In this document: positions 1 through 64,000 of the stretch, piece by piece
Numbering within the stretch: position 1 is the first letter of the stretch
Layout: each line of letters starts with the position of its first letter
Source: Halorhodospira halophila
GTDB taxonomy: Bacteria > Pseudomonadota > Gammaproteobacteria > Nitrococcales > Halorhodospiraceae
Length of the DNA stretch: 64,000 nt
NCBI RefSeq assembly: GCF_016653405.1
Contig: NZ_NHSN01000017.1
Span: 124,001-188,000 of the forward strand
Direction: 5' to 3'
The notes under the pieces: generated by a model
Seen by the model: only the letters and a program-made list of their open reading frames with translations
What the model was told of the DNA's origin: nothing
Databases searched by the model: none
Made by a program: the position numbers and the translations under genes

Positions 1-950
1 AAGAGCCCCTCGCGGCGCTCCGGATCAATCCCCAGCCCCGTGTCGGCCACGTCGACCCACACCTGCCCGGCCTCGTCGCATCCGTAGCTGAGGACCACCG
101 ATCCGCCCTCACGGTTGTACTTGATGGCGTTGGTCAGCAGGTTCAGCACCACCTGCTTGAGCCGCAGCCGGTCCGCCCAGACACACACCCCGCTGGAGCG
201 CCCGGAACCCTCCAGGCGCAGGCTGACGCCGTGGTCGGCGGCCTGATCACGCACGAGGCGCAGACCCTCCTGCAGCAGATCGGAGACGCGCACCGTCTCC
301 GGCGTCAGTGACGCACGGCCGGCCTCGATCCGCGCCAGATCCAGGATGTCGCCGACCAGATCACGCAGGTGCCAGCCGGCACTGAGGATGTGGCGCAAGT
401 ATTCGCTGCGGGTGGCGGCATCGAGCTCATCGTCGGCATAGAGCAGCTGCGCGAAGCCGACGATGGCGTTGAGCGGGGTGCGCAGCTCGTGGCTCATCGC
501 CGAGAGGAACTCCGACTTGGCCCGGTCCGTGCGCTCGGCCGCCACCCGCGCCTCGGCGTGCTCGGACTCGCGCGCCTTATAATCCTCGATATCGAGCAGG
601 GCGCCGGCCACCGCGGTCATCCGGCCGGCGGCATCGCGCACCGGCGTCCCGGTCGCGCGCAGCCAGCGCTGCTCCCCGCCGGCAACCCGGGCTTGGAACT
701 CGACATCGTAGGCGGTGCCGTCATCGATGCACCGGCGATAGGCCTCCTGCAACCGCTCGCGATGCTCGAGGGCATAGTGGTCCAGCCCCTCGCGGGCCGG
801 CCGCGGGGCGTCGTCGGTCAAGCCGAAGAGGGCCCGGGCGCGCGGACACAGCTCGATGCACTCGGTCTGCAGGTCGATACGCCATACGCCCAAGCCCACC
901 GACTCGGCGGCCAGGGTAAGTAAGTCGTCCGGGTCGGACTCGGCATTCAA
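1..950 (-). CDS. PAS-domain sensor histidine kinase, partial (3' end outside window)
   Basis: Two-component sensor kinase read on the minus strand and cut by the window edge after the first ATP-binding motif. Translating it by hand gives a PAS region (about residues 10-115, beginning ESVGLGVWRIDLQTE), then a HisKA H-box FLSAMSHELRTPLNAIVGF with the phosphoacceptor His near residue 154. An N-box (NLLTNAIKYN) and a G1 box (DTGLGI) follow close to the edge. No membrane segment precedes the PAS domain, so it looks cytoplasmic. The start is uncertain: TTG at 950 or TTG at 959, the latter only 3 bases after a GGGTGGA stretch; no in-frame ATG fits. It is divergent from the aerotaxis receptor. Its partner regulator is not visible. 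Confidence 0.85.
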   Translation of the reverse strand, partial: MNAESDPDDLLTLAAESVGLGVWRIDLQTECIELCPRARALFGLTDDAPRPAREGLDHYALEHRERLQEAYRRCIDDGTAYDVEFQARVAGGEQRWLRATGTPVRDAAGRMTAVAGALLDIEDYKARESEHAEARVAAERTDRAKSEFLSAMSHELRTPLNAIVGFAQLLYADDELDAATRSEYLRHILSAGWHLRDLVGDILDLARIEAGRASLTPETVRVSDLLQEGLRLVRDQAADHGVSLRLEGSGRSSGVCVWADRLRLKQVVLNLLTNAIKYNREGGSVVLSYGCDEAGQVWVDVADTGLGIDPERREGL

Positions 951-1167
951 TCTGGGCAAACGTCCACCCTCAGCAGTGCAGGAACCAGCGGCCCACGGCC
1001 CTGCGGGGACCGATTCCCCACGGGATCACTGTAGCCCCGGAGCAGCGGTTGGCCCAACCCCGACCGCGCCCACAGGGAAGTGACTCCACCAACGAAAGAC
1101 CGTACTCTGGATCATACATTGGTTCAGGCGCGGCCGCGCCGCCGCCGACACAGAGGAGGGCTCCGCG

Positions 1168-2766
1168 TTGCGAGTCAACGAACCGGTCACGCAGCGCCGT
1201 GTTGCCGTCTGGGATGGCGCCAACATCCTGTCGACCACCGACTCCCGCGGACGGATCCGCTACATCAACGAGGACTTTGTCCGCATCAGCGGCTACCAAC
1301 CGGACGAACTCATCGGGCAACCCCACAACGTGATCCGTCACCCGGACATGCCGCGGGTGGTGTTCGAGCACATGTGGCAGCGCCTGCAGTCCGGGCAACC
1401 GTGGATGGGGGTGATCAAGAACCGCTGCAAGAACGGCGATCACTACTGGGTTCACGCCTACGCCACGCCCATCCGAGACGATACGGGCAACATCACCGAG
1501 ATCCAGTCGGTGCGTCAGCAGATCGGCGACGAGGCGGTGATCGAGCGGGCCGAACGCGCTTACCGGCGCCTGCGCGCCGCGGAGCCGGACAAGGGCCCCC
1601 TGCCCGCCGGGCTGATCGAACGGCGGCGCCCGGGCGGTGGCGTCTGGCTGGCCGGCGGTGCGCTGGCCGCACTGCTCGGCGTCGCCCTCGGCGCCCTGCT
1701 GCCGGTCGGCACCGGGGGCCAGCTGTCGCTCGGCACCGCCGGCATCGCCGCCCTCGGCGCCGCCGGCCTGCAGGTGCTGAGTCAGCTCCGTGGCGCCCGC
1801 GAGCAGGCCCGAGCGCTGCTCGATGACCCGCTCAGCGAGGCGATCTACCTCGGCCGCCGCGACGATCGAGCGTCGATCCATCTGGCGCTGCTGCACCTCG
1901 CCTCCGAGACCCAGGCCATCGCCAAGCGCCTGGGGGACGACGCCCGCCGCCTCTCCGCAGAGGCCGCCGAGGCCCGCCAGTCGATGCACGCGGTGCGCGA
2001 CGAGGCGCAGCAGCAGAGCGACGAAACCCGCAGCGTAGCCACCGCCATGGAACAGATGAGCGCGACGGTCCAGGAGGTGGCCCAGAACGCTTCGGCCACC
2101 GCCGATGCCACCGAGCGCGCCGGGAAACAGACCGAGCGGGGCCGGCAGACCGTGGAACAGAGCACCGCCGCGGTGCGCTCCCTGGTCCGCGACATCGAGA
2201 ACGCCGCGGCCACCATCGAACGGGTCAACGGCGAGGCGGAGCGCATCGGCAAGGCGGCCACCCTCATCGGCAAGATCACCAAGCAGACCCACCTGCTCGC
2301 CCTGAATGCGTCGGTGGAATCCGCCCGCGCCGGCGAGGCGGGGCGCAGCTTTACCGTCGTCGCCGAGGAGGTGCGCAAGCTCGCCGGGCAGACGGCGGAA
2401 TCGACCCGCGAGATCGATGGCATCATCGAGTCGCTGCAGAGCGGCTCGGCCGAGGCCGTCGAGGCCATGCGTGAGAGCCGCAGTCGCGCCGAGCAGACCC
2501 TGGCGCACGCCGACGAGTCCAGCAGCTCGCTGCAGGAGATCCAGGCGGCCGTCGACGAGATCCGCGACATGGCCGGCCAGATCGCCACCGCCACCGAACA
2601 GCAGGGGGCCACCTCGCAGGAGATCGCGCGCAGCGTCTCGAGCATCGAGGGGGTGGCCGAGCGGGTCACCGGCGAATCGCTGCGAACCGACGAACGGCTG
2701 CAGGCGGTCACCGAGCGCATCGCCGGCATCGAGGCTCTGACCGGCCGGTTCGTGCGTCGCCGCTGA
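1168..2766 (+). CDS. Aer-like PAS-domain methyl-accepting chemotaxis protein
   Basis: Predicted aerotaxis or redox receptor, 532 residues. The N-terminal PAS domain (about 17-115) carries the Aer-type stretch [13 protein letters not shown] followed by [20 protein letters not shown], which in Aer belongs to the FAD-binding PAS fold. A hydrophobic hairpin at about 155-205 would anchor the protein without a periplasmic sensor domain. The rest is a long coiled coil with the conserved signalling tip near residues 375-405 ([21 protein letters not shown]). The start is TTG at 1168, placed 7 bases after the strong site GAGGAGGG (1153-1160). It is divergent from the PAS kinase, so both may sense redox or energy state. 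FAD binding is inferred from family similarity. Confidence 0.92.
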
Positions 2767-2916
2767 ACCGGCCCACGGGGCCGCGCAGGCACCGCGCCGC
2801 CGAACCGCCAACCGCACGCCGCATGCGTGCGCGCGAGTGCTCGTTCAGGTAGTGTATAACCCCTGCGCGACACCCTGATCCGTGCCGGGCGCAGCACCAC
2901 CAACCCCTGGATCGCG

Positions 2917-4332
2917 ATGCCTCACAGCCCGCAACGTGCCAACGTGCCGGGTACCCCACCGAGCGGGGACGCCGGCCACCGTCGAGGGAGCCCCTGCGAC
3001 CCCGCGGAGCAGGCCATCGAGGACCTGCTCGTGCAGGTGCGGCAGTGGCGGTTCGAGAGCCCGGGCCTGGTGCGAGCCAGCGTGCCCGTACCGGAGGTCG
3101 ACCCGCTCGCTTGGCTGGAGGCCAACCCGCTGGCGCCGCGCTGCTACTGGCAGGACCGCTCCGGTCAGATCCGCCTGGCCGGCATCGGCGCCGCTTGGCG
3201 GTACACGGCCGACACCCCGGACGACCACCCCGCGCTGCTGCGCCACGCCCAGAGCCTGGCGCGCCACCCCGGGGTCCACCTGCTCTGCGCCTTCTCCTTC
3301 GATGGCCGCTCTGGTGCCGGCGAGTGGCAGGGTTTCCCAGCCAGCCTGGCCCTACTCCCCGCAGTGGAACTGCAAGGCAACCGCGCCGGGCAGCAGCTGA
3401 GTGTCAACCTGTACGCCGAAAGTGCTGCGGAACTCCGGCAACGCCGGAGCGAGCTGACCGGGCTCCTTGAGGATCTGCGCCCGGCAGCCGTGAGCGAACA
3501 CCGGCCGGCACGGGTCACCGACCGCACGGAGGACCTGGATTTCGCCGAGTGCAGCAGCCGCATCGAGGCGATCCTCCGAGACATCCGGGTCGGCCACGTG
3601 CACAAGGCGGTGCTGGCCCGGCAGGTAGCCCTCCGACTCGACCGCCCGCTGGCCGCCTTCACCACGCTGCGCCGCTGGTCGGCGATCACCGACGGCAGCT
3701 ACTGCTTCGCCATCGAGCACGCCGGACGGATCTTCATGGGCTGCTCGCCGGAGCGGCTGTTCTACCGCAGCGGGCGTTCGGTCCAGACCGAATCCCTGGC
3801 CGGCACTGTGCGCCGCGGTGAGACCGCGGCGGAGGACGCCGCCCTGGAGGCGTCCTTGCGGGAGGACTCTAAGCTGGTCCGCGAACACGCCTGGGTCACC
3901 CGCTACATCCGCGGGGAACTCGAGCCTTGGGCGATCCGCATCGACGCCCCCGAGCAGGCCGGAGTGCTCAAACTCGACCGCATCCAGCACCGCCGGCTGC
4001 CCATCGAGGCGACCCTGCGCCCGGGGGTCGGCGACCACCAACTGCTCGATGCCCTCCACCCGACACCGGCGGTCTGCGGCTTCCCGCGCCGCCGGGCCCA
4101 GGACCTGATCAGCCGCCAGGAGGGTTTCCGCCGCGGCTGGTACAGCGGGGTCATCGGCCTGCTTTCCGGCGATGCCTCGGAGCTGGCCGTGGCTATCCGC
4201 TCGGCGCTGGTCGCCGGCGACCGGGCCTGGTGCTACTCCGGCGTCGGCATCGTCCAGGGCTCCGAGCCCGAGGCCGAGTGGCAGGAGCTGGAGGCCAAGA
4301 TCGAGTCCTTCCTCTCCGCCGTGCAGGGCTAG
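2917..4332 (+). CDS. menF: Isochorismate synthase MenF
   Basis: Converts chorismate to isochorismate, the first committed step of menaquinone synthesis. The 471-residue protein has the chorismate-binding fold in its C-terminal half: KAVLARQVAL (about 229), GCSPERLF, ESLAGTVRRG, then HPTPAVCGFPR and the terminal YSGVIGLL...GVGIVQGSEPEAEW block that is diagnostic of MenF, EntC and PabB enzymes. It heads a same-strand run whose other five members are all menaquinone genes, which selects MenF over EntC or anthranilate synthase. The N-terminal 30 residues look poorly conserved, so the true start may lie downstream of ATG 2917. A TATAAC hexamer at 2855-2860 could be a -10 element, but I see no matching -35. 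Confidence 0.93.
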   Translation: MPHSPQRANVPGTPPSGDAGHRRGSPCDPAEQAIEDLLVQVRQWRFESPGLVRASVPVPEVDPLAWLEANPLAPRCYWQDRSGQIRLAGIGAAWRYTADTPDDHPALLRHAQSLARHPGVHLLCAFSFDGRSGAGEWQGFPASLALLPAVELQGNRAGQQLSVNLYAESAAELRQRRSELTGLLEDLRPAAVSEHRPARVTDRTEDLDFAECSSRIEAILRDIRVGHVHKAVLARQVALRLDRPLAAFTTLRRWSAITDGSYCFAIEHAGRIFMGCSPERLFYRSGRSVQTESLAGTVRRGETAAEDAALEASLREDSKLVREHAWVTRYIRGELEPWAIRIDAPEQAGVLKLDRIQHRRLPIEATLRPGVGDHQLLDALHPTPAVCGFPRRRAQDLISRQEGFRRGWYSGVIGLLSGDASELAVAIRSALVAGDRAWCYSGVGIVQGSEPEAEWQELEAKIESFLSAVQG

Positions 4333-4345
4333 TCCGGGGGACAGC

Positions 4346-6019
4346 GTGCGCACCGAGGACCTCAACGCCACCTGGGCCGGCAGCCTTATCGACCGTCTGC
4401 ACGGCCACGGCGTGGTGGACTTCTGCATCGCCCCCGGCAGCCGCAGTGCCCCTCTGGCACTGGCCGCCGCCCGACGAACCGAGGCCGCCTGCGGGCTGCG
4501 CGTGCACACCCACTTCGACGAACGCGGCCTGGCCTTCTACGCATTGGGGCTGATTCGCGCCAGCCAGCGCCCGGTAGCGGTGATCACCACCTCGGGCACA
4601 GCAGTGCCGAACCTCCACCCCGCGGTCGCGGAGGCCCGGCAGAGCCGGCTACCCCTGGTGGTGATCAGCGCCGATCGACCGCCCGAACTACACGACTGCG
4701 GCGCCAACCAGGCCATGCCCCAGGAGGGCCTCTTCGCCCCGCTGGTACGGGCCACCCTGGCACTGCCGACACCCGAGACGGCGCTGTGCGGCCGCTGGCT
4801 GAACCGGCGTCTGGACGCCACCCTGACCGCCGCCACCGACCCCGGCGGCAGCGGGCCCATCCATATCAACATGCCGCTGCGCGAACCCCTCTACGGGGGC
4901 GCCGAACAACCCGCGGCGCCCCCGCCCCTGCCACCCGGCCACCAGGGGCAAGTAGCGGCGCCGCCGCTTAAGGAGGCGGACCCACCGCAGCTGTTCGTCG
5001 CCGGTGAGCTGCGCAGCGACGAGGCCGAAGCGGTGCTGGAGACCGCCGCCGCCGGCAACATCCCCGTCCTCGCCGACCCCGGCAGCCAGCTGCGCTTGCG
5101 CGCCCACCCGTGCGTGGTCGGCGGGGCGGAGCTATTGCTTGCCACGGCCGCCGGGCGCGAGGCCCTGGGCCACGCCCGCCAGGTCGTCCAGTTCGGTGGC
5201 CGGCTCACCGGCCGCCGGCTGCCCGCCTGGCTCGCCGACCACGCACCGCAGCGCTGGCTGGTCACCCGTGGCGATGAGGATCTCGACCCCGACTGGCACG
5301 CGACCACGGTTCAGGCGGATATCGCCGCCGCATGCCGCACCCTTCGCCCCGACGCGCCACAGCCGCCACTACCCGGCCTTGCCGAGGCCCGCGCCCGGGT
5401 GGCCGAGGCGTGCCGCACGGCGCTGGCCAACGCCCCGTTCGCGGAGCCGGCCGCCGCCGAGCGAATCAGCCAGGTGCTGCCACCAGGCATGGCGCTGTTC
5501 CCCGGCAACAGCCTACCGATCCGGGTCTTCGATCTCTTTGCCGCACCCGCCCACGGCAACCCCTGCGTCACGCAACGCGGCGTCAGCGGCATCGATGGGC
5601 TGATCGCCACCGCCGCCGGTTTCGCCCACCACCACCGGGACGGCGTCACGCTGGTGGTCGGCGACCTATCGGCCCTGCACGACCTCAACAGCCTGGCCCT
5701 GCTCGGCGAGGCCCGACATACCTGCGTGGTGGTGGTGCTCAACAACGATGGCGGCGGCATCTTCGATCTGCTGCCGGCCCGCGAAGAGACCGGCGAGGCC
5801 CATCGCCGCCTGTTCCGCATGCCCCACGGCTACGGGTTCGCCCGTGCGGCCGAGCAGTTCCGGCTGCCCTACTGGCACTGCGGCGACGGCGACAGCCTCC
5901 AGGCGGCTCACCGCGAGGCGCGATCCAGGCCCGGCGGCAGCGTCATCGAAGTGGTGTGCCCGCCCGGCGCCGGCAGCGGGCAGATAGCGGCCCTGTTCCG
6001 CGCCCTCGAGGCGTTGTGA
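4346..6019 (+). CDS. menD: 2-succinyl-5-enolpyruvyl-6-hydroxy-3-cyclohexene-1-carboxylate synthase MenD
   Basis: Thiamine-diphosphate enzyme that joins isochorismate and 2-oxoglutarate to give SEPHCHC, second step of the pathway. The GTG start at 4346 follows CCGGGGG by 5 bases, 13 bases after the menF stop, and gives 557 residues, normal for MenD. The N-terminus DFCIAPGSRSAPLALAAA is the MenD signature; TSGTAVPNLHPAVAEA and ISADRPPELHDCGANQAM follow. The C-terminal cofactor region contains VVGDLSALHDLNSL and NNDGGGIFDLLP, the GD...NN motif for Mg and ThDP. The reading frame is open further upstream into menF, but that part matches nothing in the family. The menH start lies 3 bases after its stop. 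Confidence 0.95.
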   Translation: MRTEDLNATWAGSLIDRLHGHGVVDFCIAPGSRSAPLALAAARRTEAACGLRVHTHFDERGLAFYALGLIRASQRPVAVITTSGTAVPNLHPAVAEARQSRLPLVVISADRPPELHDCGANQAMPQEGLFAPLVRATLALPTPETALCGRWLNRRLDATLTAATDPGGSGPIHINMPLREPLYGGAEQPAAPPPLPPGHQGQVAAPPLKEADPPQLFVAGELRSDEAEAVLETAAAGNIPVLADPGSQLRLRAHPCVVGGAELLLATAAGREALGHARQVVQFGGRLTGRRLPAWLADHAPQRWLVTRGDEDLDPDWHATTVQADIAAACRTLRPDAPQPPLPGLAEARARVAEACRTALANAPFAEPAAAERISQVLPPGMALFPGNSLPIRVFDLFAAPAHGNPCVTQRGVSGIDGLIATAAGFAHHHRDGVTLVVGDLSALHDLNSLALLGEARHTCVVVVLNNDGGGIFDLLPAREETGEAHRRLFRMPHGYGFARAAEQFRLPYWHCGDGDSLQAAHREARSRPGGSVIEVVCPPGAGSGQIAALFRALEAL

Positions 6020-6022
6020 CCG

Positions 6023-6793
6023 ATGGCGGATGCAGGACCCACCGCCCACACCCCCGATGTCGTCTGCCTGCACGGCTTCCTGGGCGATCCCGACGAGTGG
6101 CGGCCGGTGGCCGAGGCGCTGGCGCCGGGGTTGCGCTGCCGAACCCCGCCCCTGCCTGGACACGACGGCGCACCGCCGCCGGGGCAAACCTTTGATGCGC
6201 TGGCCGACGCCCTCTGGGCGCGCCTGGCCCCCGAACTGCCGCCGCGCTTCGCCCTGGTTGGCTACTCCCTCGGCGGTCGCCTGGCCCTCGCGCTTGCCGA
6301 CCGGCATCCCCAGCGAATCAGCGCGCTGATCCTAGAGGGCGCCCACCCGGGGCTGCAGGATGCCTCGGCAAGGGCGCAGCGGCGTCGCCACGATGATGCC
6401 TGGGCCCGACGTCTGAGCACCGGCTCATGGCTGGAGAACCTGGACGCCTGGTACCGCCAACCGGTCTTCGCCGACCTGAGCGAGCCACGTCGCCGGGCCC
6501 TGATACAGCGCCGGGCCGGACACGACCCCCAACACCTGGCCGCGACCCTGCGCGCCGCCAGCCTGGCCGGACAGCCGGATCTGCGCCCGGCGCTGCGCCG
6601 CCTCGCAGCCCCCTGCGCCTACATCGCCGGCGCGCGGGATCAGAAGTTCTCGGCCATCGCCGACGACCTGGCCACCCAGACCCCGGGGCTTACGGTTGTC
6701 AAAATCGATGGCGTCGGGCATAACTGCCACGCCGAGGCCCCCGAGGCGGTGGCCGCAGTCATCCAACGCATCTGCACCGGTGAGCACCCCTGA
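6023..6793 (+). CDS. menH: SHCHC synthase MenH (alpha/beta hydrolase)
   Basis: Predicted to eliminate pyruvate from SEPHCHC to give SHCHC, the third menaquinone step. The 256-residue protein is a compact alpha/beta hydrolase. It has the oxyanion motif [11 protein letters not shown] at about 16, the nucleophile elbow GYSLGGR at about 80 with Ser as nucleophile, and a C-terminal [11 protein letters not shown] that supplies the catalytic His. The HGFLG motif and GYSLGGR are typical of MenH rather than of lipases. It starts with ATG 3 bases after the menD stop and ends one base before the menB ATG, so translation is probably coupled. Acyl-CoA thioesterase activity is an alternative for this fold, but its place between menD and menB argues for MenH. 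Confidence 0.9.
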
Positions 6794-6794
6794 T

Positions 6795-7646
6795 ATGAGC
6801 GAAGAGCACCCGAACTCCATCGAAACGGCGCTGGACTGGACCGACTGCTCCAGCGGCTACACGGACGTCCTCTATCACAAGGCCGACGGGATCGCGAAGA
6901 TCACCATCAACCGCCCCGAGGTGCGCAACGCCTTCCGGCCGCGCACCGTCCTTGAGATGCAGCAGGCCCTCGCCGATGCCCGCTTCGACCAGGAGATCGG
7001 CGTGGTCATCCTGACCGGCTACGGCGACCTGGCCTTCTGCTCGGGCGGTGATCAGCGGGTGCGCGGCGACTCCGGCTACCAGGACGAGCAGGGCACCCAC
7101 CACCTGAACGTCCTCGACCTGCAGCGCGACATCCGCTCCTGTCCGAAGCCGGTGATCGCCATGGTGGCCGGCTACGCCATCGGCGGCGGCCACGTGCTGC
7201 ACCTGATCTGCGACCTGACGGTGGCCGCCGACAACGCGCGCTTCGGCCAGACCGGACCGCGGGTGGGCTCCTTCGACGGCGGCTTCGGAGCCAGCTACAT
7301 GGCCAGCGTCGTCGGCCAGAAGAAGGCCCGGGAGATCTGGTTCCTGTGCCGGCAGTACGACGCCGAGCAGGCGCGGGCCATGGACCTGGTCAACAAGGTG
7401 GTGCCGCTGAAGGACCTGGAGCGCGAGACGGTGGCCTGGTGCCAGCGCATCCTCGAGCACTCGCCCATCGCCCTGCGCGCACTCAAGTCCGCATTCAACG
7501 CCGGCGTCGACGGGCAGGCCGGCATCCAGGAGCTGGCCGGCAACGCCACCATGCTCTTCTACATGACCGAAGAGGGGCAGGAGGGCCGTAACGCCTACCT
7601 GGAGAAACGCAAGCCGAACTTCCGGCGCTTCAAGCACAACCCCTAA
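6795..7646 (+). CDS. menB: 1,4-dihydroxy-2-naphthoyl-CoA synthase MenB
   Basis: Crotonase-fold enzyme that cyclises O-succinylbenzoyl-CoA to 1,4-dihydroxy-2-naphthoyl-CoA. Starting at ATG 6795 gives 283 residues ([15 protein letters not shown]), the usual MenB length. Conserved features are [15 protein letters not shown] (about 37), [11 protein letters not shown] for the CoA and oxyanion region, [20 protein letters not shown], and [16 protein letters not shown] with the catalytic Asp-Gly-Gly. The C-terminus [17 protein letters not shown] is characteristic of MenB. The frame is open upstream, but those codons overlap menH and add unconserved sequence. Its order before menC and menE is unusual only in detail: the pathway order is C, E, B. 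Confidence 0.96.
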
Positions 7647-7648
7647 CC

Positions 7649-8656
7649 GTGTCCACGCAGCTGCGCTCGGTGGAGGTTCGCCGCTACCGGGTGGCGCTTC
7701 TGCCCGGCACGGCCCCGGTTGCGGAGCGCCACGGCGCCCTGCTGTTCTGGGAGGGCGAGGAAGGATGCCGGGCCATCTCGGAGATCGCCCCGTTGCCCGG
7801 GTTCAGCACCGAGGGCCTGGACGAATGCATCGACGCCTGCCGGCACTTCTTCGCCGCCGGTGCCGAAAGGGCCGCCGGCGAGCTGCAGCAGGCCACCTCC
7901 GGCACCGGCGTCCCCGAGGCGCTGCGGGCGCTCCCACCGGCCGCGCGCTTCGGCCTGGAGGCCGGCTGGCTGCAGTGGGTCCACCCTCCCGGAGAGACGC
8001 CGCAGGTGACCAGCTGCCGCCTGATCGGCCACGAGCAACGCCGCATCGACGCACCGGTCGGCCCCTGCGTTAAGGTGAAGGTGGGCCGGGCCAGCGTGGC
8101 GGAGGACGCACGCCGCTTGGCGTACATCCTTGACCGGCTGCCCGCTACCACGCAGCTGCGACTGGACGCCAACCGCAGCTGGACCCCCGAGGAGGCGGCA
8201 CGCCTCTGCGCCGGGCTGCCCGCGGAGCGCGTGGCCTTCATCGAGGAGCCGCTGCGCCCGGGTGCCTCGTACGCCGGATGGTCGTCACGGACAGCCATCC
8301 CCTTCGCCTGGGATGAGACACTCCGCGAGCATCCGGACGCCGACCTCACCACCGCCGGGCTCGGTGCAGTGGTCCTCAAGCCGATGCTGACCGGGTTGAC
8401 CCGCACCCGCGCGTGGATCGACGCCGCCACCAGCGCCGGTGTGCAGGTGGTGCTCAGCGCTGCCTTCGAAAGCAACATCACCCTGGACCTCTACGCCCGG
8501 TTGGCCGCGAGGTGGGGGCTGCAGGCCACTCCGGGACTGGATACCTTCGGCGCCTGGCCCGAGGCCCTGCTCGAGCCCCTGCGCAGCCAGCCCGGGCACA
8601 CAACCAAGCCGGTACGCCGGCGTGAGCAGCTCACTGCGGAGGCCCCGCTGCTGTGA
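7649..8656 (+). CDS. menC: o-succinylbenzoate synthase MenC
   Basis: Enolase-superfamily dehydratase that converts SHCHC to o-succinylbenzoate. GTG start 2 bases after the menB stop; 335 residues. The catalytic lysine pair appears as CVKVKVG (about 137). The three metal ligands sit in RLDANRSW, FIEEPLRP and AWDETLR, and the second general-base Lys in VVLKPMLTG near residue 250. The C-terminus SAAFESNITLDLYARLAA is also typical. Its stop overlaps the menE start by four bases (GTGA). All catalytic positions that I know for the family are present, so the enzyme looks active. Confidence 0.94.
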   Translation: MSTQLRSVEVRRYRVALLPGTAPVAERHGALLFWEGEEGCRAISEIAPLPGFSTEGLDECIDACRHFFAAGAERAAGELQQATSGTGVPEALRALPPAARFGLEAGWLQWVHPPGETPQVTSCRLIGHEQRRIDAPVGPCVKVKVGRASVAEDARRLAYILDRLPATTQLRLDANRSWTPEEAARLCAGLPAERVAFIEEPLRPGASYAGWSSRTAIPFAWDETLREHPDADLTTAGLGAVVLKPMLTGLTRTRAWIDAATSAGVQVVLSAAFESNITLDLYARLAARWGLQATPGLDTFGAWPEALLEPLRSQPGHTTKPVRRREQLTAEAPLL

Positions 8657-10032
8657 CCATGCCCGCCCGGTTCCCGTGCCGACTGACGCGGGCCAGCCAC
8701 CGCTGGCCGCAGCACCCGGCGCTCATCGAACCGGGGTTCTGCTACACCTTCGCAGCCCTCCACGAGGCGGTCAGCCGGCGCGCCCGGGCCCTGCAGGAGC
8801 AGGGCCTCGGCGCCGGGACATGGACCTCCCTTCGCATCACCACCGACACCGCCGGGGTCATCGACTGGCTGGCCGTGTTGCGGGCCGGCGGGCGTGTCCT
8901 GCCGGTCTCGGAGCGCATGCCGGAGGCCGCCCTGCAGGGGCTGCTGGCCGGGCACGGCATCTCCGGTCTGATCCCAGCCCCCGGCGCCGAACTCCGACAC
9001 ACCGGCGAAGGCCCGCCCGGCACACCCGCTGCGGACCTGCAGTGGCGCTTCAAGGCCGACGCCCCCTGCGCCGGGGTGGCCACCTCCGGCTCGACCGGGA
9101 CGCCGCGCATCGCGGCACACAGTTACGCCAACTACGTACGCAGCGCCCAGGGCGCCCTGGCATACCTGCCGCTGCGCAGCCCGAATCGCTACCTGCTCTC
9201 CCTACCCCTGTTCCATGTGGGCGGGCTGGGGATCATCTTCCGCTGCCTGGAGGCCGGGGTACCCATGGTCGTTGGTGGTCGCAGCGAGGACGCGGCCTTC
9301 CTGAGCACCCACCGCATCAGCCATGTCTCCATGGTGGAGACCCAGCTGCGCCGCCTGCTGCATGCGGCCGACACCCCCCTGCCCTTCCTGCGCTGCGTGC
9401 TGCTCGGCGGCGGGCCGGTAGCGGCCGATCTGCTGGAGCAGGCGCAGGCGCGGGGGGTTCCGTGCTACATGAGCTACGGCCTGACCGAGATGACCGCTCA
9501 GGTGGCCACTTGGCCTGCGCTGCGCGGTGGCGGACGGGTCCTGCCCTTCCGCGAGCTGCGCATCGACGAGGGTGAGATCCGCGTGCGCGGCGAGACGCTC
9601 TGCCCGGGGTACCTTGACGGCGGCAGCGTGGCGCCGCTGACCGACGGGGACGGCTGGTTCTCAACCGGCGACCTGGGGTACTGGCATGCGGGGCGCCTGG
9701 TGATCACGGGACGCCGCGACAACCAGTTCATCAGCGGCGGCGAAAACATCCAGCCTGAGACCATCGAGGCGGCTCTCCGCGAGCACCCGGTGGTCCGCGA
9801 GGCGGTGGTGGTCCCACGCAGCGATCGCGAGTTCGGCCAGCGCCCAGTGGCGTTCGTGCAGACGAACGGCGACGAGCTCCCCGTGAGCGCATTGCGCGAG
9901 TGGCTGCGAGCCCGACTGAGCCCGCACATGACCCCGGTTGCCTGGCACCCGCTGCCCGAGACGCGGGGACTCAAGATCCGCCGGGCCGAACTCATTGAGC
10001 GGGCCGAGCAGCTGCGCAACGAGACCGGCTGA
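8653..10032 (+). CDS. menE: o-succinylbenzoate-CoA ligase MenE
   Basis: ATP-dependent acyl-CoA synthetase that activates o-succinylbenzoate for ring closure by MenB. The 459-residue protein belongs to the ANL adenylate-forming family: phosphate-binding loop TSGSTGTPRI (about 150), MSYGLTEMTAQVATWP, TGDLGYW, the hinge region RRDNQFISGGENIQPETIE, and a C-terminal catalytic-Lys region TRGLKIRRAEL. It begins with GTG overlapping the menC stop and is the last gene of the operon. Roughly 100 non-coding bases follow, with a short GC-rich inverted repeat near 10106-10122 that could end the transcript. Confidence 0.94.
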   Translation: MTMPARFPCRLTRASHRWPQHPALIEPGFCYTFAALHEAVSRRARALQEQGLGAGTWTSLRITTDTAGVIDWLAVLRAGGRVLPVSERMPEAALQGLLAGHGISGLIPAPGAELRHTGEGPPGTPAADLQWRFKADAPCAGVATSGSTGTPRIAAHSYANYVRSAQGALAYLPLRSPNRYLLSLPLFHVGGLGIIFRCLEAGVPMVVGGRSEDAAFLSTHRISHVSMVETQLRRLLHAADTPLPFLRCVLLGGGPVAADLLEQAQARGVPCYMSYGLTEMTAQVATWPALRGGGRVLPFRELRIDEGEIRVRGETLCPGYLDGGSVAPLTDGDGWFSTGDLGYWHAGRLVITGRRDNQFISGGENIQPETIEAALREHPVVREAVVVPRSDREFGQRPVAFVQTNGDELPVSALREWLRARLSPHMTPVAWHPLPETRGLKIRRAELIERAEQLRNETG

Positions 10033-10145
10033 GCGCCGGGCCCGCCGGCATCGTCGACGGGACAATAGGCGGGGAGGCGCGGATTGCCCTAGACTGGGGC
10101 CGGAGGCCCCCGGACGGGGGTCGCAGCCAGTGGAAGGAGATGCCC

Positions 10146-10526
10146 ATGTCCCTCGGCTACTGGATGGTCCTCGTCGCCGCCATCCTGCCCATGGCCTTCG
10201 CCGGCGCCGCCAAGTTTGGTGGCGGGCAGTTCGACAACACCCGCCCCCGGGAGTGGCTCGACCGCCAGGAAGGGTGGCCAAAGCGCGCCCACTGGGCCCA
10301 GCAGAACGGCTACGAGGCCTTCCCGCCCTTTGCGGCGGCGGTGATCATCGCCCACCAAGTCGGCGCGGCGCAGGGCGTGATCGACACCCTGGCGGTGCTC
10401 TTCGTCCTGCTGCGAATTGCCTACGGGCTGTTCTACATCGGCGATTACGCGAGCCTGCGCAGCCTGGCCTGGATGGCCGCTTTGGCCTGCGTCATCGGCC
10501 TGTTCCTCGCCGCCGCGGCGGCCTGA
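10146..10526 (+). CDS. MAPEG family membrane protein
   Basis: Small membrane protein of 126 residues in the MAPEG superfamily (membrane proteins related to eicosanoid and glutathione metabolism). It has four hydrophobic segments, near residues 4-22, 65-85, 85-105 and 107-125, and the family-like stretch NTRPREWLDRQEGWPKRAHW followed by NGYEAFPPF. The start was set at ATG 10146 because AAGGAG (10134-10139) ends 6 bases before it; the ATG at 10140 is too close. Bacterial members are mostly uncharacterised, so no reaction is assigned. It is followed by the Spy-like gene after about 98 bases. Confidence 0.85.
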   Translation: MSLGYWMVLVAAILPMAFAGAAKFGGGQFDNTRPREWLDRQEGWPKRAHWAQQNGYEAFPPFAAAVIIAHQVGAAQGVIDTLAVLFVLLRIAYGLFYIGDYASLRSLAWMAALACVIGLFLAAAAA

Positions 10527-10624
10527 TCGGCCGCCCGACCCGTTTTCCACAGGACCCGGCGGCGGCACCGCTGCCGCCGGATCACGCATCGATGGAGAGA
10601 GCGACTCTCAAGGGAGGCATGACC

Positions 10625-11185
10625 ATGGCAGGACGAGTTCGCGGCAGCAGAAGAACCGCATCCCTGATCGCCCTCGCTACCGCGGCGCTGCTCGGCAGCG
10701 GGCTGGCAGCGGCTCAGGCCGATCGCGGCGCCGGCATGGGACAAGGTTTCGGGCCTGGAGGCCCGGGTGCCGGAGCGATGCAGCAACCCGGCATGGGAAT
10801 GGGCATGGGCTCCGGCCTGGGCTACGGCGCGTGCTGGGACTGGATGCGCGGCGGTTTTGAGGGCGGCTTCGGTGATCCACGGACGCCCCTCTGGGAGCTG
10901 GAGCTTGAGGGCGACAAGCTCGCCGAGATGCGCAAGCTCCGCCGCGCCTACCGGGAGTTCGAGGCCCACGTAGGGGTCGAACTGGCCGAAATGCGCGACG
11001 ATATGGCCGAGCTGATGGCGGTCGAGCAGCCGGACCCCGACGCCATCGAAGAGCTCCATGGCCGCATGTCCGAGCTGCAGGGCGAGCTGTTGGCCGAGCG
11101 CGTGCGCATGCGCAACGAGATGATCGGACTGCTCGACGCCGAGCAGCGCGAACGCTTCCGTGAGGAGTTCGGCCCGCGGCGCTGA
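10625..11185 (+). CDS. Periplasmic Spy/CpxP-like (LTXXQ-type) protein with Met/Gly-rich N-terminus
   Basis: Predicted exported protein of 186 residues. The N-terminus has Arg residues, then a hydrophobic stretch ending in AAAQA, a plausible signal-peptidase site near residue 33. A low-complexity Gly/Met segment follows (repeats of GMGM and GPGG). The second half is helical and highly charged, ending in MIGLLDAEQRERFREEFG, which resembles the LTxxQ motif of the Spy/CpxP family. ATG 10625 fits the AGGGAGG site (10611-10617) better than ATG 10619. Spy-like proteins act as periplasmic chaperones or metal-responsive factors; the Met-rich part suggests metal contact, but that is inference. Confidence 0.75.
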   Translation: MAGRVRGSRRTASLIALATAALLGSGLAAAQADRGAGMGQGFGPGGPGAGAMQQPGMGMGMGSGLGYGACWDWMRGGFEGGFGDPRTPLWELELEGDKLAEMRKLRRAYREFEAHVGVELAEMRDDMAELMAVEQPDPDAIEELHGRMSELQGELLAERVRMRNEMIGLLDAEQRERFREEFGPRR

Positions 11186-11208
11186 CCGCCACGAGGTCGC
11201 TGCAGGCC

Positions 11209-11238
11209 GCCCCGGATCGGGCACGCCCGATCCGGGGC
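11209..11238. terminator. GC-rich hairpin between convergent genes
   Basis: A perfect inverted repeat of 14-base arms (GCCCCGGATCGGGC and its complement) separated by two bases lies between the Spy-like gene and the convergent permease gene. The position suits a bidirectional terminator. There is no T-run on either strand, so intrinsic termination is uncertain. Confidence 0.55.
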
Positions 11239-11251
11239 GGGGCCGTGCGGG

Positions 11252-12301
11252 TCAGCCGATGCGCTCGTCGGCGCGATCGCTGAGCAGCGCGGCGATCCAG
11301 CGGGTCTCGGGCTGCGCCTCAAGGGCCAGCTTGGCGATCATGGTCAGCGGGATCGACAGCAGCATCCCTACCGGCCCGAACACCCAGCCCCAGACCATCA
11401 ACGAGATCAACACCACCAGTGGCGACAGCCCCAGAGTCCGCCCCATCAATCGCGGCTCGGTGATGGAACCGATGGCCACATTCACCGCCACGTAAAGGAC
11501 GACGGTGAGCACCGCATCGAGCAGCCCTCCCCCGAGCAGGGCCACCACCACCGCAGGGGCGGCAGCAATGATCGACCCGACCGTGGGGATAAAGTTCAGC
11601 AATCCGGCGAGGATGCCCCAGAGGATCGGGAAATCCACCCCAATCAGCCAGAGCCCGGTGCCGATGATCACGCCGGTCAGCGTGCTGGTCGCGCTCTTGA
11701 TGAAGATGTAGCGATCAACGGCGTGGAGGAACCGGCGAGTGCGCACCCGCGCCCGACGACTGGCCGGGAAGGCCACCGAGAGCTTGCCGGGCAGCGTGCT
11801 CTCCTCGAGCAGCAGGAACATGAAGGCGAGCAGCACCAGGAAGGTGGCCGCCGTAAACTGGCCGATGCCGCTGGCGATGGTCGCCGCCGCATCGGTCAGC
11901 GTACCCACTGCCGGCAGCGGCACCTCCTCGGGGAGGGCCTCCGGCGGCACACCCATGGCGACGACGTAATCGCGCACCTGACCGAAGACCACGGTGAGCT
12001 GCTCCTGATACTGCGGCGCTTGCGCAGCCATGGTCTCCACCGCGCCGCGCAGGGCGAGGAAGAGCAGGAAGAAGACCAGCCCCACCCCCAGGAAGAGGAT
12101 CATCACCGCCACCGCTGCCGGCACGCCGCGGCGCTGCATCCAGTTCAGCGGGGTCGCCGAGGCGATGGCCAGGAACGCGGCCAGCAGCAGCGGATTGACG
12201 ATGCCGGAGACCGCCTGGAGCCCGGCCAGGATGATCACGAGCGCAGCCCCGCCCACCAGCCAGTGCCAAGAGGAGGGTCCTTTCTGGTTGAGTACGGTCA
12301 C
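11252..12301 (-). CDS. AI-2E family (PerM-like) membrane transporter
   Basis: Polytopic inner-membrane protein of 349 residues in the AI-2E/UPF0118 family. Hydrophobic segments lie near residues 14-45, 60-85, 150-168, 205-260 and 265-330. The central soluble region is variable. The C-terminal half contains FPILWGILAGLLNFIPTVGS and LMGRTLGLSPLVVLISLMVW, both typical of the family (the PTVGS and GLSP motifs). Some members export autoinducer-2, others act as Na+/H+ or other antiporters, which would be sensible in a halophile; the substrate cannot be told from sequence. It lies downstream of slt on the same strand. Confidence 0.88.
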   Translation of the reverse strand: MTVLNQKGPSSWHWLVGGAALVIILAGLQAVSGIVNPLLLAAFLAIASATPLNWMQRRGVPAAVAVMILFLGVGLVFFLLFLALRGAVETMAAQAPQYQEQLTVVFGQVRDYVVAMGVPPEALPEEVPLPAVGTLTDAAATIASGIGQFTAATFLVLLAFMFLLLEESTLPGKLSVAFPASRRARVRTRRFLHAVDRYIFIKSATSTLTGVIIGTGLWLIGVDFPILWGILAGLLNFIPTVGSIIAAAPAVVVALLGGGLLDAVLTVVLYVAVNVAIGSITEPRLMGRTLGLSPLVVLISLMVWGWVFGPVGMLLSIPLTMIAKLALEAQPETRWIAALLSDRADERIG

Positions 12302-12402
12302 GTCGGTTTCCCTAACGCTTGAGCGACTCCGGAAACGCCCGGGTGCAGCAGAGCCGCGACCGGGCGAACGGGGGATCAGGGTAACAGGGCGCGGCGCGCC
12401 GC

Positions 12403-14436
12403 TCAGTCCCGCAGAGGATCGTCAGACCCCGGCAGCGGGCCATCCGCCGGGTGCCGGCTCAGGCGCACCGTGGCCGGTTCCCGGTCGTCCGTCGGCTCCC
12501 CGTAGACCAGGGCCATCTCCTCGTGCGTGACCACCGAGGCCACCGGTTCCAGCCCGCCTAGGTGGGCCAGGATCGTGCGGTAGGCAAGCACCGCTTGCAC
12601 GTATCGCCGGGTCTCGTAGTAGGGGATCGACTCGATCCAGACATCCAGAGGGCGTCCATCCCGCTCCAGCCACCCCGCGACACGGCTCGGACCGGCGTTG
12701 TAGGCCGCCAGTGCCTTCGGCCGGTTGCCTTCGAAGCGCTCCAATAGCCGCTGCATATACTCGGCACCGAGGCGCACATTGAGTTCCGGATCGTTCAGCG
12801 CCCGGGCATCCGGCAGGGGCTCACCGTTGGAACGGGCCATCTGGCGGGCAGTACCCGGCAGCAGCTGCATCAGCCCGCGGGCCCCCGCCGGCGAGACGGC
12901 ATCCCGATGGAAACCCGACTCGCGCCGGGCGACCGCCATGAGCAGGCAGGATTCGATGCCGGTCTCCGCGGCCGCCCGCCGGAAGGCATCCCGGTAGGCA
13001 TGGGGGAAACGCCACTGCAACGCCTCGTGGGCCCCGGCGCGGTTGGCGGCGACCACCGCCAGCTCGTGCCACCCCTGCCGGTAGGCGTGGGCAGCTAGGG
13101 CGCGTTGTTCCGCCGCCTCACGGCCTTGCAGCAGGTGGCGCCACTCGTCCCGGGCCAGACGCAGTTCACCGACACCGTGGAGCAGGCGGACCCGCAGGAG
13201 GGCGGGATCCGGAGCAGGCGGATCCGGTTCCGGGCGGACCTCGCGCAGCGCATAGGGCCGCCCGACCCGTTCGGCCGCCATGAACCCCCAGAACGAGCGC
13301 TCCCCCGCCGCCTCCCGCCAGTGCTCACCTGCCAGCGCCGGGTCTCCCAGCTCGGCCCGCGCCCGACCCAGCCAGTACTGCCAGCGCGCACTGCGTGCGG
13401 AGGCCTCGGGCAGACGGGTGTACCAGTAGACCAGGTCGGTCCACTGCTCCTCGATCACCGCCCGGCGCATGCGCTGCTCGAGCAAATCGGTATCGTCCTG
13501 CTCGGCCAGCCACCGGTCGACCCAACCGCGGTTCTCAGGGATGCCCCGGATGATCGAGTACCAGGCAACCCGCTCAAACACCTCCCGCCGCTCGCCCGCG
13601 GGCAGCTCGGCAAGCCCGTCGCCACTCTGCTCCAGATAACTGCGCGCGGCCGCGGTGTCCACGCGGGCCAGCCGGTAGAGCCCGTCGGCAGTAAGCTGTC
13701 GACGCAGCCGCGGCGGCAGACCCTCATCGAGCTCGATGATCCGCGCCGGATTTCGGTCGAGCCGCTGGAGCCACTCGGCGGCGACCAGCCAGCGCTCCCC
13801 ACCGAGCAGCCCCTCGAGATAGCGCATCAGACCCGCCTGCTCGTTGCGAAAGGCCAGACGCATACGCTCCCAGACAGCCCGGTCGTCGATGACGCCAGCC
13901 CCGCGGGCTGCCTCGAATAGCCCGTCGCATGCTGACGGCCGCGAGACCCCGGCGTGCCAGGTGCGCCGGGCAAAGGCGAGGGCCTCTCCCCGGCGCGTTT
14001 CCAGATGGGCCTGCCACCAGTGACAGCGCAGAGCCAGGCGGGCGGGTGGCTCGTCGGTCACCCGGCGCACCGCCGCGTCGTCCCCCGCCTCGGCGTAGCG
14101 ACGCAAGGCGACGCGCTTGAGGACATCGGCCAGCGGGGTACCGGCATAGCGCTGGCGGTAGGCCACCACACGCTGCGGATCGACCTCGGGGAGCGCACTG
14201 CGCAGACGGTGGAAGTCGAGGTAGGCGGCCATCGGGTGGGCATCGCCGAGACAGGGCTCAAGCTCGGCCACGCGGGACCAGTCATCGGCGCGCGCCGCCT
14301 CCAGGGCCTCGTGGAAGCGCTCGCCGTAGTCGGCGTCCGGGCAGCCCCGCTCCGGCCCGGCGGTCCCCGCAGAAAGGCCGAGCATCAGGAACAGTGCCGC
14401 CAGGACGAAGCCGCGATAACCGCCGGAAGGGACCAT
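12403..14436 (-). CDS. slt: Soluble lytic murein transglycosylase (Slt70-like)
   Basis: Periplasmic enzyme that cleaves peptidoglycan between MurNAc and GlcNAc with formation of 1,6-anhydro-MurNAc. The 677-residue protein starts with a signal peptide (FVLAALFLMLGLSAGTA), continues with a long helical U-shaped region, and ends with an SLT domain at about 480-640. The catalytic Glu lies in LMAVARRESGFHRDAVSPAG, followed by GLMQLLPGTA and ALAAYNAGPSRV, the three conserved SLT motifs. Length matches E. coli Slt70. It is transcribed toward the AI-2E family gene. AmpD at 49611 would process its anhydro-muropeptide products. Confidence 0.93.
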   Translation of the reverse strand: MVPSGGYRGFVLAALFLMLGLSAGTAGPERGCPDADYGERFHEALEAARADDWSRVAELEPCLGDAHPMAAYLDFHRLRSALPEVDPQRVVAYRQRYAGTPLADVLKRVALRRYAEAGDDAAVRRVTDEPPARLALRCHWWQAHLETRRGEALAFARRTWHAGVSRPSACDGLFEAARGAGVIDDRAVWERMRLAFRNEQAGLMRYLEGLLGGERWLVAAEWLQRLDRNPARIIELDEGLPPRLRRQLTADGLYRLARVDTAAARSYLEQSGDGLAELPAGERREVFERVAWYSIIRGIPENRGWVDRWLAEQDDTDLLEQRMRRAVIEEQWTDLVYWYTRLPEASARSARWQYWLGRARAELGDPALAGEHWREAAGERSFWGFMAAERVGRPYALREVRPEPDPPAPDPALLRVRLLHGVGELRLARDEWRHLLQGREAAEQRALAAHAYRQGWHELAVVAANRAGAHEALQWRFPHAYRDAFRRAAAETGIESCLLMAVARRESGFHRDAVSPAGARGLMQLLPGTARQMARSNGEPLPDARALNDPELNVRLGAEYMQRLLERFEGNRPKALAAYNAGPSRVAGWLERDGRPLDVWIESIPYYETRRYVQAVLAYRTILAHLGGLEPVASVVTHEEMALVYGEPTDDREPATVRLSRHPADGPLPGSDDPLRD

Positions 14437-14591
14437 GCTCTGCCGACTCCGGCGCAGGTGCGCGTGGTTGCCAGGCTCCCGTGAACGCTAGCGCCGCCGC
14501 GCGACCGGGTCAACTGCACAGACCGCCGCACGCGGCAAGCGCCGCCACGGCCGTGGTAGCCTTGGCCCGGAACGGAAGACCAGCAAGGGGG

Positions 14592-15617
14592 ATGAGCGTG
14601 GGGACAGTCGGCACCATCCTGCAGGGCATCGGTATCGTGGTCGGCGGCCTATTCATACTCGCGGGCCTGGTTCTCGCCATCGGGCCGTTCATGATCCCCA
14701 CGCAGCCGGCGGACGGGGTCAAGGACGGCCGCGAACTCGGCGGTGACGACAGCCGCTTTGTCTCGATCTCGTTCCCCGGTTACCCCGACGGGCTGCAGCT
14801 GCACTACGTCGCCGCTGGCGAAGAGCACGCCGATACCGGGCGGCCGGCCTGGCTTCTCCTGCACGGCTTCTCGTTCAGTACCGTGACCTGGGAACCGCTT
14901 CTGCCGAAACTGGGACGCGACCGCTACACCGTGGCCTACGACCAGATCCCCTACGGGCTGAGCGACAAGCCCGACTATCCCGGCGAGGGACCCAACCCCT
15001 TCACCCTGGAGGCCGACGTCGACCACCTGTTCAGCCTCATGGATGAACTCGGCCAGGAGGAGGCGGTGTTGGTGGGCAACTCCGCCGGCGGGGTGATCGC
15101 TCTGGAGGCGGCACGCCAGGCACCCGAGCGGGTCGCCGGTCTGGTGCTGATCAACCCAATGGCCGCCCTAGAGCGACCCACGCTACCCCAGTGGCTGGCG
15201 CAACTGCCGCAGGCCAAGCGCCTGAGCCTGCTGGGAGGGCGCTGGTTCGGGAAAAGCACCGAACTGCTCGAGCGCTCTTATTACGACGAGGACGCCATCA
15301 CCCCGGAGCGCGAGGCCCGCATGACCATGCACACCGCCATGGCCGGCTGGGACCGGGCCTGGGGGCAGCTGATGCACCGCTCGCTGACCGACGCCCTGCA
15401 AGTGCGCGGCCCCCTGGCAGGCATCGAGACCCCGACGCAGGTCATCATCAGCGTCGAGGACGAAGTCATCCCTGCCGCGGATTCCCACCGCGTGGCTGAC
15501 GCCCTGCCCAACGCCGAGCGGGTGGAACTGCAGGCGTGCGGCCACCTCCCGCAGGAGGAGTGCCCGGCAAAGGTGGCGGAGGCCATTGAGCGCTGGCGCG
15601 AACGGCAGGGTCTCTAG
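14592..15617 (+). CDS. Membrane-anchored alpha/beta hydrolase
   Basis: Alpha/beta hydrolase of 341 residues with an N-terminal hydrophobic anchor (about 5-30). Oxyanion motif LLLHGFSFSTVTWEP near 93, nucleophile elbow GNSAGG near 160 (Ser nucleophile), acid in ISVEDEVIPA and catalytic His in QACGHLPQEECP. ATG 14592 follows AAGGGGG closely and sets the anchor at the N-terminus; sequence upstream in the same frame is low complexity and was left out. The fold covers esterases, epoxide hydrolases and haloperoxidase-like enzymes, so the substrate is unknown. It is divergent from slt and 30 bases upstream of an FAD oxidoreductase on the same strand, probably one operon. Confidence 0.85.
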   Translation: MSVGTVGTILQGIGIVVGGLFILAGLVLAIGPFMIPTQPADGVKDGRELGGDDSRFVSISFPGYPDGLQLHYVAAGEEHADTGRPAWLLLHGFSFSTVTWEPLLPKLGRDRYTVAYDQIPYGLSDKPDYPGEGPNPFTLEADVDHLFSLMDELGQEEAVLVGNSAGGVIALEAARQAPERVAGLVLINPMAALERPTLPQWLAQLPQAKRLSLLGGRWFGKSTELLERSYYDEDAITPEREARMTMHTAMAGWDRAWGQLMHRSLTDALQVRGPLAGIETPTQVIISVEDEVIPAADSHRVADALPNAERVELQACGHLPQEECPAKVAEAIERWRERQGL

Positions 15618-15647
15618 CCCGCAGAGTCCGCACCCAGGAGGAGCAGT

Positions 15648-16958
15648 ATGAGCGCGGAACATCCGCAAGTGGTGGTGATCGGCGCCGGCCTGGCCGGCCT
15701 GGCCGCAGCCCGCGATCTGGCCCTGGGTGGTGCCCACGTCCGGTTGCTGGAAGCCTCCAGGGAGGTGGGCGGGCGGGTTCGCACCGACCGCCTGCGCCTC
15801 GATGGCGGCTTGGCCGACGATCAGGAGCCGGCCTTCCAGCTGGATCGCGGTTTCCAGGTCTTGTTGACCGCCTACCCGGAGCTGCGCACCCGCGCTGACC
15901 TGGGCGCCCTACGCCTGCGCCGCTTCGCCCCCGGGGCCCTGATCCGGACCGAGGGCGGCCTGCACCGCCTCAGCGATCCATTCCGCGCCCCGCAGGCGCT
16001 GTTGAAGACCCTGCGGGCGCCGGTGGGCAGCCTGGGCGACAAGGTGCGCATCGCCCGGCTGCGGGCGCGTCTGCGCCGCGGCGATCCCGAGAGCCCCCTG
16101 TACGGACCGCAACGCAGCAGTGCCGAGTCGCTCACCGCCGAGGGCTTCTCCGGGCCGATGATCGAGCGTTTCCTGCGGCCGCTGTTCGGCGGCGTGCTGC
16201 TCGACCCGCAGCTCCAGACCTCGGCCCGGCTGCTCAACTTCGTCTTTCGCATGTTCGCCGAGGGCGATGCGGCGATCCCCGCCGCTGGCGTGGGCGACCT
16301 ACCCCGGCAGCTGGCAGACCAGCTGCCCGCGGAGCGGGTGACACTGCGGCTGGGCACCGCCGCCGAGGCCATCGAGGATGGGCCAAGCGTGCGGCTTGCG
16401 GACGGTGAACGGCTCAGCCCCGATGCGGTCGTTGTAGCCACCGACGGCCCGGCTTTCACCCGACTGACCGGGCAGCCCACCGCCGCCGGCCGACCGGTAA
16501 CCTGTCTGCAGTTCGCCGTCCCTGAGCCACCGGTCACCGACCCACTGATCCTGCTTAACGGCGAGGGCGAGGGGCCCGTCCTGCACCTGGCGGTGCCTAG
16601 CGTGGTCGCGCCGGAGTATGCCCCAGCCGGCTGGCACCTAGTCAGCGCGACGGTGCTCGGGGACGCGCAGGATCTGGACGACCCCACCCTGCAGTGCGAG
16701 GCCGTATCGCAGCTGCGTGACTGGTTCGGGCCGGTGGTCGATCATTGGCGGCCTCTGCGCCTAGAGCGCATCCCGTACGGACAACCGGTCCAGGCACCGC
16801 CTGCTCTGACCGAGCCCTATCAGGGCGCGCGGCTCGGCGGGGGCCTCTATGCCTGCGGCGACCACCGGGCCCACGGATCGCAGCAAGGCGCACTGCGCTC
16901 CGGCGCCCGCGCAGCGGACGCGGTTCTTTCGGATTGCCGCGGGGGCGATTGGCGTTAA
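15648..16958 (+). CDS. FAD-dependent amine-oxidase/phytoene-desaturase-like oxidoreductase
   Basis: Flavoprotein of 436 residues. The N-terminal Rossmann motif VVVIGAGLAGLAAARDLA (about 7-24) with EASREVGGRVRTD just after it is the dinucleotide-binding signature of amine oxidases, protoporphyrinogen oxidases and carotenoid desaturases. The C-terminal FAD motif is present as LYACGDHRAHGSQQGALRSG. The start ATG 15648 follows AGGAGGAG. It is longer than a bare FAD domain but shorter than CrtI (near 500), and belongs with uncharacterised NAD(P)/FAD proteins. There are no neighbouring carotenoid genes. Substrate unknown. Confidence 0.83.
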   Translation: MSAEHPQVVVIGAGLAGLAAARDLALGGAHVRLLEASREVGGRVRTDRLRLDGGLADDQEPAFQLDRGFQVLLTAYPELRTRADLGALRLRRFAPGALIRTEGGLHRLSDPFRAPQALLKTLRAPVGSLGDKVRIARLRARLRRGDPESPLYGPQRSSAESLTAEGFSGPMIERFLRPLFGGVLLDPQLQTSARLLNFVFRMFAEGDAAIPAAGVGDLPRQLADQLPAERVTLRLGTAAEAIEDGPSVRLADGERLSPDAVVVATDGPAFTRLTGQPTAAGRPVTCLQFAVPEPPVTDPLILLNGEGEGPVLHLAVPSVVAPEYAPAGWHLVSATVLGDAQDLDDPTLQCEAVSQLRDWFGPVVDHWRPLRLERIPYGQPVQAPPALTEPYQGARLGGGLYACGDHRAHGSQQGALRSGARAADAVLSDCRGGDWR

Positions 16959-16971
16959 GCGATGGGGAAGG

Positions 16972-17048
16972 TGGCCCGCCCGGCAGGATTCGAACCTGCG
17001 ACCTTCGGCTCCGGAGGCCGACGCTCTATCCGGCTGAGCTACGGGCGG
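16972..17048 (-). tRNA. tRNA-Arg (anticodon CCG), CCA encoded
   Basis: On the minus strand the sequence folds as a complete cloverleaf. The acceptor arms are CCGCCCG and CGGGCGG, with discriminator G and an encoded CCA (16972-16974). The anticodon loop is CTCCGGA with CCG at 17012-17014, and the T-arm is GCAGG-TTCGAAT-CCTGC. It reads CGG codons. It lies between the FAD oxidoreductase and moaB. Confidence 0.97.
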
Positions 17049-17056
17049 TAAGGGGT

Positions 17057-17082
17057 GTAGCGTACCGAATTTCGGGCGCTAC
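17057..17082 (-). terminator. Hairpin after moaB
   Basis: On the minus strand GTAGCG pairs with CGCTAC, and an inner CCGAA pairs with TTCGG, just after the moaB stop. The structure covers the probable -10 element of the tRNA-Arg promoter. It has no long T-run. Confidence 0.4.
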
Positions 17083-17087
17083 GCCAA
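17059..17087 (-). promoter_or_regulatory. Candidate promoter of tRNA-Arg
   Basis: On the minus strand TTGGCG (-35, 17082-17087) and TACGCT (-10, 17059-17064) are separated by 17 bases, and the -10 ends 10 bases before the tRNA. The -35 overlaps the last codons of moaB. The -10 is a weak match to consensus. Confidence 0.4.
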
Positions 17088-17618
17088 GGGCTCCGAACCA
17101 CGCATGCGGGGCAGCAAGGTCGCAAAATTGCACGGCCGGGTGCGGGCATCGAGCTGATCGGCGAGCACTCGATCCCACGCGGTGCAGCACCCGCCGGTGG
17201 ACCCCGGCAGGGCAAAGATGAGCGTAGCGTTGGCCACACCCGCCACGGCCCGCGACTGCAGGGTGGCGTTGCCGATTTCCTCGAAGGAGCGCTGCCGGAA
17301 AAGCTCGCCGAAGCCCGGGATCTCGCGATCAAAAAGCGGCCTGATCGCCTCCGGCGTCACGTCGCGGGCAGTGAGCCCAGTCCCACCGTTGATGAGCACC
17401 CCGTCCACCCGATCATCCGCAACCCAGGCCGAGACCTCGGCGCGGATCCGATAGCGATCATCCGGGACGATGGTCCGACCGGCCAGGGCGTGGCCGGCTG
17501 ACTCAAGCCGCTCCGCCAGCGCGGCCCCGGAGGTATCCTCCGCCAACCCCCGGCTGTCGGAAACGGTGAGCACCGACAGGGCCAGGGGCTTAAACACCTC
17601 GCCGGCGTGTCCTGCCAC
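17079..17618 (-). CDS. moaB: Molybdenum cofactor biosynthesis protein MoaB
   Basis: MoaB/Mog-type protein of 179 residues that acts in molybdopterin adenylylation or metal insertion. Conserved parts: LTVSDSRGLAEDTSG near 18, INGGTGLTARDVTPEAI near 75, EIPGFGELFRQRSFEEIG, and IFALPGSTGGCCTAWD near 133. These are the MoCF_biosynth signatures. The start is GTG 17618. It lies 5 bases downstream of a small membrane-peptide gene on the same strand. moaD is elsewhere (29321), and no other Moa gene is in the window. Confidence 0.93.
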   Translation of the reverse strand: MAGHAGEVFKPLALSVLTVSDSRGLAEDTSGAALAERLESAGHALAGRTIVPDDRYRIRAEVSAWVADDRVDGVLINGGTGLTARDVTPEAIRPLFDREIPGFGELFRQRSFEEIGNATLQSRAVAGVANATLIFALPGSTGGCCTAWDRVLADQLDARTRPCNFATLLPRMRGSEPLA

Positions 17619-17623
17619 CTCGG

Positions 17624-17764
17624 CTACTCCTGCTGCTCATCGGGGTGGACGGGCGCCTCACGCTCGGTGGCCGGGGGGATCATCTCCTCCGGATCCCAGA
17701 TGAAGAACGTCCAGACCAGCATGAGGATCATCAGGGCAACAACCACGTACAGGTAAAAACGCAT
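17624..17764 (-). CDS. Small membrane protein, 46 residues
   Basis: Short gene just upstream of moaB, with GGAG placed 6 bases before its ATG. The product is one hydrophobic helix (YLYVVVALMILMLVWTFFIW, about residues 4-23) followed by an acidic, Pro/Glu-rich tail, so it is probably an N-in single-pass membrane peptide. I do not recognise the family. The good ribosome site, the clean membrane/charged split and the 5-base gap to moaB support a real gene. The frame is open upstream antisense to asmA, but that long extension has no support. Confidence 0.7.
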   Translation of the reverse strand: MRFYLYVVVALMILMLVWTFFIWDPEEMIPPATEREAPVHPDEQQE

Positions 17765-17884
17765 GGCGGACTCCGCGAAGACCTTACCGGTACGATACCA
17801 GCCCACGTATCCTCGGGGACAAGCCTGACGGCGTGGCACGATAGAATGCCAGCCATCGGACACGTTCAACGCAGGACTCGGTTT

Positions 17885-20083
17885 ATGCCCTGGATACTCA
17901 AGTGGTTCCTCTACGCCGTGATCGGGCTGTTCGCCCTGCTGGTGGCGACGGCAACGCTGATCAGCGTGATCCTCGACCCCAATGACTACCGGGACGACAT
18001 CGCGGCTGCCGTTCAGGAAGAGACCGGACGGGAGCTGACCATCGACGGGGACATCCGGCTCTCCTTCTTCCCGTGGCTGGGGGTCGAAGCCGGCCGCGTC
18101 ACCCTCGCCGACCGGGACGGATTCCACGAGGACCCCTTCTTGGAGGTGGAACGGGTGGACGCGGCGGTGCGTCTCCTGCCCTTGCTCTGGGGCCAGCTCG
18201 AGACACGGCTGGTCAGTGTCGAGGCTCCCATCGCCCGGCTCATGATCAACGAGGAGGGCGAAGGCAACTGGGAGGACCTGGTCGCGCGGTTCGCCGAGGA
18301 GGAAGAACCGCCGGCGGAACCGACGGACGGGGCACCGCTCGGCGAGCTGCCACCCATCCTCCGGGATGCCGCCTTCGGCGGACTGCAGGTCCGGCGCGGG
18401 CAGCTGTTCTGGGAGGACCGCAGCATCGATGACCGCAAGGAGGTGGAACGCTTCGACCTGGACATCGAGGCGCTGCGCCTTGGGCGCCCGGTGGCCGTGC
18501 AGTCGAGCTGGGTCGGCCAGGGCGAAGATCTGCCCCGAATCGACGGTCAACTGCGCCTGCAGGCCACCCTGGACGAGGCCCTGGAACAGTTCGACCTGGA
18601 CGGACTCGAGATGCTCATCGAGGCCCAGGGGGCCGAGGTGCCCGGCCGCCAACAGCGTCTGGGTGTGACCGGCCACGGCAGCATCGGCCTGGGCGAGACG
18701 CTGCGGGTGGACTGGCCGGAGCTGGAAGCCACTGCCGCCGGGATCACCCTCCAGGCGGCGGCCGACCTGGAGATGGATGAAGACGGCGCCTTTGGCGGCA
18801 TCGACTGGCAACTGCCCGCGTTCAATCTGCGCACAGCCCTAAGCCGGCTGGACGTCGGCATGCCCACGCCGGCAGACGCCACGGCGCTGACCCGTGTCGG
18901 CGGCACGGGACGGATCGAGCTGGATGGCCAGCAACTGTTGCTGCCCGAATTCGGCTTGGATGTGGATCAATCGCGCATCGAGCTCGACGGCGGGATCGAG
19001 AACTGGACCGGCCCGGCCATGACCCTCAATCTGACCGTCGACGAGATCAACCTGGACCGCTACCTGCCCGCCGAGCAACGGCGTGCCGTGGACGAGCCGA
19101 CGGCGCCGGATACCGGCCTGCCCGATCTCGAGGAGGTCGCTCTCGACCTGCCGCTGGAGCCCCTGCGCACCCTAGCACTCAATGGCGGGCTGGAGATCGG
19201 CGCCCTGACCCTCTCCGGGCTGCTGATCGAGGACATCCGCGGAGATCTCAGCGGCAAAGACGGCCGCGTGGGCATTGCCGGCATGGAGGCTCGCCTCTAC
19301 GAGGGCGAGTATCGCGCCGCCACCTTCCTCGATGCCCGCGGCGACTATCCGTACTTCGAGCTCGACCACCGCCTGGATAACGTGCGGTTCGCACCGCTGC
19401 TCGAGGACCTCCTCGAGCGGGACTGGCTCCACGGCCGGGGCCGCTTCGCTCTGCGGGGCGAAGGCGGCGGCGAGAACCTCTACCAGCTGATCGAGGACTT
19501 CCGCGGCGATGCCGAGCTGGATGTCAGCGAGGGCGCGGTGCTTGGCCTGAACATCCCGCACATGTTCCGCGAGGGCGTGGCCCGAGTCCGGGCCCAGCCG
19601 AGGCCGGAGCCGCCGGAGGACGAGGCACGCACGGATTTCGGATCCTTGACGGCAGGCTTCGAGCTGCGCGACGGCGAGATTCACAACGACAACCTGCGCG
19701 CCGAATCGCCGATCCTGCGCGCTCGCGGCGCCGGTCACGCCAACGTGCTCAGCGAGACCATCGACTACCGCGTGCGCCTATCGGTGATCGACAACCTGGA
19801 GGACGCCGACGGCCGACCGATTCGCGAGCTCAAGGACATCACCGTACCCCTGGAGTTCAGCGGTGACCTGTTCAGCCCACGCATCCGCTTCGACCTCCGC
19901 GCTGCGCTGACCGAGCAGGAGATCCGGCGTCTGCGCGAGGCCCAGCAGCGGCTCGAGGAGGCCGAAGAGAAGGTCCGAGAGGGCTTCCGGGAGCGGATTG
20001 AACAGGAGCTCGAGGAGCAAACCGACCGCGCCGAGGACCGCATCCGTCAGGAGGCGGAGAGCTTCCTGCGGCGGCTGCGCTGA
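17885..20083 (+). CDS. AsmA family protein
   Basis: Large envelope protein of 732 residues, anchored by one N-terminal helix (about 4-28), with the remainder periplasmic. The start region LSVILDPNDYRDDIAAAVQEETGRELTIDGDI-like sequence, followed by SFFPWLGVEAGRVTLAD, is the AsmA N-terminal signature. Near the C-terminus GELTAGFELRDGEIHNDNL-type beta repeats (read here as TAGFELRDGEIHNDNLRAE) match the AsmA_2 region. The tail is a charged helical coil ending in SFLRRLR. AsmA-like proteins belong to the bridge-like lipid transfer group that supports outer-membrane phospholipid homeostasis. ATG 17885 was chosen at the membrane helix. mutY begins 4 bases after the stop. Confidence 0.88.
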   Translation: MPWILKWFLYAVIGLFALLVATATLISVILDPNDYRDDIAAAVQEETGRELTIDGDIRLSFFPWLGVEAGRVTLADRDGFHEDPFLEVERVDAAVRLLPLLWGQLETRLVSVEAPIARLMINEEGEGNWEDLVARFAEEEEPPAEPTDGAPLGELPPILRDAAFGGLQVRRGQLFWEDRSIDDRKEVERFDLDIEALRLGRPVAVQSSWVGQGEDLPRIDGQLRLQATLDEALEQFDLDGLEMLIEAQGAEVPGRQQRLGVTGHGSIGLGETLRVDWPELEATAAGITLQAAADLEMDEDGAFGGIDWQLPAFNLRTALSRLDVGMPTPADATALTRVGGTGRIELDGQQLLLPEFGLDVDQSRIELDGGIENWTGPAMTLNLTVDEINLDRYLPAEQRRAVDEPTAPDTGLPDLEEVALDLPLEPLRTLALNGGLEIGALTLSGLLIEDIRGDLSGKDGRVGIAGMEARLYEGEYRAATFLDARGDYPYFELDHRLDNVRFAPLLEDLLERDWLHGRGRFALRGEGGGENLYQLIEDFRGDAELDVSEGAVLGLNIPHMFREGVARVRAQPRPEPPEDEARTDFGSLTAGFELRDGEIHNDNLRAESPILRARGAGHANVLSETIDYRVRLSVIDNLEDADGRPIRELKDITVPLEFSGDLFSPRIRFDLRAALTEQEIRRLREAQQRLEEAEEKVREGFRERIEQELEEQTDRAEDRIRQEAESFLRRLR

Positions 20084-20087
20084 GCGG

Positions 20088-21164
20088 ATGCGCCGCTGGG
20101 CCACCCCAGACCGCTGCCAGGCGCTTCAGGAGCAACTGATCGCGTGGCAGCGGCAGCACGGGCGAAACGACCTGCCCTGGCAGCAGCCGGCCACGCCCTA
20201 CCGGGTGTGGATCTCCGAGGTCATGCTGCAGCAGACCCGGGTCGAGACCGTCGTACCCTACTTCGAGCGCTTCATGGGGCACTACCCGGACGTAATCGAC
20301 CTCGCCCACGCCGAACTCGACGATGTCCTCGGGCTCTGGGCCGGGCTGGGCTACTACGCCCGTGCCCGCAACCTGCATGCCGCCGCACAGCGAATTGAGG
20401 CCGATTGGAACGGTCACCTGCCCGACGAGCTCGCGGCCCTGCAGACGCTGCCTGGTATCGGCCCCTCCACGGCGGGTGCCATCCGCTCGCTGGGCCACGG
20501 CCTACCCGCGCCGATCCTCGACGGCAACGTTAAACGGGTGCTGGCGCGGCTCGCCGGCATCGAGGGCTGGCCCGGGCGCAACCCGGTCGCGCGGGAGCTG
20601 TGGGCGCTTTCCGCCGCCCTCATCCCTGAAGACGACTGCCGCCGGTTCAACCAGGGGCTGATGGATCTCGGGGCACTGGTCTGTACGCCGCAGGAACCGG
20701 CGTGCCTGCTATGCCCCCTGGCCTCGGCGTGCACGGCCCGGGCGGCGGGCCATCCCGAGGCCTACCCGGCCCCCCGACCGGCGCGCCGGCGCCCCCGGCG
20801 CCAACGGCAGCTGCTGTTGATCGAGCACACCGACACCCTGCTGCTGGAACGCCGCCCAGCCACGGGCATCTGGGGCGGGCTATGGTCCCTGCCGGAGTGC
20901 CAGCCGGACGAAGACCCGTTGGCGCGGGCACAGGCGTTGGGCGCGCACTGCGAACCGGCCGGAAGGCTACCCGAGCGACACCACGCACTGACCCACTTTG
21001 AGCTGATCCTGCAGCCGGTGCGGCTGCGCTGGCACACAGCGGCAACCGCCGTCGGCGAGCCCACCGCCCAACGCCGCTGGTTCCGTCCCGGCCAGGAGAC
21101 GTTGCCCGGACTGCCGGCACCGATCCGGCGGATCCTCCGCGATGCCGGCTATCCGGTGACCTGA
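20088..21164 (+). CDS. mutY: A/G-specific adenine DNA glycosylase MutY
   Basis: Removes adenine paired with 8-oxoguanine. The 358-residue protein has SEVMLQQTRV with the catalytic Glu near 44, the helix-hairpin-helix LPGIGPSTAGAI near 121, and ILDGNVKRVL with the catalytic Asp near 145. A 4Fe-4S ligand set is seen in CTPQEPACLLCPLASAC (spacing Cx6Cx2Cx5C). The C-terminal half is a NUDIX-like domain for 8-oxoG recognition, starting at RRQRQLLLIEH. ATG 20088 lies 4 bases after asmA; the frame continues upstream only as overlap with asmA. yggX follows, the same order as in E. coli. Confidence 0.96.
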   Translation: MRRWATPDRCQALQEQLIAWQRQHGRNDLPWQQPATPYRVWISEVMLQQTRVETVVPYFERFMGHYPDVIDLAHAELDDVLGLWAGLGYYARARNLHAAAQRIEADWNGHLPDELAALQTLPGIGPSTAGAIRSLGHGLPAPILDGNVKRVLARLAGIEGWPGRNPVARELWALSAALIPEDDCRRFNQGLMDLGALVCTPQEPACLLCPLASACTARAAGHPEAYPAPRPARRRPRRQRQLLLIEHTDTLLLERRPATGIWGGLWSLPECQPDEDPLARAQALGAHCEPAGRLPERHHALTHFELILQPVRLRWHTAATAVGEPTAQRRWFRPGQETLPGLPAPIRRILRDAGYPVT

Positions 21165-21238
21165 ATCCAGGTACGCTGGCAGCAACATGGACCGGGTCGG
21201 TACACTAACCGGACGCTTACATCCATCAAGAGGGCAGC

Positions 21239-21511
21239 ATGTCGAGAAAGGTGCACTGCGTGAAGCTCCAGCAGGAGGCCGACGCCCTGGACCGCCCACC
21301 GTACCCCGGCGAGCTGGGCCAGCGGATCTTCGAAAACGTAAGCAAGCAGGCCTGGAGCATGTGGGTCCAGCAGCAGACTATGCTCATCAACGAATACCGG
21401 CTCACCCCGGCCGACCCCAAGGCCCGCGCCTTTCTCGAGCGCGAGATGGAGAACTTCTTCTTTGGCCAAGGCTCGGCACCACCGCCGGATTTCAGCCCTG
21501 ATGGCAGCTGA
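21239..21511 (+). CDS. yggX: Probable Fe(2+)-trafficking protein YggX
   Basis: Cytoplasmic protein of 90 residues associated with protection of iron-sulfur clusters from oxidants and with MutY function. The family pattern is intact: MSRKVHCVKLQQEADALDR with the conserved Cys at residue 7, PYPGELGQRIFENVSKQAW, then MLINEYRLTPADPKARAFLE and MENFFFG. Length equals the usual 90. It sits 74 bases downstream of mutY and ends before tRNA-Phe. Confidence 0.97.
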   Translation: MSRKVHCVKLQQEADALDRPPYPGELGQRIFENVSKQAWSMWVQQQTMLINEYRLTPADPKARAFLEREMENFFFGQGSAPPPDFSPDGS

Positions 21512-21519
21512 AAACGGCG

Positions 21520-21545
21520 CCGCCCCTTGACTCGGGGGGCGGTTT
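21520..21545 (+). terminator. Hairpin after yggX
   Basis: CCGCCCC (21520-21526) pairs with GGGGCGG (21536-21542), followed by TTT at 21543-21545, 9 bases after the yggX stop. The loop holds the -35 hexamer of the tRNA-Phe promoter. Confidence 0.55.
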
Positions 21546-21555
21546 CAGCTTGAAT
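21527..21555 (+). promoter_or_regulatory. Candidate promoter of tRNA-Phe
   Basis: TTGACT (-35) and TTGAAT (-10) are separated by exactly 17 bases, and the -10 ends 11 bases before the mature tRNA. Five of six and four of six positions match the sigma-70 consensus. A G/C-rich discriminator follows, as in stringently controlled stable RNA promoters. Confidence 0.6.
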
Positions 21556-21566
21556 ACGCAGCCGAT

Positions 21567-21642
21567 GGCCGGGTAGCTCAGTCGGTAGAGCATGGGATTG
21601 AAAATCTCAGTGTCGGCGGTTCGATTCCGTCCCCGGCCACCA
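21567..21642 (+). tRNA. tRNA-Phe (anticodon GAA), CCA encoded
   Basis: Complete 76-base cloverleaf. The acceptor arms are GGCCGGG and CCCGGCC, with discriminator A and encoded CCA (21640-21642). The anticodon loop is TTGAAAA, and the T-loop sequence is TTCGATT. No direct repeat of the tRNA 3' end was noticed downstream within the window. Confidence 0.97.
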
Positions 21643-21740
21643 TTTCTCTTTCCCGCGGCGTCCTGCAAAGCCCCAACGCCACCTTAGCCCCCTGTATAGC
21701 TGAACCCTGAGGCACAGGCGCTGTCTCTTCAGACCCCGGG

Positions 21741-22583
21741 TCAGCCAACATCCCGTGCGGATCGTTCCACCCCGGCGGCGAAGAGACCTGCGTCAGGACC
21801 GGAGATCGGCTCAACCTGCACCTGCATCACGCTCGGCACGACGGACGGTCCGAACTGGTGGAAGACCGGGGCATCGGCCGCATCGCGGCCGTGCCCGAGT
21901 TGAACCCGCGCACCCTCAAGGGTCTCCCTGGTCGGATCAAAGGTAAACCAGCCACCACCAACATACGCCTCGAACCAAGCGTGAAGGTCCATCGGCTCCA
22001 ACCCCTGGAGATAACCCGTCACGAGGCGCGCCGGGATACTGAGGCTGCGGCAGAGTGCAATACCCAGATGCGCAAAGTCACGGCAGACCCCCGCACGGCG
22101 TTCAAGGACCTGCTGCGCTGAGATCGGCTCCGGATCCGTTGTCGGCTGGTATGCGACATTGTGATAGATCCACGTCGCGATGGCTGCCACCTGGTCATAG
22201 CCGGGTGACTGGCCGGCAACGATATCGCTCGCCTGCGCAAGGAGTCGGTCCGATTCACAATAGCGGCTGGGCAGCAGGTGGATGAGTGTTTCCTGGGGAA
22301 GGTCCTGTACGGGCACGAACGGCGCGCCCGGCTGCTGCTCGACGCCAGCCGGCACGCGAACATCAGCGCTCACCGACACCGTAAGCGCTCCCGCAGAAGC
22401 GAGCAGGCGCTGGCAGGCATTGCCGTAGAGGTCGCGGTACTCCGTGATGGGCAGGCTTGGCCGCACGGCGTAGCGATCCCGGGCCACCCACTGCCGTCCA
22501 CTGCTGCGTGCACGCAGCATGAATAGCATGAGGCTCTCGCCCTCCAGCTCGAGTTCCAGATGGCAACTGACTCGTAACCACAT
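21741..22583 (-). CDS. Transglutaminase-like domain protein
   Basis: Predicted papain-like transglutaminase or protease-fold protein of 280 residues from ATG 22583. The catalytic Cys lies in RRAGVCRDFAHLGIALCRSL (about 167), the His in PMDLHAWFEAYVGGGWFTFD, and the Asp in the following FDPTRE. An N-terminal beta region (residues 1-80) precedes the core, as in bacterial proteins of COG1305. The reading frame continues 23 codons upstream to 22652 without a clear ribosome site, so the start is uncertain. Its base composition is lower in GC than nearby genes (about 62% over four sampled lines). Substrate unknown. Confidence 0.87.
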   Translation of the reverse strand: MWLRVSCHLELELEGESLMLFMLRARSSGRQWVARDRYAVRPSLPITEYRDLYGNACQRLLASAGALTVSVSADVRVPAGVEQQPGAPFVPVQDLPQETLIHLLPSRYCESDRLLAQASDIVAGQSPGYDQVAAIATWIYHNVAYQPTTDPEPISAQQVLERRAGVCRDFAHLGIALCRSLSIPARLVTGYLQGLEPMDLHAWFEAYVGGGWFTFDPTRETLEGARVQLGHGRDAADAPVFHQFGPSVVPSVMQVQVEPISGPDAGLFAAGVERSARDVG

Positions 22584-22713
22584 GCTTGCTGCGGGGCCTC
22601 CTCGGCAGCGCCTTTGAGAGATGCTTGGGAGGCTTCCTGAGCCCGCCCGCATCTGCTGACTGCATGGTTTTGGCGGACAGCGACGGCGGTGCCGATGGAT
22701 CGACGCGGACCGC

Positions 22714-23868
22714 CTATCGATAGCGCAGATGATCCCGTGTCAACTGATCCAGCGACGTAATCCCCATCAGCTTCATGTCACGGATGACCTCGTTGTAGAG
22801 ATTGTCAAGCGCTTTCTCGACCCCCGCCTGGCCACCGGCGGCCAGCGCGTAAAGGTACAGGTGACCGCCGGAACAGGCCGTGGCGCCGGCAGCAAGCGCC
22901 TTGAGGATGTGAGTACCGCGCTGGATGCCGCCATCACATATAATGTCGATCTGCCCGCCGACGGCGTCCGCGATTTCCGCGATCTGATCGAAGGGCGCCC
23001 GCGAGCCATCGAGCTGCCTTCCCGCATGGTTCGAGACCATGATCGCCGAGGCACCGATATCCACCGCCCGCCGCGCATCCTCCGGGCTCATCACGCCCTT
23101 GAGACAGAACGGTCCTCCCCATTGGGCGCACAACTGCTCGGCGTGCCGCCAGGTCAGCCCCTGATCGAGCATGGTCGAGAAGTACTCGCCCACCGAGATG
23201 GGGACTTTGCTCCCCTCGCGCACGTGGGTGCTGAGCTGCGGCAGGCTGAAGGGCTCCCTGGTGTAGTAGTTGAATGCCCAGCGCGGGTGCCAAGCGAAGC
23301 TAGCCAGGCTGCGCAGCGTCAGTCGCGGCGGTGAAGTGAAACCAGTGCGCAGGTCCCGCTCACGATTCCCCCCGGTGATGGTATCCACGGTCAGCGTCAG
23401 AGCCTCGAAACCGGCGGCCTGGCAACGCTCGATCATCGCCCGGTTCAGCTCGCGGTCCTTGTGGAAATAAAACTGGAACATCTTCGGCGTGGAGTAACGC
23501 TCGCCGATCTCCTCAATGCTGACCGTACCGAGCGACGAGATACCGAAGAACGTATGGTATTTCTGCGCGGCTGCGGCCACCGCGCGCTCACCCTGGTAGT
23601 GAAACAGGCGCTGGAGCGCGGTCGGCGAGCAGAATACGGGCATGCCCAGCCGCTGCCCCATCACGGTCACCGAGGGGTCGACCTCCTCCACCCCGGCGAG
23701 CACGTTCGGTACCAGATCGCACCGCTCGAAGGCCTGGGTATTGCGCCGATAGGTGATCTCGTCCTCGGCCGCCCCGTCGATGTAGTGGAAGATGGGCCCG
23801 GGCAACCGCTTGCGGGCCAGCTCGCGAAAGTCACTTACATTACGGCAGTCTTTGATGCGCTCGAACAT
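22714..23868 (-). CDS. lldD: FMN-dependent L-lactate dehydrogenase / alpha-hydroxy-acid oxidase
   Basis: FMN enzyme of 384 residues in the alpha-hydroxy-acid dehydrogenase family, expected to oxidise L-lactate and pass electrons to quinone. Motifs: FHYIDGAAEDEITYRRN near 30, FCSPTALQRLFHYQGE near 83, TVDTITGGNRERDLRTGF near 167, and SNHAGRQLDGSRAPFD near 275 with the active-site His and Arg. DGGIQRGTHILKALAAGA binds FMN phosphate. The usual family motif reads SNHGGRQLD; here the first Gly is Ala. ATG 23868 follows GAGGGAGAGG. The substrate is assigned by family and could be another 2-hydroxy acid. It is 130 bases upstream of the transglutaminase gene. Confidence 0.88.
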   Translation of the reverse strand: MFERIKDCRNVSDFRELARKRLPGPIFHYIDGAAEDEITYRRNTQAFERCDLVPNVLAGVEEVDPSVTVMGQRLGMPVFCSPTALQRLFHYQGERAVAAAAQKYHTFFGISSLGTVSIEEIGERYSTPKMFQFYFHKDRELNRAMIERCQAAGFEALTLTVDTITGGNRERDLRTGFTSPPRLTLRSLASFAWHPRWAFNYYTREPFSLPQLSTHVREGSKVPISVGEYFSTMLDQGLTWRHAEQLCAQWGGPFCLKGVMSPEDARRAVDIGASAIMVSNHAGRQLDGSRAPFDQIAEIADAVGGQIDIICDGGIQRGTHILKALAAGATACSGGHLYLYALAAGGQAGVEKALDNLYNEVIRDMKLMGITSLDQLTRDHLRYR

Positions 23869-24053
23869 GCACCTCTCCCTCGGCTTCGCGGCTATCCACC
23901 GCGTCCCTGGCAATCTCATCGCCACCGACCATCCCGCGCGACGCGACGCGAGGGACCAGAGTAATCACCTATAGCATAGCGCCGGTGCATGCCTGACAAC
24001 CCGCTTCGATTGCGGGAGAGCGACAAAACGGGGAGGGGGAGAACTTCCAGCCA

Positions 24054-24078
24054 GCGCACCGCCGCCAGGGCGGTGCGC
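24054..24078 (-). terminator. Perfect hairpin downstream of the membrane-protein gene
   Basis: Ten-base arms (GCGCACCGCC and its complement) with a 5-base loop begin 6 bases beyond the stop of the minus-strand gene at 24084. A TTTT occurs only about 20 bases further on, so termination may not be purely intrinsic. Confidence 0.55.
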
Positions 24079-24083
24079 ACCCG

Positions 24084-24731
24084 TCAATCGCGGGGCAGTC
24101 GCCCGCCGTTGAGCTGGCGCAGGATGCGCTGCCCGATGAGCTCGAGCCACAGCGCCCCACGCTCGGCCTGCGCCAGCGCATCGGCGCGCAGGGCTTCCAG
24201 GCGCCCCCAGTAGCGCACCAGTAGCCGCATGGTCGCCCAAGCCAGGAAAAACCCCAGACCGTAACCGAGGATGTCGACCAGAGCACCGGGTGCACCGCCA
24301 CCACCCAAAGCGATCAGGATCCCCCCGTAGAGGATGCCCATCGGGACGAACAGGCCGACCCCCACCACGGCCTCCAGCGCCGTGCGCACGGCGTGACGCG
24401 CGGCCCCGAGGTGAGCACGCAGATCCTTGCCCTCCGGAGCACTCAATCCGAGCAGGGGCCACAGTCCGGCGCGGTGGCCCAGGAAGCGCCCAACCCCCAT
24501 GGCAAAGAGCAGCGCCCAGGCCGGCACTGCGGCGACCGCGGCGGTCACGACAAGGACCACAGCCAGGACCAACGGCCCGAGCAGCACGGCCACCGGCGAG
24601 CCGCGTTCCAGGCCATGGCCGGCCCAGATGGCGTCCAGGAAGGCCATCCCCACCCAGTGCAGCAGGTAGTAGATCAGGATGGCGAACACCAGTGCTGCCA
24701 GCCCGATCCAGGACTCGCGACTCCAATGCAT
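24084..24731 (-). CDS. Hypothetical membrane protein
   Basis: Unrecognised 215-residue protein. Three or four hydrophobic stretches are visible: about 8-32 (IGLAALVFAILIYYLLHWVG), 50-90, 125-145 and 150-170. The hydrophilic C-terminus carries basic and acidic residues and ends in GGRLPRD. ATG 24731 is preceded by GGGGGAG at a spacing of 6, which is better than the upstream in-frame start at 24761. No enzymatic motif is seen. It is divergent from the cytochrome lipoprotein gene and followed by a strong hairpin, so it is probably a single-gene transcript. Confidence 0.75.
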   Translation of the reverse strand: MHWSRESWIGLAALVFAILIYYLLHWVGMAFLDAIWAGHGLERGSPVAVLLGPLVLAVVLVVTAAVAAVPAWALLFAMGVGRFLGHRAGLWPLLGLSAPEGKDLRAHLGAARHAVRTALEAVVGVGLFVPMGILYGGILIALGGGGAPGALVDILGYGLGFFLAWATMRLLVRYWGRLEALRADALAQAERGALWLELIGQRILRQLNGGRLPRD

Positions 24732-24829
24732 GGGCACTCCCCCGAATGAATCCTGAGCCACAGCTTACTGATTCCGACTCCGGCGGTGCCAGGGGCAAAA
24801 CACCCTCGCCGGGACCCTATCGGTGCAGC

Positions 24830-24858
24830 GTGACGGAAGACCGCACTCCGCCTACACT
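24830..24858 (+). promoter_or_regulatory. Candidate promoter of the cytochrome-ABC1 kinase pair
   Basis: GTGACG (-35) and TACACT (-10), 17 bases apart, end 40 bases before the ATG at 24899. Each hexamer matches four of six consensus positions. Confidence 0.35.
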
Positions 24859-24898
24859 GCAGAGATAGAGACGCCGGTCTGAGCAAGAGGAGTGCACC

Positions 24899-25423
24899 AT
24901 GCACGTGCGGTACTGGATGTTGGTGATCATCGCCGCGGGCCTGCTGGCCCTTTCGGGCTGCAACGATTCATCCGCCCCTGAAACCCCCGAGACGGACGAG
25001 ACGGGCGATCAGGAGGCGCATTTCGAGCCGGCCGAGGATCCGATGGAGGGCGCCCGCGAGGAGGCGGCAACCGAGGAAGGAAACAACAGCGTGTCGACCG
25101 ACGAGGCGACATCGGCCGATGAGGAAGCTGAGGCACAGCCAGTGGCCGACCAAACCGAACAGGGCAATGAAGACCACCCCGGACTCGCCATCTACCGCAG
25201 TGGCACCGCTCCGAGCTGCCGTTCGTGCCACGACCGCGGCATCGCCGGTGCGCCGGTCCTCGGGCAGGAGGCAGACTGGGCGGACCGCTCGCGCGACATC
25301 GACGAGCTGCTCGACGCCACCCTGCGGGGCAAGGGCGCCATGCCGGCCTACCGCGGGCGGGCCGATGAGGACGAACTGATCAAGGCCATCGAGTACATGC
25401 TCTCGACCCTCGACAACGCATGA
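24899..25423 (+). CDS. Cytochrome c domain lipoprotein with acidic linker
   Basis: Exported mono-haem c-type cytochrome of 174 residues. A signal peptide ends in the lipobox LSGC (Cys20), so the mature protein is probably lipid-anchored. An Asp/Glu/Thr-rich linker follows (about 21-95). The C-terminal class I cytochrome domain has the haem motif CRSCH near 105 and GAMPAYRGRADEDEL, whose Met is the likely axial ligand. The site AAGAGGAG precedes ATG 24899. Its last four bases overlap the start of an ABC1-family kinase (ATGA), suggesting joint expression. The acidic linker fits a protein exposed to high salt. Electron partner unknown. Confidence 0.88.
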   Translation: MHVRYWMLVIIAAGLLALSGCNDSSAPETPETDETGDQEAHFEPAEDPMEGAREEAATEEGNNSVSTDEATSADEEAEAQPVADQTEQGNEDHPGLAIYRSGTAPSCRSCHDRGIAGAPVLGQEADWADRSRDIDELLDATLRGKGAMPAYRGRADEDELIKAIEYMLSTLDNA

Positions 25424-26790
25424 GCGGCAGCGGTGACGAGCGCCGCAGCCGGGCTGTACCCAGCAGCCGGTGGGGTCGCCTCTATCACTTGGGGCGGGCC
25501 ACCGGCGATCTAGCTCTGGGGATCGGCTGGAGCGGCCTGCGCGACCTGACCGGGGGCGAAGAGGGCCAGGGCCGGATCGAGCTCTCCCCGGAGCGCGCCC
25601 GGCGGATTACCGACCGACTCGGGCGCATGCGGGGCGCCGTGATGAAGATGGGCCAGTTGATGTCCATGGACGGCACCGACGTACTGGCCCCCGAGATCGC
25701 GGAGATCATGGGCGCACTGCGCCATGAGGCGGAGGCGATGCCGCTAAGCCAGCTCGACAGCGTCCTGCGCCGCGAGTTCGGCAAAGGGTGGCTCAAGCGG
25801 TTCCGTGATTTTGACTTCACCCCCGTAGCCGCCGCCTCGATCGGCCAGGTCCATCGTGCCGTGGCCGCCGACGGGCGGGAACTGGCGCTGAAGATCCAGT
25901 TCCCCGGGGTGCGCGAGAGCATCGACAGCGACCTGGACAATCTCGGTTTCGTGATGCGTCACAGCGGCCTCATGCCGCGCGGCCTACGCGTCGAGAGCCT
26001 GCTCGACGAGGCGAGGCGCCAGCTTCACCAGGAGGCCGACTATGAGGCGGAAGCCGACGCCCTGGAGGCCTACGACCGGGCGCTGGGCGACGACCCGGAG
26101 ATCACCCTGCCCGGCGTGCACCGGGACCTGACCACCCCCCGGGTGCTGGCCATGGACTATGTCCACGGCACCCCGGTCGATCAGCTGGCCGGTCGGGGCG
26201 GCGAGCCGGCTTCCCTGTGCGATCATGCGGCCTCGTTGCTCAGCCGGCTGGCGTTGCGCGAGCTCTTCGAGTTCCGCCTGGTGCAGACCGACCCCAATTT
26301 CAGCAACTTCCTCTACGACGCCGAACGCGGCTGCCTGGTGCTGCTCGATTTCGGCGCCACGCACTCGGTGCGCCCCGAACTGGTCGAAACCTATCGGCGC
26401 ATGGGGCGCGCCGCTCGGGATCGGGACCGTGAGGTCTTGCAGTCGTGCGCACGGGAACTCGGGTATCTGGAGCCTGGCGCGTCAGCGGAGCAGGAGGGGG
26501 CGCTACTGGAGCTGCTGGAGATGACCAGTGAGCCGCTGCGTCACCAAGGGGCCTACGACTTCGGCGCGTCGGACCTGTTCGAGCGGGTCTACCACCGGGG
26601 CCGGACCATGTTCTTCAGCGACCGCTTCGCCGGGACGCCAGCCTCCGATACCCTGTTCCTGCACCGCAAGTTCATGGGCACCTTCATGCTCTGCCGGCGC
26701 CTGCAGGCACGGGTCGACCTGCGCGGCCTCATCGACCCGTACCTGGCGGACACCGGGGTCGACTCGCCACCGCGGCCGACTACGGGGTAA
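25420..26790 (+). CDS. ABC1 (AarF/ADCK-type) atypical kinase
   Basis: Atypical protein-kinase-like protein of 456 residues. The family landmarks are RGAVMKMGQLMSMDG (KxGQ motif, about 80), an Ala-rich nucleotide loop AAASIGQVHRA, the catalytic-site Lys in LALKIQFPGV, VQTDPNFSNFLYD near 290 and the metal-binding LLDFGATHSV. This group is separate from the true UbiB encoded at 59582 in the same window. It has no C-terminal membrane helices. ABC1 proteins support quinone synthesis and other lipid-related processes. Translational coupling to the cytochrome lipoprotein suggests a respiratory link, which is inference. Confidence 0.88.
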   Translation: MSGSGDERRSRAVPSSRWGRLYHLGRATGDLALGIGWSGLRDLTGGEEGQGRIELSPERARRITDRLGRMRGAVMKMGQLMSMDGTDVLAPEIAEIMGALRHEAEAMPLSQLDSVLRREFGKGWLKRFRDFDFTPVAAASIGQVHRAVAADGRELALKIQFPGVRESIDSDLDNLGFVMRHSGLMPRGLRVESLLDEARRQLHQEADYEAEADALEAYDRALGDDPEITLPGVHRDLTTPRVLAMDYVHGTPVDQLAGRGGEPASLCDHAASLLSRLALRELFEFRLVQTDPNFSNFLYDAERGCLVLLDFGATHSVRPELVETYRRMGRAARDRDREVLQSCARELGYLEPGASAEQEGALLELLEMTSEPLRHQGAYDFGASDLFERVYHRGRTMFFSDRFAGTPASDTLFLHRKFMGTFMLCRRLQARVDLRGLIDPYLADTGVDSPPRPTTG

Positions 26791-26800
26791 CCGCGAGGGC

Positions 26801-27670
26801 CTACAGACCTCGATCGACGATGTGGCGCAGACCGTCGGGATCGACAATGCCCGGCACCTTGAAGCTGGTGCCGTCCTTGCAGACGAAGCTCAGGCGTCCG
26901 TATCCGAGGATGCGCCCCATCCAGCCGTAGTAGACCCCGACGGCCTGGATATGCTCACGCTCGAAGACACGCGCCGTGCGCACGATCAGACCGGTACCGG
27001 CGATCAGCTTGTTCGGCGTCAGCTCCAGCTCGGTGTTGAGGAAGATGCTGAGCGAATGGGCCGCGGTGCCGGGCAGCACGATCAAATAGAGGATGGTGGC
27101 CAGGACGTACCCGAAGGTACCCAGAGGCGCCAGCACGAGCAGCAGCGTCGCGGTCAGCACCAGGATGGTGGGCAGGAAAACCCCCCAGTGCACCTCGGCC
27201 TGGTAGACGATTGGCTCGCCCGGATCGCGCACCGTATCCGCCAGACGCTCTCGATCGCGCAGGGAGAAGGCCAGCAGCCCCAGTATCACCGCCGGCGGCA
27301 GCAGCATGGTTCCGGCCACCAGCAACATGGTCCCGGGAGCGGTCCCGAACCACGCCACCCCGATGACCAGGCACAGCAGCGACGCGAAGGCGATACCGCC
27401 GGCGCTGATGTACAGCCGGCGCCGCCAGCACAGGCCATCACGCACGCCCTCGGCCGAGTGCCGCGGCCACCAGCGCATCAGCGCCGAGACCAGCGCAGCC
27501 GGGAAGAGGACGACGAACGCCAGCAGGAAGCCGAATGCACCCTCGCCCCAGACGATGAACGTCCCGACCAGGGCGACCAGCGCACCGATGGCCAGGGCAA
27601 TGTTCAGCCAGCGCCCCAGCCGGCTTTTCCAAGTTCCCTCCGCGGGCGTGGAAGCCTCTTCCTCGCTCAT
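26801..27670 (-). CDS. Membrane protein with C-terminal bacterial PH domain
   Basis: 289-residue protein. An N-terminal polar segment is followed by hydrophobic segments at about 20-62, 88-130 and 160-200. The C-terminal soluble part holds a bacterial pleckstrin-homology-like region (LNTELELTPNKLIAGTGLIVRTARVFEREHIQAVGVYYGWMGRILGYG in outline), which matches the bPH_2/YdbS pattern of a Thr-Pro-Asn-Lys turn and a GRILGYG strand. Function unknown. It overlaps nothing and is convergent with the ABC1 kinase gene. DoxX lies 9 bases upstream on the same strand. Confidence 0.78.
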   Translation of the reverse strand: MSEEEASTPAEGTWKSRLGRWLNIALAIGALVALVGTFIVWGEGAFGFLLAFVVLFPAALVSALMRWWPRHSAEGVRDGLCWRRRLYISAGGIAFASLLCLVIGVAWFGTAPGTMLLVAGTMLLPPAVILGLLAFSLRDRERLADTVRDPGEPIVYQAEVHWGVFLPTILVLTATLLLVLAPLGTFGYVLATILYLIVLPGTAAHSLSIFLNTELELTPNKLIAGTGLIVRTARVFEREHIQAVGVYYGWMGRILGYGRLSFVCKDGTSFKVPGIVDPDGLRHIVDRGL

Positions 27671-27679
27671 GGCACCTCC

Positions 27680-28147
27680 TCAGGGGGTCAGCCGCGCGAC
27701 ACGCTCGCGCACCAGGTGGTCAACACCGAGCCGGCCGGAACCGACCAGCATGAACGCCAGGGCGACGAAGGCGTAGAGCACGGCCATCTCGGCGCTCGGG
27801 CCATCAACGGCGAACAGCGGGTCGCCCGCGGCGAAATGCACCCCGAAAGCGGCAACCAGCATGGTGCCGAGGATCACCGCAGCCGCGGGGCGGGTCAGCA
27901 GGCCGGCGGCGAGTAGCAGGCCTCCGATCAACTCGGCGATCCCCGCCAGCCAGGCAAAGAACAGGGGCACCGGCAGGCCGATGCCCTCCACCATACCGAC
28001 GAACCCCTCCTGGGGCGGGATCTTGGGCAAACCGTGGCCCACGGCCATCATCAGTCCGGCGCCAACCCGCAGCGCGGTCAACCCCGCATCAGCGACCAGC
28101 GTAGCCGGGGCCACCCCTCCGAAAAGCAGATCTCGCGCCGTTTGCAT
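27680..28147 (-). CDS. DoxX family membrane protein
   Basis: 155-residue protein with four hydrophobic segments. The family pattern is recognisable: LRVGAGLMMAVGHGLPKI, VPLFFAWLAGIAELIGGLLLAAGLLTRPAA and MLVAAFGVHFAAGDP. ATG 28147 gives the normal DoxX length; the in-frame extension to 28249 is mostly charged and unsupported. DoxX proteins occur in quinone- and thiol-related membrane complexes, without a single agreed reaction. The gene lies 123 bases downstream of menA on the same strand. Confidence 0.85.
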   Translation of the reverse strand: MQTARDLLFGGVAPATLVADAGLTALRVGAGLMMAVGHGLPKIPPQEGFVGMVEGIGLPVPLFFAWLAGIAELIGGLLLAAGLLTRPAAAVILGTMLVAAFGVHFAAGDPLFAVDGPSAEMAVLYAFVALAFMLVGSGRLGVDHLVRERVARLTP

Positions 28148-28270
28148 GATCGCTAGCCTCTCTCCTGTGCCTATTGAATCCGTGCGGTGACGACCAACCG
28201 GGCGGTCAATCGGACCATAACGCTTGCCCCGGATGCCTTCAACAAGCATCCATGGCGCCGGGCCCGGCCC

Positions 28271-29209
28271 CTAGGCGATCCCGTGGAGGTAGGCCCCGGC
28301 GACCAGCCCCGCGCCGGCGACGAGGGCGAGCAGCAGCTGGAACACCCCGGTACGGGCCAGGCAGCGATTGTAATCCTCGCCGCTGCTCGCACCCATCAGC
28401 GAGCGCCAGATGCGCACCCCGAAGGGCAGCACGGCCAGCCCCAGGGCCGCACCGGTCCACGGCACCCCGAACGCGGCCAACCCGAGCAAGCCCAGCGCCA
28501 CGCCAGCCAGCAGCCCGCCGAACAGCCAGACCGATCCCAAGGGCCCTAGCAGGATGGCCAGCGTCCAGCGCCCGGCCTCACGGTCTCCCTCGCGGTCGCG
28601 CAAGTTATTGACCAGGAGCACCGCGGCCGCGGGCAACCCGACGGCCAGTCCCATCACCAGCGCCGGGGGGCTGATCGCCCCCGTATACAGATAGACCACA
28701 CCACCGACGGCAACCAGCCCGAAGAAGAAGATGACGAACAACTCGCCGAAGGGGCCGCGTGAGATCGGGAACGGCCCCCCGGAATACGCGTAACCGGCCA
28801 GCACCGAGAGGATACCCAGCACCAGGATCGGCAACCCGCCGATGGCCACCAGGTAGGCACCGCAGACCAGGGCCAGAGCAAAGGCGCTGTAGGCGGCCGC
28901 CATGACCTGGCGCGGGGTGAGCCAACCGCGCTCGGTAACCCGCACCGGACCGATCCGCTCGGCGCTATCGGTCTGATTGAGGGTGTCGGCGGCATCGTTC
29001 TGCAGATTGGTTCCGATCTGGATCGCCGCGGTGGAAAGCGCCGCAACCAGGGTCACGTCCAGGCGCAGGACACCACTTTCCACCCAGCCCACAGCGGAGC
29101 CGGCGAGGATCGGGGACAGCGAAAGCGGCAGCGTGCGCGGCCGGATCGCGTGCCAGGCGATCGTTGGCCAGGACGGGCGCGGGGACGTTTGCGTCATCGA
29201 CCGATCCAT
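28271..29209 (-). CDS. menA: 1,4-dihydroxy-2-naphthoate polyprenyltransferase MenA
   Basis: Membrane UbiA-family enzyme that attaches a polyprenyl tail to 1,4-dihydroxy-2-naphthoate, giving demethylmenaquinone. The 312-residue protein has about nine hydrophobic segments and two Asp-rich prenyl-diphosphate sites: NDAADTLNQTD near 71 and NNLRDREGDREAG near 202. The N-terminus WHAIRPRTLPLSLSPILAGSA is typical of MenA rather than UbiA. It completes the pathway begun by menFDHBCE at 2917-10032, some 18 kb away. Start may be ATG 29209 or ATG 29197; neither has a clearly better ribosome site. Confidence 0.93.
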   Translation of the reverse strand: MDRSMTQTSPRPSWPTIAWHAIRPRTLPLSLSPILAGSAVGWVESGVLRLDVTLVAALSTAAIQIGTNLQNDAADTLNQTDSAERIGPVRVTERGWLTPRQVMAAAYSAFALALVCGAYLVAIGGLPILVLGILSVLAGYAYSGGPFPISRGPFGELFVIFFFGLVAVGGVVYLYTGAISPPALVMGLAVGLPAAAVLLVNNLRDREGDREAGRWTLAILLGPLGSVWLFGGLLAGVALGLLGLAAFGVPWTGAALGLAVLPFGVRIWRSLMGASSGEDYNRCLARTGVFQLLLALVAGAGLVAGAYLHGIA

Positions 29210-29320
29210 GCGAGAACCTGTTCAGCGGCAAGAACGAACGGAGCGCGAACCGCGCCGGGATGCGGCGATTGTGACCGGTCCGCGGGGAGAGGTCCAGCCT
29301 GGCGGGGGAGGGAGACGGCC

Positions 29321-29560
29321 ATGCAACTGGAACTGTACGGGGTACTGACCGAGGCCGCCGGAGCAACCCGGCTCGAGCTGCCGGCCCCGCCCGAGGGCAC
29401 GGTGGCCGCGGCGCTCGATGCGGCCGCCGTGGCCTGCCCGGGGCTGGCCGAGCACCTGCCGCAGGTGGCCGTGGCCGTGGGCGATACCCTGGTCCCGCCG
29501 GATACGCGGGTGGACGACGACAGCGTCCTGGTTCTGCTGCCACCGGTCAGCGGTGGCTAG
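29321..29560 (+). CDS. moaD: Molybdopterin synthase small subunit MoaD (MoaD/ThiS-like)
   Basis: Small ubiquitin-fold sulfur carrier of 79 residues. It ends in the double Gly (VSGG) whose carboxyl group is adenylated and thiolated, and LVLLPPVSGG is typical of MoaD. ATG 29321 follows GGGGGAGGGAGA. The protein is acidic. It stands alone, divergent from menA and convergent with a DUF2905 gene; moaE is not in the window. ThiS is an alternative, but length near 80 and PPVSGG favour MoaD. Confidence 0.87.
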   Translation: MQLELYGVLTEAAGATRLELPAPPEGTVAAALDAAAVACPGLAEHLPQVAVAVGDTLVPPDTRVDDDSVLVLLPPVSGG

Positions 29561-29568
29561 CCCTGGGG

Positions 29569-29778
29569 CTATTTGCGGAACAGCCACAGCAGCAGGGTCA
29601 CCACCGCGCTGACCAGCAGCATGGTGGTGATGGGGAAGTAGAAGCGGAATCCATCGCGCTCGATGGCGATGTCCCCGGGCAGGCGACCCAGACCGAGCTT
29701 GTCGATCCAGGGCCAGGCGAGCCCGACCAGAACCAGCAGGATCCCGAGGACGATGAGCAGGCGAGGGATGTCCGACAA
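29569..29778 (-). CDS. DUF2905 family small membrane protein
   Basis: Small membrane protein of 69-70 residues with two hydrophobic helices (about 5-25 and 48-68) flanking the conserved loop LGLGRLPGDIAIERDGFRFYFP, which identifies the DUF2905 family. The start is either GTG 29781 or TTG 29778; GGGAGG lies 2 and 5 bases before them, so the TTG fits better. Function unknown. It lies 21 bases downstream of rpiA on the same strand. Confidence 0.88.
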   Translation of the reverse strand: MSDIPRLLIVLGILLVLVGLAWPWIDKLGLGRLPGDIAIERDGFRFYFPITTMLLVSAVVTLLLWLFRK

Positions 29779-29802
29779 CACGACCTCCCGTTGCGGACGC
29801 CC

Positions 29803-30462
29803 TTACTCGGCCGTCAGACGCCGGACCCCCGAGCCGCTGCCGAGCAGCAGCAAATCCGCCGGGCGCAGGGCGAAGATCCCGTTGGTCACCACGCCGGGGA
29901 TATTGTTCAGGGTCTGCTCGAGCTTCATGGGCTCGGTGATCGACAGACCGTGAACGTCGAGGATCACGTTCCCGTTGTCGGTGGTGAACCCCTCGCGCAG
30001 CTCCGGCCGGCCGCCGAGCCGAACCAGCTCCCGGGCCACGGTGCTGCGCGCCATCGGGATCACCTCCACCGGAAGCGGGAAGGCACCGAGGACATCGACC
30101 ATCTTGCCCTCATCGGCCACGCAGACGAACCGGTCCGAGGCCGAAGCAACGATCTTTTCGCGGGTCAGCGCCCCGCCACCGCCCTTGATCAGTTGCAGGA
30201 AGCGGTTGGCCTCGTCGGCCCCGTCGATGTAGACCGGCAAGCGGCCGGCACTGTTGAGGTCGGTCACGTCGATGCCGCGGTCACGCAGCCGCTGGGTGCT
30301 GGCCTCCGAGCTGGAGACCGCCCCGGCGATGCGATCGCGCATGTCTGCCAGGGCATCGATGAACAGATTGACCGTCGAGCCAGTCCCGACGCCGACATAG
30401 GCGTCTTCCTCGACGTACTCCAGCGCCGCCTCGGCGGCCAGACGCTTGCCCTGATCGCTCAT
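29803..30462 (-). CDS. rpiA: Ribose-5-phosphate isomerase A
   Basis: Interconverts ribose 5-phosphate and ribulose 5-phosphate, serving the pentose phosphate and Calvin cycles. The 219-residue protein contains [16 protein letters not shown] near 24, [24 protein letters not shown] near 80, [16 protein letters not shown] and GMVTNGIFA-type end sequence (here [14 protein letters not shown]), all RpiA signatures. ATG 30462 follows AGGAG at spacing 5. It is divergent from ilvA, with 70 bases between them. Confidence 0.96.
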
Positions 30463-30494
30463 CTCGACTCCTGATGCATTTTGATCCAAGTGGG

Positions 30495-30523
30495 TTCGGT
30501 ACGACCGCCGCTAGCGGTATGCT
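30495..30523 (+). promoter_or_regulatory. Possible ilvA promoter
   Basis: TTCGGT and TATGCT with a 17-base spacer. If used, transcription would begin almost at the ATG (30533), giving a very short leader. The hexamers are weak and overlap a CCGCTAGCGG palindrome at 30508-30517. Confidence 0.3.
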
Positions 30524-30532
30524 GTAGGTGAT

Positions 30533-32104
30533 ATGGCTACCCATCATAACCAAGTCAAGCCCGACGCCGACAAACCGGCGCTGGAACAGGATCAGCGCGC
30601 CTACCTTGAGCGCATCCTGACCGCCTGTGTCTACGACGTCGCCGAGCAGACGCCGCTGGAGGCCGCGCCGATCCTCTCAGCGCGCATGGGCAACCACCTG
30701 CTGCTCAAGCGCGAGGATCTCCAGCCGGTCTTCTCCTTCAAGCTGCGCGGCGCCTACAACCGCATCATCCGCCTTTCCGAGGAGGCCCGCCAACGCGGAG
30801 TGATCTGCGCTTCGGCGGGCAACCACGCCCAGGGTGTTGCGCTCTCGGCGCGACGGCTCGGCATCGAGGCCACCATCGTCATGCCGCGGACCACACCGCA
30901 GATCAAGGTGGACGCGGTGCGCCGCTTCGGCGGCAACGTCGTGCTGCACGGCGACGGCTACGACGCCGCGTCGGGCAAGGCGCAAGAACTGATCGACAGC
31001 CACGGCCTGACCTACATCCCACCCTACGACCACCCGGACGTCATCGCCGGCCAGGGCACGGTGGGCATGGAGATCCTCCACCAGCACCCGCGCGACATCC
31101 ATGCCGTGTTCATCCCGGTCGGTGGCGGCGGACTGGCCGCGGGCATCGCCGTCTACATCAGCCAGCTGCGCCCGGATATCCGCATCGTGGCCGTCGAGCC
31201 CGAGGATGCCCCGACCCTGGCCACCAGCCTCGAGCGCGACGAGCGCGTCCGCCTCGATCAGGTGGGGCTGTTCGCGGACGGCGTGGCGGTGCGCCAGATC
31301 GGCGAGCATACCTGGCCCATCCTGCGCCGCCACATCGACGAGGTGGTGCTGGTCAGTACCGATGAGATTTGCGCGTCGATCAAGGAGGTCTTCGAGGAGA
31401 CCCGCTCCATTCTGGAGCCGGCCGGGGCACTCGGTGTGGCTGGCGCCAAGAAATACGCCAGCGCGCACGGCATCCGCAACGAAACCCTGGTGGCGATCAA
31501 CAGCGGCGCCAACATGAACTTCTCACGGCTGTCCCACGTAGCCGAGCGCGCCGAGCTGGGTGAGCACCGCGAGGCGGTGCTGGCGGTGACCATCCCCGAG
31601 CGCCCGGGCGCCTTCCGGCGCTTCTGCGAGACCATCGGCGAACGACCGATCACCGAGTTCAACTACCGCATGGCCGACCCGGACACCGCCCACGTCTACG
31701 CCGGAATCGCCCTGCAGGAGGGCGACCAGGAGCGCCACGCCCTGATCGACCGGCTGCGCGAACAGGGGTACCCCGTGCTCGACCTAACCCGGGACGAGAT
31801 GGCGAAGGTCCACGTGCGCCACATGGTCGGCGGCCGTGGGCACGGTGTCGCCGACGAGGTGGTCTACCGCTTCGAGTTCCCGGAGCGCCCCGGTGCATTG
31901 ATGCAGTTCCTGGCCAGCCTGGGGGGACGCTGGAACATCAGCCTGTTCCACTACCGCAACAATGGCGCCGCTTACGGTCGGGTCCTCTGCGGGATCCAGG
32001 TGCCCGCCGACGCGCGCGAGGCCTTCCAGGAGTTCCTGCACGAACTCGACTACAGCTGCGTCGAGGAGACGGACAACCCGGCTTACAAGCTGTTCCTGAG
32101 CTGA
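30533..32104 (+). CDS. ilvA: Threonine ammonia-lyase, biosynthetic
   Basis: PLP enzyme that deaminates threonine to 2-oxobutyrate, first step of isoleucine synthesis. The 523-residue protein has the catalytic domain at 20-340: the PLP Lys in FSFKLRGAYNRI (about 62), SAGNHAQGVA, PVGGGGLAAGIAVYI and NSGANMNFSRL. Two ACT-like regulatory domains follow, beginning at AVLAVTIPERPGAF and YRFEFPERPGALMQF. This layout marks the allosteric, isoleucine-inhibited form rather than the catabolic TdcB. The promoter region is only 70 bases, shared with divergent rpiA. Confidence 0.96.
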   Translation: MATHHNQVKPDADKPALEQDQRAYLERILTACVYDVAEQTPLEAAPILSARMGNHLLLKREDLQPVFSFKLRGAYNRIIRLSEEARQRGVICASAGNHAQGVALSARRLGIEATIVMPRTTPQIKVDAVRRFGGNVVLHGDGYDAASGKAQELIDSHGLTYIPPYDHPDVIAGQGTVGMEILHQHPRDIHAVFIPVGGGGLAAGIAVYISQLRPDIRIVAVEPEDAPTLATSLERDERVRLDQVGLFADGVAVRQIGEHTWPILRRHIDEVVLVSTDEICASIKEVFEETRSILEPAGALGVAGAKKYASAHGIRNETLVAINSGANMNFSRLSHVAERAELGEHREAVLAVTIPERPGAFRRFCETIGERPITEFNYRMADPDTAHVYAGIALQEGDQERHALIDRLREQGYPVLDLTRDEMAKVHVRHMVGGRGHGVADEVVYRFEFPERPGALMQFLASLGGRWNISLFHYRNNGAAYGRVLCGIQVPADAREAFQEFLHELDYSCVEETDNPAYKLFLS

Positions 32105-32129
32105 GCCCGCGCACACGAGGAGATCCGTT

Positions 32130-33242
32130 ATGCACGCACGCACCTGGCTGCCGCTCGGCATCACCCTGGCCGCCCTAACGGCGGGCGGCAGCAGCCACGC
32201 CCTCGGGCAACAGCCGCCGGAAAAGGATCCGCAGGCCGAGCCCCGGGGCAGCGCCGTCGTCTTCATGTATCACCGCTTCGGCGAGGACCGCTATCCGTCC
32301 ACCAGCGTCCGGCTCGAGCAGTTCGAGGCACAGCTCGACTACCTTGAGGAGGAGGACTTCAACGTCTGGCCCGTCGAGTGGGTCATCGACGTGCTCCGCC
32401 ACGGTGGCGAGCTCCCGGAACGGACGGTATCGATTACCGTCGATGACGCCTACGCCTCCGTGTACGAGGAGGCGTTCCCCCGCCTGAAGGAGCGCGACTG
32501 GCCAATGACGGTCTTCGTCGCCACCGACGACGTCGACTCGGGCCGCTCCGCCTATATGGACTGGGAGCAGATGCGCGAGATGCGCGACTCGGGCCTCGTC
32601 CGCTTCGCCAATCACTCCTCCAGCCACGACTACCTCGTCCGCCGGGATGACGAGGAGGACGACGAGGCGTGGCGGGCGCGCATGCGCGAGGACGTCGACA
32701 ACGCCCAGCAGCGCCTGCAGGAGGAACTCGGCGAGGACGTGAACACCGACCCGAAGCTCTACGCCTACCCCTTCGGCGAGTACAACCCGGAACTGGCCGA
32801 CCTGCTTCGTGACAAGGGGTACACCGCTTTCGGACAGCATTCCGGGGCCATCGGAACACTCAGCGACAAGCGTGCCCTGCCGCGCTTCGCGGTCAACGAA
32901 CAGTTCGGCGACATGGAGGACTTCGAACTGCGTGCCAACAGCCTGCCGCTGCCCGTCGAGTCGATGGAACCCTTCGACCCGCTCCTCGACGCGGACAACA
33001 ACCCGCCGCGCATGGAGATCCAGCTGGCCGAGGACCACGACGTCGGCGCCGGCCGCCTGAACTGCTTCGCCAGTGGCCAGGGGGCGATGGAGGTGGAATG
33101 GCTGGACGACGAGCAGACCCGCTTCGCCGTGCAGGCCGAGGAGCCCTTCGGCAAGGGTCGCGCCCGCTACAACTGCACCGCGCCGCACCGCGACGGCAGC
33201 GGGCGCTTCTTCTGGTTCAGCAAGCAGTGGCTCAACCCCTGA
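32130..33242 (+). CDS. Exported polysaccharide deacetylase family protein
   Basis: 370-residue exported protein with a signal peptide (ITLAALTAGGSSHALG). The NodB-type domain has VFMYHRFG, the catalytic Asp pair in SITVDDAYASVYEEAFP (about 107) and the metal His in NHSSSHDYLV near 165; KLYAYPFGEYNPEL is the third motif. The core is interrupted by very acidic stretches (RRDDEEDDEAW), in keeping with a halophile. The C-terminal 90 residues form a separate beta-rich region with two Cys. The usual reaction is removal of acetyl or other groups from a polysaccharide; the substrate is unknown. AGGAGAT precedes ATG 32130. Confidence 0.88.
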   Translation: MHARTWLPLGITLAALTAGGSSHALGQQPPEKDPQAEPRGSAVVFMYHRFGEDRYPSTSVRLEQFEAQLDYLEEEDFNVWPVEWVIDVLRHGGELPERTVSITVDDAYASVYEEAFPRLKERDWPMTVFVATDDVDSGRSAYMDWEQMREMRDSGLVRFANHSSSHDYLVRRDDEEDDEAWRARMREDVDNAQQRLQEELGEDVNTDPKLYAYPFGEYNPELADLLRDKGYTAFGQHSGAIGTLSDKRALPRFAVNEQFGDMEDFELRANSLPLPVESMEPFDPLLDADNNPPRMEIQLAEDHDVGAGRLNCFASGQGAMEVEWLDDEQTRFAVQAEEPFGKGRARYNCTAPHRDGSGRFFWFSKQWLNP

Positions 33243-33261
33243 CCCGGGGCGGCGGGGGCGA

Positions 33262-34272
33262 TCACTCGCCGGCCGCCTCCGCCTCGTCCGGCCCCCCGGC
33301 TTCGGCCAGCTGCGTCGGCTCGTGCTCGACCTCGTCGAGACGCAGGCCGTTGATCCGTGCGAGTTCGTTGAAACGGATCATCGAGCGCACCTCTTCAACG
33401 TAGGCCTGGCCGCGTTCCGAGTAGGCCGTCAATCCGGCGCTCAGTGCCTCCCCGTCGAGCTCCCGCGCCTCATCCCGCATCTCGGCGCGCAGATCACGCA
33501 GATCGTCGTAGGCGTGCCCGACATTGAGGGTGAAGTAGTAGGAGCGCACGGAGCGCTGCAGGGACGGGAAAACCCGGATGCGGTGGCTCTCACCTTCGCC
33601 GCGACGCTCGGGGACCAGACCCTCCTCCTGCGTCCAGGTCCACTCGCCGAAGAGGTTGTTGGCCTGCCGGGTGAAGCGCGAGGTTCCCCAGCCGCTCTCG
33701 TTGGCGGCCTGGGCCAGAGCCATATCCGGCGGGATCTCGTCGAGCCGGTGGAGCAACACCTCAATGGCATCGTCGTCGTCGAGATCGACCCGGTAGTGCT
33801 CGGCCAGGGCCTCCAGGCGCTCGCCGGCGGCACCTTCGAGCTCGTCGCGACGGGCCCCGGCCTCGACCACGAACGCGCGGGCCTCGCGCAGACGGGCATT
33901 TTCTGCCAGTACGATGGGCGTCAGGATACGGAAGAAGACCTCCTTGCGGGTCTGCACGTCCACCTCGTCGAGGTCCTCGGGGAAGCTACCCGCAGTCACC
34001 GCCGGAACCACTTCGTCGGGAGGCCACTGCTCGCCGCCGTGCTCGCGCAGACGCTCAAGCAGAACCTCACTGCTGTCGGCTTCGATGAAGGTCAGCTCGG
34101 GGACCCGAAACGGCTCCGGATCCACGACCTCCGGCGGTGGCTGCCCGTCGACCCGCTCCTCAAACGACTGGTAACCCCAGTAAGCCACCGGCGCGGCGAA
34201 AAACACCGCCAGGATCGCGCTGATGACCACCCAGCGCCCCATGCGCCAGTCTCTGGTGCCGGATTCGTTCAT
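33262..34272 (-). CDS. Bax-like glucosaminidase-domain protein
   Basis: 336-residue membrane-anchored protein. A single N-terminal helix (about 12-34) is followed by a long acidic periplasmic region. Near 200 it has MALAQAANESGWGTSRFTRQ and NNLFGEWTW, the glucosaminidase (Bax/FlgJ-like) core with the catalytic Glu. It closes with TAYSERGQAYVEEVRSMIRF, which is the Bax family C-terminal pattern. Expected to act on peptidoglycan. The acidic composition is extreme. It is convergent with the deacetylase, 20 bases apart. Confidence 0.88.
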   Translation of the reverse strand: MNESGTRDWRMGRWVVISAILAVFFAAPVAYWGYQSFEERVDGQPPPEVVDPEPFRVPELTFIEADSSEVLLERLREHGGEQWPPDEVVPAVTAGSFPEDLDEVDVQTRKEVFFRILTPIVLAENARLREARAFVVEAGARRDELEGAAGERLEALAEHYRVDLDDDDAIEVLLHRLDEIPPDMALAQAANESGWGTSRFTRQANNLFGEWTWTQEEGLVPERRGEGESHRIRVFPSLQRSVRSYYFTLNVGHAYDDLRDLRAEMRDEARELDGEALSAGLTAYSERGQAYVEEVRSMIRFNELARINGLRLDEVEHEPTQLAEAGGPDEAEAAGE

Positions 34273-34302
34273 GATCGCGTCGGCTCCCTTTTGTGGGCTG
34301 AT

Positions 34303-34325
34303 GCCGGCGCTGCCATGGCGCCGGC
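34303..34325 (-). terminator. Perfect 8-base hairpin between EVE-domain and bax-like genes
   Basis: GCCGGCGC pairs with GCGCCGGC around a 7-base loop in the 141-base gap. It could end transcripts coming from fau and the EVE gene. No T-run follows. Confidence 0.45.
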
Positions 34326-34413
34326 CCGTGGAGAGGGGATCGGCCGCGTCGACGGGAAGATGAGCCCACCGACCGCGGACGCCGGCGACGCACCCGGGTT
34401 GGAAAGGCCCCGC

Positions 34414-34878
34414 TCAGTCGTCGGCCAGGCGGAGGATGGCCGTCCACTGCGCCTCGGTGACCGGGACAATGGACAGACGATTGCCCCGCCGGATCAACGG
34501 GAACCCCTCAAGCTCGGGGCAATCCCGCAGCTCCTGAAGGGTGACCCGGCGGGACAGGCGCTCGCGAAAGCGGACATCGACGCAGAACCAGCGGGGCGCC
34601 TCCGGGGTGCTTTTCGGGTCGTAGTGGGGGTCGTCAGGATCGAAAGCCGTAGGATCCGGGTAAGGGTCGCTGACCACCTCCATCAACCCGACCACCCCCG
34701 GCGGACGGGTGTTGGAGTGGTAGAAGAAGGCCACATCACCCGGACGCATGTGATCACGGATCATGTTGCGCACCTGGTAATTGCGCACCCCATCCCAACG
34801 ATCAGTCCCCTGCGGGGCCGCAGCGAGATCCTCGATGCCGAAAACGTCGGGCTCGGACTTCATCAACCAGCGGTTCAT
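34414..34878 (-). CDS. EVE domain protein
   Basis: 154-residue protein made of one EVE domain (PUA-like fold). It starts NRWLMKSEPDVFGIEDL and continues with RWDGVRNYQVRNMIRDHMRPGD, FFYHSNTRPPGVVGLMEVV and FRERLSRRVTLQELR, the classic pattern also found in human THYN1. Related domains bind modified bases in nucleic acid; a precise target is unknown. Its ATG overlaps the fau stop (ATGA), so the two genes are co-translated, a common neighbourhood in gammaproteobacteria. Confidence 0.93.
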   Translation of the reverse strand: MNRWLMKSEPDVFGIEDLAAAPQGTDRWDGVRNYQVRNMIRDHMRPGDVAFFYHSNTRPPGVVGLMEVVSDPYPDPTAFDPDDPHYDPKSTPEAPRWFCVDVRFRERLSRRVTLQELRDCPELEGFPLIRRGNRLSIVPVTEAQWTAILRLADD

Positions 34879-35486
34879 GCCGCCTCCTGCCGGATCGTGC
34901 GTACCGGCAGACTGACATAGCCACGCTCGGTGATCACCCCGTCCAGGGGCAGGTCCCAGGCTTCGCCGGGCAGTTCCGCCACCTGCTGCGTGCTGAACGC
35001 CAGGCCAACGATCCGCGGAGGGTGCCAGGGGTAGCGGCGCATTCGGGCGAAGGTGGCGTCGTAGAATCCGCCGCCCATACCGAGCCGCCGCCCGGCGGGA
35101 TCAAAGGCAACCAGCGGAGCCAGCACCAGATCCAGCCCCCGCACCGGCACCTCGTCCGCCAGCGCGGGCGGCGGCTCGGGGACTCCGTACCGATTGGGGC
35201 GCAGCGGAGTGCCCGGGACCCAGCGCCGGAAGGCCATGCGGCGACCGTGCCGACGCAACGCCGGCAGGTAGACAGCCCTCCCGCGCTGGTGCAGTGCCGT
35301 GAGGATCGCCCCGGTAGGCGCCTCGCCGTCGGCGTCGAGGTATCCGGCTACGCGATGCAGGCCCCGGGTCACGACCAGCCTGAGCACCTCGTCGCGCAAG
35401 CGGAGTCCGGCACGACGACGGTCGCTGGCAGGGATCCGGCGACGGTGCTCGCGCAAGCGACGGCGGATGTCGCGCTTGGCAGCCAA
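34875..35486 (-). CDS. fau: 5-formyltetrahydrofolate cyclo-ligase
   Basis: Converts 5-formyltetrahydrofolate to 5,10-methenyltetrahydrofolate with ATP (YgfA family). Signature regions: KRDIRRRLREHRRRIP at the N-terminus, LVAFDPAGRRLGMGGGFYDATFA near 125, and GLAFSTQQVAELPGEAWD. I chose TTG 35486 because GAGGAG ends 7 bases before it; the in-frame GTG at 35504 has no ribosome site. That gives 203 residues. It lies just downstream of the 6S RNA gene, the position it holds in E. coli and relatives. Confidence 0.9.
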   Translation of the reverse strand: MAAKRDIRRRLREHRRRIPASDRRRAGLRLRDEVLRLVVTRGLHRVAGYLDADGEAPTGAILTALHQRGRAVYLPALRRHGRRMAFRRWVPGTPLRPNRYGVPEPPPALADEVPVRGLDLVLAPLVAFDPAGRRLGMGGGFYDATFARMRRYPWHPPRIVGLAFSTQQVAELPGEAWDLPLDGVITERGYVSLPVRTIRQEAA

Positions 35487-35535
35487 GGCGGCACTCCTCG
35501 ACACAAGGGGGAAGGAGGTATGCGCGGCAAGGGAA

Positions 35536-35756
35536 AAAGGACACCCCCCGCGTATGCCGTACAGGCCTGCCCTTGAACCCTTCGGTTCAGGTAGGGACGG
35601 GGGGAGCTGCCTTAGGCTTTCCGCTCGAAGCGGACATGCACACCGGTCAACCCACGCCCGGTCCCTTGGGCATTGCTCTGAGGCTCAAGATAACTCGGCC
35701 TGAGATCGAACACCGCAGGGGATGCCGTGACTCCATGATCACCCACGGCAGGGTTT
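35536..35756 (-). ncRNA. ssrS: 6S RNA (SsrS)
   Basis: The gap between zapA and fau holds 6S RNA in most gammaproteobacteria, and the sequence here supports it. On the minus strand the 3' part reads CCTGAACCGAAGGGTTCAAG followed by GGCAGGCCTG and ACGGCAT. This closely parallels the E. coli stretch CCTTGAACCAAGGGTTCAAG and GCCTGCGGCGGCAT. The 5' part contains CATCCCCTG, like CAGTCCCCTG of E. coli. ACCCTGCCGT (35745-35754) can pair with ACGGCA...GGGT near 35543-35561 as the closing stem. A T-run (35533-35537) follows the 3' end. Both ends are approximate. It would sequester sigma-70 RNA polymerase in stationary phase. Confidence 0.88.
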
Positions 35757-35769
35757 CGTGCAAGCAATC

Positions 35770-36060
35770 TCAGGAGCCACCGTCGACAGCCTCCGAAATG
35801 CGCGCGTCCAGCCGGGCCAGGCGCTGGCGTACGTCTGCCAGCTGCTCGTTCTCGGCCTGGACGCTGAGCAGTTCGTAGGCGATGTTCAGCGCCGCCACCA
35901 CGGCAACCCGATCCGTGCCGACCACATTGCCGCTCTTGCGGATCTCGCGCATCTTGCGATCCACATAGTCCGCGGACTGCAACAGCTCGTTTTTGGCGTC
36001 CTCGGGACACGCCACGGTGAAGTCCTGATCGAGGATGCGTACCTTGACCGCTTCGGTCAT
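35770..36060 (-). CDS. zapA: Cell division protein ZapA
   Basis: Cytoplasmic FtsZ-ring-associated protein of 96 residues. The N-terminal globular part has VKVRILDQDFTVACPEDAKNELLQSADYVD in outline, then MREIRKSGNVVGTDRVAVVAALNIAYELL, and ends in a coiled coil of about 30 residues. This is the ZapA pattern. It lies 3 bases after the zapB-like gene and just ahead of 6S RNA. Confidence 0.95.
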   Translation of the reverse strand: MTEAVKVRILDQDFTVACPEDAKNELLQSADYVDRKMREIRKSGNVVGTDRVAVVAALNIAYELLSVQAENEQLADVRQRLARLDARISEAVDGGS

Positions 36061-36063
36061 GCG

Positions 36064-36276
36064 CTACTGCTCCATCGCCTTGAGCCGGCTGATCATCGAC
36101 TCGATCTGGGACCGGGCGAGTTCGTTCTTCTCCTGAAGCGCGGCCCGATCCGCCTGGAGCTGCTCCTGCGCCTGGCGAAGCAGGCGGTTTTCTTCGCGCA
36201 GGCGCTCGTGCTGGCGCAGCAGCTGCTCGATGCGCTGCTCCAGACGCACCAGCTCTTCGACCGAGTAATCAGACAC
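36064..36276 (-). CDS. Short coiled-coil protein, ZapB-like (TIGR02449 family)
   Basis: 70-residue protein that is almost entirely a coiled coil with Leu, Glu, Arg and Gln heptads (LVRLEQRIEQLLRQHERL and onward). Proteins of this size placed directly upstream of zapA form the TIGR02449 family, thought to be a ZapB-like division factor. The GTG start follows a near-perfect GGAGGTGA site by 6 bases, so translation should be strong. It opens the zapA-6S-fau transcript. Confidence 0.85.
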   Translation of the reverse strand: MSDYSVEELVRLEQRIEQLLRQHERLREENRLLRQAQEQLQADRAALQEKNELARSQIESMISRLKAMEQ

Positions 36277-36301
36277 TTGGAGTCACCTCCCCTGATCGCC
36301 G

Positions 36302-36330
36302 ACTATAGTGCGCCGGTCGGGCACGGTCAA
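36302..36330 (-). promoter_or_regulatory. Promoter of zapB-like-zapA-6S transcript
   Basis: On the minus strand TTGACC (-35, 36325-36330) and TATAGT (-10, 36302-36307) are separated by exactly 17 bases; each matches five of six consensus positions. The -10 ends 25 bases before the GTG. This is the clearest sigma-70 promoter in the window. Confidence 0.75.
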
Positions 36331-36393
36331 TCGGCAGCGCCGCTGTTAGGATGGGACCATCCCGGTTCCACGACAGATGAGGGTGGACGAGCC

Positions 36394-36948
36394 ATGGCTT
36401 CCGGACAACGTTATCAGGGGGTCGCCGAGGTCCTCGAGGCGGTCGGTACGCCGGTGGGTGCAGCCGAAGCCCACGGGATGCTGGCCGGTATGCTCAGCGG
36501 CACCGGCGAGGCCGGGCAGGCGCACTGGATCGCCGAGGTGCTGGCGGATACCGAACCGCGCGGCGAGTCGGCCCGCGCCTGCCTAGAGACCCTGACGCTG
36601 CTCTACGACGAAACCGCCACCGAACTCGCTGACGACGCCATGGGCTTTGCGCCGCTGCTGCCGCCCGAGGACGAGCCGCTGAACGAGCGGGTCCGCGCCC
36701 TGGCCGCCTGGGGCAGCGGGTTCCTGTTCGGCATCGGCCGGACCGAGCCCGGCCAGGACACCGAACTGCCCGCCGAGGTCCGCGAGTTCCTCAGCGACCT
36801 GGCCGAGATCGCCCGGGTTGCCGCCGAGCCAGCCGACGACGAGGATGATGAGGCGTCCTACACGGAGCTGCTCGAGTACATCCGCGTCGGCGTCCTGCTC
36901 TGCCGCGAGCACATGGGGCACCCGAGCATCGAGGCGCAGAACTCATGA
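36394..36948 (+). CDS. ygfB: UPF0149 family protein YgfB
   Basis: Soluble, very acidic protein of 184 residues. It has the UPF0149 pattern: GTPVGAAEAHGMLAGML near 18, PLLPPEDEPLNERVRALAAWGSGFLFGIG near 90, and the C-terminal TELLEYIRVGVLLCREHM. E. coli YgfB is the reference; Pseudomonas YgfB has a regulatory role. The ATG is at 36394, and the upstream open frame is antisense to zapA. Its stop overlaps the pepP start (ATGA), the conserved order ygfB-pepP-ubiH. Confidence 0.93.
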   Translation: MASGQRYQGVAEVLEAVGTPVGAAEAHGMLAGMLSGTGEAGQAHWIAEVLADTEPRGESARACLETLTLLYDETATELADDAMGFAPLLPPEDEPLNERVRALAAWGSGFLFGIGRTEPGQDTELPAEVREFLSDLAEIARVAAEPADDEDDEASYTELLEYIRVGVLLCREHMGHPSIEAQNS

Positions 36949-38303
36949 GCGAGGCCATCGACTTCCGGCAGCTCGCCCGCGAGCAGCGGGAGACCCTGGC
37001 ACGGCGCATGGGCGAGGCCGCGGTGGCGGTGATCCCGGCGGCACGGGAGCAGCCGCGCAATCGCGACGTGGATCATCCGTTCCGCCAGGACAGCGACTTC
37101 CGCTACCTCACCGCCTTCCCGGAGCCGGACGCCGTAGCGGTCATCGCCCCGGGCCGGCCCGAAGGCGAGTACATCCTGTTCGTCCGCGAGCGGGATCCCG
37201 ACGCGGAGCGCTGGGCCGGGGCACGCACCGGTCCCGAGGCGGCCTGTGCGGCCTACGGCGCTGACCAGGCTTGGCCGCTGAGCGAGCTTGATCAACGCCT
37301 GCCCGATCTGCTCGTCGGCCGGGAGCGGCTCATCGGTCCGCTGGGGCGCGACGAACACTGGGATCGCAGGCTGCTGCAATGGCTGCAGGCCGGCCGCGAA
37401 CGCGCCCGTGGCCTAAGCGTGGCGCCGAGCAGCATCGAACTGCTCGATCACAACATCCACGAGCAGCGCCTGATCAAGCGCCCGGCTGAACTGGAGGCCA
37501 TGCGCCGGGCCGCCGGCATCTCGGTGGCCGCCCACCGGCGCGCCATGCAGGTGGTGCAGCCGGACATGCCCGAGTACACCCTGGCTGCCGAACTGCTCGG
37601 CATCTTCCATCGCCACGGCGGCGAGGCGGCCTACCCGAGCATTGTCGCTGGGGGCGCCAACGCCTGCGTGCTCCACTACATCACCCTGCGCGACCGGTTG
37701 CGCGAGGGCGATCTGGTGCTCATCGACGCCGGCGCCGAGGTGGACGGCTACGCCGCGGACATCACCCGCACCTTCCCGGTCAGCGGCTCCTTCAGCGCCG
37801 AACAGCGGGCCGTCTACGACGTGGTCCTCGCCGCCCAGGAGGCAGCTATCGAGCAGGTGCGCAGCGGCAACGACTTCGACGCCTTCCACCGCACCGCCAC
37901 GCGCATCCTCACCCAGGGCATGGTGGATCTTGGCTGGCTTGAAGGCGAAGTCGACGGCCTGATCGAGCAGGGCGCCCACCGGCGCTTCTTCCCGCACCGC
38001 ACCGGGCACTGGCTGGGACTGGACGTGCACGACGTCGGCAGCTATGCAGTAGAGGGAGCGTGGCGCGTCCTCCATCCCGGCATGGTGGTGACCGTCGAGC
38101 CGGGGCTCTATTGCCCACCGGGCAGCGAGGAGGTGGACCGTCGCTGGCACGGGATCGGCGTGCGTATCGAGGACGACGTGGTTGTCGAACGGGAGACTCC
38201 GCGCGTGCTCACCAGCGGCGTCCCGAAAACGCCCGAGGCCATCGAGGATCTGATGGGCGCCGTGCGCGGCGCGGGCTACGAGGAAAGTGGAGATTTCGAC
38301 TGA
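36945..38303 (+). CDS. pepP: Xaa-Pro aminopeptidase PepP
   Basis: Removes N-terminal residues that precede proline. 452 residues, N-terminal creatinase-like domain and C-terminal pita-bread metallopeptidase domain. The dimetal site is visible as LIDAGAEVDGYAADITRTFP (Asp pair), HRTGHWLGLDVHDVG (His), VVTVEPGLY (Glu) and GIGVRIEDDVVV (Glu). HPFRQDSDFRYLTAFPEPDAV marks the N-terminal domain. It begins within the ygfB stop and ends 2 bases before ubiH. Confidence 0.96.
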   Translation: MSEAIDFRQLAREQRETLARRMGEAAVAVIPAAREQPRNRDVDHPFRQDSDFRYLTAFPEPDAVAVIAPGRPEGEYILFVRERDPDAERWAGARTGPEAACAAYGADQAWPLSELDQRLPDLLVGRERLIGPLGRDEHWDRRLLQWLQAGRERARGLSVAPSSIELLDHNIHEQRLIKRPAELEAMRRAAGISVAAHRRAMQVVQPDMPEYTLAAELLGIFHRHGGEAAYPSIVAGGANACVLHYITLRDRLREGDLVLIDAGAEVDGYAADITRTFPVSGSFSAEQRAVYDVVLAAQEAAIEQVRSGNDFDAFHRTATRILTQGMVDLGWLEGEVDGLIEQGAHRRFFPHRTGHWLGLDVHDVGSYAVEGAWRVLHPGMVVTVEPGLYCPPGSEEVDRRWHGIGVRIEDDVVVERETPRVLTSGVPKTPEAIEDLMGAVRGAGYEESGDFD

Positions 38304-38305
38304 CG

Positions 38306-39550
38306 TTGGAGACCGAGCCCTACGACATCATCATCGCCGGCGGCGGCCTGGTCGGCGGCGCCCTGGCCTGCGGGCTGGCCCAGGCCGGGCTGCGCGTGGC
38401 GGTGATCGAGCCGGTCCCAGCGGATCATGGTGCACAGCCAAGTTTCGATGAACGCCATACGGCCCTCGCTCCCTCCAGCCGCTACATCCTCGACGCCTGG
38501 GGGCTGTGGCAACCAGTGCGGTCGGTGCTCACCCCGATCCGACACATCCACGTATCGGAGCAGGGCGGCTGGGGCTTCGTCCACTTCGACGCCGGGCAAG
38601 AGGGGGTGGATGCGCTTGGCTGGCTGCTCGCCAACCGGCAGATGGGCACCGTCCTCGGCGAGCGTCTGGAAACCGACGAGCGCATCACCCTGATCAGTCC
38701 CGCTCAGGTGCAGGCCGTGGAACAGGGCAGCGATCGCGTCCGGGTGACCTCGGCCGGGACCGACGGTGAGCAACGGCTCAGCGCGCGCCTGCTCGTCGCC
38801 GCGGACGGAGCCGATTCCCAGACCCGCAAGCTGGCCGGACTTTCGGTGCACAGCCGTGACTACCGCCAGAGCGCGGTGATCACCACCGTGACGCCGGCCC
38901 GACACCACCAGGGTTGGGCCTTCGAGCGCTTCACCCGAGCCGGCCCCCTGGCGCTGCTGCCCATCGCCGAGGGGCGCTGCGCCATCGTCTGGTCCGTGCC
39001 GCCGGAACGCGCCGAGGCCTACCGCGACGGCGACGATGCGCGGTTCCTGGCCGCCCTCCAACAGGCCTTCGGCTACCGCCTGGGCCCCTTCCGCAGCTGC
39101 GGTCACCGCCTCACCTACCCGCTGGTGGAACGCTACACCCCGACCCCGTATACCGGCCGGGTGCTGCTGCTTGGCAATGCGGCGCATACCCTGCACCCGG
39201 TCGCCGGACAGGGCCTCAACCTCGCTCTGCGCGACGCGGCGACGCTGGTCGAGCTCATCGGCGACAGCCGCGCCGGCGGCGGCGACCCCGGCGCCGAACC
39301 GCTGCTCCGGGCCTACGTCCGGCGACGCTCCGAGGATCTCCTGCGCACGCGGGCCTTTACCAACACCCTGGTGAGCGGCTTCGGGTCAGCCCACCCGCTG
39401 CTGCGGCTGGCGCGCAGTGCCGGACTAGCCGCCCTGCAGCGCTGCCCCCCCATGCGGCGCACCCTGCTGCGCACCGGCGCCGGGCGGGTCGGCCCGTTGC
39501 CGGTCGCCGCCTGCCGACCACCTGAGGCCACCGGGGAGGACCCGTCGTGA
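38306..39550 (+). CDS. ubiH: Ubiquinone hydroxylase UbiH (FAD monooxygenase)
   Basis: FAD-dependent ring hydroxylase of ubiquinone synthesis, 414 residues. The N-terminal dinucleotide motif is IIIAGGGLVGGALACGLAQAG. The second motif is VAADGADSQTRKLAG near 160, and the third is LLLGNAAHTLHPVAGQGLNLALRDAA near 278. Together they mark the UbiH/UbiF/VisC family, and the position after pepP points to UbiH. The start is assigned to TTG 38306, 2 bases after pepP; no ATG lies nearby. A paralogue follows directly. Confidence 0.9.
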   Translation: METEPYDIIIAGGGLVGGALACGLAQAGLRVAVIEPVPADHGAQPSFDERHTALAPSSRYILDAWGLWQPVRSVLTPIRHIHVSEQGGWGFVHFDAGQEGVDALGWLLANRQMGTVLGERLETDERITLISPAQVQAVEQGSDRVRVTSAGTDGEQRLSARLLVAADGADSQTRKLAGLSVHSRDYRQSAVITTVTPARHHQGWAFERFTRAGPLALLPIAEGRCAIVWSVPPERAEAYRDGDDARFLAALQQAFGYRLGPFRSCGHRLTYPLVERYTPTPYTGRVLLLGNAAHTLHPVAGQGLNLALRDAATLVELIGDSRAGGGDPGAEPLLRAYVRRRSEDLLRTRAFTNTLVSGFGSAHPLLRLARSAGLAALQRCPPMRRTLLRTGAGRVGPLPVAACRPPEATGEDPS

Positions 39551-40758
39551 AGGAAGCGGACGTCATCATCCAGGGCGCCGGCGCGTCGGCGCTGGCGACC
39601 GCCGTCGGACTCGCTCGAGGCGGCCTGGCGGTCACCCTGCTGGATGCCGCAGAGGTTTGTGCGGCCCCGGCACCGGGGAGCGAGCCCCGGCACTCGGTGA
39701 TCGACATCGTCTCCGAGCGGGTCCTGCGCCATCTCGGTGGCTGGCCCTTCATCACCCGGGACCGCACCTACCCGATCGAGGCGCTGGAACTGGAGGACTG
39801 CAACGCCGCGGCTCACCTGACCCTCAGCGCCTGTGAAGTCGGCGAGACGCGCCTCGGGCACGTGGTTGAGCGGGGCGTGATTGACCGCGCCCTGCGCGAG
39901 CTCTTCGACGCCCTACCGCAGACGCGCCGCTTGGCCACGGGCCCTGTCCGCGACATCGCCGCCGACCGGCAGCGGCTGACCATTCACCTCGAGGACGGGC
40001 AGGCGCTGACCGCCAGGCTGCTGGTGGCCGCCGACGGCGACAACTCCCCCCTGCGCCGGCTGGCGGGTATCCGCTGGCGCCGCGCCGGTTACGGCCAGGA
40101 CGCCGTGATCGCCCGGATCCGCACCGAGCGCCCCCCGGGGCACACCGTCCGCCAGCGCTTCTGCGGCGACGAGCCGTTGACCCTGCTGCCCCTCGACGAG
40201 CACGAGTCAGCCCTGCTCTGGCCGGTACCCCGGACGCGCGCTCGGCGGCTTCTGGAGGCAGACAGCAGCTCGTTTCACCATCAGCTGGAGATCGCCAGCG
40301 GCGCCTTGCTCGGCGGCATCGAGGCGTCATCCGCCCGCCAGGCACAACGGCTGATCCGCGGGCGTGCGGAGCGCTACATCGGACCGCGACTGGCGCTGGT
40401 CGGCAATGCGGCCCACACGGTGCACCCGCTGGCCGCGCAGGCAGTGAACCTCAGCCTGCTGGATGCCGCCACGCTGATCGAGTGCGTCCTGGAGGCCCAC
40501 TCGGCCGGGCGCGATCCGGGCGGCATCGGCCCGCTGCGTCGCTACGAGCGGCGTCGCCGGGGCAGCAACGCGCGCATGCAGAACGGTCTGGACATCACCC
40601 AGTGGCTTTTCGGCGCGCAGGCAGCGCCGTTGCCCCTGCTGCGAGGCACGGGGCTACGCATCGCGGCCCGCTTGCCGCCCCTGCGACAGGCGCTGATGAC
40701 CGGTCTGATGGGCCTCCACGGCGACCTCCCGGAGCTCGCCCGCGGACCTGGCGTATAA
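39547..40758 (+). CDS. UbiH/UbiF/VisC-family monooxygenase with altered flavin motifs
   Basis: 403-residue paralogue of the preceding UbiH, starting with GTG that overlaps its stop (GTGA). The fold is kept: VAADGDNSPLRRLAG near 160 and GNAAHTVHPLAAQAVNLSLL near 281. Key positions differ: the first motif reads GAGASALATAVGLARGG (Ala where GxGxxG has its last Gly), and the third has AQA where active enzymes carry GQG. In E. coli this slot is occupied by ubiI (visC), so UbiI is the expected role. The changes suggest either a drifted enzyme or a non-catalytic partner. Confidence 0.78.
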   Translation: MKEADVIIQGAGASALATAVGLARGGLAVTLLDAAEVCAAPAPGSEPRHSVIDIVSERVLRHLGGWPFITRDRTYPIEALELEDCNAAAHLTLSACEVGETRLGHVVERGVIDRALRELFDALPQTRRLATGPVRDIAADRQRLTIHLEDGQALTARLLVAADGDNSPLRRLAGIRWRRAGYGQDAVIARIRTERPPGHTVRQRFCGDEPLTLLPLDEHESALLWPVPRTRARRLLEADSSSFHHQLEIASGALLGGIEASSARQAQRLIRGRAERYIGPRLALVGNAAHTVHPLAAQAVNLSLLDAATLIECVLEAHSAGRDPGGIGPLRRYERRRRGSNARMQNGLDITQWLFGAQAAPLPLLRGTGLRIAARLPPLRQALMTGLMGLHGDLPELARGPGV

Positions 40759-40786
40759 CGAATTCCGGTCCAGGGTGACAAGACGC

Positions 40787-40816
40787 TTGCCAGCCAGAAA
40801 CAAGAATCATTATCAT
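40787..40816 (+). promoter_or_regulatory. Candidate fbpA promoter
   Basis: TTGCCA (-35, 40787-40792) and TATCAT (-10, 40811-40816) with an 18-base spacer, each five of six to consensus, 35 bases before the ATG. The -10 is covered by the Fur box. Confidence 0.55.
40801..40815. promoter_or_regulatory. Fur box upstream of the iron ABC transporter
   Basis: The 15-base 7-1-7 Fur pattern TGATAAT-n-ATTATCA is matched by CAAGAAT-C-ATTATCA: the right half is perfect and the left half matches at 4 of 7. It overlaps the -10 of the fbpA promoter, so iron-bound Fur would repress. Confidence 0.65.
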
Positions 40817-40851
40817 CGATCGCTGTCATGGACCAAACACAGGGAGAACCC

Positions 40852-41859
40852 ATGTCCCGTCGAATCCCCGTCGTGACCGCGCTGGTCGCAGGAGCCGTCT
40901 TGGTAACCGGGTGCGACACCGGTGACGATGAGCTGACCGTCTATTCGGCGCGCCAGGATCACCTGATCAGCCCCATTCTCGAGCGTTTCACCGAAGAGAC
41001 CGGGATCTCCGTGCGCTTCGTCACCGATGACGCCGGCCCGCTGATGGAGCGGCTCAAGGCCGAGGGCGAGCGCACCCCAGCGGACGTGCTGCTCACCGTG
41101 GATGCCGGCAACCTGCACCAGGCCACCGAGAACGACCTGCTCGCCAGCCTCGACTCGGCGCAGCTGCGCGAGCGCATCCCTGAGCACCTGCGCGATCCGG
41201 AGGATCGCTGGTTCGGTCTGTCCGTGCGCGCACGCACCATCATGTACAGCCCCGAGCGGGTCGATCCCGAAGAACTCGACACCTACGCCGGCCTGGCCGA
41301 CGACCAGTGGGAGGGACGGCTGTGCCTGCGGACCTCGCAGCAAGTCTACAACCAGTCTCTGGTGGCCATGATGCTTCACCACGAGGGCGAGGAGGAGACA
41401 GCCCGCATCGTCGAGGGCTGGGTCGACAACCTGGCCACCTCACCCTTCTCCAACGACACCTCGGTCCTCGAGGCCATCGAGGCCGGCCAGTGCGACGTGG
41501 GCATCACCAACACCTACTACCTCGGGCGCATCCTGCGCGATGACCCGGACTTCCCGGTCGAGGTCTTCTGGCCCGATCAGGATGGCCACGGCGTCCACGT
41601 CAACGTGTCCGGGGCCGGCGTAACCCGGCACGCCTCCAACCCCGAGAAGGCCCAAAAGCTGCTCGAGTGGCTGGCCAGCGATGACGCCCAGGAGCAGTTC
41701 GCCGCCATTAACCTTGAGTATCCCGCGGTGGAGGGCGTCGAACTCGATCCCATCGTCGCCGGGTGGGGCGAGTTCAAGCCCGATACCATCAACGTCAGCG
41801 AAGCCGGCCGGCTCCAGCGCCAGGCCACCATGCTGATGGATCGGGCCGGGTACCGGTAA
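40852..41859 (+). CDS. Iron(III) ABC transporter substrate-binding lipoprotein (FbpA/FutA type)
   Basis: Periplasmic ferric-ion-binding protein of 335 residues. ATG 40852 follows AGGGAGA. The signal peptide ends in VTGC, a lipobox, so the mature protein may be lipid-anchored although most FbpA are soluble. ELTVYSARQDHLISPILERF is the family start. ITNTYYLGRIL near 225 supplies the adjacent Tyr pair that coordinates iron, and GAGVTRHASNPEKAQKLLEWL closes the fold. A Fur box precedes it. The permease gene follows after 5 bases. Confidence 0.93.
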   Translation: MSRRIPVVTALVAGAVLVTGCDTGDDELTVYSARQDHLISPILERFTEETGISVRFVTDDAGPLMERLKAEGERTPADVLLTVDAGNLHQATENDLLASLDSAQLRERIPEHLRDPEDRWFGLSVRARTIMYSPERVDPEELDTYAGLADDQWEGRLCLRTSQQVYNQSLVAMMLHHEGEEETARIVEGWVDNLATSPFSNDTSVLEAIEAGQCDVGITNTYYLGRILRDDPDFPVEVFWPDQDGHGVHVNVSGAGVTRHASNPEKAQKLLEWLASDDAQEQFAAINLEYPAVEGVELDPIVAGWGEFKPDTINVSEAGRLQRQATMLMDRAGYR

Positions 41860-41864
41860 GCGAC

Positions 41865-43514
41865 GTGGTCTCGCTCACGAGCGCGGCGCGCAGCCCCAGG
41901 CTGCGCCGACTCTGGCAGCGCATCGGCCCCTGGCGTGTCTTCGCGGTCATCGCCGGGGGCCTGCTGTTCACGCCCATCCTGGTGACCCTGTTCTCGTGGC
42001 TGAACCCGGATCACGAGGTCTGGCGCCACCTGGCCGACACGCTGCTGCCCGAGATCCTGCGCAACACCGCCATCCTCATCTTTGGCGTCGGCAGCGCCGT
42101 AATGGTCCTGGGCGTGGGCCTGGCGTGGCTGACGGCGGTCTGCGAATTCCCCGGGCGCCGCTTCTTCGACTGGGCCCTGATGCTGCCGCTGGCGGTTCCG
42201 GCCTACGTGCTGGCCTTCGTATTCATCGGCTTCTTCGAGTACGCCGGCCCGCTGCAGACCGGACTGCGGGAGCTCATCGGCCCCGGTTTCGAACTACCCT
42301 CGGTGCGCTCGGCACCGGGGGTAGTGCTGGTCATGGCGCTGGTCTTCTATCCTTACGTCTACATGCTCACCCGGACGGCGTTCCTCGCCCAGGGCCGAGG
42401 CCCCCTGGAGGCCGCCCGCATCCAGGGGCTGTCACCGTGGGCGGCGTTCTTCCGGGTGGCCGTCCCCATGGCCCGGCCGGCCATCGCCGCGGGCACGGCC
42501 CTGGCCCTGATGGAGACGCTGGCCGATTTCGGCGCTGTAGCCATCTTCAACTTCGAGACGTTCACCACGGCCATCTACCGTGCCTGGTTCGGCTTCTTCA
42601 GCATCAACGCCGCCGCGCAGCTGGCGGCCATCCTGCTGCTGATCATCCTCGCCGGGCTGTGGGTCGAACGCCGGGCCCGCGGCCGGGCTCGCTTCTCCCA
42701 GGGCGGCACCCAGCACCTGGAGCGCATCCAGCTGCGGGGTTGGCGCCGCTGGGCGGCCACAGCGGCGGCCGGCACCGTGCTGGCGCTGGGCTTTGTCTTA
42801 CCCATGATCCAGCTGCTGATCTGGGCCTCCCGGCGCCTCGAGGATCTGGACAGCACCTACTGGTCGCTGATCCAGAACACCCTCACCCTCGGCGCCAGCG
42901 CCGCAGTGCTCACCGTGCTGATCGCACTGCTGCTGGCCTATGCCCGCCGCGTGCAGCCGGACCGGCTGACCCAGCGCGCGGTCACCGCCGCGACCCTGGG
43001 CTACGCGCTACCCGGCGCAGTGCTGGCCGTCGGCATCATGCTGGCGCTGACCTGGCTCGATCACCTGGTAGCCAGCCTGGTCGGCCCCTGGGGCGGACTG
43101 GGCACCACCTTCCTTGCGGGAAGCATCTTCGCCCTGATCCTCGCCTACGTAGTGCGCTTCATGGCAGTCGCCTACGGCGCCGTGGACAGCAGCCTCGAGC
43201 GGGTCCGTCCCGTCTTGCGCGATGCGGCGCGAAGCCTGGGCGCCGGCGACCGCGAGGTGATCCGCCGGATCTACGTGCCCATGCTCGCCCCGGGGCTACT
43301 CACCGCACTGCTGCTCGTCGGCGTCGACGTGATGAAGGAGATGCCCGCCACCCTGCTGCTGCGACCCTTCGGCTGGGATACCCTGGCGGTGCGCATCTAC
43401 GAGTTCACCACCGAGGGCGTGTGGGAGCGGGCGGCGGTGCCGGCGATCACCTTGGTCGGCGTCGGGCTGCTGCCGGTGATCCTGCTCGTACGGGGCACGA
43501 TCCGCGGTCGCTAG
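41865..43514 (+). CDS. Iron(III) ABC transporter permease (FbpB type)
   Basis: Inner-membrane permease of 549 residues, a fusion of two BPD-type membrane domains. About twelve hydrophobic segments are present. The two EAA loops that contact the ATPase are AARIQGLSPWAAFFRVAVP near 187 and AARSLGAGDREVIRRIYVP near 453. GTG 41865, 5 bases after the fbpA stop, fits family length. No fbpC ATPase gene follows; the next gene is gcvT behind its own promoter. The ATPase must therefore come from elsewhere in the genome. Confidence 0.93.
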   Translation: MVSLTSAARSPRLRRLWQRIGPWRVFAVIAGGLLFTPILVTLFSWLNPDHEVWRHLADTLLPEILRNTAILIFGVGSAVMVLGVGLAWLTAVCEFPGRRFFDWALMLPLAVPAYVLAFVFIGFFEYAGPLQTGLRELIGPGFELPSVRSAPGVVLVMALVFYPYVYMLTRTAFLAQGRGPLEAARIQGLSPWAAFFRVAVPMARPAIAAGTALALMETLADFGAVAIFNFETFTTAIYRAWFGFFSINAAAQLAAILLLIILAGLWVERRARGRARFSQGGTQHLERIQLRGWRRWAATAAAGTVLALGFVLPMIQLLIWASRRLEDLDSTYWSLIQNTLTLGASAAVLTVLIALLLAYARRVQPDRLTQRAVTAATLGYALPGAVLAVGIMLALTWLDHLVASLVGPWGGLGTTFLAGSIFALILAYVVRFMAVAYGAVDSSLERVRPVLRDAARSLGAGDREVIRRIYVPMLAPGLLTALLLVGVDVMKEMPATLLLRPFGWDTLAVRIYEFTTEGVWERAAVPAITLVGVGLLPVILLVRGTIRGR

Positions 43515-43546
43515 GGCCCGGCACCCGGCGCCTCAGGGCCCCTCGT

Positions 43547-43575
43547 TTGGGTTTATCGGACTTTGTGCGTATAGT
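43547..43575 (+). promoter_or_regulatory. Candidate gcv operon promoter
   Basis: TTGGGT (-35) and TATAGT (-10) separated by 17 bases, about 30 bases before the gcvT ATG. The 91-base gap is too short for a glycine riboswitch and shows none of its conserved elements. Confidence 0.5.
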
Positions 43576-43605
43576 ATTTCGCCACCCTAGCGACCGATTC
43601 CAGAG

Positions 43606-44688
43606 ATGCCGCAAAGAACTCCGCTCTACGATAGACACGTGGGCGCCGGCGCCCGCGTGGTCGATTTCGCCGGCTGGGAGATGCCGCTTCACTACGGCTC
43701 TCAGCTGGCCGAACACCAGGCCGTGCGCAGCGACGTCGGCCTGTTCGACGTCTCCCATATGGCCGTCACCGACCTCTCCGGCCCGGCTGCCCGTGGCCTG
43801 CTGCGCCAACAGCTGGCCAACGATGTCGCCAAGCTGGACGGGCGCCCCGGCCAAGCCCTCTATAGTTGCCTGCTCAACGAGCGCGGCGGTGTCGTCGACG
43901 ACCTGATCGTCTACCTACGCGACGAGGAGACCTACCGCTTGGTCTCCAACGCCGCCACCCGCGAGAAGGTCCGCCCGCGGCTGCTCGAACAGGCGCAGCA
44001 GGCCGGCGTCACCGCCGAGGCCCGGGACGACCTGGCCATGGTCGCGGTCCAGGGGCCGCGGGCGACCTCCCTGCTCGAGCAGCTCTACGGCGACGAGGCT
44101 GCCGCAGCGCTGGCCTGTAAACCGTTCCAGGCGGCCACGGTGGGTGAGGTCTTTGCCGGGCGCACCGGTTACACCGGCGAGGACGGCTTCGAGCTGATCC
44201 TACCGGCCGACCAGGCCCCCGCTCTGTGGGATCGGCTGACTGAGGCCGGCGCCCAACCGTGCGGGCTCGGCGCCCGCGACAGCCTGCGCCTCGAGGCCGG
44301 ACTCAACCTCAACGGCAACGAGATGGACGAGGAGACCACGCCGCTGGAGGCCGCGCTCGGGTGGACCGTGGCGTGGGCCCCGGAGGATCGCGACTTCGTC
44401 GGCCGTGCGGCACTCGAGGAGCAGCACCGCCAGGGCGTCGCCTGGCGCCTGATCGGCCTGGTGGTCGAGGGTCGCGCCCCGGCCCGCGCGGGCTACGTCG
44501 TGCGCACTGACGCTGGCGACGGGGTGATCACCAGCGGCGCCCATTCGCCGACCCTCGGCGGGCCCATCGCACTGGCCCGCATCCCCGCCGACGCCGAGGG
44601 CGATTTCCGCGTGGTCATCCGCAACCGCGAGGCCGCCGCGCGGCGTGTCAAACCGCCCTTCGTCCGCCATGGTAAGGTATGCGTCTAG
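43606..44688 (+). CDS. gcvT: Aminomethyltransferase GcvT
   Basis: T protein of the glycine cleavage system; moves the methylene group from the lipoyl arm of GcvH to tetrahydrofolate and releases ammonia. The 360-residue protein has [19 protein letters not shown] near 11, [31 protein letters not shown] near 185, and [33 protein letters not shown] in outline near 225. These are all GcvT signatures. First gene of the operon gcvT-gcvH-gcvPA-tpx-gcvPB. Confidence 0.96.
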
Positions 44689-44743
44689 CCCTTCCACGGC
44701 TTTCAGACGCGAATTCATCCCCGAATTGCGAGGAACGCATCCC

Positions 44744-45136
44744 ATGAGTCAGGTACCTGAAGACCTCAAGTACACGCGCAACCACGAGTGGGTCCGCGTG
44801 GAAGCCGATGGCAGCGTGACGGTGGGGATCACCGAGCACGCCCAGGAGTCGCTGGGCGACCTGGTCTTCGTCGAACCGCCGGAGGCCGGAAGCCAGGTCC
44901 AGGCCGAAGAGGCGTGCGCGGTGGTCGAGTCGGTCAAGGCCGCCTCCGACGTCTACGCCCCGATCAGTGGCGAGGTCACCCAGGGCAACGAGGCCCTGGC
45001 CGACAACCCCGAGGCCGTGAACACCGACCCTTACGGCGATGGGTGGATCATGCGCATCCAGCCCGCCGACACTAGTGAGATCGACGGTCTTCTGGATGCC
45101 GCCGCCTATCAGGAGCTGGTGGCCGACGAGGGTTGA
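44744..45136 (+). CDS. gcvH: Glycine cleavage system H protein
   Basis: Lipoyl carrier of the glycine cleavage system, 130 residues. The lipoylation Lys lies in [18 protein letters not shown] near 64. The N-terminus [22 protein letters not shown] and the end [12 protein letters not shown] are typical. ATG 44744 gives the usual length. gcvPA begins 29 bases later. Confidence 0.97.
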
Positions 45137-45165
45137 AACCCGTCCGCTAACACGGGACCCGAACG

Positions 45166-46548
45166 ATGCCGTTTGTACCGCATACCGAGCAGGAGATCCG
45201 CGAGATGCTCGACGCCATCGGCGTCGAGCGGATCGAGGATCTCTTCGACGAAATCCCCGAATCGCTGCGTAAGGCGTCCATCGATGCCATCCCCGCCGGG
45301 ATGAACGAGATGGAGGTGACGCAGCTTATGCGTCGCCGGGCCGCGCAGGACGTGCAGCCGGCCTGCTTCGTGGGCGCCGGCGCCTACGATCACCACGTTC
45401 CGGCGGCCGTCTGGGAGATCACCACCCGCGGTGAGTTCTACAGCGCTTACACGCCGTATCAGGCCGAGGCGTCGCAGGGCACCCTGCAGCTGCTCTACGA
45501 GTTCCAGACCATGATGTCGGAGCTCACCGGGCTGTACGCCTCCAACGCCTCGCTCTACGACGGCGCCACCGCGCTGGCCGAGGCGGTGCTCATGGCCGTG
45601 CGGGCCAACCGCAAGGCCAAGAGCAAGCGGGTACTGATGCCGCGCAGCGTGCATCCGTACTACCGGCGCGTGGTCGAGACCATTGTCGCCAACCAGGGCA
45701 TCGAGCTGGTTGAGGCTCCCCTGGACGACACCGTCGGGCGCATCGATCCCGAGGCACTCGGCCGCTTCGAGGACGAACCCTTCGCCGCGGTGGTGGTCCC
45801 GCAGCCGAACTTCTTCGGCGCCCTCGAGGAGGTGGACCGCCTGACCGACTGGGCCCACGGTCTGAACGCCTTGGTCATTGCCGTGTGTAACCCGGTCGCT
45901 CTGGCGCTTTTGACCCCACCCGGCGAGTGGGGCAGCGAAGGCGCCGACATCGCCTGTGGCGAGGGGCAGCCGCTGGGCATCCCGCTGGCCTCCGGCGGCC
46001 CATACTTCGGCTACATGACCACGCGCAAGCAGCACGTGCGTCAACTGCCCGGCCGGATCGTCGGGCGAACGGTCGACGCCGACGGGCGAACCGGCTATAC
46101 CTTGACATTGCAGGCCCGGGAGCAGCACATCCGCCGCTCCAAGGCGACGTCCAACATCTGCACCAACCAGGGGCTGATGGTCACCGCGGCCACCGTGCAC
46201 CTGTCCCTGCTCGGTGCCGAGGGGCTCGCCCGCGTGGCGGCGGTCAGCCACGAGCGCACACGGGAGCTGGTACAGAAGCTGACAGCCATCGATGGAGTCG
46301 AGCGGCTCTTCGACGGCCCCTTCTTCCACGAGGTCCCGCTGCGGATCCCCGCGCCTGCCGAGGAGGTCCTGCCGACGCTCGCCCACCGCGGCGTACTCGG
46401 TGGCTACGACCTCAGTCAGGAATTCCCGGAGTGGGGTCCGGCGCTGCTCGTCTGCGCCACCGAGACCCGCACCTCCGAGGAGATCGACCGGTTCGCTGCG
46501 GCGCTGGCCGATGCCCTGCGCAACACCGGGCAGCGCGCCCGCGCCTGA
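45166..46548 (+). CDS. gcvPA: Glycine dehydrogenase (decarboxylating) subunit 1, GcvPA
   Basis: Alpha subunit of the two-part P protein, 460 residues. [19 protein letters not shown] opens the family. [36 protein letters not shown] and [14 protein letters not shown] follow, along with [19 protein letters not shown] and [11 protein letters not shown]. It has no PLP lysine of its own, which is normal because that residue is in GcvPB. A tpx gene lies between it and gcvPB, an uncommon arrangement. Confidence 0.96.
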
Positions 46549-46588
46549 GCCCCACAACCGCGCATCGTCGCGGAGGAGGTATCGCGCC

Positions 46589-47086
46589 ATGGCCACCGTC
46601 ACCCTCAAGGGCACCCCGTTCCGTACCTGCGGCGAGCTGCCGGGCACCGGCTCGGCAGCCCCGGATTTCCGGCTGGTTGACAGCGAGCTGCAGGATCACC
46701 GACTGGGCGACTTCGCCGGTCGGCGGCTGGTGCTCAACATCGTGCCGAGTCTCGACACCCCGGTGTGCAGCGCCTCGGCCAAGCGTTTCGATGAGCTGGC
46801 CCGCAGCCATGCGGAGGTCACCTTCGCCACCGTCTCCGCCGATCTGCCCTTTGCCCAGCAGCGCTTCTGTAGCGCGGAGGGCGTCGGCAACGTGGTGATG
46901 CTCTCGGCCATGCGCGATTCGGCCTTCGCCCGCGACTACGGCGTGCGCATCGAGGAGGGCCCCATGGAGGGCCTGTGCGCCCGGGCCGTGGTGATCATCG
47001 ATGACGGCGGGCAGGTGGTGTACACGCAGCTCGTCCCCGAGATCGCCGAGGAACCCGACTACGACGACGTGCAGCGCGCCCTGTGA
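46589..47086 (+). CDS. tpx: Thiol peroxidase Tpx
   Basis: Periplasmic or cytoplasmic 2-Cys peroxiredoxin of 165 residues that reduces lipid and other peroxides with thioredoxin. The peroxidatic Cys is in [14 protein letters not shown] near 60 and the resolving Cys in [15 protein letters not shown] near 93, the atypical Tpx layout. [22 protein letters not shown] is the family N-terminus. AGGAGG lies 9 bases before the ATG. No signal peptide is visible, so it should be cytoplasmic. It sits inside the glycine cleavage operon. Confidence 0.96.
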
Positions 47087-47109
47087 TTATGACTGAGGAG
47101 TCCGAAGCT

Positions 47110-48555
47110 GTGCTCATCTATGACATCAGCCGTGAGGGCCGGCGTGCCTACGCCCAGGCCCCCAAGGAGGCGCCGGGGGCTGACAGCCTCCCGCGCCGTT
47201 TCCGCCGCCAGCGCCAGCCTCAACTGCCGCAGGTCTCGGAGCTGGAGACGGTGCGTCACTACACCCGGCTGTCGCAGAAGAATTTCTCCATCGACACCCA
47301 TTTTTACCCGCTGGGCTCCTGCACCATGAAGTACAACCCGCGGGGTGCCAACAACCTCGCGATGCTGCCCCAGTTCCTCGAGCGCCATCCGCTGGCGCCC
47401 GACGAGACGGGGCAGGGCTTCCTGGCCTGCATCCACGAGCTCCAGCAGGATCTGGCCGTCGTCACCGGCATGCAGGATGTCACGCTGTCGGTGATGGCCG
47501 GCGCCCAGGGCGAGTTCGCCGGTGTGGCCATGATCCGCGCCTACCACGACGCACGCGGCGACGACGGGCGCACCGAGATCCTGGTGCCCGATGCGGCCCA
47601 CGGCACCAATCCGGCCACTGCCACCATGTGCGGCTACAAGGTGCGCGAGATCCCCACCGGTGCCGACGGGGACGTCGACATGGAGGCGTTCAAGGCGGCC
47701 GTCGGACCGCAGACCGCCGGGATCATGCTCACCAACCCGTCGACCGTGGGGGTCTTCGAGCGGCGCATCGAGGAGATCGCCACCACCGTCCACGAGGCCG
47801 GCGGCCTGCTCTACTACGACGGCGCCAACCTCAACGCCATCCTCGGCAAGGCGCGGCCCGGGGACATGGGCTTCGACGTCATCCACATGAACCTGCACAA
47901 GACGTTCTCCACGCCCCACGGCGGCGGGGGACCGGGTGCCGGTGCGGTGGGCGTCAGCGAGCGCCTGCTACCCTACCTACCCATCCCCCGGGTCACCCGG
48001 GAGGGCGATCACTACCGCTGGCTCACCGAGACGGACTGCCCGAGTTCCATCGGCCGGCTGTGCACCTTCAACGGCAACTCCGGGGTGCTGCTGCGCGCGT
48101 ACGCCTACATGCGCATGCTCGGCCGCGAGGGCATGCCCCGGGTGGCCGAGTACTCGACGCTCAACGCCAACTACCTGATGACCCGGCTGCGCGAGGCCGG
48201 CTTCACCGTGGCCTACCCGGAGCGCCGGGCCAGCCACGAGTTCATCGTCAGCCTCAAGCACGAGGCCAAGGAGCTCGGCGCCAACGTCATGGACTTCGCC
48301 AAGCGCCTGCTCGATCTCGGCTACCATGCGCCGACCACCTACTTCCCCCTGTTGGTGCCCGAGGCGTTGCTCATCGAGCCGACCGAGACCGAGTCCAAGC
48401 GCGAGCTCGACGGCTTCGTCGACGCCATGGTGCGCATCCGCGAGGAGGCGCGCGAGAACATCGACATGGTCAAGGGCGCTCCGTACCGCCTGCCCGTGCG
48501 CCGGCTCGACGACGTCAAGGCCGCGCGTGAGCTCGATCTGCGCTGGGAAGGCTAA
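47110..48555 (+). CDS. gcvPB: Glycine dehydrogenase (decarboxylating) subunit 2, GcvPB
   Basis: Beta subunit of the P protein with the PLP cofactor, 481 residues. The PLP Lys is in [20 protein letters not shown] near 271; [13 protein letters not shown] and [17 protein letters not shown] also match. I chose GTG 47110 because GAGGAG ends 9 bases before it and [18 protein letters not shown] equals the normal start of the family. The in-frame GTG 47083 and ATG 47089 overlap or touch the tpx stop and add unconserved residues. Confidence 0.95.
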
Positions 48556-48581
48556 CGAACACCCACGACAAGGAGGATTCA

Positions 48582-49532
48582 ATGTCCGCCATTATCAGCG
48601 GCTCTGTCGCTTTCGACACCATCATGGTGTTCCACGACCGCTTCCGGAACCACATCCTGCCGGAGCAGGTCCACATCCTGAACGTCTCGTTCCTGGTGCC
48701 GCAGCTGCGCCGCGAATACGGCGGCTGCGCCGGCAACATCGCCTACAACCTGAAGATGCTCGGTGAGGAGCCGCTCACCCTGGCCACCGTCGGCGCCGAC
48801 ATCGGCAGCTACGCCGACTGGATGACAAGCCACGGCATCGAGCAGCGCTATATCAGCACGCTCAACGAGCACTACACTGCCCAGGCCTACATCACCACCG
48901 ACATGGACGACAACCAGATCACGGCGTTCCACCCGGGCGCCATGGGCGACGCCCACAAGGTTGACGTCCCCACCGACGCCGGCGGCAAGGTCGGGGTGGT
49001 CGCCCCCAACGGCCCGGAGGGCATGGTCAAGCACGCCCGGCAGTTCGTCGACGCCGGTATCCCGTTCATCTTCGACCCGGGCCAGGCCATGCCGGCGTTC
49101 GACGGTGATCAGCTGCGTGAGTTCGTCGAGGGCGCCACCTGGGTGGCGGTCAACGACTACGAGTCGCGCCTGCTCACCGAGAAGACCCACATGGAGCTCG
49201 AGGACATCGCGAACAAGGTCGAGGCGCTGATCGTGACCCGCGGCGCCGAGGGCTCCCACATCTACACCAACGGCCAGATCATCCACGTGCCGGCGGCACC
49301 GATCAGCCAGGTCGCCGACCCCACGGGTTGCGGCGACGCCTTCCGGGCCGGGCTGCTCTTCGGCCTGCTGCGCGATCTGGACTGGGAGACCACCGGCCGT
49401 ATCGCCTCGCTGATGGGCGCGATCAAGGTCGAGCAGAGCGGTACGCAGAACCACTCCATCGACGCCGATAGCTTCAAGAGCCGCTACGAGTCGGCCTTCG
49501 GCACCCGCCTCGACGTGGCCATCGGCCGCTGA
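48582..49532 (+). CDS. PfkB-family kinase, probable adenosine kinase
   Basis: Ribokinase-fold sugar or nucleoside kinase of 316 residues. Near the N-terminus, ISGSVAFDTIMVF and REYGGCAGNIAYNLKMLG are typical. The C-terminal PfkB signature DPTGCGDAFRAGLLFGL (about 247) holds the catalytic Asp and anion hole. This subgroup, starting MSA-[I/L]-I-x-GS and with HPGAM near 110, is commonly annotated as adenosine kinase in related bacteria; that is my recollection of the family rather than a search. AAGGAGG lies 6 bases before ATG 48582. It is on the gcv strand, 26 bases after gcvPB, so probably the same transcript, and is followed by a strong hairpin. Confidence 0.85.
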   Translation: MSAIISGSVAFDTIMVFHDRFRNHILPEQVHILNVSFLVPQLRREYGGCAGNIAYNLKMLGEEPLTLATVGADIGSYADWMTSHGIEQRYISTLNEHYTAQAYITTDMDDNQITAFHPGAMGDAHKVDVPTDAGGKVGVVAPNGPEGMVKHARQFVDAGIPFIFDPGQAMPAFDGDQLREFVEGATWVAVNDYESRLLTEKTHMELEDIANKVEALIVTRGAEGSHIYTNGQIIHVPAAPISQVADPTGCGDAFRAGLLFGLLRDLDWETTGRIASLMGAIKVEQSGTQNHSIDADSFKSRYESAFGTRLDVAIGR

Positions 49533-49555
49533 GGCGACCCCTTTCGACGGTATCT

Positions 49556-49585
49556 GATGGCCCCCGCCAGGCGGCGGGGGCCATC
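49556..49585 (+). terminator. Hairpin at the end of the gcv-kinase transcript
   Basis: A perfect 13-base stem (GATGGCCCCCGCC and its complement) with a 4-base loop, 24 bases after the kinase stop. It lacks a T-run. Confidence 0.6.
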
Positions 49586-49610
49586 GGTCAACGGTTGCCG
49601 GAGCCGTCCC

Positions 49611-50174
49611 GTGCCCAGCAGCGGACGCTACAGCATTGATCCCGCCACAGGGCTCCTGCACCCGGCCCGCCACTGCCCTTCACCGAATCACGGCCCCCGC
49701 CCGCCTGGCTGCGTCGTCGACCTGCTGGTCCTCCACGCCATCAGCCTGCCCCCCGGGGAGTTCGGCGGCGGCTGGATCGACGAGCTGTTCACCAACCAGC
49801 TCGACCCGGCGGCTCACCCCACCTTTGAGTCGATCGCCGATCTGCGCGTCTCTGCCCACCTGCTCATCGACCGCCAAGGCAATGTCACGCAGTACGTACC
49901 GTTCCACCGCCGCGCGTGGCACGCCGGCCGCTCGTCGTTCCGGGGACGCCCCGAGTGCAACGACTTCTCGGTGGGGATCGAGCTCGAGGGCGACGAGCGC
50001 ACTCCGTTCACGGAGGCTCAGTACGTGACGCTGCTCCCGGTGGTACAGACGCTGCGGGCCCGCTACCCGGCGATCAAGCCGGATCGCATCGCCGGCCACA
50101 GCGATATCGCCCCGGGACGCAAGACGGACCCGGGGCCGGCCTTCGACTGGCAGCGACTGCTCAAGGCGCTCTGA
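49611..50174 (+). CDS. ampD: 1,6-anhydro-N-acetylmuramyl-L-alanine amidase AmpD
   Basis: Zinc amidase that cleaves anhydro-muropeptides during cell-wall recycling, 187 residues from GTG 49611. CGGAG precedes this start at a spacing of about 6. VDLLVLHAISLPPGEFGGG supplies the first zinc His, HRRAWHAGRSSFRG and NDFSVGIELEGDE are family motifs, and IAGHSDIAPGRKTDPGPAFDW supplies the second His and the Asp. The product is cytoplasmic, without a signal peptide. The substrate would come from the Slt enzyme at 12403. Confidence 0.95.
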   Translation: MPSSGRYSIDPATGLLHPARHCPSPNHGPRPPGCVVDLLVLHAISLPPGEFGGGWIDELFTNQLDPAAHPTFESIADLRVSAHLLIDRQGNVTQYVPFHRRAWHAGRSSFRGRPECNDFSVGIELEGDERTPFTEAQYVTLLPVVQTLRARYPAIKPDRIAGHSDIAPGRKTDPGPAFDWQRLLKAL

Positions 50175-50182
50175 GCGGCCGC

Positions 50183-51019
50183 TCAGGCGTGCTCGGGACA
50201 CTTGAGGCTATGCACCGCCTCGCTGCCGTCATCGATCCGCACGGCTGTCAGCGTATTGCCCCACTGGCAGCCCGTGTCGATGCTCAGCACCCCGTGGTCA
50301 TTGTGGAAGCCAAGCAGCGACCAATGCCCGGTCACCAGCTTCACCGGATCCGGCGAGGCGCGCAGCCGCCTCCGGGCGACAAACCATGGGTAGTGCCCCT
50401 CTGGGGCACGGTCGGGTCGACCCTTCTCGCGCAGCAGCAGCCGACCCTGACCGTCGACGAAGCGCATGCGCATGAAGGCGTTGGTGATGAAGCGCAGCCG
50501 GTCGTAGCCCTCGAGCTCGTCGGACCACTCGATGGGCCGGTTGCCGTAGATGTTGTCCATCAGGTCGTCGAGGGGGATGTCGCCGCGCAGGGCCCGCTCC
50601 AGCTCGTGGGCGCGCAGTTTCGCCTCGGCCACGCTCCAGGCCGGCGGCAGGCCGGCGTGGGCCATGGCGTAGCCCAGGCTCTCGTCGACGTGCATCAGCG
50701 GCCGGCGCCGCAGCCACTCGATCAGCTCATCGACGTCCGGGGCATCCAAGGTGCCGCGCAGGGTATCGGCGTTCTTCAGCCGGCCGTGGCCACTCCAGAC
50801 CGACATCAGGTGGATGTCGTGGTTGCCGAGGACGGTGATCGCCCGATCGCCGAGCTCGTTGCGCACCAAGCGCAGCACACCGAGCGAGTCCGGGCCACGG
50901 TTGACCAGATCGCCCACGAACCAGATCGTGTCCTGCGCCGGATCGAAGCGGATCTGCTCCAGTAGTCGCTTGAGCGGGTCGCAGCATCCCTGGATGTCAC
51001 CGATCGCGTACGTGGCCAA
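50183..51019 (-). CDS. apaH: Symmetrical bis(5'-nucleosyl)-tetraphosphatase ApaH
   Basis: Hydrolyses Ap4A to two ADP and also decaps NpnN-capped RNA. The 278-residue protein has the calcineurin-like metal motifs GDIQGC (residue 7), GDLVNRGPDS (36) and LGNHDIHL (63), plus HAGLPPAW near 119 and a C-terminal SIDTGCQWGNTLTAVRI. It is convergent with ampD, 8 bases apart. Transaldolase lies upstream on the same strand. Confidence 0.96.
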   Translation of the reverse strand: MATYAIGDIQGCCDPLKRLLEQIRFDPAQDTIWFVGDLVNRGPDSLGVLRLVRNELGDRAITVLGNHDIHLMSVWSGHGRLKNADTLRGTLDAPDVDELIEWLRRRPLMHVDESLGYAMAHAGLPPAWSVAEAKLRAHELERALRGDIPLDDLMDNIYGNRPIEWSDELEGYDRLRFITNAFMRMRFVDGQGRLLLREKGRPDRAPEGHYPWFVARRRLRASPDPVKLVTGHWSLLGFHNDHGVLSIDTGCQWGNTLTAVRIDDGSEAVHSLKCPEHA

Positions 51020-51072
51020 TGGCAGCCTCCTTCCTCTGCATGACGCCTACGGGATCTCGGCGGGTCAGGGTC

Positions 51073-52179
51073 TCACGTCCCGGCGGCGGCCTGCAGCTTT
51101 TTCTCCAGGGCCTCGAGCAGGGCCCGGTGGGCCTGGACGAAGGCATCGATTCCCTCGCGCTCAAGTTCGGCGAGGACACCGTCGAGGTCGATGCCCTGCG
51201 CCCGCAGCTCGTCGAGCACCGCGGGCGCCTGCTCGAGCCGCTCGGTGATCCGCTCCTGCGGCTGGCCGTCCCGGCGGTATGCCTCGTAGGTGGCCGGCGG
51301 CAAGGTGGTGACGGTCTCCGGGCCGGCAAGCGCCTCGACATAGTAGGTCTCCGGGTAGCGCTCGCCCTTGACCCCGGTGCTAGCCCAGAGCAGCCGCTGG
51401 GGCCGCGCTCCGGCCTCGGCCAGGGCGGCGAAGCCGGCGCCGTGGAAGATCTCCCGATAGACCGAGTAGGCGGTCCGCGCGTTGGCGATGGCCGCCTGCC
51501 CGGGCGGCACGGGCGCCGACGCATCGTCCGACAACAGCGGATCGATCTTGGCGTCGAGGCGGCTGATGAACAGGCTCGCCACCGACGCCGGCGCGGCGAC
51601 CGGATCCCCGGCCTGACGGCGCCGCTCAAGGGCGCGCACGTACGCATCGGCCACCTGCCGGTAGCGCTCGACCCCGAAGATCAGGGTCACGTTCACCGGT
51701 ATGCCCCGGACCGTCAGCTCCTCGAAGGCCTCCACGCCGGCCGAGGTGGCGGGGACTTTGATCATGACGTTGGGCTCGCCGGCCTCGGCGGAGAGGCGCA
51801 GAGCCTCCGTGACTGTGCCGCGCGCATCCCCGGCCAGATCCGGTGACACCTCCATGCTGACGTAGCCGTCGACGCCGTCGCTGGCCTCATAAACCCGACG
51901 CAGGACCCGCGCCGCGGCGCGGATGTCGTCCATGGCCAGCGCCTCGAAGACCGCTTCCGGGTCACGGCCGACCTGCCCGATCGCCTCGGTGATGGCCTGG
52001 TCGTAGGCGTCGGTGCCACCGATCGCCTTCTGGAAGATGGCCGGATTGGTGGTCACGCCGCTCAGCCCGTCCTCCCGGACCAGGCGCTCCAGCTCCTCCG
52101 GCAGCATGCCGCGATGGATGTTGTCGTACCAGACGCTCTGCCCGACGCCGGCCAGCCCTCGAAGCGGATTGTCCGTCAT
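51073..52179 (-). CDS. tal: Transaldolase
   Basis: Transfers dihydroxyacetone between sugar phosphates in the pentose phosphate pathway. The 368-residue protein is the long transaldolase type. LSGVTTNPAIFQKAI near 44, EVSPDLAGDARGTV near 115 and NVMIKVPATSAGVEAFEEL with the Schiff-base Lys near 140 are conserved. INVTLIFGVERY is represented by VNVTLIFGVERY. ATG 52179 and TTG 52191 are both possible starts; GAGAGGGG precedes the ATG. Lies upstream of apaH on the same strand. Confidence 0.95.
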   Translation of the reverse strand: MTDNPLRGLAGVGQSVWYDNIHRGMLPEELERLVREDGLSGVTTNPAIFQKAIGGTDAYDQAITEAIGQVGRDPEAVFEALAMDDIRAAARVLRRVYEASDGVDGYVSMEVSPDLAGDARGTVTEALRLSAEAGEPNVMIKVPATSAGVEAFEELTVRGIPVNVTLIFGVERYRQVADAYVRALERRRQAGDPVAAPASVASLFISRLDAKIDPLLSDDASAPVPPGQAAIANARTAYSVYREIFHGAGFAALAEAGARPQRLLWASTGVKGERYPETYYVEALAGPETVTTLPPATYEAYRRDGQPQERITERLEQAPAVLDELRAQGIDLDGVLAELEREGIDAFVQAHRALLEALEKKLQAAAGT

Positions 52180-52218
52180 GACCCCTCTCAATGCCTTAGT
52201 TTATCTGATGGTTGGATC

Positions 52219-52247
52219 AGTATAACGAGGGGGTCCGGGGACGGAAA
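52219..52247 (-). promoter_or_regulatory. Possible transaldolase promoter
   Basis: On the minus strand TATACT (-10, 52219-52224) lies 17 bases after TTTCCG (-35, 52242-52247). The -10 is five of six to consensus and the -35 three of six. Confidence 0.4.
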
Positions 52248-52297
52248 CCGCGGAACGGCCGGCACCCGCCGCCCTCACGATGGGCCCCGCTAGCCGC

Positions 52298-52303
52298 TAT
52301 AAT
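52298..52303 (+). promoter_or_regulatory. Consensus -10 element before lptM
   Basis: A perfect TATAAT lies 32 bases before the lptM start, within a CCGCT-ATAATG-AGCGG inverted repeat (52295-52310). I see no good -35 hexamer, so an activator or a repressor could be involved. Confidence 0.45.
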
Positions 52304-52335
52304 GAGCGGTTTATCACCCATCCGTGGAGAGGCTC

Positions 52336-52458
52336 ATGCCTACGCGATCCCGGACGGCGGCGCTGGTGCTGCTCGCCCTGCTGATCCTCGCCGGTGGCTG
52401 CGGCCAGAAGGCCGATCTCTACCTCCCCGACGAAAGCGGCGAAGAGGACCCGTCATGA
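52336..52458 (+). CDS. lptM: Small lipoprotein LptM (YifL-like)
   Basis: 40-residue lipoprotein that helps assemble the LptDE lipopolysaccharide translocon. The signal peptide LVLLALLILAGGC ends in the lipobox AGGC, followed by GQKADLYLPDES, which matches the family hallmark CGQKGPLYLP. The gene ends in ATGA shared with lysA, the conserved lptM-lysA-dapF arrangement. GGAGAGG precedes the ATG by 3 bases. The gene is easy to miss because of its size. Confidence 0.9.
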   Translation: MPTRSRTAALVLLALLILAGGCGQKADLYLPDESGEEDPS

Positions 52459-53708
52459 CGCACCCCGGCTTCACCCGACACGATGACCGCCTGTGGGTGG
52501 AATCACTGCCCCTCGACGAGGTGGCCGAGCGTTACGGCACCCCCTGTTACGTCTACTCCCGCGCCGCTATCGAGGCGCGCTGGAATCGCTACCGCACCGC
52601 CCTCGGCAGCGATGCCGATATCTGCTACGCAGTCAAGGCCAACGGCAACCTCGGCCTGCTCAATCTGCTCGCCCGCCACGGCGCCGGCTTCGACATCGTC
52701 TCGGGCGGCGAACTGGAACGGGTCCTGCGCGCCGGCGGGGAAGCCGCGCGGGTGGTCTTCTCCGGCGTTGGCAAGGGCACCGACGAGATCCGCCGCGCGC
52801 TGCGCGCCGGCATCCGCTGCTTCAACGTGGAGTCCGCCGCCGAGCTCGAACGCATCGCCGGCGTCGCGGAGGCCGAGGGCGCCCCGGCGCCGGTGGCCCT
52901 GCGGGTCAACCCCGACGTCAACCCCGAGACCCACCCCTACATCGCCACCGGACTGGCACAGAGCAAGTTCGGGATCGCCCTCGACGAGGCCGAAGCCCTC
53001 TATCGGCAGGCGGCCGACGACCCACGCCTGCAGGTACGCGGCATCGCCTGCCACATCGGCTCGCAACTGCTCTCGGTGGCTCCCCTGACCGAGGCCGCCG
53101 AGCGGCTGGCGGCACTGGCGCGCCGTCTGCAGGAGCAGGGGATCGTCCTGGACCACGTCGACGCCGGCGGGGGGCTCGGGGTGCACTACGTCGATGAGCG
53201 GCCACCGAGCCCGGCGGAGCACATCGAGGCCGTCACGGCGCCGCTGCGGGATCTCGGGGTGGCGGTTCTGGTCGAGCCGGGCCGGGCCATCGTCGCCGAG
53301 GCCGGCGTCCTGGTCACGCGCATCGAGTATCTCAAACAAAACGGAGGCAGGGAGTTCGCCATCGTCGACGCCGGCATGAACGACTACCTGCGCCCGGCGC
53401 TCTACGACGCCGCCCACACCGTCGAGTCCATCGCCCCGACGAGCGCGCACTGCCGCCCGGTGGATGTGGTCGGACCGGTGTGCGAGTCCGCAGATACCTT
53501 CGCCCGCGATTGCCCGCTGCCGGCCGCCGCCGGCGGTCTGCTGGCCATCCGCAGCGCCGGCGCCTACGGCGCCGTCATGGCTTCAGCGTATAACGCCCGG
53601 CCTCGGCCGCCGGAGGTACTCGTCGACGGTCCCCGGAGCCACCTGATCCGCCGCCGTGAGACCCTCGACGAGCTGATGACCGGGGAAGCGTCTCTACCGG
53701 AGGACTGA
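52455..53708 (+). CDS. lysA: Diaminopimelate decarboxylase
   Basis: PLP enzyme that makes lysine from meso-diaminopimelate, 417 residues. The PLP Lys is in CYAVKANGNLGLL near 60. Other motifs are SGGELERVLRAGG, HIGSQL near 200, DAGGGLGVHY near 236, EPGRAIVAEAGVL and GPVCESADTFARD near 340, which holds the active-site Cys. ATG 52455 overlaps the lptM stop. dapF follows after 4 bases. Confidence 0.97.
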   Translation: MTHPGFTRHDDRLWVESLPLDEVAERYGTPCYVYSRAAIEARWNRYRTALGSDADICYAVKANGNLGLLNLLARHGAGFDIVSGGELERVLRAGGEAARVVFSGVGKGTDEIRRALRAGIRCFNVESAAELERIAGVAEAEGAPAPVALRVNPDVNPETHPYIATGLAQSKFGIALDEAEALYRQAADDPRLQVRGIACHIGSQLLSVAPLTEAAERLAALARRLQEQGIVLDHVDAGGGLGVHYVDERPPSPAEHIEAVTAPLRDLGVAVLVEPGRAIVAEAGVLVTRIEYLKQNGGREFAIVDAGMNDYLRPALYDAAHTVESIAPTSAHCRPVDVVGPVCESADTFARDCPLPAAAGGLLAIRSAGAYGAVMASAYNARPRPPEVLVDGPRSHLIRRRETLDELMTGEASLPED

Positions 53709-53712
53709 AGCC

Positions 53713-54576
53713 GTGCGCTTTACCAAGATGGAGGCGCTGGGCAACGACTTCGTCGTCCTCGACGGCGTCCGCCAGCGCCTGGAGCTGACCACCGAGACCA
53801 TCCGCAGCCTGGCCGACCGCCGGCTCGGCGTCGGCTGTGACCAGCTGCTGGTCGCCGAGCCGCCGGCGCACGTCGCCGCCGACGTCCGCTACCGGATCTT
53901 CAACGCCGACGGCGGCGAGGTCGAGCATTGCGGCAATGGCGTCCGCTGTCTGGCCCGCTTCCTAATCGACGAGGGGCTGGCCGCGCCGGGGGTGCTGCGG
54001 ATCGAGACGGACGGCCGGATCACCGAGGCGGAGCCCCGCGACGACGGCCAGGTGAGCGTCGACATGGGTCCACCGGAACTCGAGCCCGCACGGATCCCGT
54101 TCCAGGCGCCGGTGAGGCAGGAGGCGTACCGGCTGGCCACTAGCAGCGGTGAGCGGACCATCGGTGCGGTCTCGTTGGGCAACCCGCACGCCGTCCTCCG
54201 CGTCGACGACGTCGACACCGCCGCCGTGGCCGAGCTTGGGGCCGAGATCGAGCGGCACGCGCGCTTCCCGCGGCGGGTCAACGTCGGCTTCATGGAGGTC
54301 TGCAGCCGCGATCGGATCCGTCTGCGTGTCTTCGAGCGCGGCGTCGGCGAGACGCCGGCCTGCGGCACCGGGGCGTGTGCCGCCGTGGTCGCCGGCCGCC
54401 TGCGCGACTGGCTCGACACCACGGTGACCGTGGAGCTGACCGGCGGAGTGCTCGTGATACACTGGCGCGGTCCCGGGCGCTCGGTGTGGATGACCGGCCC
54501 GGCACGCACCGTTTTCCGCGGCGAGATCGAGCTACCCGCCTCCGCCGCGGTGACGCCCCGGGGACCGACCCGCTAA
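53713..54576 (+). CDS. dapF: Diaminopimelate epimerase
   Basis: PLP-independent racemase that converts LL- to meso-diaminopimelate for lysine and peptidoglycan. The 287-residue protein starts at GTG and has both catalytic Cys residues: VEHCGNGVRCLARF near 76 and ETPACGTGACAAVVAG near 217. MEALGNDFVVLDG and SLGNPHAVLRVDDV are also conserved. Order lysA-dapF-DUF484-xerC is the usual gammaproteobacterial one. Confidence 0.97.
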   Translation: MRFTKMEALGNDFVVLDGVRQRLELTTETIRSLADRRLGVGCDQLLVAEPPAHVAADVRYRIFNADGGEVEHCGNGVRCLARFLIDEGLAAPGVLRIETDGRITEAEPRDDGQVSVDMGPPELEPARIPFQAPVRQEAYRLATSSGERTIGAVSLGNPHAVLRVDDVDTAAVAELGAEIERHARFPRRVNVGFMEVCSRDRIRLRVFERGVGETPACGTGACAAVVAGRLRDWLDTTVTVELTGGVLVIHWRGPGRSVWMTGPARTVFRGEIELPASAAVTPRGPTR

Positions 54577-54594
54577 GCAAGCAGGACGAACGGT

Positions 54595-55305
54595 GTGACA
54601 GAGAGCGCGAAGCGTGAAGAGGCCCCGCTGCTCGACGAGGCCGAGGTGGCCGCCTACCTGGTCGAACACCCCGACCTGCTGCACCGCCACCCCGAAGTTC
54701 TCGCGCGGCTCGAACTCCGCCACGACTGCGGCGATGCCACCTCGCTGATCGAACACCAGGTCCGGGTCCTGCGCGAGGAGAGTGCGGGGCTGCGCCGGCG
54801 TCTCGACGACATGGTCCGGGTGGCCCGGCAGAACGAGGGAACCGCCGAACGGCTCCACGAGCTGACCCTGGACCTGTTCGCCGCCGACGACCTGCAGGCG
54901 GCGGTCGAGGCCCTGCGTGCCGGACTGCGCGAGGGTTTCCAGGCCGATGCCGTCGGTCTGCTGCTCATCGCCCCGGAGCAGGGCAGTGCCGCGGCGCGCG
55001 AGCCCCTCCCCGAGTTGCTCGGCGACGGCGACCCGACGCTGACCTGCTTCAGGCCCCTGCTCGAGCGCGGCCGCCCCAGCTGCGGGGCACCCACCGACGC
55101 CCAGGCCCGGACCATCTTTCCGGACACCGAGACAACCGTGGCCAGTGCCGCACTGGTACCGATGATCGACGAGCGTGCCGTGGGCGTGCTCGGCATCGGC
55201 AGCAGCGATCCCCAGCGCTACCACCCGGGCCAGGGCACGGTCTTCCTGCGCCGGCTCGGTACCACCGCGGCGCGCGTATTCGACCGGCTCCTGCACCGGG
55301 GGTAG
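54595..55305 (+). CDS. DUF484 family protein (GAF-like)
   Basis: 236-residue cytoplasmic protein. The N-terminal LDEAEVAAYLVEHPDLLHRHPEVLARLELRH region with SLIEHQVRVLREE is the DUF484 signature. A coiled stretch and a GAF-like domain follow (about 90-230). The role is unknown, but it almost always lies between dapF and xerC, as here. GTG start 54595; xerC begins 2 bases after the stop. Confidence 0.93.
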   Translation: MTESAKREEAPLLDEAEVAAYLVEHPDLLHRHPEVLARLELRHDCGDATSLIEHQVRVLREESAGLRRRLDDMVRVARQNEGTAERLHELTLDLFAADDLQAAVEALRAGLREGFQADAVGLLLIAPEQGSAAAREPLPELLGDGDPTLTCFRPLLERGRPSCGAPTDAQARTIFPDTETTVASAALVPMIDERAVGVLGIGSSDPQRYHPGQGTVFLRRLGTTAARVFDRLLHRG

Positions 55306-55307
55306 CC

Positions 55308-56222
55308 TTGGACCTTAGCTGGCTGGAGCGGTTCGACCGCCACCTGGCCACGGAGCGCCGCCTGGCTGAACCGACACGGCAGCGCTACCGCCAGGATCTG
55401 GAGGCCTTCGCCGCCTATTGCGCCGAGCAGGACCTCTCCAGCTGGTCCGCCGTGAATCACGACGTGGTCCGTGCCTGGGTCGCCCGCGGCCGCCGTCGCG
55501 GCCTGGCCGGCCGCACCCTAGGCCGGCAGCTGGCCGCGCTGCGCAGCTTCTATCGCTTCCTGATCCGGGAAGGGGCGGCCGCCGCGGACCCGGCCGCCGA
55601 GGTGCGTCCGCCACAGACCCCGCGGCGCCTGCCCGGCACCCTCGACCCGGACGAGGCGGCCGGACTGCTCGACGGCGCCGACTTCGAGCACCCGCTCCAG
55701 GCCCGCGACGCCGCGCTCTACGAGCTCATCTACTCCAGCGGGCTGCGCCTCTCCGAGGTGGTCGGGCTGAACGTGATGGACATCGACCGGCGCGACGGGC
55801 TGGTCCGCGTGCTGCGCGGCAAGGGCGCCAAGGACCGGGTGGTGCCGGTCGGACGCCAAGCCCTGCGAGCCCTCGACGCCTGGCTCCGCCACCGACCGGC
55901 TTGGGCGGACGCCGAGGAGACCGCCGTGTTCGTCGGCCGCCACGGTGCGCGGCTGGGTCCGCGCACCGTGCAGCGCCGGCTCCAGCGCCTGGCCCGACTG
56001 CGCGGGGTCCAACGGCGGGTCCACCCGCACATGCTCCGCCACTCCTTCGCCACACACATGCTCGAGTCCAGCGGCGACCTGCGCGCCGTCCAGGAGCTGC
56101 TCGGGCACGCCGACATCTCCACCACCCAGATCTACACGCACCTCGACTTCCAGCACCTGGCCCAGGTCTACGACCGCGCCCACCCCCGAGCCCGGCGGCG
56201 CCGGGACCCGGATCCGGAGTGA
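55308..56222 (+). CDS. xerC: Tyrosine recombinase XerC
   Basis: Chromosome-dimer-resolving recombinase that works with XerD at dif. 304 residues, start TTG. The N-terminal SAM-like DNA-binding domain covers 1-90. In the catalytic domain the residues are Arg in [17 protein letters not shown] (near 147), Lys in [13 protein letters not shown], the HxLR box [14 protein letters not shown], His in [17 protein letters not shown] and the nucleophile Tyr in the same stretch. All five are present. It is the housekeeping enzyme by context, not a phage integrase. Confidence 0.95.
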
Positions 56223-56308
56223 ACCGCGGGCTCGGTGCCACGGCAGCGTCGACCCGCGGGCGATGCTCTCGGGTACAATGAGCGGCGCGAACACTCAGGA
56301 GGCCGATC

Positions 56309-56863
56309 TTGGAAACACTGCACGGCACCACCATCCTCGCCGTCCGCCGCGAGGGGCAGGTCGCCCTCGGCGGCGACGGACAGGTCACCCTCGGGCACAC
56401 GGTGCTCAAGGGCAACGCGCGCAAGGTCCGCCGGCTCTACCACGGCCGGGTTCTGGCCGGTTTTGCCGGCGCCACGGCGGACGCATTCACACTGTTCGAG
56501 CGCTTCGAGGCGCAGCTTGAGAAGCACCACGGGCAACTGGCCCGCTCCGCCGTCGAGCTGGCCAAGGAGTGGCGCTCGGACCGCGTCCTGCGCCGCCTGG
56601 AGGCCCTGCTCGTGGTCGCCAACACCGAATCCCTACTGACGCTCTCCGGTACCGGCGACGTCATCGAGCCGGAGCACGACCTGATGGCCGTCGGCTCCGG
56701 CGGTCCCTACGCCCAGGCCGCCGGCCGGGCCCTGCTCGAGTCCACCGAATTGCCCGCGGCCCAGATAACCCAGCGGGCGCTGGAGATCGCCGGCGATATC
56801 TGCGTCTATACCAACCGCCACATCACCGTGGAGACGCTGCCCGAGACCCGTGAGGAGTCGTAA
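56309..56863 (+). CDS. hslV: ATP-dependent protease subunit HslV
   Basis: Proteolytic subunit of the HslUV protease, 184 residues. METLHG is the propeptide and Thr7 ([11 protein letters not shown]) becomes the catalytic N-terminal Thr. [22 protein letters not shown] and [16 protein letters not shown] are HslV signatures. The TTG start follows AGGAGG by 6 bases. TACAAT at 56274-56279 may be a -10 element for hslVU; a heat-shock promoter was not recognised. Confidence 0.96.
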
Positions 56864-56867
56864 CGAC

Positions 56868-58196
56868 ATGTCGGAAGCCACGATGACCCCGCGCGAGATC
56901 GTCCAGGAGCTGGACAAGCACATCGTCGGCCAGGGCGAGGCGAAGCGCGCCGTGGCCATCGCCCTGCGCAATCGCTGGCGGCGCATGCAGGTCGACGAGC
57001 CGCTGCGCAGCGAGATCACCCCCAAGAACATCCTCATGATCGGCCCCACTGGCGTCGGCAAGACCGAGATCGCCCGCCGGCTGGCACGGTTGGCGCGGGC
57101 GCCGTTCATCAAGATCGAGGCGACCAAGTTCACCGAGGTCGGCTACGTCGGCCGCGACGTCGAGTCGATCATCCGCGACCTCACCGACCTGGCCCTGAAG
57201 CTGGTTCGCGAAGAGGCCATGGCCGAGATGCGCCACAAGGCCGATCGGGCCGTTGAGGACCGCCTGCTCGACACCCTGCTGCCCGGGCCCAGCGGCGGCG
57301 GACCCGAGGACGTAGAGAACCGCACCCGGGAGAAGTTCCGGCAGAAGCTGCGCAACGGCGAACTCGACGACCGCGAGATCGAGGTCGAGGTCCAGGCCAG
57401 CGGGCCCGGCGTGGACATCATGGCTCCGCCGGGGATGGAGGAGATGTCCAACCAGCTCCAGGGGCTGTTCCGCAACATGGGCCAGGAGCGGACCCAGCGG
57501 CGCAAGCTAACCGTCGCCGAGGCCAAACGGGTGCTGCGGGACGAGGAAGCCGCCAAACTGGTCAACGAGGAAGAGGTCAAGGCCGAGGCCGTCAAGCGGG
57601 TCGAGGAGCAGGGCATCGTCTTCCTCGATGAGGTCGACAAGGTCACCAAGCGTGCCGAGCAGAGCGGCGGCGGGGACGTCTCCCGCGAGGGCGTCCAGCG
57701 CGACCTGCTGCCGCTGGTCGAGGGCGCCACGGTCTCCACCAAGCACGGCATGGTGCGTACCGACCATATCCTGTTCATCGCCTCCGGCGCCTTCCACGTT
57801 GCCAAGCCCTCGGATCTGATCCCGGAGCTCCAGGGGCGCCTGCCCATCCGCGTTGAACTGGAGGCCCTGGGCACCGAAGAGTTCGTGCGCATCCTCACCG
57901 AGCCGAGCAGCTCGCTGGTGGCGCAGTACCGGGCCCTGATGGCCGCCGAGGGATTGACCCTGGAATTCACCGACGACGGCGTGCGCCGCATCGCCGAGAT
58001 CGCCCGTCAGGTCAACGAGCGAACCGAGAACATCGGCGCCCGGCGCCTGCACACCGTGATGGAACGCCTGCTCGAGCAGCTCTCCTACGAGGCGGCGGAC
58101 CACAGCGGCCAGACCCGCACCGTCGATGCGGCCTATGTGGAAGAGCACCTGGCCGGCCTGGCCGAGGACGAGGACCTGAGTCGGTACATCCTGTGA
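56868..58196 (+). CDS. hslU: ATP-dependent protease ATPase subunit HslU
   Basis: AAA+ unfoldase partner of HslV, 442 residues. Walker A is [16 protein letters not shown] near 62 and Walker [10 protein letters not shown] near 253, with the variable I-domain between them. [22 protein letters not shown] is the HslU pore signature, and the end LSRYIL docks into HslV. Start ATG 56868; ATG 56883 ([11 protein letters not shown]) is also possible. Confidence 0.96.
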
Positions 58197-58243
58197 CCGG
58201 CCCATCCGAGACAACCCGCAGGGGCGGGTAGGGGGAGGACAGC

Positions 58244-58993
58244 GTGAGCGACGACAAGACCACCCACTTCGGCTACCGCGAGGTCCCGCTGGAGGAGAAG
58301 GCCAAGCGGGTCGGCTCGGTTTTCGATTCGGTGGCGGACCGCTACGACTTCATGAACGACCTGATGTCCGGTGGCCTGCACCGCATCTGGAAACGCCAGA
58401 CCATCGGCCAGACCGTGCTGCGCCCGGGCCACGAGGTTCTGGACATCGCTTCGGGCACCGGCGATCTGGCCAGCCTGGCGCTGCCCCGCGTTGGCCCCGA
58501 AGGCCGGGTGGTGATGAGCGACATCAACCTCTCCATGCTCGCCCGGGGGCGGGACCGCATGATCGACGAGGGCGTCGGCGAACAGGCTGCTTGCGTCCTT
58601 GCCGACGCCGAGGAACTGCCCTTTCCCGACGCCTCCTTCGATCGGGTGACCATCGGTTTCGGTCTGCGCAACGTCACCCGCAAGGAAAACGCCCTGGCCG
58701 AGATGCGCCGCGTGCTACGCCCCGGTGGACGGGCTGTGATCCTCGAGTTCTCCCACGTGTACGTCTCGGCACTGCGACCACTCTACGACCTCTACTCCTT
58801 CCGCATCATGCCGATGATGGGCAAGCTGGTGGTCAACGATGCGGAGAGCTACCGCTACCTGGCCGAGTCGATCCGCATGCACCCCGAGGCCCCGGTGCTC
58901 AAGGGCATGATGGAGGAGGCCGGCTTCGAGGACTGCGACTACACCCTGCTCACCGCCGGTGTGGCTGCCATCCACACCGGCTGGGTCTACTGA
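58244..58993 (+). CDS. ubiE: Ubiquinone/menaquinone methyltransferase UbiE
   Basis: SAM-dependent C-methyltransferase that acts on both demethylmenaquinone and a ubiquinone intermediate. 249 residues. [18 protein letters not shown] near 37, the SAM site [16 protein letters not shown] near 67, [17 protein letters not shown] near 142 and [14 protein letters not shown] near 203 are the UbiE/COQ5 signatures. GTG 58244 follows GGGGAGGA. It is the only enzyme in the window needed by both quinone pathways. Confidence 0.97.
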
Positions 58994-59006
58994 AGACGCC
59001 GATGCC

Positions 59007-59582
59007 ATGCTCGACGCCCTGATCAACCGCTGGATCCACCTGGATCCCGACGCCGCCGAGCTGCTCGCCCCGCTGCTCGGCCGGCGGGTGCGTCTGAGCG
59101 TGGAGGGATTCCCGCACTTGGTGGTGCGCTTCCGCGAATCGGGTGTCGTGCTCTGCGGCAGCGGGGCCGACGCCGACGAGGAGACCGACGCCGAGATCAT
59201 CGCCAGCCGCGAGGCACTGACGGCGCTACTGAGTCAGGGCAGCGACGCCGTGGGACGACTGCGCATCCGCGGTGAGGTGGCGGTGGTCGAGCACCTGCGC
59301 AACCTGTTCAGCGGCCTGCGCCCGGACTGGGAGGAACCGCTGGCGCGCCTGCTCGGCGACCCATTGGCACAGTGGAGCGCCGACACCCTGCGCAACGCAG
59401 GCCGCTGGCTCAACGACAGCGCGCAGCAGAGCGCCACCGACCTCGGCGAGTGGCTGGCCGAGGAGTCCGGCCTAGTGCCGGAGCCCGAGCGCGCCCGCGC
59501 CTTCCTGGAAGACGTGGACCGCCTGCGCGCTGACACCGACCGCCTCGCCGTACGCATCCAGCGGCTGGAACGAGGGCGCTGA
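59007..59582 (+). CDS. ubiJ: Ubiquinone biosynthesis accessory factor UbiJ
   Basis: SCP2-like lipid-binding protein of 191 residues that holds hydrophobic ubiquinone intermediates together with Ubi[29 protein letters not shown] matches the N-terminal SCP2 core, and the C-terminus is a coiled coil ([19 protein letters not shown]). ATG 59007 was selected; upstream codons in frame overlap ubiE. It lies between ubiE and ubiB with a one-base stop/start overlap to ubiB, the conserved operon order. Confidence 0.92.
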
Positions 59583-61243
59583 TGATCGGACCGCGTCGCC
59601 TGTTGCGCCTGACCCGGATCCAGCTGGTGATGCTCCGCAACGGCGTCGACGACGTCGTGTTGGCGGCCCCCATCTTCCGCCCGCTGCGCTTTCTGGTCAT
59701 CTTCATGCCCTGGCGCTGGGTACGGCGCAAGGTCCCCCGCGGGGTGCGCGTCCGGCGTGCCCTGGAGGAGCTGGGACCGATCTTCGTCAAGCTCGGGCAG
59801 ATCCTGTCGACGCGCCAGGACTTGCTCCCGGCCGACGTTGCCCGTGAGCTGGCGCGGCTACAGGATCGCGTACCGCCGTTCCCCCATGAGGATGCCCGGC
59901 GCATCGTCGAGCGGACCTACGGTTGCCCCATCCAGGACGTCTTCGCCCACTTCGAGGACACCCCCATCGCCTCGGCCTCTATCGCCCAGGTCCACGGCGC
60001 GCAGCTGCACGACGGCAGCGAGGTGGTGGTCAAGGTGGTACGCCCGGGCATCCCGGCGGTCATCCGCCGCGACCTGGACCTGCTACATACCGCCGCCGCC
60101 CTGGCCGAGCGCTACGTACCCGACGCACGACGTCTGCACCCGGTGGACGTCATCCGCGAGTTCGAGAAGAACCTCTACGACGAGCTCGACCTCATGCGCG
60201 AGGCGGCCAACGCCTCGCAGCTGCGGCGCAACTTCGAGAACTCGGAGCTGCTCTACGTGCCAGCCGTCTACTGGCGCTACACCGGGCGCAACGTAATGGT
60301 CATGGAGCGGGTGCACGGGTTGCCGATCAGCGACATCGAGGCCCTCAAGGCCCACGGCATCGACCTCAAGAAGCTCGCCGAGCGCGGCACCGAGATCTTC
60401 TTTACCCAGGTCTTCCGCGACAGCTTCTTCCACGCGGACATGCACCCGGGCAACATCTTCGTCGACCCCACGCGGCCCACCGAGCCGCGTTACATCGCGA
60501 TCGACTTCGGCATCATGGGTTCGCTGGCACCGACGGACCACCACTACCTGGCCGGTAATTTCATGGCCTTCTTCAACCGGGACTACCGGCGGGTGGCCGA
60601 ATTGCACGTCGAGTCGGGATGGGTCCCGGCAGGTACCCGGGTCGAGGAGTTCGAGGCCGCCATCCGTACCGTCTGCGAACCGGCCTTCGCCCGCCCGCTG
60701 CACGAGATCTCCTTCGCCCAGCTGCTGCTGCGGCTGTTCCAGACCGGCCGGCGCTTCAACATGGAGGTGCAGCCGCAGCTGGTGCTGCTGCAGAAGACCC
60801 TGCTCAACATCGAGGGGCTGGGCCGCAACCTCTACCCCGATCTGGACCTGTGGACCACGGCCAAACCATTCCTGGAGCGCTGGATGCGCGAGGAGCTGGG
60901 CCCGGCGGCAGCGCTGCGCAACATCCGCAAACAGCTGCCGGAGTGGGGGGACAAGCTACCGGAGCTGCCCAACCGAATCGACCGCGGGCTGGACGACCTG
61001 GCCAGCATGCGCGCGGAACTCCACCGCCACTGCCAGGAGATGGAACAGCTGCGTCGGGAGGTCGACCGGGGCAACCGACGGGTCTACGCCGCCATCGCCG
61101 GGGCTGCGCTGATCATCGCCGCCGTGCTCAGCCACACCGGCGAGGGGACGCCCGAGGCCTGGGCCGATGTGCCCCCGGCCACCTGGGGCCTGGGCGGACT
61201 GGGGCTGATGGCTTTGGTTCTGGCCCTGCCGTGGCGGCGTTGA
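59582..61243 (+). CDS. ubiB: Ubiquinone biosynthesis regulatory kinase-like protein UbiB
   Basis: ABC1-type atypical kinase of 553 residues required for ubiquinone synthesis. [16 protein letters not shown] (KxGQ, about 75) and [12 protein letters not shown] form the N-terminal motifs. [10 protein letters not shown] holds the invariant Lys, [11 protein letters not shown] the catalytic loop and [12 protein letters not shown] the metal-binding DFG. Two membrane helices close the protein (about 500-550). Distinct from the ABC1 protein at 25420, which lacks these helices. Confidence 0.96.
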
Positions 61244-61262
61244 GCCGCCACGGCCGAGCAAC

Positions 61263-61826
61263 TCAGTAGCGCTGGTGTGAGAGCGGACGCTGCAGGGTAC
61301 CCTCAACCTCGGCCGCCTTCTCGTCACCGTAGACAACCTCGATCAGGCGCAAGGCGAAGTCCATCGCCGTCCCCGGCCCGCGCGAGGTGATCAGGTTGTC
61401 GTCGATGACCACCGCGCTATCCTCCGGCTCAATGCCGTGGCGCTCGAGCTGGGTCGGGAAGGCAGTGGCCCGGCGCCCCTGCAGGACGCCTGCCTCGGCA
61501 AGCACGCGCGGGGCAGCGCAGATCGCCGCGATCCAGCCGTCGCTCTCATTCTGCGCCTGCAGCATGCGGACGATGCGGGCGTCACTCTCCAGCCGCTCGG
61601 CGCCGCCCAGTCCGCCGGGCAGCACGATCAGGTCGAAGCTCTCCTCGGCAACGCGGTCCAGGTCGGTATCCGGGACCAATTGCACGCCGCGACTGGCGCG
61701 CACCGTTCCCGATTCCAGGCCGGCGACCACCACTTCGGCTCCGGCCCGGCGCAGCAGGTCGATCACCGTGACTGCCTCCAGCTCCTCACAGCCTTCGGCC
61801 AGCGGAACCAGAACTCGTACACTCAT
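61263..61826 (-). CDS. yajL: DJ-1/PfpI family protein YajL
   Basis: 187-residue protein of the DJ-1 superfamily, linked to protection against oxidative or carbonyl damage. VLVPLAEGCEELEAVTVIDLLRRAG is the N-terminus with the nearby Glu, VLPGGLGGAERL near 71, and the reactive Cys in IAAICAAPRVLAEAG near 106. DNLITSRGPGTAMDFAL is conserved as well. It starts in the ATGA overlapping the yibQ stop and is convergent with ubiB. Confidence 0.94.
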   Translation of the reverse strand: MSVRVLVPLAEGCEELEAVTVIDLLRRAGAEVVVAGLESGTVRASRGVQLVPDTDLDRVAEESFDLIVLPGGLGGAERLESDARIVRMLQAQNESDGWIAAICAAPRVLAEAGVLQGRRATAFPTQLERHGIEPEDSAVVIDDNLITSRGPGTAMDFALRLIEVVYGDEKAAEVEGTLQRPLSHQRY

Positions 61827-62647
61827 CGTCGATCTCCCTTGATTGGATCGGTGGCCGGTTCATCAACCAGCTCGCCGGCGGGGACGAGAGTCACACCCCG
61901 CTCGCGCAGTCCGGGCAATTCCTCCTCCAGCAGATCCAGGGTCTCGGGGTAGGGATGGCCGATGGCGATCACCCCCTGACCCTGTTGCGCCAGGGCCACG
62001 AAACGCTCGAACTGCTCGGCGATCACATCGGCATCGCGCTGCGGGTCCAAGAAGACGTGGCGCACGGCGTTATCCACGCCCTGCTCATCGGCCATCCGCT
62101 GAGCCACCGAGCGCGCCGAGGTACGACTGTCGATGAAGTACAGATCGTCGCGCGCCGCCAGTTCCTCCATCAACCACGTCATGTGCCCGGGGTGGCGCGT
62201 GATGAGGCTGCCCATGTGGTTGTTGACGCCGGCGGCGTGGGGAACCGCCTCCAAGGCACGGGCCACAGTCTCGCGCACCTGCACCTCGTCCATATCGAGG
62301 AACAACGCACCGGGGCCAGGATCGGCCCCGTTCTTTGCCTCCATGGGAAGGTGCAGCATCACCTCGCGACCGCGCTCATGGGCGCGCTCGGCCAGGTATC
62401 GGCCGTGGGGGGTGTGCGGCAACACCGAGAGCGTCACCCCCGCATCCAGGTCAATGGCGCGCCGCCCCGCGGCCCGGTCGTCGCCGACGTCGTCGATGAT
62501 CAGCGCCGCCGGCTGGCCGGCCGGCGTCTCCGCCCGCGGTTCGGGGAACGACATCCAGTCTGTGCCCGCCGGCCCATGCGCGGCGAGCGGCGCACCCCAG
62601 ACCGCCAGGACGCCGGCCGCGAAGAACCCTCGATAACCCTTCGCCAT
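61823..62647 (-). CDS. Divergent polysaccharide deacetylase family protein YibQ
   Basis: 274-residue exported protein of the divergent polysaccharide deacetylase family (DUF610). After a signal peptide (FFAAGVLAVWGAPLAAHG) the core begins with AALIIDDVGDD, and contains LSVLPHTPHGRYLAERAHERG, VMLHLPMEA, GVNNHMGSLIT, YFIDSRTSARS and VIAIGHPYPETL, the ordered motifs of YibQ. ATG 62647 was chosen because GAGGGG ends 7 bases before it; TTG 62653 would overlap ctpA. In gammaproteobacteria it follows envC and ctpA, as here. Confidence 0.92.
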   Translation of the reverse strand: MAKGYRGFFAAGVLAVWGAPLAAHGPAGTDWMSFPEPRAETPAGQPAALIIDDVGDDRAAGRRAIDLDAGVTLSVLPHTPHGRYLAERAHERGREVMLHLPMEAKNGADPGPGALFLDMDEVQVRETVARALEAVPHAAGVNNHMGSLITRHPGHMTWLMEELAARDDLYFIDSRTSARSVAQRMADEQGVDNAVRHVFLDPQRDADVIAEQFERFVALAQQGQGVIAIGHPYPETLDLLEEELPGLRERGVTLVPAGELVDEPATDPIKGDRR

Positions 62648-62649
62648 GC

Positions 62650-63897
62650 TCAACGCCCCTCGAACACGCGCAGCCCCTTGAGCAGGTTCAGCGCCTCGCT
62701 CAGGACATAGTCATCCTGGGCCAGCTCCGCCGCCTGCTCGGCGTCATCGGCATCCGCCGGGGTATCCGGAACGACCTCGGCCTCCCGCTCCGCGGCCTCG
62801 GCCAGACGCAGCTCCTCGACCACGATATCCGGCTGGATCCCTTCGTCCTGGATCGAGCGGCCCTGCGGGGTGTAGTAGCGGGCCGTGGTCAGTTTCATAG
62901 CGGCCCCGCCGAGCGGCATAACGCTCTGTACCGAGCCCTTGCCAAAGCTCGCCCGACCCATGACCACGGCGCGTCGATGATCCTGCAGCGCGCCGGCGAC
63001 AATCTCCGAGCCCGAGGCCGACCCGCGATTGATCAGCACCACCATCGGGGCACCGCGGGCCCGGTCCACCGGCGTGGCCTCGAAGCTCATGCGCGCCTGG
63101 GGCATGCGCCCTTCGGTGTAGACAATCCGCCCCTCGGTGAGAAAGGCATCGGCCACGGCCACCGCCGGATCGAGCACCCCGCCGGGATTGTTGCGCAGAT
63201 CGAGGATGAGGCCGTGGAGACCGCCGCCGGCCTCATCGAGCAGGCGGTCGAGGGCGGGATAGAGGTCACTGGCGGTGCGCTCCTGGAACTGACTGATGCG
63301 CACGTAGCCGTAGCCCGGCTCGAGCATCCGGGCGCGCACGCTCTCCACCTGGATGGTGTCGCGCTCAAGCTCGAAGGTGCGGGTCCGGCCCTCTTCGTCC
63401 GTGCGCCGGATGGTCACCTCCACCGCGGTGCCCGGCTCACCGCGCAGACGCTGCACCACATCGTTGAGGCTGTTGCCACGCACGGGCTCACCGTCGATGC
63501 GCAGCAGCACGTCACCAGCCTGCAGGCCGGCCCGAGTTGCCGGCGTGTCGTCGATGGGGGCGACCACGCGGATCTCGCCATCCTGCCGGCTGAGTTCCAG
63601 CCCGACACCACCAAACTCCCCACGGGTACCCTCGCGAAGCTGCTCGAGTTCGCGCTCGTCGAGGTAGCTCGAGTGGGCATCGAGCTCGGAGAGCATGCCG
63701 CGGATGGCGGCGCGGAATAGATCCGCATCCTCCACTTCGTCGACGTAGTCGCGCTTGATCCGGCTGTAGACCTCGGTAAGCAGCTCCAGCTCGGCCATGG
63801 GCAGGTCGTCATCGACCTCCGCCGGCGGCGCGGCGGCGGCACCGCCGATACACAGCGCGAGCAGGGCAGCGGCCAGGGTCAGGCTCCAGGATTGCAT
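62650..63897 (-). CDS. S41 family C-terminal processing peptidase (CtpA)
   Basis: Periplasmic protease of 415 residues with a signal peptide (LTLAAALLALCIGGAAAA). The PDZ domain lies at about 95-180 (FGGVGLELSRQDGEIRVVAP to GEPVRGNSLNDVV). The catalytic Ser and Lys are in INRGSASGSEIVAGAL near 295 and VMGRASFGKGSVQSVMPL near 320. DDYVLSEALNLLKGL ends the protein. It resembles CtpA of Pseudomonas that cleaves peptidoglycan hydrolases. The envC gene is directly upstream. Confidence 0.93.
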   Translation of the reverse strand: MQSWSLTLAAALLALCIGGAAAAPPAEVDDDLPMAELELLTEVYSRIKRDYVDEVEDADLFRAAIRGMLSELDAHSSYLDERELEQLREGTRGEFGGVGLELSRQDGEIRVVAPIDDTPATRAGLQAGDVLLRIDGEPVRGNSLNDVVQRLRGEPGTAVEVTIRRTDEEGRTRTFELERDTIQVESVRARMLEPGYGYVRISQFQERTASDLYPALDRLLDEAGGGLHGLILDLRNNPGGVLDPAVAVADAFLTEGRIVYTEGRMPQARMSFEATPVDRARGAPMVVLINRGSASGSEIVAGALQDHRRAVVMGRASFGKGSVQSVMPLGGAAMKLTTARYYTPQGRSIQDEGIQPDIVVEELRLAEAAEREAEVVPDTPADADDAEQAAELAQDDYVLSEALNLLKGLRVFEGR

Positions 63898-63924
63898 TGC
63901 AGCTCCTTCATCGGGCCGGCGGAC

Positions 63925-64000
63925 TCAGCGTAGCCAGCTCAGCGGATTGCGCGGCTCGGCCCCCTCGCGGATCTCGAAGTAGAGCCCCGGATCCCGACGG
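63925..64000 (-). CDS. Murein hydrolase activator EnvC-like, 3' end only
   Basis: The window ends inside a minus-strand gene. The last codons read RRDPGLYFEIREGAEPRNPLSWLR and stop at 63925. The phrase LYFEIR followed by a [D/N]PL-x-WL end is the C-terminal signature of LytM/M23 proteins such as EnvC and NlpD. The position just before ctpA and yibQ selects EnvC. Nothing more can be said without the rest. Confidence 0.8.
   Translation of the reverse strand, partial: RRDPGLYFEIREGAEPRNPLSWLR

Follow-up and report, generated by a model that had tools for sequence, protein, structure and literature searches.

Overlapping genes for a predicted tethered cytochrome c551 and a COQ8-type ABC1 kinase in Halorhodospira

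Why should the gene of a cytochrome c lipoprotein overlap the gene of an ABC1-type kinase, and what does such a kinase serve in the purple sulfur bacterium Halorhodospira halophila? The question arises from the window, a stretch of 64,000 nucleotides of H. halophila DNA. COQ8, an ABC1 kinase, is indispensable for coenzyme Q in yeast as in people; to our knowledge, its exact action is still unsettled.

Gene pair and tethered cytochrome in Halorhodospira

Both open reading frames were found on the forward strand where an earlier note had placed them, the cytochrome gene at 24899-25423 and the kinase gene at 25420-26790, and the four-base overlap claimed there is the stop/start ATGA at 25420-25423 (+). 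A Shine-Dalgarno-like AAGAGGAG can be read before the cytochrome gene (24885-24892, +) and is itself preceded by a promoter-like block, GTGACG-17 nt-TACACT (24830-24858, +). Among nine genomes of the same genus, seven carry the kinase (E below 1e-180) and five of these seven have the cytochrome gene directly upstream. The order cytochrome to kinase and the four-base overlap recur in all five genomes with both genes, the overlap being ATGA in G000 (the window genome), G006 and G004 and GTGA in G007 and G003. This arrangement exceeds chance. In G001 and G005 the kinase gene has no cytochrome gene with it, on contigs that are unbroken from a divergent upstream gene into the kinase gene, and G002 and G008 are without the kinase. 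G001 and G005 are incomplete MAGs (83 and 77 percent complete) in which no c551-like match, soluble or tethered, was found.

Alignment of the upstream regions of the seven kinase-bearing genomes revealed the promoter-like block in six of them, located before the cytochrome gene in G000, G006, G004 and G007 and directly before the kinase gene in G001 and G005; in G003 it was not recognisable. A generic sigma-70 promoter scan did not call the block, which is therefore taken as a conserved sequence resembling a promoter and not as a mapped promoter. In most Halorhodospira, cytochrome and kinase genes thus stand behind one conserved promoter-like block. Given the overlap in five of five genomes and a block conserved even where the cytochrome is absent, the shared transcript proposed earlier is likely.

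Occurrence of the same pair in other genomes was checked by a scan for CxxCH motifs within 3 kb of the kinase at 70 loci with close relatives. Two Halorhodospira loci alone, L062 and L125, have an adjacent short single-haem cytochrome ORF ending at the kinase start; within the same 3 kb, no adjacent short cytochrome ORF was seen in the Halorhodospira loci L063 and L064. Other CxxCH ORFs (L067, L075, L076, L077, L083, L102, L111, L116, L120, L128) lie elsewhere, on the opposite strand or are of different length. The pair is kept in five of the nine Halorhodospira-group genomes but was met nowhere outside the genus among the 70 loci, and a widespread kinase-cytochrome pair was rejected. Absence of the pair from relatives, named in the earlier note as a refutation, applies beyond the genus but not to most of the genus itself. 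The pair is a genus-level arrangement. Because the kinase is kept alone in G001, G005 and outside Halorhodospira, a direct partnership of the two proteins can at most be optional.

The upstream gene encodes a protein that its sequence identifies as a predicted lipid-anchored copy of cytochrome c551. The protein has 174 amino acids and matches Pfam Cytochrome_CBB3 (PF13442) with 44.3 bits against a cut-off of 27 bits. Its hydrophobic N-terminus ends in LALSGC with the lipobox cysteine at position 21. Inspection by eye revealed such a lipobox, a cysteine after a hydrophobic stretch, in five orthologues (LSGC, LAGC, LAGC, LLAC and LTAC). About 70 D/E-rich residues after Cys21 form an acidic tether, and the 92 residues preceding the haem domain include 25 acidic (D/E) and 2 basic (K/R) ones. 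The sole haem site is CRSCH, residues 107-111 (25217-25231, +), and alignment with 1gks points to Met148 in GKGAMPAY (codon 25340-25342, +) as the likely axial ligand. The lipid-anchored mono-haem cytochrome with a long acidic linker, as the protein had been described, is borne out by these features.

The best PDB match is 1gks, cytochrome c551 (112 bits, residues 95-171), and like c551/c5-type proteins the cytochrome has one CxxCH, an axial methionine and a domain of about 78 residues as in 1gks. The same genome carries a second c551 copy (L194) of 102 residues with an ordinary signal peptide, whose mature part, compared by eye, is the 1gks sequence of H. halophila. The haem domain of the tethered protein is 67 percent identical to this soluble copy; however, it comes with a lipobox and a long acidic tether, whereas soluble c551 has a cleaved signal peptide. 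In view of the similarity to 1gks and of the soluble copy in the genome, the cytochrome at 24899-25423 looks like a membrane-tethered version of the c551 carrier. The cytochrome called c5 in PMC8877833 is presumably this c551 of H. halophila. A soluble copy occurs in G000, G006, G007, G004, G008 and G002 and a tethered one in G000, G006, G004, G007 and G003. Four of the tethered copies form one clade (support 99/96), and support becomes weak (56/79) when the long-branched copy of G003 is added. A single origin of the tethered copies is therefore likely, not settled. No published account of a tethered c551 was found in a literature search that had subscription papers mostly outside its coverage.

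In Rhodobacter capsulatus, the tethered cytochrome c_y works beside soluble c2. Both c_y and the Halorhodospira protein are tethered versions of a soluble carrier, a likeness drawn by description only. The anchor of c_y, a member of the c2 family, is an uncleaved transmembrane one, whereas the Halorhodospira cytochrome is of the c551 type with a predicted lipid anchor.

A COQ8-type kinase besides UbiB

The product of the downstream gene is an ABC1 kinase of the COQ8/ADCK3 type, a bacterial one that is present besides UbiB. The protein of 456 amino acids matches Pfam ABC1 (PF03109) with 193.9 bits. Compared with solved relatives it scores 270.6 bits with COQ8B, 258.2 bits with COQ8A and 134 bits with a mycobacterial ABC1 protein, and it is colinear with COQ8 over residues 6-437; the UbiB of the window reaches only 74-81 bits with COQ8 chains (COQ8B 74.3). 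Against COQ8, a relative from R. capsulatus scores 292.5 bits, a member of a non-phototrophic gammaproteobacterial clade 257.9 bits and a profile of 34 relatives 389.9 bits.

Four motifs on the forward strand are invariant or nearly so across 34 kinase sequences. These are KxGQ (KMGQ, residues 76-79, 25645-25656; K76, G78 and Q79 invariant), the Ala-rich loop AAAS (residues 137-140, 25828-25839; group consensus), the catalytic-loop signature QTDPN (residues 289-293, 26284-26298; group consensus) and DFG (residues 310-312, 26347-26355; D310 and G312 invariant). The loop reads QTDPNF.N throughout the kinase group and QTDPNW.N in COQ8, QTDPN being the same in COQ8A and COQ8B, whereas UbiB has HADMHPGN. 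Besides all four motifs, the kinase has in common with COQ8A/ADCK3 and COQ8B the N-terminal stretch VPxxRxxRL and the C-terminal LHRKxxGxFxLC; N- and C-terminal stretches common to the kinase group and COQ8 are missing from UbiB. An AlphaFold model of the kinase (pLDDT 76.5, pTM 0.76) has the ADCK3 fold, since Foldseek returned ADCK3 and COQ8A first (4ped, E 5e-28, TM 0.72/0.83). Assignment to the COQ8/ADCK3 family is strong.

The kinase had been described as an ABC1 protein other than UbiB, and in agreement with this it scores 129 bits on TIGR01982 (cut-off 487.55), while the window contains a separate true UbiB at about 59600-60910 (+; core match, 589.9 bits, over the cut-off). UbiB belongs to the same ABC1 superfamily and is an accessory of quinone biosynthesis. 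The kinase was rejected as a UbiB, being under the TIGR01982 cut-off, without HADMHPGN and apart in the tree. This tree of 109 rows, made by a quick method, splits the kinase group from UbiB at 100 percent support; it comprises 26 Chromatiales and 9 alphaproteobacterial loci of the 70-locus set, 7 Halorhodospira, 28 of the 29 loci L165-L193 (L173 was left out for a broken match) and others, L094 standing without a phototrophy label. All 37 genomes tested have a match to the UbiB model, which exceeds the cut-off in 34, falls just below it in G392 and is split in G001 and G005. The kinase is therefore additional to UbiB.

Unlike mitochondrial COQ8, the kinase is bacterial, is without a mitochondrial target, occurs alongside UbiB and is enriched in phototrophs, and its quinone role is a predicted one. 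Several Chromatiaceae have two loci of the COQ8-type kinase, namely Thiocystis violacea, Thiobaca trueperi, Imhoffiella and Thiorhodococcus mannitoliphagus (L075/L128, L087, L091, L101). Among the matches listed in our literature search, with the coverage given above, no published description of this kinase in purple or anoxygenic phototrophs was found, and the main text of a pigmentation screen in D. shibae does not name ABC1, UbiB or AarF (PMC10890935).

Occurrence of the kinase in phototrophs

Named carriers among the 70 loci are Chromatiaceae, Ectothiorhodospira, Halorhodospira, Rhodobacter, Octadecabacter, Pseudooctadecabacter and Roseovarius. As the search behind these loci favours close relatives, the distribution was tested in three samples, with the photosynthetic reaction centre family PF00124 as the marker of phototrophy. 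From the 70 loci, 50 were used after same-genome repeats and Halorhodospira had been left out, and PF00124 was present in 49 of the 50 genomes behind them (over the cut-off in 48); the exceptions are L110, a Burkholderiales MAG, and L094, a MAG that has no more than a fragment. A second sample covered one alphaproteobacterial family with one genome for each of 198 genera and a kinase threshold of E 1e-60. Here 52 genomes have the kinase and 84 have PF00124; both are found in 44, the kinase only in 8, PF00124 only in 40 and neither in 106. PF00124 thus occurs in 44/52 carriers versus 40/146 non-carriers (odds ratio 14.6, p 4.6e-13), with relatedness handled only by taking one genome per genus. 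The third sample consisted of 299 Proteobacteria genomes, 31 of which had a match at E 1e-40; the 20 with at least 300 bits were counted as carriers, and the 11 below (144-191 bits) fall on separate branches of the 109-row tree. PF00124 was found in 7 of these 20 carriers and in 12 of the 279 others (19 in total; p 6e-5, calculated without species-tree correction). The COQ8-type kinase is strongly enriched in phototrophic bacteria.

Many phototrophs do without the kinase: it is missing from 40 of the 84 in the family sample and, near the window, from G002, G008, G027 and G043. Apart from the genome of the window, all gammaproteobacterial carriers of the phylum sample are non-phototrophs; in the tree, they form a clade of their own beside a gammaproteobacterial phototroph clade and a mostly phototrophic alphaproteobacterial clade. 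In R. capsulatus (L113), the kinase gene lies just outside the photosynthetic gene cluster; a PRCH (puhA-like) gene is 3.5 kb away from it and pufLM about 42 kb. A PRCH (puhA-like) gene is also 3.5 kb from the kinase gene in R. viridis (L112:3713-9323). The kinase gene is not generally linked to that cluster of photosynthesis genes: by distances read from the listed coordinates of the family sample, only G445, G512, G593 and G548 out of 44 genomes have kinase and PF00124 on the same contig within 100 kb. No conserved operon partner of the kinase was found in Chromatiales, where its neighbours are DeaD, KsgA, Lon, PCMT, a Na/H exchanger and others, or in 40 further regions of 14-15.5 kb.

Plant chloroplasts use kinases of the same superfamily. 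Chloroplast ABC1K1/PGR6 and the bacterial kinase are both ABC1 kinases tied to photosynthesis, a likeness that consists in superfamily and published phenotype, the tie of the bacterial kinase being co-occurrence with PF00124. High-light phenotypes are reported for a chloroplast ABC1K1 mutant (PMC11613423).

Quinone supply and alternative readings

The window offers a quinone context. A gene for a MenA-like 1,4-dihydroxy-2-naphthoate prenyltransferase (28271-29209, -; TIGR00751, 163.6 bits against a cut-off of 102.15) lies 1.5 kb downstream of the kinase gene, as context of the pair only, and the same block is found in L063, L064 and L125. It stands in a block with DoxX and bacterial PH-domain genes, whose order is conserved across Halorhodospira loci. 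On the other side, at 22714-23925 (-), the window encodes an FMN-dependent alpha-hydroxy acid dehydrogenase, which scores 286 bits on a lactate dehydrogenase model and stays under the cut-off of that model. The MenA-like gene is in keeping with a menaquinone-based chain, since the reaction centre of H. halophila is reported to have menaquinone at both QA and QB (PMC5500672, citing Schoepp-Cothenet 2009). H. halophila is also reported to make ubiquinone anaerobically (PMC6747719). COQ8B with ATP raised CoQ output about five-fold, and COQ3 was phosphorylated by COQ8B (PMC7615680).

A COQ8-like role in quinone supply is proposed on account of this action of COQ8B, of a kinase extra to UbiB, of the menaquinone reports and of the MenA-like gene nearby. 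Its occurrence in phototrophs, the high-light phenotypes of the ABC1K1 mutant and a UbiG (COQ3-type) gene 2.8 kb from the kinase in L223 also speak for the proposal. With moderate confidence, we suggest that the kinase maintains the quinone pool of the light-driven chain, menaquinone in Halorhodospira, and that the tethered cytochrome is a genus-specific add-on to the same chain. Placed at the cytoplasmic side of the photosynthetic membrane, the kinase would act like COQ8 as an ATP-driven accessory, organising or feeding the late quinone-ring enzymes or moving quinone precursors out of the bilayer. Quinone supply, in Halorhodospira largely of menaquinone, would thereby match light-driven turnover and photo-oxidative loss. 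Held at the outer membrane face by lipid and a flexible acidic tether, the cytochrome would be a short-range carrier, taking electrons from the bc complex or some donor enzyme towards the reaction centre, much as c_y does in R. capsulatus. The two genes would share a transcript because their products serve the same chain, not through contact. The earlier note had suggested that the kinase might tune quinone or lipid supply to a cytochrome-dependent branch; the quinone role fits the nearest characterised relatives (COQ8), but the pair is no general system. Against the proposal speak the lack of an operon partner across lineages, the 40 of 84 phototrophs without the kinase, the non-phototrophic gammaproteobacterial clade with it, and a cytochrome lost or never present in two of seven kinase-bearing Halorhodospira.

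It is possible, though doubtful, that the genes are incidental neighbours, a cytochrome duplicate having landed between promoter and kinase in the ancestor of Halorhodospira and using that promoter, with no common function. Such a history would agree with the position of the promoter-like block, immediately ahead of the kinase in genomes that lack the cytochrome, and with a pair limited to one genus, but the tight overlap was retained in five divergent species with kinase identity down to 66 percent.

Rather unlikely, in our view, is a kinase that protects membrane quinones or lipids under light and singlet oxygen, phototrophs being merely the most exposed organisms. The evidence includes TIGR03643, a small protein family for which we know of no function and which is presumably a neighbour of photolyase genes. 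In the phylum sample it occurs in 10/20 kinase carriers (one of the ten, G301, below the family cut-off) versus 13/279 others (p 1.0e-7), mainly in the non-phototrophic gammaproteobacterial clade, and it directly adjoins the kinase in G065, G523 and G482 (e.g. L215:6283-7925 and L235:6083-7614, from unrelated genomes). The side differs, a sign that the two genes came together independently. In the non-phototrophic alphaproteobacterium G411 (L223:3088-8210), the kinase gene is followed on one strand by a cryptochrome-like gene, an FAD oxidoreductase gene and UbiG (COQ3-type), the last 2.8 kb away; glutathione peroxidase adjoins the kinase in G240 and G125. The TIGR03643 link and the neighbours in G411 support a broader light or oxidative-stress reading. 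However, only 2 of 10 TIGR03643 neighbours tested were photolyase-like, the link in the family sample (10/52 carriers versus 9/146 others, p 0.011) is weaker than that to phototrophy, and the window genome has no TIGR03643. Among the matches listed in our literature search, no paper linked ABC1 with ChrR and singlet oxygen, and the Vibrio blue-light papers held no ABC1.

A direct functional pair, in which the kinase acts specifically in the maturation, lipidation or quinone coupling of the tethered cytochrome, agrees with the overlap in five of five genomes and the shared promoter-like block but is highly improbable, as the kinase occurs without the cytochrome in G001, G005 and every non-Halorhodospira locus of the CxxCH scan, and soluble c551 occurs without a linked kinase in G000, G006, G007, G004, G008 and G002.

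Maintenance of the quinone pool of the light-driven chain remains the preferred reading, and it may be extended, speculatively, to the family. The ancestral task of a proteobacterial COQ8-type kinase besides UbiB would be to keep up the quinone pool in membranes that are photosynthetic or exposed to light; mitochondrial COQ8 would derive from this phototroph-associated branch and not from UbiB, the chloroplast ABC1 kinases would be analogous, and the operon with a tethered carrier for the menaquinone chain would be the extension made in Halorhodospira. In bacteria, a COQ8-type protein that occurs together with UbiB and follows phototrophy offers tractable, clean genetics: the kinase, the light and the type of quinone (menaquinone or ubiquinone) can each be changed independently of the others. 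The kinase also bears on the descent of mitochondrial COQ8, as the heir either of UbiB or of a second branch.
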